In this document: piece by piece, positions 1 through 54,498 of the stretch
How the letters are laid out: the number at the start of each line of letters is the position of its first letter
Numbering within the stretch: the first letter of the stretch is position 1
Source of the DNA: Candidatus Iainarchaeum sp.
Lineage (GTDB): Archaea; Iainarchaeota; Iainarchaeia; Iainarchaeales; Iainarchaeaceae
Reading direction: 5' to 3'
Assembly: GCA_002687735.1 (NCBI GenBank)
Contig: NZBD01000015.1
Location: 1 to 54,498, forward strand
DNA: 54,498 bases
Made by a program: the position numbers and the translations under genes
Notes under the pieces: model-generated
Told to the model about the DNA's origin: nothing
Databases searched by the model: none
The model's input: the letters and a program-made list of their open reading frames with translations, nothing else

Positions 1-65
1 CAAGAAATATCTATACAACCGCTAAAAAGCAGAAGCAAACCAATTGCAAAAATTATATTTTTCAT
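1..65 (-). CDS. Partial CDS: N-terminus of putative lipoprotein (MKNIIFAIGLLLLFSGCIDIS...), runs off the window edge
   Basis: Reverse-strand ATG at 65..63; hydrophobic signal peptide with lipobox-like LFSGC. Confidence 0.6.
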   Translation of the reverse strand, partial: MKNIIFAIGLLLLFSGCIDIS

Positions 66-232
66 TGTTTAAATAAAGGAAAATCTCATATAAAAACTTA
101 GCTAAAAACACTTCTCGCCTGGAAAAATGCTTTAATCTACAAAAGCCCCACTTCACTACATAAAAAGCAATTTATCTACAAGTCCCTGCACCTAAACAAT
201 TTTATATTCATTAAAATATACTATTTGCTTGT

Positions 233-1447
233 ATGGTTGAAAACAAACAAAGACTGATTGATGCTACAAAGCGACTTATTCATACTGGAACCTCAGAAGA
301 GGAAGCTATGAAAAGTATGACTGATATAGGTATAAATGAAAAAGAAGCAAAGGATATTATGGAGCAAGCAAAAGCCGACCCAAAGCATTCAGAGAATAAA
401 GTTGCAGAAAAAACTGCAGAAAAAAAGCCTCCTAGTGATGGTTTTTGGGACTCGCATGACCCTTTGAGTAAAAGAGAAAATAAAAGTGAAAAAAAAGCAT
501 CTGCAGACAATTTAAGAGGTGATTTTTGGGATTCTTCAGGCAAAAGTTTTTTCACACCGACAAAAAATGAAAAACCCGAAAAGAAGCAAGGATTTTCTAT
601 ATTAGGAAAAGGAGACATTCCTGATTTTGAGGGAGCTGAAGCCTCACTTAAACCCAGAAGCCCTGGACATTATGATTACAAAAAAACAGAATTCAGGGAA
701 ACCGTTCCTGTACTGGTTAGCGATTTTGACAAACTGATTGACAAAGGCGGATTAAAAAGAGGAGATACAATCCTAATTTCGGGGGGAGCAGGAACCGGAA
801 AAACAACTTTTGGAATGCAGTTTATTTATGAAGGTGCCAAGCTGAGAAAGGAAAAAGGAGTTTACTTAACTTTAGAGGAAACATCTGAAAAAATTAAGGA
901 AAATATGATGGAAAATTTTGGGTGGGATCTTGATGCATTAGAAAAGGAAGGATTGCTTGCGATAATTAAAATTGATCCTTTGACAATTGCCAGGGCTGTT
1001 GAGGCAACCTTAACAAAAGAAAGGGGAGGCCTTTACATTGAGTTTGAGAAGTTTGATTTGCCTTTCCAGTTTGATCTTCCTTTTAAGCCGGAAAGGGTTG
1101 TGGTTGATTCATTGTCTGCTTTATCAATTGCTTTTGTTGACAACCACCAAGGGTATAGGCAGTACTTGAGGCATTTGTTTGAAACTCTGGAAGGTTATGG
1201 TTCTGTAAATTTAGTTTTTGGCGAAACAGAACAACTGCCGAATGTTTACTCGCGGTTAGGTATTGAGGAATTCCTTGCGGATGCAGTTGTTGTTTTTTAT
1301 AATATTAAAATCCATAACAACAGAGAAACTGCTTTGGAAATTTTAAAATTAAGAAGCAGTGCGCATGCAAAAAAATTAGTGCCGTATAAAATTACGCCCC
1401 GCGGCTTTGAAATTTACATTGATCAGGAAATATTCAGGGAAGACTAA
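233..1447 (+). CDS. KaiC-family RecA-like ATPase with N-terminal UBA-like helical domain
   Basis: Walker A SGGAGTGKTTFGMQFIYEGA, KaiC-typical GVYLTLEE and Walker B VVVDSLSAL. Confidence 0.9.
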   Translation: MVENKQRLIDATKRLIHTGTSEEEAMKSMTDIGINEKEAKDIMEQAKADPKHSENKVAEKTAEKKPPSDGFWDSHDPLSKRENKSEKKASADNLRGDFWDSSGKSFFTPTKNEKPEKKQGFSILGKGDIPDFEGAEASLKPRSPGHYDYKKTEFRETVPVLVSDFDKLIDKGGLKRGDTILISGGAGTGKTTFGMQFIYEGAKLRKEKGVYLTLEETSEKIKENMMENFGWDLDALEKEGLLAIIKIDPLTIARAVEATLTKERGGLYIEFEKFDLPFQFDLPFKPERVVVDSLSALSIAFVDNHQGYRQYLRHLFETLEGYGSVNLVFGETEQLPNVYSRLGIEEFLADAVVVFYNIKIHNNRETALEILKLRSSAHAKKLVPYKITPRGFEIYIDQEIFRED

Positions 1448-1491
1448 GAAAAACAAAAGAAATAAATACTATTTTTCTTATATAACACAAT

Positions 1492-1704
1492 ATGAACTTT
1501 GATTACATTAAACCGAACATTTCAAGCATTTCAATTTCTTTAATACTCGTAATTATTGTTCATTTTGCTTCAAAAATTTTTGTTTGTGCTCCCGGCCCTT
1601 GCTTAGCCAATAGCATCTATAATAATTATCTTGTTTATGCTTTAGTATTTGTAATAATATATCTGATTATTAATTTGATTCAAATACGCAGAAAAAAAAA
1701 TTAA
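1492..1704 (+). CDS. Small two-TM hypothetical membrane protein
   Basis: ORF with two hydrophobic segments. Confidence 0.5.
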   Translation: MNFDYIKPNISSISISLILVIIVHFASKIFVCAPGPCLANSIYNNYLVYALVFVIIYLIINLIQIRRKKN

Positions 1705-1706
1705 AT

Positions 1707-2147
1707 TTATATATTTTCCATCTGGTTGGAAAGCTGTCTTACTTTGCTTATTCTGGTTTTGACGTTTTCCAGTTTCTTTCTCATTCTTCCTCGTTTAAGG
1801 GTTAATGAGTTTTCAACGGAACTAAGTTTTCTCAGCTGGTCTTTTAACTGAACTTCCTTGTTTTGAGTGGAAGTAATATCTCCAACAACCTCATCCAAGG
1901 TTCCTTCTACATCAGCTTTGGCTTCCCTAAGCTGATTGAGTTCCCTAGCAATATCCTTTAATGCTTCTCTTAAAACAGAATGATGCTCCTCATATCTTCC
2001 TGAAGCTTTTCTTACAGGTTTTTTAGCTGTTTTCCTTTTTGTTCTTCGGGTTGTTTTTTTCTTTCTAGCCGGCTTTTTTGCCCTTGCTTTTTTTACTGGC
2101 TTCTTGGCTCTTCGTACTGTTTTTTTCTTTTTAGGCATTAGATCCAT
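1707..2147 (-). CDS. Coiled-coil protein with highly basic Lys/Arg/Ala-rich N-terminal tail
   Basis: MPKKKKTVRRAKKPVKKARAKKPARKKKTTRRTKRKTAKK tail followed by heptad-like helix. Confidence 0.7.
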   Translation of the reverse strand: MDLMPKKKKTVRRAKKPVKKARAKKPARKKKTTRRTKRKTAKKPVRKASGRYEEHHSVLREALKDIARELNQLREAKADVEGTLDEVVGDITSTQNKEVQLKDQLRKLSSVENSLTLKRGRMRKKLENVKTRISKVRQLSNQMENI

Positions 2148-2197
2148 CTCAAAATTGTTCTAAAATATAAACTCTTTTTCCTTTTTAAACGTTTCTT

Positions 2198-4519
2198 TTA
2201 CGCTTTCAGCAATTTTTCCAACCTTGATTTTCCTTTTGTGTAGGATTCTTTACTTATTACTCCTGAATCATAAGCTTCATTCAATGCGTCAAGCTTTTTT
2301 TCGAACGAATTCATCTGAGCAGCATGCTTCAAACGCTTCGCTTCCCGCTTTATCCTTCTCTTGCCTTTTGTGTACTTATTTTTTGAAATAATTCCTTTTT
2401 TATAAGCTTTTGTTAAAACTCCTGTTTTGTTGTCAAGATTCTGAACTAATTTTTTGGTCATAACATTTTCAGGGTTGATTTTACTGACGTCTGTTTTATA
2501 GAAGTCGTTCATCATATGCTCTAAATCAATTTGTTTTTTGAAAATAGAAAGTTTCTCCTTGAGCGTTCTTTTTTCATCTTTTGATTTTTTCTCACGCATC
2601 TTTTTTGAAAGCCTTTCTTCCAATGAACCGATTTTCTTCTCAAGTTTGCTTATTTGATTTACTAAACGATTATCAACCGGTTTTGCTTTTTTCATTTCAA
2701 TCTTTTCTGAAAGGCTTTTTACTTTTACTTGTAAACTTGAAAGGTTTTCTATTTTGGTTATTTTTTCATTCAGTGCCTTCAGTGCTTTTTGAATTTCTTT
2801 ATTGGCTTGCTCGTCTTCACTTTTAATTTTCTTTTTCTGGGTTGAATCTATCTTTTTCTCTAATCGAGAAATTTCATTAATCAGGCTTTTATCAATTGTT
2901 TTTTCCGGTTTTTTTTCAAGTTTTTTGGAAATTCCCTTAACCTGTTCCTGAAGGTTTTTCAACTCGTCGATTTTGCTTATTTTACCTTTCAATTCATTAA
3001 GGGATTTTGTAACTTCCTTTGTGTTCTGCATTTCTTGAAGCCTTTGTTTAAGTCCGTCCATTTCTCTGGTAACTATTTTGTTCTGTTCATTCTGAACGCT
3101 TAAACCATTCCGGGAAAGTTTTGGAACAGAAAGTGTTTTTTTAATCTGCGTTGGCTGCAGCCTCATTGAAGACTGCTGATCCGGAAAACCCATTTCCCCA
3201 AGTTCAAATTCGGTTAAAGTATTAACGTGATCAACAAACATTCCAAGATCCTTTATTGATTCGCTCTTATAATCCCCTTCAAGAGCAGTGAAAAACGCAT
3301 CGATTCCCGATGCTTTTATTTTTCCGATTAGAGAATGGATAAATTTTGTTACTGTTGATTCTTTTTCATAAATCAAAAGCGTCGAAAGTGAATCAAAAAG
3401 CAGAGCATCTGCATTCTGAGTGTTCAAAGCCTGAGTGATTCCGAGGCTTAGCTCTATTAATGAATTAGGGCTGCTTACAAAAATAGTGTTTTTTTCCTTT
3501 GTTGTACTTTTATCAGAGGTAAGAGTTACTGCATCAACAAAAAAGAATTTTTCAGGTTTTAAATTAAGACTTTTTAAGTGCTGCATTAAACTTTTATAAA
3601 CCTCATTCAGGTTCACATAAATAATTTTTTTGTAAGAAGCCCCTGCTTTTATCAGCAAAGTGGACATTCCGCGTATGTATTCTTTATTTGGGATTATAAG
3701 AATTGTTACTTCGGAGGTTTTAATCTTTTTTATTGCTTTTTCCTGGGTCATTTCTTTTACTGCAGTTTCAATATTTTTTCCTTTTTCTACCTTTTTTTCC
3801 AAAACATCAAGCCCGCTGGAAAATGAAAAACTTGTAAGACCTTTAGGCGGGTTTGTCTTTTTTTCGAGTTTTTTTATTTCAGAATTAAGCACGGTTTCCT
3901 TTTTCGGCTCATCTTTATTAACTTCTTTCTTTTGAGCAGGTTCTTTTTTTACAGGGGATTTAACAATGGGTTTTTTATCTTGCTTTTTCGGCTGGTTTTT
4001 CTCAAGAGGGGAATCAGCGATTATTTCTTTCACTTTTACTTTTCCGCCTTTTTTGAGTTTTGGAATAAATGTTTTTTTCATTTTTGGGGAGATTTCTCTT
4101 TTACCCAAAAAACCTGAAAATAAACTTTTTTTTCCTGTTTTCGGCTCTTTTTCAAGTTCTTTTGTTTGTTCTTCAACCTGTTTAAACAAATTATCTTTCT
4201 CTGGAGAATCTTTCTTAAGAGGGATTTTGATTTTCTGTTTAGGAATTTTTCTCAGGAGATCTTGTTTTGATTCTACTTTTAACCCAGGGATTGGTTTTTT
4301 TATGAGCTCCGTTTTCTTTTGAGGCACTGATTTTGGCTCAGGTTTAGGGTTTGTTTTTGATGCTGTTGCTTCCTTAACCAGTGCAAGAGCCTCTTGTTTA
4401 GTTACTCCAAATTCCCCTAATGAGTCTAATATTTCTTTTTCCGGGGTTTTACTTTCGAGCAGCTTTTTTGTCGCAACTAAAATAGCTTGTTTTCTTTTAG
4501 CATCCATTTTCAAAACCAA
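2198..4519 (-). CDS. Pseudo-KaiC (RecA-fold without Walker A) plus long coiled coils and C-terminal SHOCT-like repeats
   Basis: N-terminal domain similar to the 233..1447 protein; core TILIIPNKEYIRGMSTLLIKAGA...ADALLFDSLSTLL lacks a GxxGxGKT motif; C-terminal repeats YKKGIISKNKYTKGKRR / YDSGVISKESYTKGKSR. Confidence 0.75.
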   Translation of the reverse strand: MVLKMDAKRKQAILVATKKLLESKTPEKEILDSLGEFGVTKQEALALVKEATASKTNPKPEPKSVPQKKTELIKKPIPGLKVESKQDLLRKIPKQKIKIPLKKDSPEKDNLFKQVEEQTKELEKEPKTGKKSLFSGFLGKREISPKMKKTFIPKLKKGGKVKVKEIIADSPLEKNQPKKQDKKPIVKSPVKKEPAQKKEVNKDEPKKETVLNSEIKKLEKKTNPPKGLTSFSFSSGLDVLEKKVEKGKNIETAVKEMTQEKAIKKIKTSEVTILIIPNKEYIRGMSTLLIKAGASYKKIIYVNLNEVYKSLMQHLKSLNLKPEKFFFVDAVTLTSDKSTTKEKNTIFVSSPNSLIELSLGITQALNTQNADALLFDSLSTLLIYEKESTVTKFIHSLIGKIKASGIDAFFTALEGDYKSESIKDLGMFVDHVNTLTEFELGEMGFPDQQSSMRLQPTQIKKTLSVPKLSRNGLSVQNEQNKIVTREMDGLKQRLQEMQNTKEVTKSLNELKGKISKIDELKNLQEQVKGISKKLEKKPEKTIDKSLINEISRLEKKIDSTQKKKIKSEDEQANKEIQKALKALNEKITKIENLSSLQVKVKSLSEKIEMKKAKPVDNRLVNQISKLEKKIGSLEERLSKKMREKKSKDEKRTLKEKLSIFKKQIDLEHMMNDFYKTDVSKINPENVMTKKLVQNLDNKTGVLTKAYKKGIISKNKYTKGKRRIKREAKRLKHAAQMNSFEKKLDALNEAYDSGVISKESYTKGKSRLEKLLKA

Positions 4520-4543
4520 TTGTTTTTCATTGTTTAAAATACT

Positions 4544-5764
4544 TTATTTTTCCTGTCGAATCTTATGCTCCATCTGTTTTATTTTCTCATCGAGTTCTAT
4601 TAATTTTGACTTGTATGTTGCCATGTTACTTTTGTAGCTTTTTGCCGGCATCACTGCTTTTTCAAAATACTCTCGCTGTAAATCCTTAATGAGTTCTGTT
4701 GTTTTTGCTTTTTCGTTTTTAAGTTTTAATAATTGCACCGAATAATTTATTTTAGTGTAAAATAATTTCGAAACAACTCCTAAAACAAGAACAACCACCA
4801 ATACAATTAACCCATAATTCTTTACCATACAGGTTGCTGAGCAGGTTACTATTAGTTCTATCTTGTGTTCTGATTCATTTCCGGCATTATCCTTCAGATA
4901 AATCCGATAAATTTGGTTTCCTGTTTCTTTTGGGGCATAAGCCAGAATAAGCTCTCCGTTAGAATTTATTTCAAAAGGGATTTTTTCCTGACCAACTCTT
5001 AGTTCAGCCACTTCAATATTTGTCTGTGTAAGACTTACTCCGTTTGAATATGTTACTTTCGCTTTTATTGGTATTTTGTCACTTTGTTCATATGTTTGGT
5101 TTACCGGCTCTATAATCTGAAAAATAAATGATGCAGGAAGGATTTCAATTTCCAAAAGTCTTTCCCCCCCATAAAGTTTACCATCATCTTCTTTTTGTGC
5201 AACAACAGTTAAACCCCATTTTTCTTCAGGAGCATTAAAAGGAACGCCGTAATTCACATCATAAATTCCGTTGCCCTCTGCTTTGAGGTATATTTTTCTT
5301 CCAAACACATCATACATTACAACCTGTGCATCATTCACAATTTCCCCCGAATCTGTCATTTCAATACTTATGAAAATTGTTTCTCCCCTTTTGAAAGCTA
5401 CTCCTGCAGGACTCAGAAAAGTTATTCTGTAAAATGCTGACTCAGGAATTGGTTTTACTATTACAATTATTTCTGTTTCATTTTCAGGAGTAAAAAGTTT
5501 TATTCTCCAGTTGCCACTTGGATCTAAAAAACTGGTTGGGTATTTGAAATCAAACTTTCCATCACTAAAACAATTAATTTGTTCATCAAAAATTTTTTTA
5601 TTGCCAAGCTCTGCACTTATTCTGTGCATATCCCCTAAATCACAGGAACCGGAAAGGATTATTTCACTTCCTTTTTCATAATTAGTCTGCCCAGATTTTA
5701 GGGTTAATGCGCTAGAAAAGCCAGCTAAAAATAAAACCGCCAAAATAATCATTATTTTTCTCAT
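4544..5764 (-). CDS. Secreted/membrane-anchored Ig-like surface protein with C-terminal TM and short cytoplasmic coiled tail
   Basis: Signal peptide, beta-rich ectodomain, C-terminal TM, LKLKNEKAKTTELIKDLQREYFEKAVMPAKSY tail; 4-nt overlap with upstream gene. Confidence 0.75.
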   Translation of the reverse strand: MRKIMIILAVLFLAGFSSALTLKSGQTNYEKGSEIILSGSCDLGDMHRISAELGNKKIFDEQINCFSDGKFDFKYPTSFLDPSGNWRIKLFTPENETEIIVIVKPIPESAFYRITFLSPAGVAFKRGETIFISIEMTDSGEIVNDAQVVMYDVFGRKIYLKAEGNGIYDVNYGVPFNAPEEKWGLTVVAQKEDDGKLYGGERLLEIEILPASFIFQIIEPVNQTYEQSDKIPIKAKVTYSNGVSLTQTNIEVAELRVGQEKIPFEINSNGELILAYAPKETGNQIYRIYLKDNAGNESEHKIELIVTCSATCMVKNYGLIVLVVVLVLGVVSKLFYTKINYSVQLLKLKNEKAKTTELIKDLQREYFEKAVMPAKSYKSNMATYKSKLIELDEKIKQMEHKIRQEK

Positions 5765-8223
5765 TTTTTTCCACCTTTCTTTTTCTTAATAGTCTGTAGT
5801 TCTTGCTCATATTTAAGCATTAATCCGTCATACTTAGACCTGGAAAGCAGCCCTGACTTGAAATAACGTTCCTGTATATTTATTATATTAGCCTTGATTT
5901 TTTTCTCTTTATTTTTTAACAATTCGGCTTTCTTATCAGATTTATAGTTCCTAATAACTAAAATTAAACCTATTAATATTGCTAAACCAACCACTAAAAT
6001 AATTAACCCGTATTCAGAAAAATAATAATTCAAAGAATAACCAGAAACACTTGCATTAAAAACCGCAGAACCGCTGTTCCCAAAATTATCCTGGGCATTT
6101 ATTGAAACATTAATTTCTTTTTCGTTTTCAACAACGTATTTTGCAACAAAAGAACCGTTATTTTTTTCTGTTTCAACCTTAACCCCATTGATCGTAACAG
6201 TCAGATCTGCTATTTCTGCATCAGCCCCGCTTTCAAATAGAACTTTAAATTCAAAATCTATTTGTTCCCCGATTGGGAAAAATTTTTTAGTCGGCTTTAT
6301 AATGTTCACAAAAAGATTCTCGGTTTTTACTTCCGATTCAAGAATTTTTTTGCCGATTAAGTCATTTACTTCCGCAATTATAATAACTCTTAGTGAGTTT
6401 CCACTAAAATTAGTTGGAAGATTATATTTCAAACTGTAAGAACCATCGTTTTCAGAAGTGAATTTTATTTCCTCACTTCCGATAAATGCTTTTACCACTG
6501 CAGTATCAGCTAAATCTTCTTCTTCCTTTACATTAACAGAAATGTTGATCTGTTCTCCTCTGGAATATTGTGTGTTTATGCCTTTTACAATTTCTATTTC
6601 TACTTGAGACAAAGATTCCGGATTCATGAATATTACACTTTTTTCTGCACGAGCAATATTTTCGGAATCGTCTTCAGCAACTATTCTTATAACCCATGTT
6701 CCTGTTGGATCTAAGGAAAGTGATTTATAAGAATAATTAAAATTTCCAAATTCATTAAGTTCCTGTTTAGTTTCAAAAATAATTTGACCGTCGTTTTCTG
6801 CGGTTATTGTTACTTCTGCATCTACTGGCGAAGATTTTTTGGAAACAGTTCCTGTTATTTCCAGTGAATCGGTAACAATGAATTCTTCCTGGTTAGTGTT
6901 CAGAATAGTTTCCAGCAAAGGAATTACATTCAGCTGCAAATATTTTTTTTGTGAACCAACACTGATTTCTATTGATTCAATCCCTTCTTCAGCAGGGGCT
7001 GTGAAACTGTTCCCGTATATTCCGTCATTAGGATTTTTGTCATTATGTTTTCCATCATCAAATAATTTAACGATTCCGAAAAATCCAGTGGCGGTTACAT
7101 TTTTTCCTGTACCTGCATTAACAAGGATATTGAATTCTTCTTCTAAGTTTAGATAATCCCCAAACTTTGGTTCAATAATTTCTATTGTATTTCCTGAACA
7201 GTCCTCGCTGCATGTTTCTCCTTGTTCACAAAAATCATTACCGCAACAATTTAATGAAACTGAAACTGTGCAGTTTGTTCCGACACATTCGTTTATTGTG
7301 CAAGATTCCTGGATTATTGTTCCTTCAAAGGGTTCGTTTACACAAGATGCAAAGCAGGTGTCAGCATACTGACAAATATCTTTAGTTTTTGGATTAGTAT
7401 CATTACAATCAGAATTTACAGAACAAAGAGGATTACAAATTATAGAACTGCATTCCGCTAGACAAGTGCCTGAATTTTTACAAACATCTATTGTGAGAGG
7501 GTTTTCATCAGCACAATCAAGGCCATTAATACAGGATGGTTCACATGCACTATAAGAACAAGAAGCGGAACATGCTCCAGGATTATTGCAAATGTCCCGG
7601 GTAAAAGGATCGTTATCATTACATGACAATCCATCTGTACATGCAATCGCTGTAAAATCACACTGATTCAGGAAAAGCAATGCAGTTGATGAAATTCCTA
7701 TTGCTTTGAAATTTTCACCTGACGGAGAGTTCCACTCGGATTTAGTTAATAAATCTCCTTCATCGAGAGTTATTTTTCCGTCTTCAGATTTTAAAACTAC
7801 TTTTAGCCTGCTTCCGGAAGCTAAAGTATATGCTTGTTCTAAATTGATCTCGGATTCATTTTTTCCTGACGCTATAGTTCCTGTTGTGATTAATTCATTT
7901 TTAATCGATTTAAAATTATACTCGTAAAGTTCCCAAGTAAGTGATTTTGATGCATCAATGTTATTTGCCCAGAAAGTTATGCTTGTATGAAGTTGTAATC
8001 CTCTTGGAAAAGAGCTTGTATACCACTTTCCTAAAATGCCTTCATCACCAGAATAAAAAACTGTTTTACTTGAGGATGCATTAGGAGGATTGGCAGTCAT
8101 AAAGTTACTTTGACTCCCTTCAAAAAGACTAGTGAAATCGTCTCCTCTTAACCAATAACCATTGCTTGCAGCTATTGAGACTGTAGAAAAAAGTATTATG
8201 AATAATATCCATGCAATTTTCAT
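5761..8223 (-). CDS. Large Cys-rich/Ig-like surface protein with C-terminal TM and cytoplasmic tail
   Basis: Signal peptide, C-x-D/N-rich Cys repeats, CGNDFCEQGETCSEDC, TM, IINIQERYFKSGLLSRSKYDGLM tail; 4-nt overlap with upstream gene. Confidence 0.75.
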   Translation of the reverse strand: MKIAWILFIILFSTVSIAASNGYWLRGDDFTSLFEGSQSNFMTANPPNASSSKTVFYSGDEGILGKWYTSSFPRGLQLHTSITFWANNIDASKSLTWELYEYNFKSIKNELITTGTIASGKNESEINLEQAYTLASGSRLKVVLKSEDGKITLDEGDLLTKSEWNSPSGENFKAIGISSTALLFLNQCDFTAIACTDGLSCNDNDPFTRDICNNPGACSASCSYSACEPSCINGLDCADENPLTIDVCKNSGTCLAECSSIICNPLCSVNSDCNDTNPKTKDICQYADTCFASCVNEPFEGTIIQESCTINECVGTNCTVSVSLNCCGNDFCEQGETCSEDCSGNTIEIIEPKFGDYLNLEEEFNILVNAGTGKNVTATGFFGIVKLFDDGKHNDKNPNDGIYGNSFTAPAEEGIESIEISVGSQKKYLQLNVIPLLETILNTNQEEFIVTDSLEITGTVSKKSSPVDAEVTITAENDGQIIFETKQELNEFGNFNYSYKSLSLDPTGTWVIRIVAEDDSENIARAEKSVIFMNPESLSQVEIEIVKGINTQYSRGEQINISVNVKEEEDLADTAVVKAFIGSEEIKFTSENDGSYSLKYNLPTNFSGNSLRVIIIAEVNDLIGKKILESEVKTENLFVNIIKPTKKFFPIGEQIDFEFKVLFESGADAEIADLTVTINGVKVETEKNNGSFVAKYVVENEKEINVSINAQDNFGNSGSAVFNASVSGYSLNYYFSEYGLIILVVGLAILIGLILVIRNYKSDKKAELLKNKEKKIKANIINIQERYFKSGLLSRSKYDGLMLKYEQELQTIKKKKGGKK

Positions 8224-11200
8224 TTTTTTACCTTCGAAGCCATTTGTTTTATGGTTTCTCTAATGTCCTGCAATTTTGTTTCATGTTTTTCCATCTGCAC
8301 ATCATAGACTTTCTTATCCATTGTTCCCTCGATAAAATACTGCGTCTGGATTCCTTTGACTGTTTCCAAAACCTGTTTCTCTTTATTTCGCAGAGCATTT
8401 ATCCCTAATCTTTTTTTGAGTAAACCATAACCAAAAACAACTGTGATAATTGCTGCAAATAAAAGCAAACCGATGCTTGTTCCGTAAATCCTTAAATAAT
8501 AAAGATAAGAAATTCCTGAAACATCAACTGAAATTTCTTCGGAAACCGTATTATCAAAACCGTCATCAAGACCAATTGTAACTGAAACCGTTCCTTCATC
8601 AGTTGTTTTCACTAAATAAATTCCTTCATAAACCCCATTCCCTATGCTTTTTAGTTCTATTATTTCGTTTCCAACAATACTGGAAATAGATTCCAGTACT
8701 AAAGGAGTGTCATCTTCATAAACAGCATAAATTTTGACTTTTATTTCTTCCCCTGCTAAGAAATTATCTCTTTTTGGCTCTAGTATTTCCAAATTTATTT
8801 TTGCATCATTAACAGTTATACTTGTTTCCACCGAACCTTGTTTGTTTTGTTTTTGTGCAACGACTTTTATATCCAAGTCACCGCTTTGGGTCTGATACGG
8901 GATTCTGAAAGAACCGACATATTCTGATGAATCGTTTTCTTCGAAAGAAAATTTCAAACCATTTGTCTGGCCTTCAACAATCGCATCTGAAACAATGTTG
9001 CCCTCAATGTTTTTTACTGTCACAGAAACCTCTGCTTCAAATCCTTTTTCGAAAATAGTATTGTTAGTGTCTACAATTTCAACAATCAAAAAATTGGTTG
9101 CTTCCGGACTTAACACAGTTATTGTTTTTTCAAAAACACCTACATTTCCGTTTTCATCAGTTGCTTTAATAGTAACAATATAATCTCCTGATTCATTAAT
9201 CAAAGTTGTCCTGTAATTAGAAGAAAAATTCCCGTTAGCGGAATTAAGATCCTGATTCAGGAGAATTTCTCTGTTAAAAGACAGATTCAAATCAAGAGGG
9301 AGGTTCATGTGCTTATCCTTAAGGGTTAATTTTCCTCCGATATTTATGTTATCTCCAAGGACAAAAAATTCTTTATCAAAATCAACCGAAAAACTGAGTT
9401 TTGGAACAATATTAATGAACGCTGTTTTTTCACTTTTAACTCCTCCAAGCTCAACAATAAAAGTCACAGGATAAAGATTTTCTTCAATCGCAGTGTCAAT
9501 AGTGATAAAGTTTGCGTAAATATTGTCGTTTCTTGTTCCTTCATCATGTTTACCATCATTCAGGAGCGGCACAGTTCCAAAAAACCCAATTGCTTTTACA
9601 CCAGCATCACTAACTTTTTCTCCATCAACAAGTAAAGTAACTTTTAATTGAACAGTTTCTCCTCTAACATAGAAAGTATCAGCAAAGGAAGCATCAATTT
9701 CAATATTCTGCGGAACACAATCTGCTGAACAGGTAAAATAATTCTCTCCTGATTCACACCGGTCATTTCCGCAAACTCCGAGTTTTATTGTTGTTTTACA
9801 TGAATTTCCAATACATGCTAATTCATAAATATCAGAAATACTCTCCCCACAAACACCACAATCAGCAGGAGCAGAACATTCTGTTTCTCCGACATCACAA
9901 ACACCATTGCCGACATCAGGAAGATTTTTACATATAGATGAGCACCTTCCTGCACCTGCACAAACATCTGTTGTTTCTGAATTACCATCATCACAATCAG
10001 AATCAGAAGAACAAACAGGATTACAAGAATTATATACACACCCCGCATCACACAAACCCGCATTAGCGCAAAAGTCTGTTGTTAATGTGTCCCCGTCATC
10101 ACAAGCATCATTGCTAGAACACGCAATATTACACTGGCTATTTTCACAATAAGAAGAAATTGTTCCGGGATTCACACAGGTGTCGGTTGTTATATTGCTG
10201 TTGTCATTACAAACAGAATTAGAACTGCAAATTATTTCTTCGTCAGTATCAACAGGATCAGGATCAACAGGATCAGGATCAACAGGATCAGGATCAACAT
10301 TAACATCAACATAGCTGCATGCTGCTGAACAGGTTCCTGGGTTTAAACAAGAATCTGTTGTACTTGAATTAGTATCGTCACAAACAGAAGCATCATTACA
10401 TGCTATTGTACAGGGAGTATTTGAACAGGAGGAACTTTCGGTTCCTGGGTTTAAACAAGAATCTGTGGTCAAACTATTTGTATCATCACAATCAGAATTA
10501 GAGGAACAGGTTATTTCAACACCAGAATCTATATTCTGGCATGCAGAGTTACAACCACCAGCATTGCTGCAAGTATCAATTGTTGAACTCTCAGAATCAT
10601 CACATGAATTATTTGAGTCACATACAACAGAACAACTTCCCGTGGTGTTCAGCAATAATAATGCTGTACTCAAAGCCTGATTAATAGTATACTGGATTCC
10701 GTTAGAAGATGAATAAACAACTGTTTGAGAATCAGACCCTTCGTCCATTATAGCTTGTAAAGTCCCTCCTCCGTTTGCATTATAATCAACAACTAATTTT
10801 GCATAATTCCCTACAGGTATAGTATAGGATGGTATATTGGCAAATGTTTCATGCGAAGACTCTAATGTTGGCAAAACATACCAATCTGACTGAATAATTT
10901 CTGTTTCTGAATAATCATCCATATTAACATCGTAAATTGTCCATCGATAAGTTCCAGTATCATTAGTTATTCCAATATTTGAAAAATATAAAAATGCTGG
11001 ACCGCTTAATACAAAAGATTGCTCTGTGTAAAATCCGATAGGGTCGGCAGTATACCATGTTCTTAATTCGTGGATTCCGGCTTCAGTGGTAATGTTAATT
11101 GTTTCTTTTACTGAATTAGATGTTGGCGAAACAACACTCATTGCATTAAATGTATTAGAATCGATTGTTACTTGGGAAGAAGAGCCCCTAAGATATATTA

Positions 11201-11279
11201 TTTCGTTTGCCCCAAAAACATTTGGAATAAAAAGAATAAATCCTAAAATAATTGCTAATACTAACCATTTTGAGTGCAT
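8220..11279 (-). CDS. Large Cys-rich/Ig-like surface protein with DPDPV repeat, C-terminal TM and cytoplasmic tail
   Basis: Signal peptide, repeated CDDTNSxTTDSCLNPGTC motifs, TM, TVKGIQTQYFIEGTMDKKVYDVQM tail. Confidence 0.78.
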   Translation of the reverse strand: MHSKWLVLAIILGFILFIPNVFGANEIIYLRGSSSQVTIDSNTFNAMSVVSPTSNSVKETINITTEAGIHELRTWYTADPIGFYTEQSFVLSGPAFLYFSNIGITNDTGTYRWTIYDVNMDDYSETEIIQSDWYVLPTLESSHETFANIPSYTIPVGNYAKLVVDYNANGGGTLQAIMDEGSDSQTVVYSSSNGIQYTINQALSTALLLLNTTGSCSVVCDSNNSCDDSESSTIDTCSNAGGCNSACQNIDSGVEITCSSNSDCDDTNSLTTDSCLNPGTESSSCSNTPCTIACNDASVCDDTNSSTTDSCLNPGTCSAACSYVDVNVDPDPVDPDPVDPDPVDTDEEIICSSNSVCNDNSNITTDTCVNPGTISSYCENSQCNIACSSNDACDDGDTLTTDFCANAGLCDAGCVYNSCNPVCSSDSDCDDGNSETTDVCAGAGRCSSICKNLPDVGNGVCDVGETECSAPADCGVCGESISDIYELACIGNSCKTTIKLGVCGNDRCESGENYFTCSADCVPQNIEIDASFADTFYVRGETVQLKVTLLVDGEKVSDAGVKAIGFFGTVPLLNDGKHDEGTRNDNIYANFITIDTAIEENLYPVTFIVELGGVKSEKTAFINIVPKLSFSVDFDKEFFVLGDNINIGGKLTLKDKHMNLPLDLNLSFNREILLNQDLNSANGNFSSNYRTTLINESGDYIVTIKATDENGNVGVFEKTITVLSPEATNFLIVEIVDTNNTIFEKGFEAEVSVTVKNIEGNIVSDAIVEGQTNGLKFSFEENDSSEYVGSFRIPYQTQSGDLDIKVVAQKQNKQGSVETSITVNDAKINLEILEPKRDNFLAGEEIKVKIYAVYEDDTPLVLESISSIVGNEIIELKSIGNGVYEGIYLVKTTDEGTVSVTIGLDDGFDNTVSEEISVDVSGISYLYYLRIYGTSIGLLLFAAIITVVFGYGLLKKRLGINALRNKEKQVLETVKGIQTQYFIEGTMDKKVYDVQMEKHETKLQDIRETIKQMASKVKK
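10251..10295. repeat. Three perfect 15-bp tandem copies (aacaggatcaggatc) encoding DPDPV
   Basis: Direct reading of sequence. Confidence 0.95.
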
Positions 11280-11352
11280 AAAAAAACCTGCTTTTTTTGG
11301 AAAATTCGCCTCTAATATATTAATTTTATACTTTAAATTAATTGAGGTATGC

Positions 11353-12705
11353 TTATTCTTGGATTAGTTTCTCTACTTCCGGTTTTATTTGATTAATTAA
11401 CCGATCTAGTTCTTCCCTTGTTTTTGCTTCAAACCTAAGAATTATTTTGGATTGTGTATTGCTTTGCCTTACTAAAGCCCACCCCGTGTCAAAAACTATT
11501 CTGATTCCGTCAATTGTAACTGATTTGGGGTTACTTCCTGAGTATTTCTTAATCATAGTTTCAACTACTTCCTCTTTTTTTCCCTCGGGGCAATCAACCC
11601 GTAATTCAGGAGAAGAAACATATTGCGGCATTTGACCTACAATTTCGCTGAGGTTTTTATCAGAATGAGAAACAATTTCTAGAATTTTTGCAGCCGCTAG
11701 TAATGCATCGTCAAAACCATACCAGCTTTCTGTAAAAAACATATGCCCTGACATTTCTCCTGCAAGAACAGCATTTTCTTCTTTCATTTTTGCCTTGATT
11801 AAAGAATGACCGGTTTTCCACATTATCGGAATGCCTCCTTTTTCTTTAATCCATTCTTCCAAAGATTGCGAACATTTAACCTCAAAAATTATTTTTGAGT
11901 TTGGTTTTCTTTTCAGTAAATCCTCTGAAAAAATTCCAAGAAGTTTGTCCCCGTAAATAAGAGTTCCTTTTTCATCTAAAACACCAACCCTATCAACATC
12001 GCCATCAAAAGCAATTCCTAAATCGGCTTTTTCTTCCAAAACTTTTTTCTTTAAATCCTGAACGTTTTCTTCTTGAACAGGATCAGGCTGGTGATTTGGA
12101 AAACTTGAATCTTTTTCACAAAATAAACAAATAGGATCAATGCCAAGCTGCTTCAAAAGCTTTGGAGCTAATTCAGAGGCCATTCCGTTTCCCGCATCAA
12201 TAACTACTTTTAGTTTTTTTCCAATCTTCACATTGGAAACAATTTCTTCCAAATAAGTGTCATCCAAAAATTTTTCTTTGATAGTTCCTTCTCCCTGAAC
12301 AAATTTTCCTGATTCAGCAACTTTTCTTAATTCCTGAATTTTTGCTCCATAAATTGCTTCTTTTCCAACCATTACTTTGAAACCATTAAATTCCGGGGGG
12401 TTATGAGAAGCAGTAACACTAATGCCTCCATCCGAATCTAATTTGTGAACAGCATAATACATTAGCGGTGTTGGAATCTCTCCGATAAAAACAATATTAA
12501 TTCCTGTACTCAAAATTCCTTTCTTCAAAGCTTCTAATATTCTGGGGCCGCTTTCTCTGTTATCCTTTCCAACAACAACAGTTTTCCCACCATTGTTATG
12601 TATAAGTGTTCCGTATGCTTTTCCGATAAGTTCAGCATCAGAATCCGGAAGATCGGTATCGGCTATTCCTCTGATATCATATTCTCTAAAAATTTCTGGT
12701 TTCAT
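11353..12705 (-). CDS. Phosphomannomutase/phosphoglucomutase family protein
   Basis: Active-site loop TASHNPPEFNGFK, metal loop DGDVDRVG, C-terminal sugar-phosphate domain. Confidence 0.93.
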   Translation of the reverse strand: MKPEIFREYDIRGIADTDLPDSDAELIGKAYGTLIHNNGGKTVVVGKDNRESGPRILEALKKGILSTGINIVFIGEIPTPLMYYAVHKLDSDGGISVTASHNPPEFNGFKVMVGKEAIYGAKIQELRKVAESGKFVQGEGTIKEKFLDDTYLEEIVSNVKIGKKLKVVIDAGNGMASELAPKLLKQLGIDPICLFCEKDSSFPNHQPDPVQEENVQDLKKKVLEEKADLGIAFDGDVDRVGVLDEKGTLIYGDKLLGIFSEDLLKRKPNSKIIFEVKCSQSLEEWIKEKGGIPIMWKTGHSLIKAKMKEENAVLAGEMSGHMFFTESWYGFDDALLAAAKILEIVSHSDKNLSEIVGQMPQYVSSPELRVDCPEGKKEEVVETMIKKYSGSNPKSVTIDGIRIVFDTGWALVRQSNTQSKIILRFEAKTREELDRLINQIKPEVEKLIQE

Positions 12706-12757
12706 GCATGAAAAAAGCTTGAAAAAGTTTTTATTTGGATAATACTTATTTTGTTTA

Positions 12758-13117
12758 ATGAGTAAAAGAAACCCTCGAGCTATACGAGATACTCTTCTGT
12801 ATTGGCAATCTAAAAGAGGCAGTGGAAAGTCAGGGGATTCTCTTCCTTTAATTCAAGCAGTTCAAAGATATGATAAAATTCAAGGCCCACTAACTAGAAT
12901 AGAAAGACATGTTCTGACTGGTTTAATTTTTCAAATTGCATATCGGGCTAATGAAAGAGAAATACAATCTTTGATAAGAAATAAAAAATTACTTTTTGGA
13001 GATAGGTATGATGAAAGGGAATACTCTGAAGGTCAAACAAAAAAACATTTCGAATCTCTTAGATCGAAATTAAAGCACAAAGATGAATTAAAATTCCCGA
13101 AAAAGAAGAAATTATAA
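12758..13117 (+). CDS. Hypothetical basic protein
   Basis: 119-aa ORF, no recognised motif. Confidence 0.55.
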   Translation: MSKRNPRAIRDTLLYWQSKRGSGKSGDSLPLIQAVQRYDKIQGPLTRIERHVLTGLIFQIAYRANEREIQSLIRNKKLLFGDRYDEREYSEGQTKKHFESLRSKLKHKDELKFPKKKKL

Positions 13118-13146
13118 ACATTCAGAATAAGGCGAAGTTTCCGGGA

Positions 13147-13228
13147 AGAATAGCAAGCTACTCTTCCTTTCCGCTCCAATGGTGTTGTAGAAGGTTAATT
13201 CCGAAGAACCACTTCTCCTGCAGCACCG
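13147..13228 (+). other. Structured intergenic segment with two strong hairpins (candidate ncRNA or 3'UTR)
   Basis: GGAAGAAUAG-CAAG-CUACUCUUCC and GGUGUUGUAG...CUGCAGCACC (10 bp with two G-U pairs). Confidence 0.35.
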
Positions 13229-13368
13229 ATAAAGATAACACCTAACCCATAAATAATTTTTTGTTGTTTTAATTTTAAACCCTGAAATCACTAAAACAAT
13301 GAAATCCGAACCCTGCTTTTTTCACAAAATAATATCCCCTTTTAATGCTTTTAACAGCTAATTTTCTT

Positions 13369-13941
13369 ATGCTTATAGGAATTACAGGAAATTTTGTTAC
13401 AGGGAAAAGTGCATTCATGAATATTATGGATAGCCTAGGTTTTGATACATATGAGGCGGATAAAATTGTACAAGACCTTTACAAAAATGAAGAGATAATT
13501 GAAAAAATCGGAAAAGAATTCGGTTCGACAGTAACACTTGGGGAAATTATTGACCGTGACTTGTTGAGAGTCATAGTTTTTAATGATAAAAAGAAACTTA
13601 AGAAACTTAACTCGATAATGCACCCTATTGTGCTTGAAAAAATAAAAGAAATTGAACATGAAAACAAAATTGTTTTTGTTGAGGTTCCTTTACTTTTTGA
13701 AGCAGGAATGGAAAAAAGCTTTGACAAAATAATTTTGATAAAATCTTCTTACGAAACTGCAAAGCAAAGATCAAAGAGAAGAGGTTTCACAGATATTGAG
13801 TTTGAGCAGATAAGGGAAAGCCAAGAACCTGATCAGAAAAAGGAAAAAAAGGCAGACTGGGTTATAGATACGGAAGGAGACATTTCAGAATTGAGAAAAA
13901 AAACAAAGGAAATTGCAAAGGAACTGGAGGCATTGAAATGA
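13369..13941 (+). CDS. coaE: Dephospho-CoA kinase, bacterial-type
   Basis: P-loop MLIGITGNFVTGKSAF, EADKIVQDLY, VEVPLLFEAGMEKSFDKIILI. Confidence 0.88.
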   Translation: MLIGITGNFVTGKSAFMNIMDSLGFDTYEADKIVQDLYKNEEIIEKIGKEFGSTVTLGEIIDRDLLRVIVFNDKKKLKKLNSIMHPIVLEKIKEIEHENKIVFVEVPLLFEAGMEKSFDKIILIKSSYETAKQRSKRRGFTDIEFEQIRESQEPDQKKEKKADWVIDTEGDISELRKKTKEIAKELEALK

Positions 13942-14414
13942 AAGCAATATACCCCGGTACATTTGATCCGCTTACAAACGGGCATTTGGATGTAATTAAG
14001 CGCGGCCTCAAAATGTTCAATTCTTTAATAATCGGAGTAGCGGTTAATCCTGCAAAAAAACCTTTATTTTCAACAGAGGAAAGAATTGAAATGATAAAAG
14101 AAAGCGTTAAAGATTTAGAAAATGTAGAAGTAAAAGCTTTTGATTCATTACTTGTTGATTTTATTAAAAAGGAAAATGGGTCTGTTATTCTTCGCGGTTT
14201 AAGGGAAACAAGTGATTTTCCTGCTGAGTTCCAGCACGCTATTGTTAACAGGAAACTTGATCCTGAAATTGAAACTGTTTTTGTTATGACAAATGCTGAA
14301 TATTTTTACATTACTTCTGGTATTGTAAAAGAAGTTGCCATGTATAATGGAAAACTCGACACGTTTGTTCCAAAACAGGTTGAATCAAAATTAAAGGCAA
14401 AATATGCCAAATAG
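13938..14414 (+). CDS. coaD: Phosphopantetheine adenylyltransferase, bacterial-type
   Basis: AIYPGTFDPLTNGHLDVIKRG, ILRGLRETSDFPAEFQ, YFYITSGIVKEVA; overlaps coaE by 4 nt. Confidence 0.93.
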   Translation: MKAIYPGTFDPLTNGHLDVIKRGLKMFNSLIIGVAVNPAKKPLFSTEERIEMIKESVKDLENVEVKAFDSLLVDFIKKENGSVILRGLRETSDFPAEFQHAIVNRKLDPEIETVFVMTNAEYFYITSGIVKEVAMYNGKLDTFVPKQVESKLKAKYAK

Positions 14415-14512
14415 GGGTGTTTTAAGACCTTATCTTTAAATATAAGCACTTTCTATATTAATACAACTTTTTAGGGCATATGCCAAAAATAAAAAGGAGG
14501 AGTGAGAAAAAC

Positions 14513-14977
14513 ATGTTTTTCAAAGAACAAAAAGGACAGTCCGCTTTGGAATACTTGATGACTTACGGCTGGGCATTAATTGTTATATTAATAGTTATTG
14601 TTGCAGTAATAGTGTTTTGGATTCAACCTTCACAGGTTGGCGGAAACACTTGTTCAACCACATCAGGAATCCTGGTAACAAACCATCAACTTTCGGCAAC
14701 AAGCGACGATTTGAGTTTGATTCTTTCAAACCAGACCGCTGCGTCATTGACAAATGTTGATATCAATGTAACAGGAACAATAGGCGGAGTATCAATAACA
14801 GACTCAAATACTCTAGCAACACTTGGAACAATACAACAAACAGCAGTTGTTGATATAACAGATAATAAAGATGTTGCTACCGGTGAAACCTACTCGTTGC
14901 AGGTTACATTCAACTACAGAGACGCATTGGCAAGAACTGTTACATCAACATGTAACACAACGGGAACAGTAGCATAA
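14513..14977 (+). CDS. Type IV pilin-like protein with class III signal peptide
   Basis: KGQSALEYLMTYGWALIVILIVIVAVIVFW; Shine-Dalgarno-like aaaggagg upstream of ATG 14513. Confidence 0.85.
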   Translation: MFFKEQKGQSALEYLMTYGWALIVILIVIVAVIVFWIQPSQVGGNTCSTTSGILVTNHQLSATSDDLSLILSNQTAASLTNVDINVTGTIGGVSITDSNTLATLGTIQQTAVVDITDNKDVATGETYSLQVTFNYRDALARTVTSTCNTTGTVA

Positions 14978-14992
14978 AATTAATTGTTTGAA

Positions 14993-15030
14993 GATTGGGA
15001 CTTTGGTTCCAATCCAATTCTCTTTTTTTT
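14993..15030 (+). terminator. Hairpin plus T8 terminator downstream of pilin
   Basis: GATTGGGAC-TTTG-GTTCCAATC 9-bp stem (one G-U), T8 run at 15023..15030. Confidence 0.6.
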
Positions 15031-15066
15031 AGAAACTTTAAATACTACTTTGACTATTTATAAAAT

Positions 15067-15510
15067 ATGAATAAGTGGCTGAAAATACTTCTTATAGTTG
15101 CTGCAATTATTGTAGTGCTTTTTATTTTACTTCCAATAATCATTGTTATGATTGCTTCATTAGTATTCTTGATTAATCCTTCAGAAATAGGGGCAACTGG
15201 TTGCACAGGATTTCAGCAATTACCAATTGGAAATTTTCAAATTTCCAATGATAGTTTAACAATAAAAATTACTAACCAAACAGGAAGAAACATGAGTACT
15301 GTTGATATTCAAGGAAGCTTTGACGGAGAAGAATATATAAGTTCTAAAGAATATTCTGGAACAGAAACAATAAATGCCAATTCTGAAGCATACGCAAGTT
15401 GGAGCGGTCAACAATTAGAGCCTGGAAATCATACAATAGATTTAATTATTTCCTACAATAATGGAGATTTTATAAAAACAGCAACTGGATCATGCAGAGG
15501 ACAAACTTAA
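15067..15510 (+). CDS. Membrane-anchored protein with pilin-like ectodomain but no class III signal
   Basis: N-terminal TM; ectodomain pattern (two Cys, LTIKITNQTGRNMSTVDI...SYNNGDFIKTATGSC) parallels the preceding pilin. Confidence 0.6.
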   Translation: MNKWLKILLIVAAIIVVLFILLPIIIVMIASLVFLINPSEIGATGCTGFQQLPIGNFQISNDSLTIKITNQTGRNMSTVDIQGSFDGEEYISSKEYSGTETINANSEAYASWSGQQLEPGNHTIDLIISYNNGDFIKTATGSCRGQT

Positions 15511-15517
15511 ACTAATT

Positions 15518-16516
15518 TTAAATCAGGTTTCCGAAGAAGCTTGTTAATAGGAAACGTGCTGAAAAGAAAACAATCAGTGCAACAATGGTCAGCGGAATAA
15601 TGTACTTCACACCATTAATTTCTTTTCCTGCATTTATAACCCCTATTGTGAGAGAAGAAAATAATGTTGTAAACACCAGCATCACAATAGAAAACATTAC
15701 AATAAAATCAGGATCTAATGTGGCTCCGTCTCCAGAAGCAAAACCTGATATAGGCCCTAAAGAGCCTGACTGAATACTAGCAGGATCAATACTCGGAACT
15801 GCTGAAATCTGGCTGGATAAAACCTGCACAATGAATGAACTTACTCCAAACAACATAGGCGCACCCATAACTGCTGAAAAAAGGATTAAGAGAACATAAA
15901 TTGAAATATTGGATTTTATCTCATCTTCCAATGCAATCTGTTCTTTCAGATCATCACTTAACTGGAATAGTAAATCTGCAATCTGACCTCCGCTTCTTAT
16001 TCCCTGAGATATTAACCAAAGAGTTTTGTCAAGTATTTTTGAACTTATACCAATACTGATCATTCTCAAAGCATTCTCGGTTCTTTCTCCGGAAGCAATT
16101 CTTTTTGAAGCATTTTTCAGCTCTAATTGTAAAGGCCCAAACTCCGGTCTGCCGGCAACAAATAATGCTCTTTCTGTTGTTAAACCGCTTTTCATGTTTG
16201 ATGCAACAAGTCTCAATGCATCAGGGAGAATACTCTCAACAAATTTCCCTTTTGACTCTGAACCCATTTTCATTAAGAGATATGCAATTCCTACAAATCC
16301 AAAAAATGATACTGAAAAAGCAATTATTGGATTGAATTCAAAAAATACAAAAACGTTAGCTGCTACACCAACTCCAAGAAAAAAACCGTACAGAAACAGG
16401 AAACCAACAAACTTGTTAGCATTCATTTCAATGCCATTATAGATTAGCTGCCTCTGGAATTCCTGTCTTATTGAATTAGGGATAAATGCTGAAACTCTAG
16501 TATACACTTTAATCAC
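15518..16516 (-). CDS. Type II/IV secretion system F family protein (TadC/FlaJ-like)
   Basis: LRLVASNMKSGLTTERALFVAGRPEFGPL, multiple TM. Confidence 0.82.
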   Translation of the reverse strand: MIKVYTRVSAFIPNSIRQEFQRQLIYNGIEMNANKFVGFLFLYGFFLGVGVAANVFVFFEFNPIIAFSVSFFGFVGIAYLLMKMGSESKGKFVESILPDALRLVASNMKSGLTTERALFVAGRPEFGPLQLELKNASKRIASGERTENALRMISIGISSKILDKTLWLISQGIRSGGQIADLLFQLSDDLKEQIALEDEIKSNISIYVLLILFSAVMGAPMLFGVSSFIVQVLSSQISAVPSIDPASIQSGSLGPISGFASGDGATLDPDFIVMFSIVMLVFTTLFSSLTIGVINAGKEINGVKYIIPLTIVALIVFFSARFLLTSFFGNLI

Positions 16517-17303
16517 CCAACAACGTTGGTCTTGATGATTTTATTATCCCCAGGAACATGAACTGACCAATAGCAATAAACACAAGCATACCCCAAAAAA
16601 CCTCTTCACCAATCTCAATCTGCGGGAATACCGATAGAATTATCAAAAAAGTAAGGCCAAGCGAAGGAATTATTGCTCCAAGCATCATGTAAAGAAGAGA
16701 AAGTAATTTTAGGGAATTACCATATTTTCTAACTTGATTGCTTTTTTCTTTTGAAAGATCATCGACCAGAGACTGCATTATTTGGCTCACATCTGAACCT
16801 GCTTTCAGACCATTAACTAACTGCCAGATTGTTCTTCTGAAATAAATTGACGGATTATTTTCACCCATTTCTTCAAGAGCAATTTCCTGAAACTTCCCTG
16901 TTTCAATTTTTTCAACTGCTTTTTTGAATTCTACACTTACTTGCCCATTGTCTCCTTCAGCAACAATATTAATCGCGTCAAAAAGAGTTACTCCTGATTT
17001 TATTTCCACAAGAATAGTTCTTAATGCAAAAACAAGATTTCTTTCAATACTTCTTACTTTTTTTTTCAGAATAATTTTCGGGTAAAAGAGTAACTGCACA
17101 GCAACCAATGAACCAAACAAAAAACCAAGCAATGGAGGCATAGTAAGCATCTGTTCAGGGGCAAGCCTTGAAACAAAAACTGCCGCAATAAGGGTTCCAA
17201 AAGCAAAATATAACACAAACATCAGAGCAATTATTGCTCCGTAAGTTTCTCTGCTAAAATCCATTTCAGCCTGTTGTAATTCAGTTTTTAGAAAAGGAAA
17301 CAT
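16509..17303 (-). CDS. Type II/IV secretion system F family protein (TadB/FlaJ-like)
   Basis: LVFALRTILVEIKSGVTLFDAINIVAEG, multiple TM; overlaps 15518..16516. Confidence 0.82.
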   Translation of the reverse strand: MFPFLKTELQQAEMDFSRETYGAIIALMFVLYFAFGTLIAAVFVSRLAPEQMLTMPPLLGFLFGSLVAVQLLFYPKIILKKKVRSIERNLVFALRTILVEIKSGVTLFDAINIVAEGDNGQVSVEFKKAVEKIETGKFQEIALEEMGENNPSIYFRRTIWQLVNGLKAGSDVSQIMQSLVDDLSKEKSNQVRKYGNSLKLLSLLYMMLGAIIPSLGLTFLIILSVFPQIEIGEEVFWGMLVFIAIGQFMFLGIIKSSRPTLLGD

Positions 17304-17353
17304 CTGACTTATTGTGCTTCCAATTCCTCTGAAATTGTTAGCTAATCCTAGAA

Positions 17354-17752
17354 TTATTTTTGAAGGAAGCTGGCTGAAAGTTTTATTCTTCCTGATTGTA
17401 TAGGGAGCGTTGTGGGGGTAAGGTTAACTTTTGTATAATCAAACACCTGAGTATTGTCAGTGAAAGCAATAGTTGCACTTTTCCCGGTTAGTGAAAAAGA
17501 CTGTACTTCACTAGGAATATCAACCTCAAAAACAATAGTGCTTCCTTCACCAAAAGAAGCAACCAGATCGGCAGTGTTTGTAATTTCAGAAACTGATTTA
17601 GAAGCTTTTACAATTTGGGCGTTCTGGTTAAAAGAAAAAAAAGCAAACCCGACGAGAATTCCCACGATCAGCAACACAAAACCGGTTATAACCAAATATT
17701 CTAAAGCAACCTGCCCCCTTTGAATTGATTTTGTTTGTTTATTTTTCTGCAT
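17354..17752 (-). CDS. Type IV pilin-like protein with class III signal peptide
   Basis: QRGQVALEYLVITGFVLLIVGILVGFAFF; start reassigned from 17806 to MQKNKQT. Confidence 0.8.
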   Translation of the reverse strand: MQKNKQTKSIQRGQVALEYLVITGFVLLIVGILVGFAFFSFNQNAQIVKASKSVSEITNTADLVASFGEGSTIVFEVDIPSEVQSFSLTGKSATIAFTDNTQVFDYTKVNLTPTTLPIQSGRIKLSASFLQK

Positions 17753-17893
17753 GAATAAAACCAATAATAACAACACGTGTTCGATATAAAAATTTAGCGA
17801 AAACATAGCTAAAATCAGGAAAAACCGTCTTTTTAGCGTTTTTTTAGGTTTTAGAAAGATTTTTAGAGGTTTTCAAGCAAATTATGTATAGTT

Positions 17894-18697
17894 ATGGCTT
17901 TTAGTTCCGCAACAGAAACAGGGTTAAAGAAAACTTCCGAAGAAAAACTGATTTTGAGAAATATTAGTGCGCTGGAAAAAAGCATTGCTGAAGAAACCAA
18001 TGAAGAAAGAAAAAAAGAACTGGAAACACAATTAAGCTCTCTGAAAGCTCATTTACAGGGGCCATCAGAACAAACTGTTCTTGAGGTTAACATCAATAAT
18101 TCAAACACTGAAGCCAGATTAAACAAAATATACAAAATACTTTTAGAAAAACATGCGAAACTAATAAGTGAACAGGAAACCAAAACAGTCGGGGAAATAA
18201 AAGCACTTATCAATAAAGACGACTTAAGCACACAGGCGGTTGTGAAAAGTTTTATTAGTGAAAAGTATAATTTCAAAAACCACTTTTTTCAGGCAGCAGA
18301 AAAGGCATACAATTACATTGTTGATGAAATTGATTTTGTTGATGCAGAACTGAATATTTCATTCTGGTTAACTCCTAAAGAAATTATTTCAGAAAAAATC
18401 GGCGATGATGAAGATCAGGCAGTTTTGTTGTGTTCATTCCTTTATGCATTAGGAGACGAAAACGCGGAAGTTGTTATAGCCGAACTAGAAAATGGTAATG
18501 CACATGCATTTGTAATAACTGAGTTTAATAACAAATTTTTATTACTGGATCCGACACAGGGGAAAGAATTCAGAGACTTCTTTGGAGAAAAAAATGAAGT
18601 GTTAGAAAACTATGCCTATAATGAAAGCCACATAAAAAGATTCATGTATAGGTTTAATCACTCAAATTACGAACAGTTTATTACTGATGAAGAATAA
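17894..18697 (+). CDS. Transglutaminase-like superfamily protein (putative catalytic Cys replaced)
   Basis: KIGDDEDQAVLLCSFLYALG...GNAHAFVI...LLLDPTQG resembles the TGase core. Confidence 0.65.
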   Translation: MAFSSATETGLKKTSEEKLILRNISALEKSIAEETNEERKKELETQLSSLKAHLQGPSEQTVLEVNINNSNTEARLNKIYKILLEKHAKLISEQETKTVGEIKALINKDDLSTQAVVKSFISEKYNFKNHFFQAAEKAYNYIVDEIDFVDAELNISFWLTPKEIISEKIGDDEDQAVLLCSFLYALGDENAEVVIAELENGNAHAFVITEFNNKFLLLDPTQGKEFRDFFGEKNEVLENYAYNESHIKRFMYRFNHSNYEQFITDEE

Positions 18698-19669
18698 TCA
18701 GATTTTCTGTCTTTTTAATTTTGGTCTGCCGTACTTTTTCAGAAAAATTTTTATTCCTTGCTCCGTTGGAAGAACATTTTTCGTGCCCAAATGACTAATC
18801 ACAGAATTTGAATTAACAGTACCGTAAACAAGAGCATCATCAATACCTTTGCCTTTAATTATTGCAGTAGTAAAACCAGAACCAAAAGCATCTCCTGCAC
18901 CTGTAACATCTAATGGTTTGATTTTGAAAGCTTTAATAGAATAAATATACGTGTCATTAGCAGCATGCGCTCCGTGTTTTCCTTCAGTAATAACCGCGGT
19001 TTCAGCAAGTTCCAGAAGTTTTTCCAGATTTCTGTGAATATCGGCAGAACCAGTGAGTTTGAGTGCTTCCTCTTTATTTACAATTAAAATATCCACTGAA
19101 CCAACTATTTTTTTTAATTTTTTAAAACCAAGAGAAAGTTCTTTTTGACCAGGATTCCAAGCAATTCTGGCCCCTGTTTTTTTTGCACGAAGAATAATAT
19201 TTTTTAACAGCTCTGGTTTTGAATGTAGAGAAGTGATGTAAAACCATTTTGCTTTAAGCTTTGTAAAATCCAACTTAGTTTCTCCTAGGGAAGCTGTAGC
19301 TTTGCTGTAACATAAAACAACTCTGTCCTTTCCGAAACCGGTAAGAATAACGGAGTAACTGGTGTTCTTTCCCTGTAGCGTATGAACAAGACTGGTGTTG
19401 ACTTTTTCCTTTCGCAGAACATTCAAAACTTTTATACCGCTGGCATCATCACCAACACTGCAAAGTGCTCCCGCCTTTAAACCAAGCCTTGAAAAAGAAA
19501 CCGAAGTATTGGTAGCTCCTCCCCCCGTAAAATAATCCATTTCCTCAATATCCACCTTGGTACCAGGATGAAAAACACACATATCTTTACTGGAAAAAGT
19601 TTTTGGAATATGAACAAAAACATCCGCGGTTGCTGAACCAATAGAGATGACATCAAACATGAAAATCAA
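18698..19669 (-). CDS. PfkB/ribokinase family sugar kinase
   Basis: GGGATNTSVSFSRLGLKAG and PLDVTGAGDAFGSGF. Confidence 0.92.
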   Translation of the reverse strand: MIFMFDVISIGSATADVFVHIPKTFSSKDMCVFHPGTKVDIEEMDYFTGGGATNTSVSFSRLGLKAGALCSVGDDASGIKVLNVLRKEKVNTSLVHTLQGKNTSYSVILTGFGKDRVVLCYSKATASLGETKLDFTKLKAKWFYITSLHSKPELLKNIILRAKKTGARIAWNPGQKELSLGFKKLKKIVGSVDILIVNKEEALKLTGSADIHRNLEKLLELAETAVITEGKHGAHAANDTYIYSIKAFKIKPLDVTGAGDAFGSGFTTAIIKGKGIDDALVYGTVNSNSVISHLGTKNVLPTEQGIKIFLKKYGRPKLKRQKI

Positions 19670-19700
19670 TTAGGGTTTTGGATTTTATTAATTTGTTGTT

Positions 19701-19919
19701 TCATCTGGGGCGATTATGCTTACGCACAAGCTGTTCCCTCTGCACAAGTTCATTCTTTTTAGCCATAGCAGCCCTTTTATCCCTTAAATGCTGAATTTCA
19801 TCATGGATCCGGTCAATTTGCTCACCAATATCCTTTTTCTGCTCGGTGGTTGCGGATTTATATTTAGAATTCAGCCCAGACAATTTCGCCAACAATTCTT
19901 TTTCATTCACAAAATTCAT
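19701..19919 (-). CDS. Small coiled-coil hypothetical protein
   Basis: 72-aa ORF; adjoins 19916..20143. Confidence 0.5.
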   Translation of the reverse strand: MNFVNEKELLAKLSGLNSKYKSATTEQKKDIGEQIDRIHDEIQHLRDKRAAMAKKNELVQREQLVRKHNRPR

Positions 19920-20143
19920 CCTTTTATTAGCAGATAAATTGCCGAACCGAGAATTATCAAAGCAGAAATGCTTTTACCGTCAACAAAAGGAACGCCTACA
20001 AAAAGCAGCACCAGTGCAACTAATAGCAGAACTCCAACAAGTTGTTTTGAGGATAGTTTTCCCCTGAAATAAGAACGGGTAGGTCTAATAAAAATGTTTC
20101 CGAAATAGATTGGGAATGCCAATGGCCTAAACAGGACAAACAT
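19916..20143 (-). CDS. Small membrane protein
   Basis: Two hydrophobic segments; 4-nt overlap with next gene. Confidence 0.5.
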   Translation of the reverse strand: MFVLFRPLAFPIYFGNIFIRPTRSYFRGKLSSKQLVGVLLLVALVLLFVGVPFVDGKSISALIILGSAIYLLIKG

Positions 20144-20350
20144 CTTTCGATGGTTCAGACCACTGGCTAAGAATCATGCATACCACCCCCAATTTCTCAT
20201 GATTTTATCCCCCAATATACACGTTCAATAAAATCACAGGATTCTTAGAACTGAATTACTTTCCAATTACTCTTACGATTTTTTTGTTAAAATAAATCAG
20301 CTTTAGTTATTCAAGTAAACAATGAACAATTCGTCCTAAAATTCGTGTAT

Positions 20351-20527
20351 TCACTTTATTAGTTTGAAATGGTAAACCGCAATAAAATAAAGAAAAATCC
20401 CGGTTACTGAATAAGCAAAAACCTGAAAAGAGATTTCCTCAGAAAGCAGAATAGTTGCTATCAAAAAAAGTGCAAAGACAACTAAAATTAAACCAACCAT
20501 TGATTTTGTCAAATGTAAACCCACCAT
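20351..20527 (-). CDS. Small membrane protein
   Basis: MVGLHLTKSMVGLILVVFALFLIATILL...; start moved downstream of 20611. Confidence 0.45.
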   Translation of the reverse strand: MVGLHLTKSMVGLILVVFALFLIATILLSEEISFQVFAYSVTGIFLYFIAVYHFKLIK

Positions 20528-20566
20528 TACACAACATATATTAATCTTGGAATATTTATTCTTATC

Positions 20567-21175
20567 ATGGCACGGGCAAATAATCCGGATGCTTCTTTTC
20601 AAGGAAGGCAAGCAAAAAATAAAACAATGTCAAGAAGAGAAGCACTAAAACGAATAGTTAAGGGTGCAGGAACAGCTGCAGGAGCAACAGGAATCGGAGC
20701 CATAGGAATTAATGCGGCAAGAGCTATTAAAGCCCGCCAAGAAAAGGGCTCTAGTGAACGGGCATTCAGAGCAACACAATACCGTGCAGCCAAAATACCA
20801 AATCCGCAAAAATGGGCACAGTTATCAGAAATTTATAAACTTGATCCAATTAACAATAAAGCAGACGCCCAATTTGTTCAACAAATTAATTCTCTTTCAA
20901 AAAGAACAGGAATTTCCCCGGAAAGAACACTTTACACTATTGAAACTAATGAGATTTCAGAAACTGCCTCAAATGGTCTTCGTGCCCATTTAGGCAAATA
21001 TTCAGGAAAAGAAAAACAAAGAAGAGAAAGAATAATTAGACTTATTAACACTCTAGCAAGCCCTAACTTAAAATATGATGAACAAAAACAGGCTAAAACT
21101 TTAGTTGCCCGCATTCGTAGCACACGCGGAAGCAAAAGACTTGTTGAAGAAATGATAAAAACTTTCGAAAAATAA
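20567..21175 (+). CDS. Hypothetical protein with Tat-like N-terminus
   Basis: SRREALKRIVKGAGTAAGATGIGAIGINAA twin-arginine-like signal. Confidence 0.6.
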   Translation: MARANNPDASFQGRQAKNKTMSRREALKRIVKGAGTAAGATGIGAIGINAARAIKARQEKGSSERAFRATQYRAAKIPNPQKWAQLSEIYKLDPINNKADAQFVQQINSLSKRTGISPERTLYTIETNEISETASNGLRAHLGKYSGKEKQRRERIIRLINTLASPNLKYDEQKQAKTLVARIRSTRGSKRLVEEMIKTFEK

Positions 21176-21240
21176 TTCTAATTTTAATTGCAAATACGCC
21201 AGGGCTAAATCTGGCCTAAAAAAGGATTAGAGATAAGTAT

Positions 21241-21311
21241 AAGAGAATGGGCACATCAAATGAAGGGTAGTACTCTGAAAGCGAGTGTAGCTTTGCCCAT
21301 TCTCTTTTTTT
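21241..21311 (+). ncRNA. Candidate small RNA closed by a perfect 12-bp stem followed by poly-T
   Basis: AAGAGAATGGGC (21241-21252) / GCCCATTCTCTT (21295-21306), inner UACUC-UGAAAGC-GAGUG hairpin, T-run 21305-21311. Confidence 0.6.
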
Positions 21312-21446
21312 GTTTCAGTTCTTGTGTAACAGATTTGTTCACCTGAATAGCCAAACGCATAACTAGAATAAAACTTTTTAGAGTTAGAAATCTGAACAGT
21401 ACAAAATTAATTACAGGAAATATGTAAGTGGGCCTTTGCAAAAAAA

Positions 21447-21707
21447 TCAGAAAGCAAAACCCAAAAGATCAAGGAGAATAAGAAGAATTATTCCCGGAAT
21501 CCCGCCAAAAGCAGTTATCAGAACACTCCAAATATTTATTTCGATGTGTATAAATGGAAAAAAATTAAGTAAAACCAAAACTACCAAACCAATGAAACTA
21601 TTGATCAGTAAAATAACAATTTTTTTACCTAATTTTAATGCAAAGAAAATCGCAATTATTACTACTATCGCAGTTAAAACAAAACCAAGTATTGGATCTA
21701 AAGCCAT
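21447..21707 (-). CDS. BofA-like (sigma-K processing inhibitor family) small membrane protein
   Basis: LINSFIGLVVLVLLNFF...INIWSVLITAFGGIPGIILLILLDL resembles BofA family. Confidence 0.6.
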   Translation of the reverse strand: MALDPILGFVLTAIVVIIAIFFALKLGKKIVILLINSFIGLVVLVLLNFFPFIHIEINIWSVLITAFGGIPGIILLILLDLLGFAF

Positions 21708-21760
21708 TAAAGAACCCCAGGATTAAAGTTAATTTAAGTCTAATGTTTAAAATAAATTAT

Positions 21761-21927
21761 CGGACCAGCGCCACAAGAGTGGAGGACTTGCCTCTGTAGA
21801 CTTTACGAGACGCAAAGCCCACCTGAGAGGCCCTCAGTTTCGGGACAGAAACCGAGTCAACTCCTTCTACAAATTTTTTCCAGTTCAATTAAAATCCCCC
21901 ACCTCAGAGGTGAAACCCTGACGCTAA
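21761..21927. ncRNA. Candidate multibranched structured RNA, strand uncertain
   Basis: CCAC-AAGA-GTGG; GCCTCT/AGAGGC; GTTTC/GAAAC; CACCT/AGGTG; long-range GGAG-GACTTG / CGAGTC-AA-CTCC. Confidence 0.45.
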
Positions 21928-21977
21928 AATTTAATATTCACAGCTACTACCTTACGCCATTGATATTTAAAAACACA

Positions 21978-22015
21978 TAAGTATACTAAGTATATTAACT
22001 ATATTTTTTATAGTT
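21978..22015. promoter_or_regulatory. Three tandem 9-bp repeats (TAAGTATAC TAAGTATAT TAACTATAT) and an overlapping inverted repeat at the start of the HxlR-type gene
   Basis: Direct reading; AACTATA-TTTTT-TATAGTT at 21997-22015. Confidence 0.6.
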
Positions 22016-22331
22016 GGTGACTTTTTTGGAACCTGAAAATTTTTTTAAGAAAACAAGCGATTTCGTGGCAAAGAAGCACAATATCGCAATAATAAGGATT
22101 CTGTTGAAAAGCGAACAGGGCCTTGGTTTTAATGCGATAATGAAACAAGTTTCACCAATAACTCCAAGAATGCTTTCAACCAGATTAGCAGAACTTGAAA
22201 AGGAACAACTAATTCAAAAAAATCTTGTATTAGGAGATAAACCTAAAGTTGAATATCGAACGTTACCAAAAGCAATTGGATTGTCAAAAGCTATTTCTGA
22301 ACTTGAAAAATGGGGCAAAAAAGAGCTTTAA
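22014..22331 (+). CDS. HxlR-family winged-helix transcriptional regulator
   Basis: IIRILLKSEQGLGFNAIMKQVSPITPRMLSTRLAELEKEQLIQK...VEYRTL. Confidence 0.85.
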   Translation: MVTFLEPENFFKKTSDFVAKKHNIAIIRILLKSEQGLGFNAIMKQVSPITPRMLSTRLAELEKEQLIQKNLVLGDKPKVEYRTLPKAIGLSKAISELEKWGKKEL

Positions 22332-22385
22332 CACACCACAATCTATAAATTACTGAATTGACTCTGATTATTGAAGGCTATGTTT

Positions 22386-22622
22386 ATGGCAAAATTTAAG
22401 ATTATTTACAACCGAACAGATTGTGTTGCAGCCGGGCCATGTGCTGCTGTTGACCCAGACAACTTTGAAATAAATCCGGAAGATGGTAAAGCAGACTTAA
22501 TTGGCGGCAAAGAAACAAGCCCAGGAATCTGGGAACTTGAAATAGAAGATGATGAAAAAGCCAACCAAGCAGTAGAGGTTTGTCCAGCAGCAGTTATTTC
22601 AGTGAAAAAAATCAAAGACTAA
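22386..22622 (+). CDS. Small ferredoxin, likely [3Fe-4S]
   Basis: DCVAAGPCAAVDPDNFEI...AVEVCPAAVI, three Cys only. Confidence 0.8.
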   Translation: MAKFKIIYNRTDCVAAGPCAAVDPDNFEINPEDGKADLIGGKETSPGIWELEIEDDEKANQAVEVCPAAVISVKKIKD

Positions 22623-22703
22623 AAATAATTAGTTTTTCTAAAAGATTTTTTGACTTGTTGGTTAGTTTAATTAATCCAAAAAACACATACTTTATCAGGG
22701 GGC

Positions 22704-23027
22704 TTGATAATGGATGCAAACAAACTAATCCAAATTACTCATTTACCAAAACAAGATGAAATAAAAAAACAATCTTTAATTAATGCGATTGAAAAAAGTT
22801 ACGGTAAATTAACTAGTTTTTTACCCGGAGAACTAATGCTGGAAATTCATTTCAGGGAAAGCAAAAAACAAGGCAACCGGGAGCAGTTCGAAGTAAAAGC
22901 TAATGCTAATGTAGCTGGGATTTCACTCCACTCAAAATTTATTGATTGGGACTCCGAAAAGGCACTAAAACAAGCACTAACTGCACTTGAAAAGGAAGCA
23001 ATCAAAGCCAAAACACTCAAAAGGTAA
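22704..23027 (+). CDS. Putative HPF/ribosome-associated (S30AE-like) protein
   Basis: LMLEIHFRESKKQGNREQFEVKANANVAGISLHSKFIDWDSEKALKQALTALEKEA; pattern similarity only. Confidence 0.4.
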   Translation: MIMDANKLIQITHLPKQDEIKKQSLINAIEKSYGKLTSFLPGELMLEIHFRESKKQGNREQFEVKANANVAGISLHSKFIDWDSEKALKQALTALEKEAIKAKTLKR

Positions 23028-23126
23028 GAAAACCTAAGTTCAGCACAAAAAGCGGTTTGGTTTTCCTCTGCGGGTTTAGTATTAACTAGAACGCGGTTTA
23101 TTAATCAGAAATTCGGAGGAACTCAC

Positions 23127-23495
23127 ATGAGCTTAGTAACACTTACATTTGGAAACAAAGCAGCTAATGCATCGCCACACGTGTTTATCTCAACACCCGA
23201 AGAAAGAATAATACAAAAATTAAATCATAGCGGAACAGCAAAAGGCGAGGCAATAATAAAAAAAGCGTGCAGGTTTTACTCAGAGGAAAATGTTTATGTG
23301 GTTGCTGAGGTAACTGAAGGATTTTTATCAAATAATATGACTGCTTTTTACAATGGAAAAACACTAGATATTCTTGATGTCGAATCAAAATACGGACACA
23401 GTGCAAAAAAAGGAATGACTGTCGGACTTACATTAAGAGGAATCTCCGAGGAAGAGTTAGAAAAAGATTCTGTGTTAAGTTTTGAAAAACAATAA
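23127..23495 (+). CDS. Hypothetical protein
   Basis: ORF preceded by ggagg; no recognised motif. Confidence 0.5.
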   Translation: MSLVTLTFGNKAANASPHVFISTPEERIIQKLNHSGTAKGEAIIKKACRFYSEENVYVVAEVTEGFLSNNMTAFYNGKTLDILDVESKYGHSAKKGMTVGLTLRGISEEELEKDSVLSFEKQ

Positions 23496-23583
23496 TTTTT
23501 ACAACATCAACTCTATTAACTTTTTCCCGAATTAACTTTCAGCAAAACTAATTTTTCCTTGATTTTATTTTTCACTGCTCCGT

Positions 23584-23796
23584 TCAGGAAATCGAATTAA
23601 TGCAATTATTTCTAATTTCATCAGTAATTATTTGAGTGCAAAAACTCAAATCGTTTTCATTAAGGGCAGAGGAGGAATAGCATAAATCCCTCTGCTCCGT
23701 TTGTTTGTCTTCACATTCCTGAATAGTGTTGGTTGGTTTTGAAAAACAGCCAGAAAAGACAATAACTAATAAAACCAAAATAAAAAAAATTTTCAT
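23584..23796 (-). CDS. Small Cys-containing putative lipoprotein
   Basis: Signal peptide with lipobox-like VFSGC. Confidence 0.55.
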   Translation of the reverse strand: MKIFFILVLLVIVFSGCFSKPTNTIQECEDKQTEQRDLCYSSSALNENDLSFCTQIITDEIRNNCINSIS

Positions 23797-23941
23797 AATC
23801 AGAACAAAGGATGTAACTTATTTTAATTTTTCGGAAATCAAAATCAATTATGTAGCAGTCAAGCTTTTATAGTTGGTTTGTGTTGTTATTTGAATGGCCG
23901 CAACAGTAACACAATTACTTTTACTTCTCAGCAACTAGTTT

Positions 23942-24223
23942 ATGTTAGTGATAACAATGCTCTTAACAGTTAGAGCAATAGCGGTGGTAAAACCGTTTGT
24001 TGAACAGGTTGTTGTTGCTAAGACTATGTGGTATCTTTACATGGCTTTTGGTTATTCGCTTATTTCTGTAACGGTCTTTACTTCTTGGGTAATCTGGACT
24101 TTTCCAGACCTCTGGGGGATGTTAATATTATTCATGAGTTGGTTTATCCTTGTAATAATATTCATCGGACACAGACAAATCAAGGCAAGTACCGTACGGA
24201 AATCGTTCAACATCAAAATGTAA
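23942..24223 (+). CDS. Small membrane protein
   Basis: Multiple hydrophobic segments. Confidence 0.45.
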   Translation: MLVITMLLTVRAIAVVKPFVEQVVVAKTMWYLYMAFGYSLISVTVFTSWVIWTFPDLWGMLILFMSWFILVIIFIGHRQIKASTVRKSFNIKM

Positions 24224-24983
24224 TAATAACGGGCTGCTCCCGCTTATGAGAAGTTGACTCGATTATTTTCTTTAGTTTAGCAGCAGCATCTTCTTTCCCT
24301 TTAGGAATTTCCTTATTTTTAAGAATTAAAGGAAGCAACTCATCAATAACAGAGTAACTCAACCCCAATTCTTTTTCGTCTTCTTGGTTTTCCCAGAGCT
24401 CAGCAGACGGAATCTTGTCCAAGAATTCGGGTCCTATATTTAATTGCTCTGCAACTAACCGCACTTCTTTTTTCAGTAAAGCCCCAATCGGAAAAAAGTC
24501 CGCAGCCGCATCTCCGTATTTTGTAAAATAACCCAAATAAAACTCGGATTTGTTTCCTGTTCCTGCTACAATACAATTGTTAGAATTTGCATAATTATAC
24601 AATACAACCGCTCTTGCCCTTGCATTAAGATTTGCTTTTGCAGTATTGTTTTGTTTCCACGGAAGAATTTCAAAAACCTCCAATACAGAATCGATTGACA
24701 CAATAAAATATTCAACGCCTAACTTTTTGGCGAGGTTTTCAGCATCTTTCGTGCTTGAATCTTTCGTGATTTTTGAGTTAGGCATTAGAATAGCTGTAAC
24801 ATTTTCTTTCCCTAATGTATTTACAAGCAGGGCAAGCACAACTGCAGAATCAATACCCCCGCTTAAACCCAAAACTGCTTTTTTGATGCTCCGTTCCTCA
24901 AAATAATTTTTTATTTTACTAATTAACTTTTCGGATAAATTATTTTCATTCGTTTTGTTTTCTTCCATTTTACTTTCACTCAT
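24213..24983 (-). CDS. nadE: NAD synthetase
   Basis: AVLGLSGGIDSAVVLALLV, GTGNKSEFYLGYFTKYGD, PSAELWENQEDEKELGLSY. Confidence 0.95.
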   Translation of the reverse strand: MSESKMEENKTNENNLSEKLISKIKNYFEERSIKKAVLGLSGGIDSAVVLALLVNTLGKENVTAILMPNSKITKDSSTKDAENLAKKLGVEYFIVSIDSVLEVFEILPWKQNNTAKANLNARARAVVLYNYANSNNCIVAGTGNKSEFYLGYFTKYGDAAADFFPIGALLKKEVRLVAEQLNIGPEFLDKIPSAELWENQEDEKELGLSYSVIDELLPLILKNKEIPKGKEDAAAKLKKIIESTSHKREQPVIITF

Positions 24984-24991
24984 TTTAAGCC

Positions 24992-25654
24992 CTACACAAG
25001 ATTCACTAAATCTGCAATATCTAACAGATCAAAATCTGCTTTAATTCCTTCACTGGGAAAAAGCTGACCATACTTTGCTAATGCTGTTTTCATTCCGCTC
25101 TCCTGCGCCCCTTTAATGTCTCTTCCCGGATTGTCACCAACAAACAAAATTTCCTCTGGCAGACAATCTAACTGTTCCAACGCAGCATTAAATGGAAGTG
25201 CACTTGGTTTTAATTCACCAGTATCATCAAGAGTAACAACAAAATCAAAAAAATCAGTAAGCCCCATTTCAGCCAGCCTCATCCAAGCTTTTAACCTTGG
25301 AGCATCACTAACAATTCCTAATTGTAATCCTTTTTCGCGCAGGGTTATAAGGGTGCTCCGTACATGAGGATAAGGTTCCAAATAACCAGCCTGCATTTTT
25401 CTATAAGCTGCAATTCCTCTTGAAAGAATTTTATAATCAATATCCCCTTTAGTTTCCTCTAAAAATTTCTGGAATATTTCTTGATGTTCGATCCCATGGA
25501 CTCCATAAAGCTCAAATAGTTTTCCGTATGCTTCGTCCTTATTCATTTCTAAACCAGCATCCACCATAGCCGAAATAGCAGCCTCACAGCTAATTTTTTT
25601 CATCCTCATAAAATCTATAAGGGTATTATCAAGGTCAAAAAGCACTGCTTTCAT
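24992..25654 (-). CDS. HAD-superfamily hydrolase
   Basis: FDLDNTLIDF, GIVSDAPRLK, LFVGDNPGRDIKGA. Confidence 0.92.
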   Translation of the reverse strand: MKAVLFDLDNTLIDFMRMKKISCEAAISAMVDAGLEMNKDEAYGKLFELYGVHGIEHQEIFQKFLEETKGDIDYKILSRGIAAYRKMQAGYLEPYPHVRSTLITLREKGLQLGIVSDAPRLKAWMRLAEMGLTDFFDFVVTLDDTGELKPSALPFNAALEQLDCLPEEILFVGDNPGRDIKGAQESGMKTALAKYGQLFPSEGIKADFDLLDIADLVNLV

Positions 25655-25700
25655 AGATCACTTTTCTTGGAAAGCTGATAAAAAGCTTATATACGAGTTT

Positions 25701-25949
25701 GTGCCTTTTCTAAACATGGAAAAACAAGTAAAAAGCATGTTCACTCAGGCAATTTTCTTCTTTATTATAGGGGTTGTTCTAGCCTCTTTATTCATGTGGA
25801 GTATGATGCAGGGCATTACTATTCATTTTACTGGAAATGACTCATTAGCCTTTTCATATTATTTTGTTGGATGGATCTCGGGAATTGCTGCTTTCAGCCT
25901 TTATTGGCAAGCTAAAAACTTGTTTCATTTTGCCAAAATTTCGAGGTGA
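25701..25949 (+). CDS. Small membrane protein
   Basis: Two TM segments. Confidence 0.5.
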   Translation: MPFLNMEKQVKSMFTQAIFFFIIGVVLASLFMWSMMQGITIHFTGNDSLAFSYYFVGWISGIAAFSLYWQAKNLFHFAKISR

Positions 25950-26140
25950 GGATAATCCCTAAAAACCGAAGCAAAATTGCTATCAACGCTCAAAGAATGA
26001 TGACCGTCAGCAGATTACGAAGCCAAATAGCTAGAGATAAGGAATTTCTAGCAAATAACCGAGGAAATATGATTACTGAGGTTGCCCAAAAAATAAAAAA
26101 ACAAATAGCGGCCGCTGAAACAAAGCTAAAAGAAGTATAA
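25946..26140 (+). CDS. Small hypothetical protein
   Basis: Short helical ORF with 4-nt overlap to preceding gene. Confidence 0.4.
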   Translation: MRIIPKNRSKIAINAQRMMTVSRLRSQIARDKEFLANNRGNMITEVAQKIKKQIAAAETKLKEV

Positions 26141-26147
26141 TAAAAAT

Positions 26148-26405
26148 TCACTTCTTCTTTGTTTTTTTAGCAGGAGTTTTATCTTTATTTTCTTTCGAAC
26201 CTTCACTTTCTTCCGGGTTTTTGCCCCCTTCAGGAATTTCACCTTTGAAATCCTCATTAAATTCATCAATATCCTCATCGTCTAAACCAAGATTTTTGAG
26301 GATTTTATCATGTTCCTCAATAGACATCTGATCAAAATCTTCTTTCCAGATTTTCATGTCTGCAGTTACAGGAAGAGGTTTTCCTTCTTTTTTCTTTTTA
26401 ATCAT
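26148..26405 (-). CDS. Small acidic hypothetical protein
   Basis: 85-aa ORF with low-complexity charged tail. Confidence 0.45.
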   Translation of the reverse strand: MIKKKKEGKPLPVTADMKIWKEDFDQMSIEEHDKILKNLGLDDEDIDEFNEDFKGEIPEGGKNPEESEGSKENKDKTPAKKTKKK

Positions 26406-26486
26406 AACTTCTTTTAGGTTATAAAAGTTTAAAAGCTTTTGATTGAAACCAGAGAGTATTTATTTGAAAAAAACAATTAATTCTAC

Positions 26487-27329
26487 ATGGACTCTCCGGA
26501 ACCCAAAAACGAGCATCTAGAAAAATTCAAACAGGAGCTTATTATTGCGGGTTACAGCCAAAGAACTATTAGTATGTACACGCTTTACGTCAAAAATTTG
26601 TTAAACTCAGCCAAAAAACACCCAAAAGATATGGATAGATCTGATTTAGTTGGTTTTCTTGCTAAAGAAAAGGAAAAAGGATCCTCAAACTCGACTCTTG
26701 CCTTAATCCACGCTGCTTTGAAATTCTTTTTCCATAAATACCTCAAAAGCAAAATTATGGACGAAATTCCAACACCAAAGAAAAACAAATATCTCCCCAC
26801 GACACTTACTAAAGATGAAACAAAAAAACTGATCAAAGCAACAAAAAAAGGCAGAAACCGGTTGCTGTTGCAATTTATTTACTCCTCCGGGGTTCGTGTG
26901 AGTGAAGCGGTTAATATGAAAAATGAGGAAATTAATTTTAAAGAAAGAATCGGAAAAGTAAAATCCGGAAAGGGAGCCAAAGACAGGATTATTATTCTTT
27001 CAAAAAACTGGTGTAAATTAGCAAAAAAATACGTGGAAAAAAAGAAAATCAAGAGTGAATGGCTGTTCTCAAAAAAGAACGGTAAAAAAATCTCAACAGA
27101 TACTGTCCAACGCATTGTAAAAGAAGCCGGGGAAAAAGCAGAAATTGAAAAAATTGTAACTCCCCACGTTCTTAGACACAGTTTTGCCACTCATTTATTG
27201 GAAGCGGGAGAAAATATTAGGAAAATCCAAGAACTTTTAGGCCATTCAAACCTAAACACAACTCAGATTTACACCCATGTTTCTACAGAGCAACTCAAAA
27301 AAGTAAGCAGTCCTTTGGACAATCTGTAA
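26487..27329 (+). CDS. xerA: Tyrosine recombinase XerA/XerC/D family
   Basis: FIYSSGVRVSEAVN, HVLRHSFATHLLEAGENIRKIQELLGHSNLNTTQIYTHV. Confidence 0.93.
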   Translation: MDSPEPKNEHLEKFKQELIIAGYSQRTISMYTLYVKNLLNSAKKHPKDMDRSDLVGFLAKEKEKGSSNSTLALIHAALKFFFHKYLKSKIMDEIPTPKKNKYLPTTLTKDETKKLIKATKKGRNRLLLQFIYSSGVRVSEAVNMKNEEINFKERIGKVKSGKGAKDRIIILSKNWCKLAKKYVEKKKIKSEWLFSKKNGKKISTDTVQRIVKEAGEKAEIEKIVTPHVLRHSFATHLLEAGENIRKIQELLGHSNLNTTQIYTHVSTEQLKKVSSPLDNL

Positions 27330-27602
27330 CCTCTCGTACACTAATTAATCCACAACTCTCACCAGTAATTAACCTATAACCCAATACTTCCACTACTTCC
27401 AAACAAAAATTGTAATAAAAATCTGAATTTTGATTATGTATATTTGTTTAATTACGTCTTTGGTGTTCTTTCAAAACAGAACAAAAAACAGCGTTTGTTA
27501 TGTAGATGTGTTGTTTTTTGGTGTTTACTGTGGAATTCGACATAAACTTTATATATTTGGTTATATTTATTATTTTAGAATAAATTTTTTGGAGGAATTA
27601 AA

Positions 27603-27896
27603 ATGACCGTTAGATTATCAAAATTATTTGGGATGGACATCTATACTACAGACGCAGAGCATAAAGGGAAGGTTTTTGATTTAGTTATTAACCTTGAAAA
27701 GGGCAAGATTGAAACCATAACTACTGAGGCATTAAAAGCAAGATCTAAGGCTGAAGCAAAGAAAATTATAAGTGAAAAAAGCATACCTTATAACAAAGTC
27801 AGGTCCGCTAAAGACATTATAATTGTTGGTTCAACCGCTAAACAGGAAGAATCAACTAGTGATTCTGGCAGTAAAACAATAATTAGAAGACGATAA
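27603..27896 (+). CDS. PRC-barrel domain protein
   Basis: RLSKLFGMDIYTTDAEHKGKVFDLVINLEKGKIETI; SD ggagg; upstream TATA-like element. Confidence 0.75.
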   Translation: MTVRLSKLFGMDIYTTDAEHKGKVFDLVINLEKGKIETITTEALKARSKAEAKKIISEKSIPYNKVRSAKDIIIVGSTAKQEESTSDSGSKTIIRRR

Positions 27897-27979
27897 AAAG
27901 ATGTTTTTACGATCCTTTTTTTATTTTTATGTTTACTAATTATACATAAGGAGATTTTGTTTTATAATATAGGTTATTA

Positions 27980-28576
27980 GTGGAATTGTGGGGTGTTGGT
28001 TTGTTAAAAGGTTATTTTGTTCAGTATAAGTTCATTATTCCAGAGGCAACTAAACATTCGTCATATACTTACCAAAAACTTTTTAGGGCACTATATGGTT
28101 ACACTCAGAATGTTACCAAAGCTAACGGGAAAACCTATCACTATCACAGAAAAGGAATTCTTTCGGAAATCCCATACATCCGCCCAGGAAAGAATTGTGT
28201 TATTATTCCTCCAAAATCTTTTAGTTCTTTAGATTCTTTTTTCAAAACAGGAAAAAACCCAAGTCATTATTGGAGAGTTAAAGGGGACTGGAAAGCTGTT
28301 TTTTATTTAGACGAAAAAAATCTTGATGAAAAACAAGTTGTTACTGCACTTAAGGATCAGATTAAAAGAGGGTTTCAGGGAGATGATCAGGCTGTGCTGG
28401 ATCTTACTTTCTTAGCGGACAAAGTTAAAAATAATGAGCCGATTTCTAAGGACAAAATCAATTTGGCTTTAAATGAAGCCGAACCAATAATTTCAAACCC
28501 TTGGTTTAAGGAAGTTTACCAAAAAGACCCTGGGTTAAAACAGTTTTTTGACGCTTATCGTGCTTTAAAGCCTTAG
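27980..28576 (+). CDS. Hypothetical protein
   Basis: 198-aa ORF with no recognised motif. Confidence 0.5.
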   Translation: MELWGVGLLKGYFVQYKFIIPEATKHSSYTYQKLFRALYGYTQNVTKANGKTYHYHRKGILSEIPYIRPGKNCVIIPPKSFSSLDSFFKTGKNPSHYWRVKGDWKAVFYLDEKNLDEKQVVTALKDQIKRGFQGDDQAVLDLTFLADKVKNNEPISKDKINLALNEAEPIISNPWFKEVYQKDPGLKQFFDAYRALKP

Positions 28577-28578
28577 TT

Positions 28579-28992
28579 TTAGCTATTTTTAACAGTTTCT
28601 TTTTCATTTTCAATTTTCTCTTTTTTACCTTCTAATTTTATTAAAATATCTCGTTTTCTCCATTTTTTCTTCCCTCCGACATTGTTTGTTTCAACAAGGC
28701 CGATATCAACTAATGTTTTGATATAGGGGTACAAACTCCGATCATTCTTATAATCCATTCCAAAAAGCTCTCTGATTCTCCTTAGGATTTCATCCATTGT
28801 AATCCATTCATCAAACCCCAGAATTGCGGCGATATGAGACGCCTGTGAATTATCATTCAATTTAATATAATCCCAAACACTGTGAATTTCTTCAATTAAC
28901 TCTTCTTTTTTTTCATAAATGCTATTCTTGAGAGATGGGGCTTCTTTTTTTTCTATTTTAAATATCTTTTTTAACCAACCAACTAAATCCAT
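28579..28992 (-). CDS. Hypothetical protein with winged-helix-like region
   Basis: MTMDEILRRIRELFGMDYKNDRSLYPYIKTLVDIGLVETNN region; start chosen at MDLVGW. Confidence 0.5.
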   Translation of the reverse strand: MDLVGWLKKIFKIEKKEAPSLKNSIYEKKEELIEEIHSVWDYIKLNDNSQASHIAAILGFDEWITMDEILRRIRELFGMDYKNDRSLYPYIKTLVDIGLVETNNVGGKKKWRKRDILIKLEGKKEKIENEKETVKNS

Positions 28993-29224
28993 ATTAGTAA
29001 TTACTCTAAACTCCTTTTTATAATTATTGTTATGCCTACGATTACTCTTTATCAACAAAGTAATGCTTTATTTTGCTGGTAATTACTAGTCTTTTTTTGC
29101 TGATTGCCGTATTTTTAGGCATAATTTCTTGTTTTTAATGTATTTTGGCAATAATATTAACAAAAAGTAAGCGTGTTTTACGTATCATTTCAGGGTTTTT
29201 TGGTATTGGTTGATAAAATTATTT

Positions 29225-29283
29225 TTTTGTGAGTGTATTTTTAGTGCTTTTTATAAATTCGGTTGTTTTGTGAGTGTATTTTT
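29225..29283. repeat. 18-bp perfect direct repeat TTTTGTGAGTGTATTTTT (29225-29242, 29266-29283)
   Basis: Direct reading; offset 41 bp. Confidence 0.85.
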
Positions 29284-29421
29284 CAGGGTTTTAGAAAAAA
29301 AAGTTTATTTTTGAGTATGATTTACCGGACTTTGAATTAACTAACTGAAAAGTATCGTATTTTAGCAGTTACTCATAAAACAAGCTATTTTAGGTAAGTC
29401 CTGTTAAATTCAGAATTTGAA

Positions 29422-29496
29422 TAGCGGGGGAAGGATTTGAACCTTCGACCTTCGGGTTATGAGCCCGACGGGCACTCCTGACTGCCCTACCCCGCT
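29422..29496 (-). tRNA. tRNA-Met (CAU), initiator-type
   Basis: AGCGGGG...CCCCGCT acceptor; CGGGCUCAUAACCCG anticodon arm with GGG/CCC stem. Confidence 0.93.
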
Positions 29497-29698
29497 ATAA
29501 ATCAAATATACTCATTACACGTAAGTTTAATAAACCCAATTATTTTGCCTAATATCCTTTATTTTAGCGTAAAATCCAATTTAAAGCTATTTGTTGCGGT
29601 TTATTGTAGTTTAAAGCTATAATTTGGCTTTGTTTTGGTTTTAACTGGTTTGTTTTATTGTAAATTGCGCTTCGTTCTATGTCCAAGAATTCGTGTAT

Positions 29699-30241
29699 TC
29701 ATATTGCTTTTTCCAGGTCGGTCAACTCGGATTTCATTAAGTCAATTTTCTTTTTCAAGTCTTTGACTCTTTTCTTGTTGTTTATTGCTTTCAGGGGTCT
29801 GCCGGTATCTGGGCATTTAAACCCGTATTCTGCAGCAATTTCAAAAGGGTAAAATGCACTGTCTTTTCCGGCACTGAAAAAAGCATGGGTTCCTTCAAAT
29901 TCAATTTCTTTTTCAAGTTTGGTTATTTCTTCAACCTGTTGTTCCAGTATTAATGTAGCAATCCGGGGGGCTTTAATTTCCCAGGTGTATGAATACCATC
30001 CCGTTTTCACGTTTTTTGTTTTCTGGTAACAGGCAATACCTCGGTAATGAAGCCTGTTCAAAATAGTTCTAATTTCGGTAATTTTTAAAGGTAATTTTTT
30101 GCCAATTTCTTCATCAGTAACTGGCTTTCGTTTGCCTGAACAAATTTTAACTAATTCAATAGCATAATCCCCGGCAACTGAAATCAAAAAGTCTTTGACC
30201 AATAAGTATTCGTAAATTTTTTTCTTTGGGAATTTAGCCAT
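29699..30241 (-). CDS. tfe: Transcription factor E (TFE-alpha) with degenerate zinc ribbon
   Basis: wHTH VTDEEIGKKLPLKITEIRTILNRLHYRGIACYQKTKNVKTGWYSYTWEI. Confidence 0.8.
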   Translation of the reverse strand: MAKFPKKKIYEYLLVKDFLISVAGDYAIELVKICSGKRKPVTDEEIGKKLPLKITEIRTILNRLHYRGIACYQKTKNVKTGWYSYTWEIKAPRIATLILEQQVEEITKLEKEIEFEGTHAFFSAGKDSAFYPFEIAAEYGFKCPDTGRPLKAINNKKRVKDLKKKIDLMKSELTDLEKAI

Positions 30242-30290
30242 AGTATATTTTTTCACCGTTATTGTTTTTTAAAGTAAAACGAATTTTTGA

Positions 30291-30821
30291 TTACTTTTTG
30301 TTGACTTTTTTCCCTTTTGCAACCGGTTCAATGGAAATTTTTGCCCCACCAAATTTTTTCGCTAGCTCTTTTCCTTCTTGTAGCCTATCCAAAAAAACAG
30401 CCATTGCGGCGATTTCAGAATGCGGTTGAAGCGTTACCGACACATTATAATCGGCCATTTCATAAACTTCCTTTTCCACTTTTTGAGATCCAATAATCAC
30501 AAGTAATTTGTTAAATTTCCTAATTGCTTGCTCCGTTTCCTGAACCGGCAAACCATACATAGTTAAATGTACAGAGGTAAATCCTTTCTTTTTGTAATGC
30601 GTTATTCTTTTTCTCCAGCTATCAAAAAACTCAACTCCTGCGCCTTTACCCCATTGTTTGTTCATAGTGTTAACCGTATTCTCAATACTTTCATCCTTCT
30701 CTCCAATAACCTCTACTTTATCTGCTCCAAAAGCTCTTGCCACTAGACAACAATGACTTGTAACCCTATAATCTCTCACAGGCCTATGTCCGTATCTGAG
30801 AACAATAATTTCCTTAACCAT
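30291..30821 (-). CDS. tRNA (cytidine(56)-2'-O)-methyltransferase Trm56
   Basis: IIVLRYGHRPVRDYRVTSHCCLVARAFGADKV SPOUT-family signature. Confidence 0.9.
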   Translation of the reverse strand: MVKEIIVLRYGHRPVRDYRVTSHCCLVARAFGADKVEVIGEKDESIENTVNTMNKQWGKGAGVEFFDSWRKRITHYKKKGFTSVHLTMYGLPVQETEQAIRKFNKLLVIIGSQKVEKEVYEMADYNVSVTLQPHSEIAAMAVFLDRLQEGKELAKKFGGAKISIEPVAKGKKVNKK

Positions 30822-30881
30822 AGTTAAATTTCGTCTAGAGCAGTTTTTATTCTTTATTTTACTTAAATTCACTGTGATTTT

Positions 30882-32159
30882 ATGCTGGATCTTAAATTTG
30901 TAAGGGAAAACCATTCTTTGATTAGAAAAGACCTTGAAAAAAGGAAAGATAAGGAAAAGCTTCCGTGGTTAAACGAATTACTGAAACTGGATGAGCAGTA
31001 CAGGAAAAAGTTACAGGAAGCTGAAAATCTGAGGGCTAAAAGAAATGAAATCACTAATGAAGTAAAGAAATTACTCTCTGAAAAAAAAGACGCTAAAAAA
31101 AAGATCGCGGAAGCAAAAAGTCTTCCGGACAAAATCAAGAAAATTGAAAAAAACACTGCTCCGTTGAAAGAAAAAATTGATTACTATCTGATGCGTCTTC
31201 CTAATGTTTTGGACGAATCTGTTCCTTATGGAAAAGACGATTCTGAAAACGTTGTTGTAAAGGAAGCCGGAAAAAAAATCTCAAGAAAAGATCTTCCTCC
31301 TCATGGCGAGCTTTTGGAAAAGCATGGTTGGGCTGATTTTGATCGTGCCGCAAAAATTGCAGGGTCAGGATTTTATTTTTTAAAAGGTCAGTTTGCGTTG
31401 TTAGATTTTGCTTTACAAAGATTTGCTCTCGACAAACTTGTCAAAAAAGGTTATTCTGTTATTCAGCCTCCTTTGATGATGAATCGCGAGGCTTATTCAG
31501 GGGTTACGGATTTAAACGATTTTGAGAACGTCATGTATAAAATTGACTCTGAGGATCTTTACCTTATTGCAACTTCCGAACACCCAATGGCTGCGATGTT
31601 CAAGGACGAAATTCTTTCTAGTGAAGAGCTCCCGATTAAGTTTGCAGGAATTTCCCCCTGTTTCAGAAAAGAAATAGGCAAGCATGGTATTGACACGAGA
31701 GGTATTTTCAGGGTTCATCAGTTCAACAAAGTTGAACAGTTTGTTTTCTGTAAGCCGGAAGAGTCTGAGAAGTTCCATGAAGAACTTTTAGAAAATGCCG
31801 AGGAAATTTTCAAAGAACTTGGTTTAGCTTACAGGGTTGTAAATATTTGTACTGGCGATATTGGAATAGTTGCGGCTAAAAAATATGATATGGATGTCTG
31901 GATGCCAAGGGAAGAAAAGTACAGAGAAGTTGTTTCAAACAGCAACTGTACAACTTACCAAGCGGTCCGTTCCAATATAAAATTCAGGAACAAAGACGGT
32001 TCAAAAGAATTTGTTCATACTTTAAACAGCACAGCTATTGCAACATCAAGAGCACTAAGAGCTTTGCTTGAAACCCATTATGATAAAGGAGTAATAAAAA
32101 TACCAAAGCCTTTACAACCGTACATGAACGGAGCAAAGGAAATCAAACATGAGAAATAG
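30882..32159 (+). CDS. serS: Seryl-tRNA synthetase
   Basis: N-terminal coiled coil; FRKEIGKHGIDTRGIFRVHQFNKVEQFVF, NSTAIATSRALRALLETH. Confidence 0.96.
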   Translation: MLDLKFVRENHSLIRKDLEKRKDKEKLPWLNELLKLDEQYRKKLQEAENLRAKRNEITNEVKKLLSEKKDAKKKIAEAKSLPDKIKKIEKNTAPLKEKIDYYLMRLPNVLDESVPYGKDDSENVVVKEAGKKISRKDLPPHGELLEKHGWADFDRAAKIAGSGFYFLKGQFALLDFALQRFALDKLVKKGYSVIQPPLMMNREAYSGVTDLNDFENVMYKIDSEDLYLIATSEHPMAAMFKDEILSSEELPIKFAGISPCFRKEIGKHGIDTRGIFRVHQFNKVEQFVFCKPEESEKFHEELLENAEEIFKELGLAYRVVNICTGDIGIVAAKKYDMDVWMPREEKYREVVSNSNCTTYQAVRSNIKFRNKDGSKEFVHTLNSTAIATSRALRALLETHYDKGVIKIPKPLQPYMNGAKEIKHEK

Positions 32160-32160
32160 T

Positions 32161-32448
32161 TTAAGACCCCCAAGCAAGCATTCCGCCTTTCAGGTTGAAT
32201 GCTTCAAATCCGTTTTCATTCAAAAATTTTGTTGCTGTTGCTGACCTGTGTCCGCTTCTGCAAATAACTATAATAGGCCGCTTTGTTGAGAGTTCATTTT
32301 TCCGTTCCGCAAGTTCCCCTAAAGGAATGCACTTATCAGGATTAGCATTTCCTGCATCAATTTCTTTCTTTTCTCTAACATCTAATAAGATAGCTTTTTT
32401 TGCCGTAATGAGCTTTTTTGCTTCTTTCGCAGAAACTTCTTTTACCAT
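32161..32448 (-). CDS. Rhodanese-domain protein
   Basis: PIIVICRSGHRSATATKFLNENGF, GGMLAW. Confidence 0.92.
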   Translation of the reverse strand: MVKEVSAKEAKKLITAKKAILLDVREKKEIDAGNANPDKCIPLGELAERKNELSTKRPIIVICRSGHRSATATKFLNENGFEAFNLKGGMLAWGS

Positions 32449-32527
32449 AGGAAATTTGCTCTGTGCAAAGCTTAAAAAAGCTGTCTTACGCGAATTATAA
32501 TCGTTTAATTGTCCTTATCGGGCGATT

Positions 32528-32601
32528 GGGCCCGTAGCTCAGCCTGGTAGAGCAGCGGACTTTTAATCCGCGTGTCGAGGGTTCAAATCCCTCTGGGCTC
32601 G
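32528..32601 (+). tRNA. tRNA-Lys (UUU)
   Basis: Cloverleaf with anticodon arm CGGACUUUUAAUCCG. Confidence 0.95.
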
Positions 32602-32605
32602 TAAC

Positions 32606-32643
32606 CTTTTTCTTTCTTGCGCCCTTTGGGCGGAAAGAAAAAG
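32606..32643. other. Inverted repeat/hairpin between tRNA-Lys(UUU) and lysS
   Basis: CTTTTTCTTTC / GAAAGAAAAAG flanking CGCCC-TTT-GGGCG. Confidence 0.7.
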
Positions 32644-32678
32644 CTTAGCCAAAAAGAAAGAACAAAGGAAAGAAATCC

Positions 32679-34301
32679 ATGGAAGAAAACATTCAGTTTT
32701 GGGCAGAAAAAATAGCAAAAGACATCCAAGAGAGAAAGAAATTTCACTTTTTGGATAAGTCAATTCCTGAGCTAAAAAATCCCACTATAAAAAGCAGTTC
32801 TAGTCTTTCTGGTGTTCTTCACATTGGCCGTCTTAGTGATATAATAAGGGGCGAGGCAGTTTTCCGTGCATTAAAAGAAAACAACTCCAATGCCGAGTTC
32901 ATTTATGTTACTGAGGACATGGATCCTTTAAGGAAAATCCCAAAAGGCGTCCCAAAAGATTTTGAACAATATATAGGAATGCCAGTTAGTAATGTTCCTG
33001 ATCCTGAGGGCTGCCATGCAAGTTATGGTGATCACTTTAAAGAAAAGTTTCTGAAAATCTTTGACGGTTTTCTCACTTATGAGCCAAAGCTTTATTCTAT
33101 GAGTGAAGAATACAAAAAAGGAAATTTCACGCCTTATATTTTAGAGTTAGTAAAGAATACCGAGAAAGCAAAAGAAATCATTTCAAGGTTTCAAGATTCT
33201 CCAGTTTCTGATACCTGGACTTCCTGGAAACCAATTTGTGAAAACTGCGGAAAATTACAAACAACCGTTGTAACAAAAATCAGTGGAACAAAAATTGATT
33301 ATGTTTGTAAGGACTATGATTTTGAAACAACTAAAGCAATTGGGTGCAATCATGAGGGAACATCAGATTTAAAGAAAGCAGTTGGAAAATTGATTTGGAA
33401 GAGCGAGTGGGCTGCTCAGTGGAAACGTTGGCAAGTAGTAAGTGAAGGAGCCGGAAAAGAATACAATGCACCTAACTCTGCGTGGTTTGTGAACGCGGAA
33501 ATTTGCGAAAAAGTTCTTGATTATCCGATGCCGGAACCAATTTTTTATGAACATTTATTCATTGATGGCCAAAAAATGTCTGCATCAGTAGGGAACGTTG
33601 TTTATCCTCATGAATGGCTTGAAGTTGGCAGGCCAGAAGCGTTAAAGCTTTTATACATGAAAAAACTTGCGAAAACCAGGAGCTTTTCCTGGAAAGACTT
33701 ACCTATTCTGGAAAGCGAATTAGATAAAGCTGCTCTAGCGGATACTTTAATTACTGAATTAGGTGACTCGAAAGAGAAGAAACAATTACAAAAACTTTAC
33801 CATTATTCTAAAGTAAAAGGCAGAGAGGCATTCCCGGTTCAAGTTGACTATTCATTAGTTGCATCGCTTGTCACTACTATTCCCGATAATCAACTGTTAT
33901 TTGAGAAATTGGTCGAGATGCAAGAATTTGACAAACAAGGTTTGGAAAAAATGAAAGAGCAAGTATTTGAAAGGATGAACCATGCCAGAAATTGGGTTGA
34001 GAAATATGTTCCAGAGAAGAAATTAGAATTTGTGGAAGAATATTCTGTAGAAGGAATTGATGAAAAAACGAAAAAACTTTTTGCGGATATTGCAAATGAG
34101 TTGGATAAAGATAATAGTGTTGGTGAGGTACAACAAAGGATATTTGAAACAGCAAAAGCTAATGGCATTAAACCACAGGACTTATTCAGGTCTCTTTACC
34201 AAGTTATGATTGGAAAAGAACGTGGGCCAAAAATAGGTACTTTGGTTTTTGCTTTTGGAAAAGAAAAAGTAATTGAACGTTTAAAGGAAATTTCCTCTTA
34301 G
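32679..34301 (+). CDS. lysS: Class I lysyl-tRNA synthetase
   Basis: SGVLHIGRLSDIIRGEAV (HIGH) and KMSASVGNVVYPHEWLEVG (KMSKS). Confidence 0.95.
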   Translation: MEENIQFWAEKIAKDIQERKKFHFLDKSIPELKNPTIKSSSSLSGVLHIGRLSDIIRGEAVFRALKENNSNAEFIYVTEDMDPLRKIPKGVPKDFEQYIGMPVSNVPDPEGCHASYGDHFKEKFLKIFDGFLTYEPKLYSMSEEYKKGNFTPYILELVKNTEKAKEIISRFQDSPVSDTWTSWKPICENCGKLQTTVVTKISGTKIDYVCKDYDFETTKAIGCNHEGTSDLKKAVGKLIWKSEWAAQWKRWQVVSEGAGKEYNAPNSAWFVNAEICEKVLDYPMPEPIFYEHLFIDGQKMSASVGNVVYPHEWLEVGRPEALKLLYMKKLAKTRSFSWKDLPILESELDKAALADTLITELGDSKEKKQLQKLYHYSKVKGREAFPVQVDYSLVASLVTTIPDNQLLFEKLVEMQEFDKQGLEKMKEQVFERMNHARNWVEKYVPEKKLEFVEEYSVEGIDEKTKKLFADIANELDKDNSVGEVQQRIFETAKANGIKPQDLFRSLYQVMIGKERGPKIGTLVFAFGKEKVIERLKEISS

Positions 34302-34302
34302 A

Positions 34303-34376
34303 GGGCCCATAGCTCAGCCTGGTAGAGCAGCGGACTCTTAATCCGCGTGTCGAGGGTTCAAATCCCTCTGGGCTCG
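34303..34376 (+). tRNA. tRNA-Lys (CUU)
   Basis: Cloverleaf with anticodon arm CGGACUCUUAAUCCG. Confidence 0.95.
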
Positions 34377-34444
34377 CATTCTATTTTCGCAGTGGCAATG
34401 TGCCCCTTCGAAATTTGATTATACTAAAAAATTGTTATTTTAGT

Positions 34445-35344
34445 ATGCATTCAATCTCAGTTTCCTTAATTAGGAATTTACAGGAATCTAGACGAAAAGC
34501 AATTTCTTACAAAGCTATCGCGAAAGAGTTTAATTTAAGCCCCGCTACTGTTTTGAAATATTGTAGAAAAGTTGAGCTGAAAGGTTCGGGGAAACGAATT
34601 CTTGAAATAAATGAACAGGTTAACAGAGAAAAATTTGCTGAAGTATATGCTAAGGTTAAGAAAATAAGGAAACCTTTATTTTCCAAAAAATTTTCAAATC
34701 TACTAGGGCATTTGTTTTTTGACGGCTCAGTTAATTTTACACTAGGAAGATATGATTTAACTTATACAAATGCGTCTCAAAAGTTGGTTCATACGTTTAA
34801 CAAAAATATGATTGAATCTTTTGATTTGAAGTCTGGAAAAATATCTAAAATTTCTGGAGTGAATTTTGATTGGTTTGTTTGTCATCATTATTCTAAATCT
34901 GTTTGTGAATTTTTATCAGAGTTATCCGAATCATTTAGTACTTCTGATGGTATTGGTGTCCCCACGCAAATTTTGGAAGGAGATAATGGAATTAAAGCCG
35001 CTTTTTTGGGTGCTTTTTGGGATGATGAAGGAAGCATTTCTGATTCTGGTAAGCTTGAAGGTAGCTTGGTTTCAAAAGAAATGATTGTTGGGCTTTCAAA
35101 ATTGCATTTTGATTTAGGGATTGAAAACAAGGTTTATACAAATAAGAAGAAGGGAGATTTCACTGTTCATATTAACAAAAACGAAGTGAATTACTTGTTG
35201 TTTCAAGAAAAAATCGGGTTTTCTGATTCATTAGTAGTTCATGGAAAAAATAGTGGGAACTTGAAAAAGAACGTGTTGCGTGAAAAAATTAGGGGTTATA
35301 GAAACCATTTAAAACTCTCCCAAACTAACTATTTACGATTGTAG
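34445..35344 (+). CDS. LAGLIDADG-family homing endonuclease-like protein with N-terminal HTH
   Basis: Two LAGLIDADG-like motifs LLGHLFFDGSVN and FLGAFWDDEGSI; HTH-like YKAIAKEFNLSPATVLKYCRK. Confidence 0.75.
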   Translation: MHSISVSLIRNLQESRRKAISYKAIAKEFNLSPATVLKYCRKVELKGSGKRILEINEQVNREKFAEVYAKVKKIRKPLFSKKFSNLLGHLFFDGSVNFTLGRYDLTYTNASQKLVHTFNKNMIESFDLKSGKISKISGVNFDWFVCHHYSKSVCEFLSELSESFSTSDGIGVPTQILEGDNGIKAAFLGAFWDDEGSISDSGKLEGSLVSKEMIVGLSKLHFDLGIENKVYTNKKKGDFTVHINKNEVNYLLFQEKIGFSDSLVVHGKNSGNLKKNVLREKIRGYRNHLKLSQTNYLRL

Positions 35345-35455
35345 GGGTCGTAGCTCAGTCTGGGAGAGCACGGGGCTGAAGGGAATTTTAATTGCTGATT
35401 TGTAATTTTATTCTCAGTTACCTCGGTGTCGCGGGTTCAAATCCCGCCGACCCCA
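35344..35455 (+). tRNA. tRNA-Phe (GAA) with 38-nt intron at canonical position 37/38 (35382..35419)
   Basis: GGGGTCG/CGACCCC acceptor; CGGGG/CCTCG anticodon stem; BHB: AGG bulge, CUGA/UCAG 4-bp helix, UUA bulge, GAAU/AUUC inner helix. Confidence 0.88.
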
Positions 35456-35520
35456 TTCCCAAAAAGAAAGAGAAAATGCATTCTGATCCTTTTTTCAACT
35501 TTTATATTCTTTATTATATT

Positions 35521-36282
35521 ATGCTGGATTTAAACAAAAAAACGGTAGTTGTTACCGGTGCATCGCGCGGCCTCGGAAGAGCCATTGCTCTGGCTTTTGC
35601 TAAAGAAGGATGTAATTTAGTTTTGAATTTTGTTTCTGATTCAAGCAAAGAAAAAATCGATTCTTTAGAAAAAGAAATTGCGAAGTTAGGCGTGAAGAGT
35701 ATTGCTGTTCAGGCGGATGTTTCTAAAGAAGATGAATGTAAAAAAGTTTTAGATTCTGCAGTAAAAGAATTTAATTCCGTTTTTGTTCTGGCGAATAATG
35801 CCGGAGTTTATTCAGGCAAACCAGGAACCCCAACTTGGGAACTCGACGAACAGGAGTTTGACAAAATTTTTTCCGTTAATGTTAAAGGATTATTTTTTAT
35901 GGTGAAGCATATTGGAAAATGGATGATTGATAATAAAGTTAAAGGCACAATTGTTAACACTGCTTCAGTTGCAGGTTTGGATGCGAGTACTTCCGGAAGT
36001 ATTTACGGTGCGTCAAAATCTGCAGTTTATGGTTTTACAAAAACATGGGCTGTTGAATTTGGCCAGCACGGTATTAGAGTTAACTCTGTTTCTCCTGGGC
36101 CAGTTGACACTGATTTGCTGGAAAAGGTTTCCTTGGAGAAAAAAAAGCAGTTTGCTGAGGAAACCCCGCTTGGGGCTATTGCAAAACCGGAAGATATTGC
36201 TGATGCTGTTGTTTTTATGGCAAAACAGGAAAGAATCAACGGTCAGACCATTGTTGTTGATGGCGGGCGTTTAAGACATTAA
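35521..36282 (+). CDS. Short-chain dehydrogenase/reductase (FabG-like)
   Basis: VVVTGASRGLGRAIALAFA, NNAGVYSG, YGASKSAVYGFTK; start reassigned to 35521. Confidence 0.93.
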   Translation: MLDLNKKTVVVTGASRGLGRAIALAFAKEGCNLVLNFVSDSSKEKIDSLEKEIAKLGVKSIAVQADVSKEDECKKVLDSAVKEFNSVFVLANNAGVYSGKPGTPTWELDEQEFDKIFSVNVKGLFFMVKHIGKWMIDNKVKGTIVNTASVAGLDASTSGSIYGASKSAVYGFTKTWAVEFGQHGIRVNSVSPGPVDTDLLEKVSLEKKKQFAEETPLGAIAKPEDIADAVVFMAKQERINGQTIVVDGGRLRH

Positions 36283-36328
36283 AAGCAAAATTGCGTTGGC
36301 TTTTAATTAGTTTTCGTTCAAATTATTT

Positions 36329-38545
36329 TTGGTTACTTTGTTGTTAAAGCGTATTTTCCCATTGGTTTTAGTGCTTCTTTTTTCAGCTAGTGTATTAGCT
36401 GCAACTCCCACTGTATCTAGTAGCACCCACCCTGAAGGAGAATGGGCTGATGCGCCTTTCATTAAGGTTAATTTTTCTTATTCAGATGCAACAAAATTCG
36501 CCTATGTCGTTAACAAAGAAGCAGACACTGTTCCGGATATAATCGGAGAGATAAGTAAATTTATGGATCCTTCAAGTTCTGAAATTTCTTTGGGGGCAAA
36601 ACTTGATGGAATATATTGGCTGCATGTAAGGGGAAAAAATTCTTCGGGTTGGAGTGATACTAAGCATTATGAAATTAAAGTAGATTCTAATGGTCCAAGA
36701 AGACCTGCCAATCTTACCGCGACTCCATTAGAGGATGGAACTATTCAACTGGCGTGGGATGCTGCGGAAGACGATCTTGCAGGAGTTGGTCATTATACTG
36801 TTTATAGAAGTGTTCTTAGATTTGTTAGTGATGGAGGAATATCCAGAGAATTCACTATTCGGGATGCTGTTGCAAAAAGAATTGCTGAGGAAGTAACAGA
36901 AACAAATTATCTTGATGAGGAAATAAATGAAGGTTATAGATATCATTACAAGATCCAGCCTATTGATAAAGCGGGTAATGGAGGGATCCCGAGTTCTGTT
37001 GCTTCTGCTCGAGCCCATTCTTTTTGTGATTTTACAGTGGTTATTCACACAGAACTTGATGATGAAAACATATCCATTGCAATTGAATCCACAGGAAAAT
37101 TCAAAAAAGGGAATGTGAAAGTTACTGATCCTAATGGCGTTGAAACAGAAATTGTAGAATCGGAATCAAATGTTTTTTCCATCGAGACATCTTACAGCTT
37201 ATCAGACAAACCAAACGGAGACTACAATATTTTCTTTACCTCCATCGATCCTGATTTTGATGAATGTAATGCCGAAAAGATTTTTATTTATGATATTGTA
37301 TTCCCTGAAGTAAAAATAATTTCTCCGTCCTCTACGGGGGTTTTAACAGAACAAGTTAAGTTTGAAATTGAAGCAAGTGATTCCGGGGTTAATCCATCGG
37401 GACTTGTCAGTGTTACGCTTTACCTTGAAAAGGCGGGTGAAGAAATATTAGTTGGCGAGGCTGAAAAGGCGGGTGAAAATTATGTTTATGACTGGAACAC
37501 TATTACTTATGAAAATGGTAGGTTCAAGGTTATTGTAAAAGCAAAAGATAATGCAGGAAACGAATCTGAAGATTCAGCAATTTACAGTTTTGAAAACACA
37601 TTCTTTGCGAGAACTACCGCAAGTTCTGATATTATTTTTTCTGAAGCCGCCAGAACTGAAGCTATAAATTATTTAGCTGATTTAAGAGAGCAGGGCATTA
37701 ATGTACAGGAATTAGAAATGAGACTCGTTAATGCGGATTCTAACTTTAATTATGCTCGTGAGCTTTTTGAACAGGGTTATTATTTTGAATTAGCTTCTGA
37801 ACAAGCGAATTTAGCTAAATTACAGTATGATTCAATCAAAAGCAGTATTAGTTTGGAAGATTATGGTAACAGAGTTTACATTTATGATGCAGAACAGCTT
37901 GATCTTTTCTTAAGTGCGTCAGGATTAGATTCAGGAGTAACAAATAACTCTAAAACTTTAATACAACAATTACAGCCGTTAAGGAGATTAGAACTTGTAA
38001 AGGTCACAAAAGGAATAAACTCTTATTACAAAGCTAATGTTTCAATTTCTTTTTCTAATGCTCAAGATCAAAATATTTCTTTGAGGGTTTTAGAAATAAT
38101 TCCAAAACAATTCACTAACGATGCGAATAATCTATCTTCTACTTTTGCTTTTGAAATTATCCAATCAGACCCTATAATTGTGTTTGAATCCGTTGACTCG
38201 ATCCAGGGAGAAACAATCTCTATAATTTATTCCTTAAAACAAGAGCTTACTAAAGAGCAGGCGGATATTTTGCTTTCATCAAATGTAATGAATTTTTATA
38301 TTTCTCCGCCAATTCTAGTTGATTCTGCAACTGACTTATCTTCAGTTAAACTGTCTTCGCTACTGAACTTTAATTCATTAATATCCTCTCTTCCCCCCAT
38401 TGAATGGAACACAACTAATCTGATAATTGTCGGTCTTGCGATTTTAGCAATTTTATTCATACTTTTGGTAATTGTGTTATTGGCGGTATTTGCGGCATAT
38501 TATTTCTTTATACGGAAAAAAAAAACGATTTACAATGAGCCTTGA
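36329..38545 (+). CDS. Surface protein with FN3/Ig-like domains and C-terminal TM
   Basis: Signal peptide, RRPANLTATPLEDGTIQLAWDAA FN3-like domain, C-terminal TM; TTG start. Confidence 0.7.
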   Translation: MVTLLLKRIFPLVLVLLFSASVLAATPTVSSSTHPEGEWADAPFIKVNFSYSDATKFAYVVNKEADTVPDIIGEISKFMDPSSSEISLGAKLDGIYWLHVRGKNSSGWSDTKHYEIKVDSNGPRRPANLTATPLEDGTIQLAWDAAEDDLAGVGHYTVYRSVLRFVSDGGISREFTIRDAVAKRIAEEVTETNYLDEEINEGYRYHYKIQPIDKAGNGGIPSSVASARAHSFCDFTVVIHTELDDENISIAIESTGKFKKGNVKVTDPNGVETEIVESESNVFSIETSYSLSDKPNGDYNIFFTSIDPDFDECNAEKIFIYDIVFPEVKIISPSSTGVLTEQVKFEIEASDSGVNPSGLVSVTLYLEKAGEEILVGEAEKAGENYVYDWNTITYENGRFKVIVKAKDNAGNESEDSAIYSFENTFFARTTASSDIIFSEAARTEAINYLADLREQGINVQELEMRLVNADSNFNYARELFEQGYYFELASEQANLAKLQYDSIKSSISLEDYGNRVYIYDAEQLDLFLSASGLDSGVTNNSKTLIQQLQPLRRLELVKVTKGINSYYKANVSISFSNAQDQNISLRVLEIIPKQFTNDANNLSSTFAFEIIQSDPIIVFESVDSIQGETISIIYSLKQELTKEQADILLSSNVMNFYISPPILVDSATDLSSVKLSSLLNFNSLISSLPPIEWNTTNLIIVGLAILAILFILLVIVLLAVFAAYYFFIRKKKTIYNEP

Positions 38546-39587
38546 AAAATTTCTAAAAGAATCTGCTAAGGATATTGATAAAGAACTGGAAAACTTCTTT
38601 CCTAAAAAAATCACCGCTGAATGGGTTACCGAATCGTTAGGGGAACCAGAATTTAGTTTTGATGAAAATTCTTCACAGAAAGCAGTTGTTGATCCGGTTT
38701 GGGATTTTTTAGACCGGGGCGGAAAACGATGGAGACCTGCTTTGATGCTGCTTGCATGTGAGGCGGTTGGCGGAAATAAAAAAGATGCCATGCCTTTTAC
38801 GGTTATTCCTGAACTTGTTCATAACGGAACAATAATGGTTGATGATGTGGAGGATAATTCTTCTTTAAGGAGAGGTAAAAAATCAACACATCTCATTTAT
38901 GGCGTTGATATTGCAATAAATGCAGGAAATGCAATGTACTTTCTTCCATTAGTAACCTTAATTAATGATGCTAATATTTCCCCCGAACAAAAAGCAACTA
39001 TTTATGATTTGTATGCAAAAGAACTTCTGAAACTTTCTTTTGGGCAGGCAATGGATATTTACTGGCATAAGGGTCATTCTGAGGTAACGGAACAACAATA
39101 CTTGCAAATGACTTCTTACAAGACAGGTTCCTTATCAAGATTAGCTGTTGGTTTAGGAGTAATATTAGGAAAAGGATCAGAAAAACAAATTTCTGTTTTA
39201 TCTGATTTTGCAACCAGCTTAGGAGTGGCTTTTCAGATTCATGATGATGTTCTGAACCTTAAACCTGCTGAGGAGTGGGGTAAAGAAACTGGCGATGATA
39301 TTCAAGAAGGGAAAAGAACCATAATAGTTATTCATTCTTTTTCACTAATTGATTCTAATAAAAAGGATCAACTGACAAAGATTTTGGATGCTAAAGAAAA
39401 TACGGTTGCAGAAATAAAAGAAGCAATTTCTATTTTAGATGGATCCGGTTCTATTGATTATGCTAAAAAATTTGCAAAAGACATTGTTGCTGAAAGCTGG
39501 TCAAATCTTGACAAGGCTCTTGAGGATTCGGATGCAAAAAAAATGCTGAAAGAATTTGCAGATTATGCTATTAATAGGGAAATTTAA
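38535..39587 (+). CDS. Geranylgeranyl/polyprenyl diphosphate synthase
   Basis: MVDDVEDNSSLRRGKKSTH (DDxxD) and FQIHDDVLNL; start reassigned to 38535. Confidence 0.93.
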   Translation: MSLEKFLKESAKDIDKELENFFPKKITAEWVTESLGEPEFSFDENSSQKAVVDPVWDFLDRGGKRWRPALMLLACEAVGGNKKDAMPFTVIPELVHNGTIMVDDVEDNSSLRRGKKSTHLIYGVDIAINAGNAMYFLPLVTLINDANISPEQKATIYDLYAKELLKLSFGQAMDIYWHKGHSEVTEQQYLQMTSYKTGSLSRLAVGLGVILGKGSEKQISVLSDFATSLGVAFQIHDDVLNLKPAEEWGKETGDDIQEGKRTIIVIHSFSLIDSNKKDQLTKILDAKENTVAEIKEAISILDGSGSIDYAKKFAKDIVAESWSNLDKALEDSDAKKMLKEFADYAINREI

Positions 39588-40330
39588 ACATCATATTCTT
39601 TGTCTACTTTTTTGATGTTCATACCTTTAGAATCAATTTCTATTGGATGTAAATCTTCAGAATGCTTAGTTGCACGCATTTTTCTTATGTGAAGTGTTCT
39701 ATTGCTTCTTGTTCCTATTCCCATGTAGTGCAAGACTATTACTCCGTCAACAACATATTCTTCTATTCCGTATTTTCCGAATTTGTTTTCTCCTTCAGTT
39801 ACCTCTGAAGTTAACAGTGTTGTAACCCCTATTCTCATTAAAAGATAAGAGAGTTTCAGGATCGCGTTTCGGATTTCATTTTCGCTTTCATAATTCATGC
39901 CCATTGCAGGAATAGAGTCAATCACCAGTCTTTTTGCGCCTATTTTTTTTGTGGTGCGCATTATTTCAAGCAAAAGTTTGTCAATATCAAATCCTGTTGC
40001 CGGCATTGCAAATTCTTCTTCACTAGGAATTCCTATTTTTGCAAGGCTTCCATCAATAATCTGAATCATGTTGTCGTCTTCAAGTTTTCTCAAGTCCCAT
40101 CCGAACTTTTGCATATCCTGTCTTATAAGTTCGGGTCGTTCATCTAGTGTTACATAAATGCCCGGTTCCTTATATTTAGAAGCTCCTTCATAGAGATATT
40201 GAGCGCAGAAAATAGTTTTGCCTGTACCGCAAGCTCCTGACACTAACGTTGTTCGGCCTTCTGGAAAACCGCCTTCTATAAGCTTGTCTAATCCGTTTAT
40301 CCCTGTTTGGATTCTATTCATTTTGGCCAA
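39584..40330 (-). CDS. KaiC-family RecA-like ATPase (single domain)
   Basis: SGACGTGKTIFCAQYLYEGA, GIYVTLDERPELIRQDM, RLVIDSI. Confidence 0.93.
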   Translation of the reverse strand: MAKMNRIQTGINGLDKLIEGGFPEGRTTLVSGACGTGKTIFCAQYLYEGASKYKEPGIYVTLDERPELIRQDMQKFGWDLRKLEDDNMIQIIDGSLAKIGIPSEEEFAMPATGFDIDKLLLEIMRTTKKIGAKRLVIDSIPAMGMNYESENEIRNAILKLSYLLMRIGVTTLLTSEVTEGENKFGKYGIEEYVVDGVIVLHYMGIGTRSNRTLHIRKMRATKHSEDLHPIEIDSKGMNIKKVDKEYDV

Positions 40331-40421
40331 AGTATCACATTATAGTTTGCTTTGAACTTGTATTTATATCTTTTCAAATGCTTAAATTGTATTTATATTA
40401 ATTTATGTTCTAATAAAAATT

Positions 40422-41648
40422 ATGAAAAAATATTTGCTGGCTTTACTGTTAGTTTTGTTTGTACAACCGGCGTTTGCAGGTCAATTGTTAATTTTAGATG
40501 TATCAACCCACACTTCAATTCCTTCAACAATTTATGCAGGTGATTTAGTAGCAGTTAATGTTAATATTGATAATCTAAGCGGTGTCGGACAAGCAGCAAA
40601 TGATATTCATGTTTCATTACAGCTTAATGAAAATGATTTTGAAATAATAGATGTTGAGGAGAATATAGATTCGATAAAAGCTAAAGGATCAAAAACCGTT
40701 TCGGTTAGATTCAGAGTAAAAGAGGGCACTCTTCCAGGAGTTTATAAGCTGCCTGTGTCTATGGATTATTTTTCAGGGACGGATAAATTAAATCAGGTTG
40801 ATACTATCGATCTGCTAATAACTTCTTGCAACACTTTGAACATTTCTGAAATAGATTTAAGCAATTTTAAACCTCACATTAATGATTCACTTGTTGTTAC
40901 TGCAAATATTGAAAACAACTGTTCAACTGCAGCGAGAGACGTTGAAATAAGCCTGCTTCCGGTAACTAATACAACTATCGATCCGTTCATTGTCGCGGCT
41001 GATTCCATAAAAATCGGGGATATTCTTCCGGGAGAAGAGCAAAAAGCCAGATTTAATTTACAGATAACTAATAAGGTTGATACTCAAACATATGTTTTCT
41101 CAATAGATGCTAATTGTGATAGTTGCAAAACAGCATCCAATTCTTTTTCTTTCCAGGTTTTAGGAAGACCTGAACTTGTTTTTTCAAACATAGAGTACTC
41201 AGTTGAAAATGCTTTAGGAAATGATTCGCAAATAATGCAGGGAAGTTTGTTTACATTTTCAGTACAGCTTGATAATATTGGTGAAGAAAAAGCTAAGGCA
41301 GTCAGTATTTCTGTTGATTTTGATGAAGCTATTGTAGGAACCAGTAAATCATTCTTAGGAAACATTGACCCTGATGATTCAGGAGCAGCTATATTTAATT
41401 TAAGTACTGCTTTTGATGCAAACCCCGGAGAAACCCCGGGAACAATTACAGTTAATTATATTGATGAACTAGGTGTTGAGCAATCGTTTACAGAGAATTA
41501 TCCACTTTACATTAATGCAGCCCCTCCGACTAGTCCGATTGTTTGGATTTTCTTGCTTATACTAATTATTGTTGTATTAGCTTTGGTTTATTTCATAATT
41601 AAATTTGTTTTCAGACAATTAGCTCTTAGAAAGGCTCAATCACGATGA
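40422..41648 (+). CDS. Exported CARDB/COG1361-like protein with C-terminal TM
   Basis: Signal peptide, repeated NEW3/CARDB-like beta domains (LSVVTANIENNCSTAARDVEISLLP-type), TM. Confidence 0.7.
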   Translation: MKKYLLALLLVLFVQPAFAGQLLILDVSTHTSIPSTIYAGDLVAVNVNIDNLSGVGQAANDIHVSLQLNENDFEIIDVEENIDSIKAKGSKTVSVRFRVKEGTLPGVYKLPVSMDYFSGTDKLNQVDTIDLLITSCNTLNISEIDLSNFKPHINDSLVVTANIENNCSTAARDVEISLLPVTNTTIDPFIVAADSIKIGDILPGEEQKARFNLQITNKVDTQTYVFSIDANCDSCKTASNSFSFQVLGRPELVFSNIEYSVENALGNDSQIMQGSLFTFSVQLDNIGEEKAKAVSISVDFDEAIVGTSKSFLGNIDPDDSGAAIFNLSTAFDANPGETPGTITVNYIDELGVEQSFTENYPLYINAAPPTSPIVWIFLLILIIVVLALVYFIIKFVFRQLALRKAQSR

Positions 41649-42778
41649 TCAAATTATCCTTCTTTAACTTATTCAGAAGAAAAACCAGGACTTTTTTGTC
41701 ATTGGTTGGTATAGCTATTGGGGTTGCCGCAATAATCGTTCTTGTTTCTCTTGTTGACGGTTTCACGGAAGACTTTAATGATCTTGTAAGCGGTTTTAAA
41801 GCGATTAGTGTTTTTGAAAAAGATGTTCCTGACAATATTTTTTCAAAAATCGATGCTTCTTTTGTACAAAAAATGGAATCTATTTCAGGGGTGAAATACG
41901 CTGTCGCGGAAGTAGTCTTTATTCCGGAAAAGATTGATGGTGTTGCTTTGCTTGCAGCGCCAGGATCTGTTAGTGCTTTTGGGATTGATGCTAGAAAATA
42001 TTATTCCACTCCGCAAAGGGGTTTTATTGGCGATACTGAAAAAGGATTAAACCTTGACGGTTCTGATTTAGGTTATGTGGTTATAGGGAGTCAGCTTGCA
42101 GAGGATTATGGTAAGTTTGTTGGTTCTACAATAAAGATTAATGATACAAAGTTTCGTGTAAAAGGAATTTTAGAGGAAGGTTCTGATTTATTAGGGTCAT
42201 TGATTGTAATGAATATTGAAGATGCTCGTGAGGTAAGCGAGTTTCCAAGTGACAAAATCCAATCAATGTCTGTTTTCCTATCTGACCCCACACAGGATAA
42301 AAAAATAGCTAAGCTAATAGAATTAAAGTATGCTGATGATTTACAAGTTTATACTCAGCAAGACATCTCTGAGGAAATTGGCGGGGTTATGGATAGTTTG
42401 CGATTAATGGCGGTTGTAGTTGCTCTGGTTTCAAGTTTGGTTGCGGGAATTGGTATTGCCAATACTATTCTGATGAGTGTGCTTGAGCGTTTTAAGGAGA
42501 TTGGGGCTCTGAAGGCTGTGGGCTGGACTAACTCAAATGTAATGAAAATGATTCTTTACGAAGCTTTTTTCTTAGGGGTTATTGGAGGAGTATTAGGAAT
42601 AATCTTAGGGTTTATAGTTGATGAATTATTATCTTCTTTAGTAGGAATTAAATATTTAATTAGTCCATCTCTTTTAGTTACTAGTTTTTTGTTTGCAGTT
42701 GCACTCGGTTTAGTGTCAGGATTATATCCTGCTTATCAAGCATCCAAACTTGACCCTATTGAGGCTTTGAGGAGTTGA
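41645..42778 (+). CDS. FtsX-like/MacB ABC transporter permease
   Basis: RKTRTFLSLVGIAIGVAAIIVLVSLVDG, MSVLERFKEIGALKAVGWTNSNVMKMI. Confidence 0.92.
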   Translation: MIKLSFFNLFRRKTRTFLSLVGIAIGVAAIIVLVSLVDGFTEDFNDLVSGFKAISVFEKDVPDNIFSKIDASFVQKMESISGVKYAVAEVVFIPEKIDGVALLAAPGSVSAFGIDARKYYSTPQRGFIGDTEKGLNLDGSDLGYVVIGSQLAEDYGKFVGSTIKINDTKFRVKGILEEGSDLLGSLIVMNIEDAREVSEFPSDKIQSMSVFLSDPTQDKKIAKLIELKYADDLQVYTQQDISEEIGGVMDSLRLMAVVVALVSSLVAGIGIANTILMSVLERFKEIGALKAVGWTNSNVMKMILYEAFFLGVIGGVLGIILGFIVDELLSSLVGIKYLISPSLLVTSFLFAVALGLVSGLYPAYQASKLDPIEALRS

Positions 42779-43497
42779 AAAAAATGAAAACACCCGTGAT
42801 AGAAGCAAAAAAAGTCGTGAAAGAGTATCACTTAGGTGAAACTATTGTGAGTGCTCTTGCAGGAGTCTCTTTAAAAATTTATGAAGGCGATTTTGTTGTT
42901 ATTGTTGGCCCAAGTGGTTCCGGAAAAAGTACGCTTATGCATCTTCTTGGAACTTTAGATCATCCAACAAGAGGAACGGTTTTGATTGACGGAGAGGATA
43001 TTAGTGAGCTTGATGACTGGGACTTAGCAATGCTCAGAAGAAAAAAAATCGGTTTTATTTTCCAGTCTTTTAATTTAATTCCTACTTTAAATTCTTTTGA
43101 GAATGTTATTATTCCAACTGAACCGCTTCCCGGAGACAAAGAGAAATTAGAGGATCGAGGTATTGCACTGCTGAAAAAAGTCGGTCTTGGTGATCGTTTA
43201 TTACATAAACCTGATGAGCTTTCAGGAGGGCAAAGACAAAGAGTTTCTATTTCAAGATCTTTGATTAATAATCCCGAAATTATTTTTGCTGATGAACCAA
43301 CGGGAAATCTTGATTCTGTTACTGGAAGGCAGATAATAGATTTGATGTATGAATTAAACACTAAAGAAAACAAAACATTTGTTCTTGTAACTCACGATGA
43401 AACCCTGCTTAAATATGCTACAAAAAAAGTTTTCATTTTAGACGGTAAAATTACCAAGGTTGTGGAAAATCCCCGATCTAAAAAGGTGTCAAAGTGA
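42775..43497 (+). CDS. ABC transporter ATP-binding protein (MacB/LolD type)
   Basis: VGPSGSGKSTLMHLLGTLD, LSGGQRQRVSISRSLINNPEIIFADEPTGNLD. Confidence 0.96.
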   Translation: MKKMKTPVIEAKKVVKEYHLGETIVSALAGVSLKIYEGDFVVIVGPSGSGKSTLMHLLGTLDHPTRGTVLIDGEDISELDDWDLAMLRRKKIGFIFQSFNLIPTLNSFENVIIPTEPLPGDKEKLEDRGIALLKKVGLGDRLLHKPDELSGGQRQRVSISRSLINNPEIIFADEPTGNLDSVTGRQIIDLMYELNTKENKTFVLVTHDETLLKYATKKVFILDGKITKVVENPRSKKVSK

Positions 43498-44630
43498 TAA
43501 AGTTTAGTTTGGTTAATCTCTCAAGACATAAAGTAAGAACTTTTCTTTCAATTCTTGGAATAATGGTCGGGGTAGCTTCTTTGATTGCTCTTGTTTCAAT
43601 TGTTGATGGTATAAAGTTTGATATTAATGAGGCTTTAAGCAGTGCACAAGGTGCCAGAGTTATGCCAATTAATGCCACTAGCCCTGTTTTTACTTCAATG
43701 GATGAGGATTGGAAAGCTAAGTTAGAAAACATTCGAGGAGTGAAGACTGCTTCTGGAACTATAATCCAGCTCGTCAGTTCCATTGAAGGGGAAAAGACTC
43801 CTCTTACAAGCCAATTGCAGCTTGTTGGTGTTGATGTTAGTGATATTGCCAGTGCAAGCAATTCCGGTTTTGATGGTACGCTTCTTTCAGGAAGAGATTT
43901 GAAAACAACTGATGCAGGAAAAAAAGTTGTCATGCTTGGAGAAGCACTTGCTGATGAGCATGATAAGTTTGCAGGTTCAAAAATAAAAGTTAATGATGTT
44001 CCATTGAGAGTAATAGGCATTTTTACCACTGGCTCTGACTTGCTTGACACCACATTGGTAATGCCTTTAGAAACAGCCAGAGATATTACTGATTTTAGTT
44101 CTGATAAAGTAAGTTTCTTTATTGTTTCAGTAATCAATCCGGCTGATGATAAGATTGTTGTTGAAAAAATAAATCTTCTTTATGGTGATGATTTAAAAGC
44201 TACTTCTTTGAGCGATTTTTCATCTCAGTTCAATACAATTATTGATGGAATAACTCTTCTTGTTATAGTTATTGCGTCCATTGCGTCATTTGTAGCTGCA
44301 ATTGGAATAATCAATACGATGCTGATGAGTGTGCTTGAGCGTTTTAAGGAGATTGGGGCTCTGAAGGCTGTGGGCTGGACCAATTCAAACATAATGAAAA
44401 TGATTGTTTATGAGTCAACATTTATAGGTATATTCGGAGGAATTTTAGGAGTTATTTTAGGAATCATTTCCTCTAATTTTGTACAGGCTTTTGGATTAAC
44501 CACCCTAGTAACCCCGTATTTGTTGTTAGGGTCATTTTTAGGCGCTGTTATTGTTGGTTTGATTGCAGGTATTTATCCTGCAATCAATGCTTCAAGAATG
44601 GATCCGGTTGATGCTTTAAGAGCAGAGTAA
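43494..44630 (+). CDS. FtsX-like/MacB ABC transporter permease (paralogue)
   Basis: HKVRTFLSILGIMVGVASLIALVSIVDG, MSVLERFKEIGALKAVGWTNSNIMKMI. Confidence 0.92.
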   Translation: MIKFSLVNLSRHKVRTFLSILGIMVGVASLIALVSIVDGIKFDINEALSSAQGARVMPINATSPVFTSMDEDWKAKLENIRGVKTASGTIIQLVSSIEGEKTPLTSQLQLVGVDVSDIASASNSGFDGTLLSGRDLKTTDAGKKVVMLGEALADEHDKFAGSKIKVNDVPLRVIGIFTTGSDLLDTTLVMPLETARDITDFSSDKVSFFIVSVINPADDKIVVEKINLLYGDDLKATSLSDFSSQFNTIIDGITLLVIVIASIASFVAAIGIINTMLMSVLERFKEIGALKAVGWTNSNIMKMIVYESTFIGIFGGILGVILGIISSNFVQAFGLTTLVTPYLLLGSFLGAVIVGLIAGIYPAINASRMDPVDALRAE

Positions 44631-46481
44631 TTATTCTCTGTAAACGTTAGTAACTCCTTTTACTTTTGAAATTTTTTTAAATAATTTTTCTAATTGAGAA
44701 ATATTTTTTATTTTCAAACTGAATTTACATTGTACTGTATTGTTCGGGGCAATTTTAACATTTGCAGAGCTAACTCCTAGGTTGGTTTTTGAAATAACTT
44801 CAAGTAAATCTTTCAATAATCCCAAGCGATCAGAAGCTTTTACTATTAGTTCTGTTTTATAAGTGCTTTCTGAACCGTGCCACGAAACCCCGATAAGTGT
44901 GCCTTTAGATTCACTAGCTTCTTCACAGTCAATCCTATGAACCGATATTTTTCTTTTAGTTGTTTTCAAACCTACAATATCGTCTCCCGGAACAGGAGAA
45001 CAGCATTTAGCAAGTCTAATTTTTTTATCGCTAATTTTTATTTTCTGTGCAACTTTTTTATCTAGCAATGGTGCTGTTTTAGATTTTTGAATTTGTAGTT
45101 TAGCTCTTATTTTCTGTTTAGCTTTTGAGGTTTTCACAAAACTAAGCCAACTCATTTTCGGGCCTTGTTTTTGAGAAGTAGCTATTTCAACAATATCGCT
45201 ATTTTTTATAATTGCGTGTAAAGAAACAATATCGCCGTTTATTTTTGCGTTTTGACAATGGTTTCCAACATCAGAATGAACTGCGTATGCAAAATCAATT
45301 ACTGTTGCTCCTTCAGGTAACTCAATAACTTGGCCTTTTGGAGTTAGCGCAAAAATTTCTTTATCAAATATGCTAGTTTCGGTTTGATCACTAGATGTTT
45401 TTTGCCAGTCTAAAATCTGTTTTACCCATTCAATTTTTTTGTCAAATTTGGAGTCCTTTTCCCCTCCTTTGTAAAGCCAATGTGAAGCCATTCCATATTC
45501 TGAAGCGTCATGCATTTCTTTTGTTTTTATTTGAATCTCAATAGGATTTCCCATGTGGCTTTGAATCGCGGCATGCAATGCTTTGTAACTATTTCCTTTT
45601 GGTTTTACAATATAATCATCAAATTCTCCGGGAATCGGTTTCCAGGAACTATGGATAATTCCAAGTACCTCATAACAATCTTTTACTGAATCAGTTATGA
45701 CTCTTAATGCAATCAAATCATAGATTTTGTTTAATCCCACTTTCTTTCTTTCCATTTTTTTGTAGGTGCTGTAGATTGTTTTTATTCTGCCGGAAATTTC
45801 GTAATTAATTTTTTCTTTTTTAAGTTCTTTTTCTAATTTTTCTTTTGTTTTTTTAATATCCTGAGTAACACCTTTAACCGTTTTATTAACCGCGTTACTA
45901 ATGAAAGAATAAGTTTTAGGGTCAGAATATTTGAATGCTAGTTCATTTAGTTCAGAACTAATCGGGTATATTCCTATTTTATGTGCTAAAGGTGCAAATA
46001 TTTCCTGTACTTCTAAAATAAAGTTCTCTTTGTCTTCTATTTGGGTTTCAGAAAGTTTTCTAAGAGTAATAAGAATATCTGAAAGAAACAGTATAACAAC
46101 ATTCGGATTTGCCGATACAACCACTAAAAGTTTTTTTCTGGACTCTTCCTTATTTTCCGATTTTACCTGTAATGCTTTTTCAAAACGAATTTCAGAATCC
46201 AGCAGACTTGTAACATTTTCTCCAAATTCTTTTTCTACTTTTTCTATGTATTTTTCGATGTTTTTTGGCGGATGAATCAGACCGGCCAATACAACATCTT
46301 TTTTTTGTTTAAGGCTAAGTAAGAGAGTCGCTAATTCCATGCCTTGGGTTAAACAAATGCTTTTTTTGGGACTTTCATCACAGGCCTTTAAAATAAACTC
46401 TATTCCTTTTTCTGCCTCTTTAACAGAGCCAAATTCAGATTCAAATTTTTTAAGGAAGTCCCTCTTCAAGTCAGATTCCAT
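44631..46481 (-). CDS. Long RelA/SpoT homologue: degenerate HD, SYNTH, TGS, ACT
   Basis: SYNTH GRIKTIYSTYKKMERK...DCYEVLGIIHSSWKPIPGEFDDYIVKPKGNSYKALH...EIQIKT...AEYG-like MASHWLYK; TGS FALTPKGQVIELPEGATVIDFAYAVHSDVGNHC; C-terminal ACT. Confidence 0.95.
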   Translation of the reverse strand: MESDLKRDFLKKFESEFGSVKEAEKGIEFILKACDESPKKSICLTQGMELATLLLSLKQKKDVVLAGLIHPPKNIEKYIEKVEKEFGENVTSLLDSEIRFEKALQVKSENKEESRKKLLVVVSANPNVVILFLSDILITLRKLSETQIEDKENFILEVQEIFAPLAHKIGIYPISSELNELAFKYSDPKTYSFISNAVNKTVKGVTQDIKKTKEKLEKELKKEKINYEISGRIKTIYSTYKKMERKKVGLNKIYDLIALRVITDSVKDCYEVLGIIHSSWKPIPGEFDDYIVKPKGNSYKALHAAIQSHMGNPIEIQIKTKEMHDASEYGMASHWLYKGGEKDSKFDKKIEWVKQILDWQKTSSDQTETSIFDKEIFALTPKGQVIELPEGATVIDFAYAVHSDVGNHCQNAKINGDIVSLHAIIKNSDIVEIATSQKQGPKMSWLSFVKTSKAKQKIRAKLQIQKSKTAPLLDKKVAQKIKISDKKIRLAKCCSPVPGDDIVGLKTTKRKISVHRIDCEEASESKGTLIGVSWHGSESTYKTELIVKASDRLGLLKDLLEVISKTNLGVSSANVKIAPNNTVQCKFSLKIKNISQLEKLFKKISKVKGVTNVYRE

Positions 46482-46578
46482 AATACTATTTTGCTATGTC
46501 ATTATTATAGGATTAATCCTATTTTTGCCTTCAGGTAATCTTTAAATACTAGCATTCGTTTCCTATAACTGAAACCCT

Positions 46579-47535
46579 ATGATTCAGTCAATAATTGTGC
46601 CAGAGAATGGCAAAGTAAAAAATATTACTTCTGCACAGCTTTCTGATGTAAAAAATAAGACCTTTGTTTGGATAGATGTAGAGGATCCGACAGAGGAAGA
46701 TTTTGAATTTTTAAGGAAGAATTTTCCTTTACATCCTTTAGCATCCGATCCTGTTTTTGAATCAAGGTTAAGGCCTAAAATAATAGATTTTCAACAGCAC
46801 TTATTATTAGTTTTTCATGAGCCACTTATGGAACAGGGAAAACTTTCTTTTTCAAGAGCGATCTTTTTTATCGGAAAAGATTTTCTTATCACAGTACACA
46901 ACCAAAGTTTACCTTCAATTGATGCTATTAAAGAGTTAGTAAACAGCAGCCCGAAAGTTTTGAAAAAAGGATCCTCTTTTTTAGTTTATGATTTGCTTGA
47001 CCAGATTGTTGATAATTATTTTCCGATTTTGGATGAACTTGATGATGAAATTGATAATTTAGAAAGTAAAATGTTTTTAAGAGACGGAAAAGATACTTTG
47101 AGAAAAGTTTTTTCATTAAAACGTAAAATTCTTGAACTAAAAAGAAAAATTTCCCCTGTAAGAGAAGTTCTTTCAGCTCTATCTAGACATGAGTCAAAAA
47201 TAATTGATAAAAACGCATTGATTTATTTTAGAGATGTTTATGATCATGCAATAAGGATTTCTGATACTATTGATATTTATCGAGACCTATTAACCAGTAT
47301 TTTGGAGGTTCACATTTCTTTACAATCAAATAAGTTGAATGAGGTTATGAAAGTTCTTACTGTAATAGCCACAATAATGATGCCGTTAACTCTCATCACT
47401 GGTTTTTATGGGATGAATATTGTTTTTCCAGAGGTTGAGCTCTTTAATGCAGACTCTTACTTTTTTATTTTGTTCCTAATGCTAATAGTTTCAGGTATGC
47501 TGATAATGTATTTTAGAAAGAAAAAGTGGTTATAG
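46579..47535 (+). CDS. corA: CorA-family divalent cation transporter
   Basis: LITGFYGMNI GMN motif between C-terminal TM helices. Confidence 0.93.
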   Translation: MIQSIIVPENGKVKNITSAQLSDVKNKTFVWIDVEDPTEEDFEFLRKNFPLHPLASDPVFESRLRPKIIDFQQHLLLVFHEPLMEQGKLSFSRAIFFIGKDFLITVHNQSLPSIDAIKELVNSSPKVLKKGSSFLVYDLLDQIVDNYFPILDELDDEIDNLESKMFLRDGKDTLRKVFSLKRKILELKRKISPVREVLSALSRHESKIIDKNALIYFRDVYDHAIRISDTIDIYRDLLTSILEVHISLQSNKLNEVMKVLTVIATIMMPLTLITGFYGMNIVFPEVELFNADSYFFILFLMLIVSGMLIMYFRKKKWL

Positions 47536-48200
47536 TGAAAAATTATTTATTTGTAAATTTCAAAACTTACGAGGAAGCTTCCGGAGATAAGGCTTTAGCT
47601 CTTGCAAAGCTGATTTCAGGCCAGTTTACCGGAGAAGTAGAAATAATACCGGTTGCCCAGTCTCTTGACTTAAAAGAGATTGCCTCAAATGTTTCGCTTA
47701 AAGTTTTTGCTCAACACATTGACCCAATTTCTTTCGGTTCTAATACAGGGAAAATTCTTCCTGAAGCAGTTAAGTCTGCAGGTGCTGTTGGAACTGTTCT
47801 TAATCATGCGGAAAACAAAGTTGAAAATGATTTTATTGAAAAAGCAGTTCAAAGATGTAAAGAAGTTGGTCTTACAATAATGCTTTGTGCAGAAAATTTA
47901 GAAAGAGCCAAACAATTAGCTACATTTAATCCTGATTTTATTGCTGTTGAACCCCCGGAACTTATAGGCGGAGATATTAGTGTTAGTACCGCTAATCCTG
48001 AGTTGATTTCAGATTCAGTGAAAGCAATTCATGAAGTAAACAAAGAAATAATTGTAATAACCGGAGCCGGCGTAAAAAATTCTGAGGATGTCAAAAAAGC
48101 AGTTGAACTTGGTTGCCAAGGGGTTTTTGTTGCATCAGGAATAGTTTCAGCCAAAGATAAAGAAAAGGCTATTAAAGAATTGTTAAAAGGCTTCAGATAA
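47535..48200 (+). CDS. tpiA: Triosephosphate isomerase, archaeal-type
   Basis: LFVNFKTYEEASG, VLNHAENK, IAVEPPELIGG, VITGAGVKNSEDV; probable GTG start at 47535 overlapping corA stop. Confidence 0.93.
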   Translation: MKNYLFVNFKTYEEASGDKALALAKLISGQFTGEVEIIPVAQSLDLKEIASNVSLKVFAQHIDPISFGSNTGKILPEAVKSAGAVGTVLNHAENKVENDFIEKAVQRCKEVGLTIMLCAENLERAKQLATFNPDFIAVEPPELIGGDISVSTANPELISDSVKAIHEVNKEIIVITGAGVKNSEDVKKAVELGCQGVFVASGIVSAKDKEKAIKELLKGFR

Positions 48201-48603
48201 CAATTCCCTTAATTATTGTGGGTTTACTTTCATTTTTTTCGTAAGCTTCAATACCCTGTTTAAGCACCATAAAACCCAGTAAAGCACATTTTATTCGTGT
48301 TTGAATTATGTTTCCTAATTCATCAAAGAAATCTTCCCTTGAAATTTTTTTAGCCTGTTGAACATTTCTTCCTTTAACCATTTCAGTAATAATGGATGAA
48401 GAAGCAACACTAATAGCGCATCCAGAACCAGTAAACTTGACGTCTTCTATAACATCATCCTTAATTCGCATGGTAAATTCAACCTGATCACCACAGCTAG
48501 GATTACCCCCGCTGACATCTATCTCTGGTTTAGTTATGTTTCCCTTATTTACAGGATTCTTATATAAATCCAGAATTATTTCCGTGTAAATTTCCCCAAC
48601 CAT
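48193..48603 (-). CDS. sufU: Iron-sulfur cluster scaffold SufU/IscU family
   Basis: GGNPSCGDQVEFTMRI, GSGCAISVASSSIITEMVKG, RIKCALLGF. Confidence 0.93.
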   Translation of the reverse strand: MVGEIYTEIILDLYKNPVNKGNITKPEIDVSGGNPSCGDQVEFTMRIKDDVIEDVKFTGSGCAISVASSSIITEMVKGRNVQQAKKISREDFFDELGNIIQTRIKCALLGFMVLKQGIEAYEKNESKPTIIKGIVI

Positions 48604-48605
48604 GT

Positions 48606-49847
48606 TTAAACACCAAATACTTTTTTTGTCTGATCAATTGCATTTACAAACTTTTCAATTTCTTCTTTAGTATTGTAAAGATAAAATGAGATTCTTGCAA
48701 CTCCATCCACTTTTAATTTTTCCATTAAGGGCTGAGCACAATGATTACCTGAACGAATCGCAATAGCATTCTCATCCAAAATTTGTGCGACATCATGAGG
48801 ATGCACATTCTTCAAATTGAAAGAAATTATTCCCGTTCTTGGTTCTTTTTCAGGACCATAAAGATTAATTTTATCAATCTCTTTCAATTTTTTCAAACCA
48901 AACTCAAGAAGCGCTTTTTCATGTTCTTCTATGTTCTCAATCCCGATTTTATTAATGTAATCAATAGCTTCTCCAAAACCTATTGCTCCTGCAATATTAG
49001 GTGTTCCTGCTTCAAATTTCCAAGGAAGCTTATTCCAAGTTGCTTCTTTTAAAGAAACTTTGGAAATCATATCCCCTCCGGTTAAGAAAGGATTCATCTC
49101 CTTCAATATTTCTTCTTTTCCATAAAGAACTCCAATTCCTGTAGGCCCTAACATTTTATGTGCTGAAAAAGCAAAGAGATCTGCATCAATTTTTTTCACA
49201 TTGGTTTTTGTATGAGGAACTGATTGTGCAGCATCAACCACAAAATAAGAACCATTATCTTTTACTGTTTTTGAAATTTTTTCTAATGGATTAATCGTCC
49301 CCAAAATATTTGATGCTTTTGTTAAAGCAACAATTTTTGTTTTTTTATTTAATTTCTTTTCAAAATCATCAAGATCAAGTCTTCCATCGGAAGTAATATT
49401 AACAAAATTAAGTTTAGCTTTTTTTCTTTTCGCAAGCATTTGCCAAGGAACAATATTTGAATGATGTTCCATTACTGAAATAAGAATCTCATCTCCTGAG
49501 GAAATTTTTTCTCCGAGACTATATGCTGCCAGATTTAATGATTCAGAAGCATTTTTTGTAAAAACAATTTCCTTAATTCCTTCAGCATTTATAAATTTTG
49601 CAGTTTTTTCATGAGCCTCTTCATATTTATCAGTGGCTTTCTGACTCAAAAAATTAAGGCCTCTGTGAACATTTGCATTATATTTCTGATAATAATCGGA
49701 AACTGCATCAATAACCTGCTGTGGTTTTTGAGTAGTTGCAGCATTATCAAAGTAAACTAATTCATTGTTATTGAATTTTTGATTCAGAATCGGAAAATCT
49801 TCCCTGATTTTTTTAATATTCATAATACTAATCCATATTTTTTTCAA
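48606..49847 (-). CDS. sufS: Cysteine desulfurase SufS
   Basis: YFDNAATTQKP, FSAHKMLGPTGIGVLYGK, AIRSGNHCAQP. Confidence 0.96.
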   Translation of the reverse strand: MKKIWISIMNIKKIREDFPILNQKFNNNELVYFDNAATTQKPQQVIDAVSDYYQKYNANVHRGLNFLSQKATDKYEEAHEKTAKFINAEGIKEIVFTKNASESLNLAAYSLGEKISSGDEILISVMEHHSNIVPWQMLAKRKKAKLNFVNITSDGRLDLDDFEKKLNKKTKIVALTKASNILGTINPLEKISKTVKDNGSYFVVDAAQSVPHTKTNVKKIDADLFAFSAHKMLGPTGIGVLYGKEEILKEMNPFLTGGDMISKVSLKEATWNKLPWKFEAGTPNIAGAIGFGEAIDYINKIGIENIEEHEKALLEFGLKKLKEIDKINLYGPEKEPRTGIISFNLKNVHPHDVAQILDENAIAIRSGNHCAQPLMEKLKVDGVARISFYLYNTKEEIEKFVNAIDQTKKVFGV

Positions 49848-50931
49848 TCTGTGATTCGATAGGTTTTCTTATTTCTTCAGGCAGCATAAAAACAACCGAA
49901 TCCAGAAAACTTTTTACAATCATGTTTTTTGCTTCATTTTTAGGAATTCCTCTAGATTCAAGGTAAAAGAGCTCATCCTCATCAATTCTTGCCACAGTAG
50001 CCGAATGAGACGCTTTAACATCGTCTGTTTTTATCTCTAATCCAGGGATTTGGTTACTACTTGCACTTTCCCCTAAAATCATGCTGTGACATTCCAAAAA
50101 TGCATTAGTTCTGGTTCCTGTTGGTTCAATAAGAATCATGCCGTCAAAAACATTCTTGCTTTTTCCTTTCAATGCTCCTTTGAATATGCTCCTGCTGAAA
50201 GTATCTGGAGCTCTATGAATTGCAGTGTAATTTAAATCAAAATACTGTTCATTTTTTGACAGCAAAATAGTATAATCCTCAGACTTTGAGTTTTGGCCTT
50301 CCAATATTTCAAAATTATTAGCCCTTACAAGTTCTCCTTTTGTAAAAATGTTTGCATTCACTATTGATGCACCCTTTCCAATAATGTTCTGCTGATAAGC
50401 GATATTGTTTTTCCCGAAATTATTTATCTTTACATGGTTTAAAACAGAATTGTCCTCAAGATAAATTGTTTGATTGCTCAAAGAATTTTTTTGAGTTGTA
50501 ATTTCTTCAACCAAACTTGCTTTTATTCCTTTTTCAACAATCACAAAATATTTTATTATTGCTTCATCCTCAAAATCAAGTTTTAAATTTATTAATTCCT
50601 CAGAATTTTTTTCAATTAACACTACAAAAGAAGTGTTAAAGTTAGAATTTATAAACGCTTCAAATTGGTCTTTTGCTTTTTGTTCTTTTATAAGAATTTT
50701 TCCGATCTTTTCAGGCATTTCCTTCAATGCTTCTTCCAGAGAAATAACTCTAGCATTCTTATCTAGTTTAACATTGGCTTTTCCTTTAGCTCCTGACAAT
50801 AATTTTTCAAGTTTAGGAATGCTTGTGTATTTGCTTTTTTTCAGCGGTCTTTCAGAAAAAACCTTTTCATTCTGGGTTTTATAATCTGCTAATTCAGTTA
50901 TTTCAGAACTCATAATAGTTTGCATAATCAT
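49828..50931 (-). CDS. sufD: SUF assembly protein SufD
   Basis: FKGALKGKSKNVFDGMILIEPTGTRTNAF, SHSATVARIDEDELFYLESRGI. Confidence 0.92.
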   Translation of the reverse strand: MIMQTIMSSEITELADYKTQNEKVFSERPLKKSKYTSIPKLEKLLSGAKGKANVKLDKNARVISLEEALKEMPEKIGKILIKEQKAKDQFEAFINSNFNTSFVVLIEKNSEELINLKLDFEDEAIIKYFVIVEKGIKASLVEEITTQKNSLSNQTIYLEDNSVLNHVKINNFGKNNIAYQQNIIGKGASIVNANIFTKGELVRANNFEILEGQNSKSEDYTILLSKNEQYFDLNYTAIHRAPDTFSRSIFKGALKGKSKNVFDGMILIEPTGTRTNAFLECHSMILGESASSNQIPGLEIKTDDVKASHSATVARIDEDELFYLESRGIPKNEAKNMIVKSFLDSVVFMLPEEIRKPIESQIEKNMD

Positions 50932-52340
50932 CCCACCGAGTTTTCCATTTCCATTTCAATTAATCTATTAAGTTCAACAGAATATTCCAAAGGAAGTGTT
51001 TTAGTAAAAGGCTGAATAAAACCAAGAATTATGAGAGTTAAAGCCTCTGCCTCATTAAGTCCTCTTGACATTAAGTAAAATATTTCATCATCATTTATTT
51101 TCCCTACTTTTGCTTCGTGTGCAATAGTAGCTGTCGGTTCATCAATTTCAATATAAGGATAAGTATCACTCCTAGAATTTTTATCCAGAATTAAAGCATC
51201 ACAAACAACACTGCTTTTAACATTCTTGCAACCTTTCACAACTTTAAGAAGCCCTCTGTAACTTCCCCTTCCGGAGTCTTTGCTTACGCTTTTGCTTGTA
51301 ATTTTACTCGTGGTGTTTGAAGCAAGATGAACTATTTTTGCCCCTGCATCCTGATGTTGGCCTTTTCCGGCAAGAGCTATGCTGAGAACTTCTCCCTTGG
51401 CACCTTCTTCCATTAAATAAATTGCAGGGTATTTCATGGTTACTTTGCTTCCTAAGTTCCCATCCACCCATTCAACAGTTGAGTTTCTGTAAGCAAAAGC
51501 CCTTTTTGTAACTAAATTGTAAATATTATTTGCCCAGTTTTGGATTGTCGTGTATCTTAAATGTGAGTTCTCCTTTGCAATTACCTCAACAACAGCAGAA
51601 TGCAAAGACTGACTTGTAAACCTTGGGGCGGTACATCCTTCAATATAATGAACCCGACTTCCAGTATCTCCGATTATAAGAGTTCTTTCGAATTGTCCAA
51701 AACTCTCTGCATTAATCCTGAAATAAGCCTGTAACGGAATCTCAACTTTAACATTTTTTGGAATATAAACAAAAGAACCTCCTGACCATACAGCTGTATT
51801 CAGAGCTGCGAATTTATTATCATTGTAAGGGATAATTTTTCCAAAATGTTCTTTCACAAGTTCAGGGTATTGTTTTAGCCCCTCATCCATTGAAAGAAAA
51901 ACAACTCCATGTTTTTCCAAATCTTCTCTGATGTTATGGTACATAACCTCAGAATCATACTGTGCTCCTACTCCTGCCAAAGATTTTTTTTCTGCTTCCG
52001 GAATTCCAAGCCTGTCAAAAGTATCTTTAACATCTTGCGGAACATCTTCCCATTTATTTTTGTTTGCTTCACTTGCGCGCATGTAATAAATTATATTATT
52101 AAAATCAATCTCGCTTAAGTCAGCTCCCCATTTAGGCATTGGCATTTCATTAAACGCTTTAAGCGCTTTCAGTCTTATGTCAAGCATCCACTTTGGTTCT
52201 TTTTTTATCCCCGAAATTTTTCTGACAACGCTCTCATTAAGGCCTTTGTCAAACTTAACATCATATTTTTTAGTATCGTAATTGAAATCGTACTTTGAAT
52301 AATCTATTTCAGTCAGTTGTCTTTCTTTAATTCTACTCAT
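50928..52340 (-). CDS. sufB: SUF assembly protein SufB
   Basis: YIEGCTAPRFTSQSLHSAVVE, YRGLLKVVKGCKNVKSSVVCDALIL. Confidence 0.95.
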   Translation of the reverse strand: MSRIKERQLTEIDYSKYDFNYDTKKYDVKFDKGLNESVVRKISGIKKEPKWMLDIRLKALKAFNEMPMPKWGADLSEIDFNNIIYYMRASEANKNKWEDVPQDVKDTFDRLGIPEAEKKSLAGVGAQYDSEVMYHNIREDLEKHGVVFLSMDEGLKQYPELVKEHFGKIIPYNDNKFAALNTAVWSGGSFVYIPKNVKVEIPLQAYFRINAESFGQFERTLIIGDTGSRVHYIEGCTAPRFTSQSLHSAVVEVIAKENSHLRYTTIQNWANNIYNLVTKRAFAYRNSTVEWVDGNLGSKVTMKYPAIYLMEEGAKGEVLSIALAGKGQHQDAGAKIVHLASNTTSKITSKSVSKDSGRGSYRGLLKVVKGCKNVKSSVVCDALILDKNSRSDTYPYIEIDEPTATIAHEAKVGKINDDEIFYLMSRGLNEAEALTLIILGFIQPFTKTLPLEYSVELNRLIEMEMENSVG

Positions 52341-53106
52341 CAGTCTTCACTTCTAAAATATTAACTCCTGCTTTTTTTAGGATTTCAGAATAACCTTTTT
52401 CTTCAAGCTCTTCTGCAAGTTCAACCCCGCCGGATTTTATTATTTTTCCGTCATACATCACGTGAACAAAATCCGGCTTTAAATGATTAAGGATTCTTTT
52501 GTAATGTGTTATTACAATTGCCCCGAAATCTTTTGAACGGCAATCATTAACTGCTTCAGAAACAAGTTTCAAAGAATCAATATCCAACCCAGAGTCGGTT
52601 TCATCAAGAATCGCAATCTTTGGTTTTAGCACTAACATTTGTAAAATTTCCGCTCTTTTCTTTTCTCCTCCAGAAAAACTCACATTTAATTCTCTGTCAA
52701 TAAAGTCGCTTTCAATTTCAAGTTTATGTGCAGTTTCAACCAAAAGTTTCCTGAATTTCATAATGCTCATTGTTTCCAGCGGATGCTGGTTTTTGTAAGC
52801 TGCATGTAAAAACTTGCTGAAACTCAAACCCTGAATTTCAAAAGGATACTGGAATGATAAAAATAATCCGAGTTTTGCTATTTCATCAGGACTTAGTTCT
52901 GCTAAATTTTTATTATCGAAACTGATTTTTCCTTTACTGATTTTATATTTTGGGTTTCCCATTATTACATTTGAAAGTGTACTTTTTCCAGAACCATTTG
53001 GACCCATTATTGCATGGATTTCTCCCTGGCTTACTTTGAGGTTAATGCCTTTCAATAGTTCTTTTTTATTGACTTTTGAGTGTAGGTTTTCGATTTTTAA
53101 TTCCAT
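52333..53106 (-). CDS. sufC: SUF assembly ATPase SufC
   Basis: IMGPNGSGKSTLSNVIMGNPKY, FSGGEKKRAEILQM, LDETDSGLDIDSL. Confidence 0.96.
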   Translation of the reverse strand: MELKIENLHSKVNKKELLKGINLKVSQGEIHAIMGPNGSGKSTLSNVIMGNPKYKISKGKISFDNKNLAELSPDEIAKLGLFLSFQYPFEIQGLSFSKFLHAAYKNQHPLETMSIMKFRKLLVETAHKLEIESDFIDRELNVSFSGGEKKRAEILQMLVLKPKIAILDETDSGLDIDSLKLVSEAVNDCRSKDFGAIVITHYKRILNHLKPDFVHVMYDGKIIKSGGVELAEELEEKGYSEILKKAGVNILEVKTDE

Positions 53107-53130
53107 TATAACAACTCCTAAAAAGAAAAT

Positions 53131-53466
53131 TTATGTTGCTTGTTTTTTCAGGTTGACTGATTCAATTATTTCAGAGGCCGCGTCAAATTCCTTGCAGACA
53201 ACACACATGCCATCAAAACCCTTGCCGGATTCCATCATAATGTCCGCCATTTTTTTCAGTTTTTTTTGGTCAGACTCATTAAACTTGTGATTGCCACCCC
53301 TTTTGCCCTTGAGATACTGACATACTGCAGCCTCAGTAAGATTTAGTTTTTTTGCAATAATTTTTCGAGGCACTTGTTTTTCAGTTACTAAATACTGGGC
53401 AATTTCGCGTCTAACTGCCGGAAGAACATTCCAACTTATGATTTCGCAAGGAAACGTAAGATTCAT
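53131..53466 (-). CDS. HTH transcriptional regulator (COG2522-like) with C-terminal CVVC motif
   Basis: PCEIISWNVLPAVRREIAQYLV...RKIIAKKLNLTEAAVCQYLKGKRGG; MCVVCKEFDAASEII; start reassigned to 53466. Confidence 0.82.
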   Translation of the reverse strand: MNLTFPCEIISWNVLPAVRREIAQYLVTEKQVPRKIIAKKLNLTEAAVCQYLKGKRGGNHKFNESDQKKLKKMADIMMESGKGFDGMCVVCKEFDAASEIIESVNLKKQAT

Positions 53467-53477
53467 AGTATCACATA

Positions 53478-53491
53478 TTAACAATTGTTAA
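53478..53491. promoter_or_regulatory. Perfect 14-bp palindrome TTAACAATTGTTAA upstream of SUF-linked HTH gene
   Basis: Direct reading of sequence. Confidence 0.7.
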
Positions 53492-53608
53492 AATACTTTT
53501 TAAGGGTATTGGTACACCCCAATAATATGTAAAATAATCCGCTTTAGTTGTTTTTTAGGTTTTTTTTATTGTATTTGATTTAAAAGCATTTTCAATGGTG
53601 ATCTAAAG

Positions 53609-54262
53609 ATGAGCAAACTAAAAGCAATGAAATCGGTTTCTGAAAAAGATTCTGATTCAAATCCGATTTATACTATTGCGGGAATCGGGGTTGTTCTGAT
53701 CGGAATTGCTGTTGTTTATCTTGCGTTATTTGGTCCATCCCCGACAATTGATCTTGATAAATTGGAAGGAAATGCTAATTTTAAAGGAAACCCTGATGCT
53801 ACTGTGAGAATAGTTGAGTTTTCTGATTTCCAGTGTCCTGCTTGTGGTTTTGGTTTTACTCAATTACAACAAATTTTACCTCAGTACTTGGACAGAGTAA
53901 AATTCACTTATAGACATTTTCCTCTGAATAATGTGCATCCTTATGCGCAAAAAGCAGGCGAGGCTTCTGAATGTGCTGCTGATCAGGGGAAATTCTGGGA
54001 AATGCATGATACTCTTTTCACAAATCAGGAAAACCTGACAATTCCAAATCTAAAATCTTATGCTCAGCAATTAAACCTTAATCAGCAGGAATTTGATGCT
54101 TGTTTGGATTCGAGTAAGCATGCTTCAAAAGTAGCTTCTGATTTTTCTTATGGTGCTTCTATCGGAATTAACTCAACACCGACATTGTATGTTAATGGTG
54201 AAAAGTTCTCAAATCTTACAGCAGAACAATGGAAACAAGCCTTAGATTCAAAATTAGCTTGA
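53609..54262 (+). CDS. Membrane-anchored DsbA-like thiol oxidoreductase
   Basis: N-terminal TM, EFSDFQCPACGFGFTQLQQ CPAC motif, GINSTPTLYVNGEKF cis-Pro. Confidence 0.92.
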   Translation: MSKLKAMKSVSEKDSDSNPIYTIAGIGVVLIGIAVVYLALFGPSPTIDLDKLEGNANFKGNPDATVRIVEFSDFQCPACGFGFTQLQQILPQYLDRVKFTYRHFPLNNVHPYAQKAGEASECAADQGKFWEMHDTLFTNQENLTIPNLKSYAQQLNLNQQEFDACLDSSKHASKVASDFSYGASIGINSTPTLYVNGEKFSNLTAEQWKQALDSKLA

Positions 54263-54420
54263 ATAATTAAACTTAGAAAAAGAATTGATATTTATATCTT
54301 TCCATTAATGAGTATACTATTATGTCTGGTTTAGGGGGGTTAAGATACCTTTATATAGGACCTAAACACAATATATGTAATTGATTAATGTTAACAAGTT
54401 AACTTTAGGAGGTTTTAGGC

Positions 54421-54498
54421 TTGGATGAAAAATTATATTTATCAGTGAGTTTAATTGTTTCTGCATTAGTTTTGTCAGGAACAATCTTTTTAGTAGGA
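54421..54498 (+). CDS. Partial CDS, N-terminal TM protein (MDEKLYLSVSLIVSALVLSGTIFLVG...), TTG start
   Basis: aggaggt Shine-Dalgarno upstream; open to window end. Confidence 0.55.
   Translation, partial: MDEKLYLSVSLIVSALVLSGTIFLVG

Follow-up and report, generated by a model that had tools for sequence, protein, structure and literature searches.

ArlH is a KaiC-like protein that forms part of the archaellum base. Further KaiC families are associated with archaeal type IV pili, and the second component of these pilus-locus KaiCs is usually unknown (Makarova, Koonin and Albers 2016, PMC4858521). Archaeal KaiC-like ATPases have also been proposed to act as signal transduction hubs (Makarova, Galperin and Koonin 2017, mBio, as represented in PMC5847659 and PMC6393860). 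Archaeal KaiC homologs are abundant and their inputs largely unknown; one clade now has a dedicated transmembrane candidate partner.

The locus lies on contig NZBD01000015.1 of Candidatus Iainarchaeum sp. (GCA_002687735.1), in an analysed stretch of 54,498 nt (the window), and comprises the features at 233-11279 together with neighbouring pilus genes. All open reading frame coordinates of the initial annotation of this DNA are correct, and the peptides it quoted are present letter for letter. The features are as follows.

233..1447, plus strand: 404-aa intact ATPase of the KaiC family, tail-linked subfamily (Pfam, Walker A, tree)
About 233-382, plus strand: N-terminal 3-helix domain of the intact KaiC, followed by a disordered linker and one KaiC domain
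1707..2147, minus strand: small Lys-rich coiled-coil protein, 146 aa, whose orthologs in relatives L033, L034, L035 and L040 keep the same position
2198..4519, minus strand: pseudo-KaiC/coiled-coil protein, 773 aa (DUF7504, KaiC, AF2 model, PDB fold match)
4361..4501, minus strand: pseudo-KaiC N-terminal 3-helix domain (hhalign to the KaiC N-terminus; AF2 helices 7-22, 27-36 and 41-53)
3197..3712, minus strand: pseudo-KaiC RecA/KaiC-like core, with PNKEYIRGM as phosphate-binding loop
2333..2440, minus strand: predicted pseudo-KaiC C-terminal hairpin repeat 1 (LTKAYKKGIISKNKYTKGKRR; hp 8e-18; helical in the AF2 model)
2201..2311, minus strand: predicted pseudo-KaiC C-terminal hairpin repeat 2 (LNEAYDSGVISKESYTKGKSR), SHOCT-like (PF09851, 18.5 bits, E 0.0017; Pfam gathering cut-off 27)
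4544..5764, minus strand: surface protein 3, 406 aa, with signal peptide, three beta-sandwich domains, TM and predicted hairpin tail (AF2 pLDDT 90.3; orthologs A1)
4547..4723, minus strand: predicted cytoplasmic tail of surface protein 3 (tail profile E 2.2e-22; model helices 310-368 and 374-405)
5761..8223, minus strand: surface protein 2, 820 aa, with Cys-rich repeats, Ig/MG-like domains, choice_anch_X (NCBIfam, 4e-9), TM and tail
5764..5919, minus strand: predicted cytoplasmic tail of surface protein 2 (tail profile)
8220..11279, minus strand: surface protein 1, 1019 aa, a paralog of surface protein 2, with TM and tail
8223..8393, minus strand: predicted cytoplasmic tail of surface protein 1 (tail profile)
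14480-14977, plus strand: prepilin-like gene of the type IV pilus neighbourhood
15518-16516, minus strand: TadC/T2SSF gene 1 of the same neighbourhood (Pfam T2SSF, 8e-15 and 3e-16 for the pair of genes)
16509-17303, minus strand: TadC/T2SSF gene 2, the other member of this pair
17354-17806, minus strand: class III signal peptide protein of the pilus neighbourhood (Class_IIIsignal 8e-4)

The type IV pilus genes (14480..17806) are linked to the locus likewise in L034, L035, L039 and L045.

As initially annotated, the surface proteins end in a TM followed by a short tail, and 3/3 combine this tail with a signal peptide and a single TM near the C-terminus. The proposed tail motif is also present, with a different spacing: its common form is Y-F-x2-G/A-x6-Y, with six rather than five residues before the last Y. 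Paralogy links the three surface proteins over their full length (1 and 2 at 1e-91, 2 and 3 at 7e-30, 1 and 3 at 2e-23), so the sharing of the tail partly reflects common descent. The likeness of the tails is nevertheless more than chance, as the three tail families align pairwise at 96-99% (hhalign), the tails are better conserved than the ectodomains (identity of 58% vs 36% among surface protein 3 orthologs and 45% vs 26% among surface protein 2 orthologs) and the tail profile is specific, matching only the three surface proteins in its own genome and three proteins in the near-complete genome G020. This specificity, together with neighbouring KaiCs that belong to one clade only, also rejects a generic coiled-coil artefact.

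Modelling points to the common tail being a real cytoplasmic domain, a helical hairpin continuous with the membrane segment: in the AF2 model of surface protein 3 the tail helix continues the TM helix, turns at EKAVMP and is followed by a second helix. The tail is roughly 45 residues long, with a turn reading YFxxG. A structure search with surface protein 3 returned generic beta-sandwich matches only (complement/macroglobulin and Ig proteins; TM-score about 0.2). An assignment of the tails to SHOCT was rejected; the family has no match in the three surface proteins at E<=10 and is absent among the 25 families listed for 50 tails.

The intact KaiC falls within the KaiC family PF06745 (168.6 bits against a cut-off of 26.6; Pfam E 1.9e-49), carries the Walker A motif GGAGTGKT and sits in the tail-linked KaiC clade (SH-aLRT 100). 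It is neither a circadian KaiC, having one domain rather than two and scoring 101 bits with TIGR02655 against a cut-off of 546, nor ArlH/FlaH, for which the equivalog score is 22.7 against a cut-off of 215 bits. The pseudo-KaiC is an inactivated member of KaiC/DUF7504 (36.8 bits against 27, E 7.3e-9; KaiC E 3.6e-6). It lacks Walker A, which is absent across the five orthologs searched for it. Its core matches the fold of PH0284 in the PDB (8.5e-6), with the FlaH structure 4yds as a fold neighbour. The N-terminal helical domain that had been noted as common to the pseudo-KaiC and the intact KaiC is indeed of one family (hhalign 98.5%).

The initial annotation also proposed that a SHOCT-like hairpin common to the tails and the pseudo-KaiC C-terminus tethers the surface proteins to a pseudo-KaiC scaffold. 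The genes are adjacent and the turn motif is similar, a 463-aa SHOCT-like protein lies between tailed genes in L095, and the hairpin aligns with the surface protein 2 tail at 68.6% (hhalign). The same comparison, however, gives 4.8% for surface protein 3, 0.7% for surface protein 1 and 18.8% for tails of a second phylum, so that two of the three tail families fail to align; homology is rejected for surface proteins 1 and 3 and weak for surface protein 2. Searches with the tail profile never matched any pseudo-KaiC, orthologs of the window pseudo-KaiC in G033, G039, G011 and G012 lack the hairpin at loci that keep their tails, and most operons with tail and KaiC are without any long pseudo-KaiC, the hairpin-bearing form included. 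The weak match to a single profile, the missing tail-profile match and the loss of the hairpin in relatives that keep tails leave this coupling unsupported, and we regard it as improbable. By its sequence, the pseudo-KaiC hairpin appears to be a different, SHOCT-like motif that weakly matches one of the three tail profiles. The proposal otherwise holds: the membrane proteins share a hairpin tail and have a genetic tie to KaiC and pseudo-KaiC that is kept in relatives.

The stronger result is the linkage of the tail to the intact KaiC, which is the consistent partner of the tails across genomes. Within the window's order (75 Diapherotrites-type genomes), a tailed surface protein is found within 6 kb of 46/48 KaiCs of the subfamily and of 0/102 other KaiCs; both exceptions are at contig ends, and of 30 nearest tails lying no more than 1 kb away, 29 are encoded on the same strand. 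The KaiC profile was built from tail neighbours, and circularity was checked by non-contributing genomes, a second phylum and a tree. In genomes contributing no sequence to the profiles, 20/21 subfamily KaiCs have a tail; in the second archaeal phylum, linkage holds for 24/35 subfamily KaiCs vs 0/115 others; and in the tree, 44/44 tail-linked KaiCs fall into one clade (SH-aLRT 100). This KaiC is also present at 7 of the 13 tail loci retrieved from a third phylum, and the pairs of tail and cognate KaiC identified number roughly 80. Within the clade, types A (97) and B (99) separate in accordance with the ectodomain type, even in three phylum-crossing cases (L091, L098 and L218). The strictly linked tail is carried by two sequence-unrelated ectodomain families, A and B, between which no relatedness is detectable by sequence. 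In several genomes the tailed pair is fused into a single protein bearing three tails.

That the tail is nearly always encoded beside one KaiC branch suggests a route by which outside signals reach KaiC switches, undescribed and widespread among very small uncultured archaea from three phyla or more; in agreement with the initial annotation, no account of a tailed set with KaiC/pseudo-KaiC was found in the literature examined. The surface proteins are probably single-pass receptors or adhesins that address a dedicated KaiC through their hairpin tail. The tail, with its YFxxG turn, would provide the contact site for this subfamily. When the ectodomains are engaged outside the cell, the tails would pack or cluster differently; a KaiC ring at the inner membrane would respond with a change in ATP binding, assembly or phosphorylation, and would relay the signal. 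The window locus is best read as a pilus-associated version with the pseudo-KaiC added: this catalytically dead relative, with its KaiC-type N-terminal domain, coiled coil and SHOCT-like hairpins, may act as an adaptor or as the output, the pilus being its probable target. We infer the physical contact between tail and KaiC, as well as the direction of the signal and the pilus as output. Several observations count against a receptor-KaiC pathway. The window KaiC gene is convergent to the surface genes and not co-transcribed with them; no subfamily KaiC lies within 6 kb of about 50/130 tails in the window's order, and some of these tails sit at a contig end or at the periphery of the same locus; in the second phylum, 8/35 subfamily KaiCs are without a tail in the surrounding 12 kb, and a search at E<=1e-4 found none in 3 of the genomes of these eight; and the L113 KaiC lies inside the tail-linked clade in a genome showing no tail.

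Operon linkage of tail and KaiC could stem from co-regulation or from a function in assembly. The KaiC may be an assembly or export ATPase that binds the tails for sorting, oligomerisation or surface display and passes no signal, as would suit the operon layout of surface-surface-KaiC, the giant partner proteins, the pilus genes adjoining the window locus, the position of the KaiC-like ArlH at the archaellum base and the closeness of FlaH 4yds to the pseudo-KaiC fold. Most operons with tail and KaiC, however, are away from pilus genes, and the histidine kinase and response regulator found beside a pseudo-KaiC and a tailed protein in L196, L200, L203 and L205, from a phylum other than the window's, suggest signalling; this alternative is unlikely, if less so than the shared-hairpin scaffold. 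As improbable as that scaffold is the proposal that the tail, which is helical, is a mere membrane-proximal coiled coil oligomerising the surface proteins, with the KaiC linked as a regulator of operon expression, a role with precedent in the haloarchaeal gas vesicles, whose expression is regulated by KaiC family proteins (PMC4858521). Against it, two unrelated families of ectodomain carry the same tail and are invariably paired with the one KaiC subfamily, and type B proteins have tail copies in tandem.

Signalling from tailed receptors to KaiC is preferred over these alternatives. More tentatively, the proteins may represent a new archaeal transmembrane signalling family of at least three small-genome phyla, combining exchangeable ectodomains with a universal hairpin tail that docks onto the KaiC ring, and possibly sensing host or surface contact to control pili. 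If so, archaea would have a receptor class of their own that differs from the histidine kinases, and contact sensing in small symbiont-like archaea would gain a candidate pathway. The tail that defines the partners is short and portable, hence expressible and directly testable for binding.

In comparison with known systems, the locus resembles ArlH/FlaH in placing a KaiC-like ATPase at a membrane machine, although the window KaiC is far below the ArlH cut-off and no archaellum genes were seen here. The likeness to SHOCT (PF09851) is that of a short C-terminal helical hairpin, the last pseudo-KaiC repeat scoring near this family; the repeat is nevertheless below the Pfam cut-off, and SHOCT is not among the matches listed for the tails. 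As in the pilus loci of PMC4858521, the KaiC is beside pilus ATPase/TadC/pilin genes, but here the tailed surface proteins and the pseudo-KaiC offer concrete candidates for the partner, and the link between tail and KaiC is found away from pilus genes too. The hubs of 2017, as described in citing papers, likewise link intact and inactivated KaiC homologs to input and output proteins, including two-component parts, and the genetic linkage of a KaiC to dedicated proteins of this kind is found here as well. The inputs in that description are predicted domains in general, whereas here a particular family of transmembrane receptors, sharing one conserved tail, goes with a single KaiC clade. The tailed receptors and their KaiC are a variant within the proposed archaeal KaiC-hub signalling.

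The genome, at 552 kb and 63% complete, contains the window as its contig C15; relatives in named records carry the label Candidatus Diapherotrites. Two of its KaiC regions are located as follows.

Window, 233-1447, plus strand: KaiC gene, at the start of the window
L043 (G000:C17), 5464-6789: the genome's second KaiC/pseudo-KaiC pair

Convergent to the window KaiC gene is a minus-strand block with genes for, in turn, a small coiled-coil protein rich in Lys, the 773-aa pseudo-KaiC and the three surface proteins (surf1, surf2 and surf3), the last encoded in frames with 4-base overlaps. The peptides quoted in the initial annotation are all found in the window, with the motif spacing corrected from x5 to YFxxGx6Y. 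Further along, Rfam but not ARAGORN places a 112-base tRNA at positions 35344-35455; this may be a tRNA gene with an intron.

The tails constitute a genuine domain. In ortholog alignments the tail is the most conserved part of each surface protein, with mean pairwise identities of 58% versus 36% for the ectodomain in surf3 and 45% versus 26% in surf2, and profile-profile comparison links the three tail families at 96–99%. The AlphaFold2 model of surf3 (24 relatives, pLDDT 90) consists of three β-sandwich domains and one TM helix continuing into the cytoplasm (310-368), which after a turn at EKAVMP forms a helical hairpin with another helix (374-405). surf1, surf2 and surf3 are also homologous across their ectodomains, so the tail is held in common partly through shared ancestry.

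The pseudo-KaiC has a KaiC/RecA-fold core (best Foldseek match PH0284, 2dr3, 8.5e-6) that lacks Walker A, and, as originally proposed, shares its N-terminal three-helix domain with the intact KaiC (hhalign 98.5%). At its C-terminus are two SHOCT-like hairpins, scoring 18.5 bits, below the cut-off of 27. The proposal that these hairpins couple to the tails fails its own test, profile-profile alignment: match probabilities are 68.6% for surf2, 0.7% for surf1 and 4.8% for surf3, with 67.5% against an enlarged 50-tail profile and 18.8% against tails of a second phylum. No pseudo-KaiC was among the matches listed for the tail profile in 40 genomes, and orthologous pseudo-KaiCs in G033, G039, G011 and G012 lack the hairpin, which likewise argues against coupling, as tails are still present in these genomes. 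Separately, a gene flanked by two tailed surface genes in L095 (7273-8664) encodes a protein of 463 aa that ends in a SHOCT-like hairpin similar to those of the pseudo-KaiC (hairpin profile E 1.5e-7) and has no pseudo-KaiC core match.

The tail is instead linked to intact KaiC, of one subfamily. A profile of window-type tails only (A4) matched further tailed proteins in the order, adjoining KaiC genes already retrieved with the window KaiC as query; these loci are operons of a large tailed surface protein, a ~400-aa tailed surface protein and KaiC, without pseudo-KaiC. In all 75 genomes of the order, scanned with tail profile A6 and KaiC profile A7, the 48 subfamily members, all at E <= 2e-82, are separated by score from the next KaiC (1.5e-55). 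A tail lies within 6 kb of 46/48 subfamily KaiCs and of 0/102 others, and within 500 bp of 28/48 and none of the 102; the two exceptions at 6 kb are both at contig ends. Linkage held in 20/21 cases in genomes that gave nothing to the profiles, and no tail was found in 12 genomes that belong to the class but not to the order. Record L160 (Modern_marine.mb.22) carries a Micrarchaeota label that may be mistaken: contig numbers and coordinates of its tail matches coincide with those of G032, a genome of the window's order, and the two seem to be one and the same genome.

The linkage recurs independently in a second archaeal phylum. Here 47/156 genomes contain matches to the tail profile, most of them in giant surface proteins bearing a tandem pair of tails and in a ~300-aa single-tailed partner, and a tail lies within 6 kb of 24/35 subfamily KaiCs versus 0/115 others. 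Giant and partner are fused into one three-tail protein in L190, L194, L196, L202, L203 and L205, supporting their acting together. Pseudo-KaiCs lie beside the tailed protein in L196, L200, L201, L203 and L205, four of which also have histidine kinases or response regulators. In a third phylum, tails occur in 9/301 genomes, with KaiC adjacent in 7/13 fetched loci. Giant tailed proteins reach open frames of up to ~4,200 aa in genomes of ~1 Mb (L199, L204, L098, L091).

All 44 tail-linked members of a 95-KaiC tree share one clade (SH-aLRT 100), which divides into type A (97) and type B (99) branches matching ectodomain type. Two ectodomain families bear the tail, and the sequence relation between them is undetectable save for two marginal, biased matches, L204 (second phylum) and L217 (third phylum). 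The pairing holds across phyla: L091 and L098, in the window's order, combine a type B surface protein with a type B KaiC, and in L218 (third phylum) both are type A. The L113 KaiC (566-1345), labelled Euryarchaeota (LacPavin), is inside the clade; no tail was found in its genome, the contig ending just upstream of the KaiC gene. A KaiC paralog at window 39584-40330 (~162 bits to A7) lies outside the clade and has no tailed neighbour.

Conservation of the neighbourhood was borne out, the block being kept in nine relatives (L033, L034, L035/L036, L037, L038, L039, L041, L044 and L040/L097, the last split over contigs). Their order is pilus genes (ATPase, two TadC, prepilin), CoaD/CoaE, phosphomannomutase, tailed surface proteins, pseudo-KaiC, coiled coil, KaiC and a second KaiC/pseudo-KaiC pair. 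Since that pair directly follows the window-type KaiC in L033, L034 and L036-L039, C17 probably lies near the window contig's left end in the real genome; on C17 the pair adjoins a 425-aa coiled-coil protein and DHH-type and PEP-utilising-type genes.

The constant partners are the tail and KaiC, irrespective of ectodomain. Most parsimoniously, a receptor tail would dock on a dedicated KaiC or regulate it, an account in which we infer physical contact, signal direction and output; the main rival is that KaiC serves in assembly or export. KaiC hubs have already been proposed (Makarova 2017, as relayed in PMC5847659 and PMC6393860), which, as far as those accounts go, limits the novelty of a tail–KaiC system. 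The window's version has an added pseudo-KaiC and a position beside pilus genes, in keeping with the link between KaiC families and archaeal pili described in the literature (PMC4858521).
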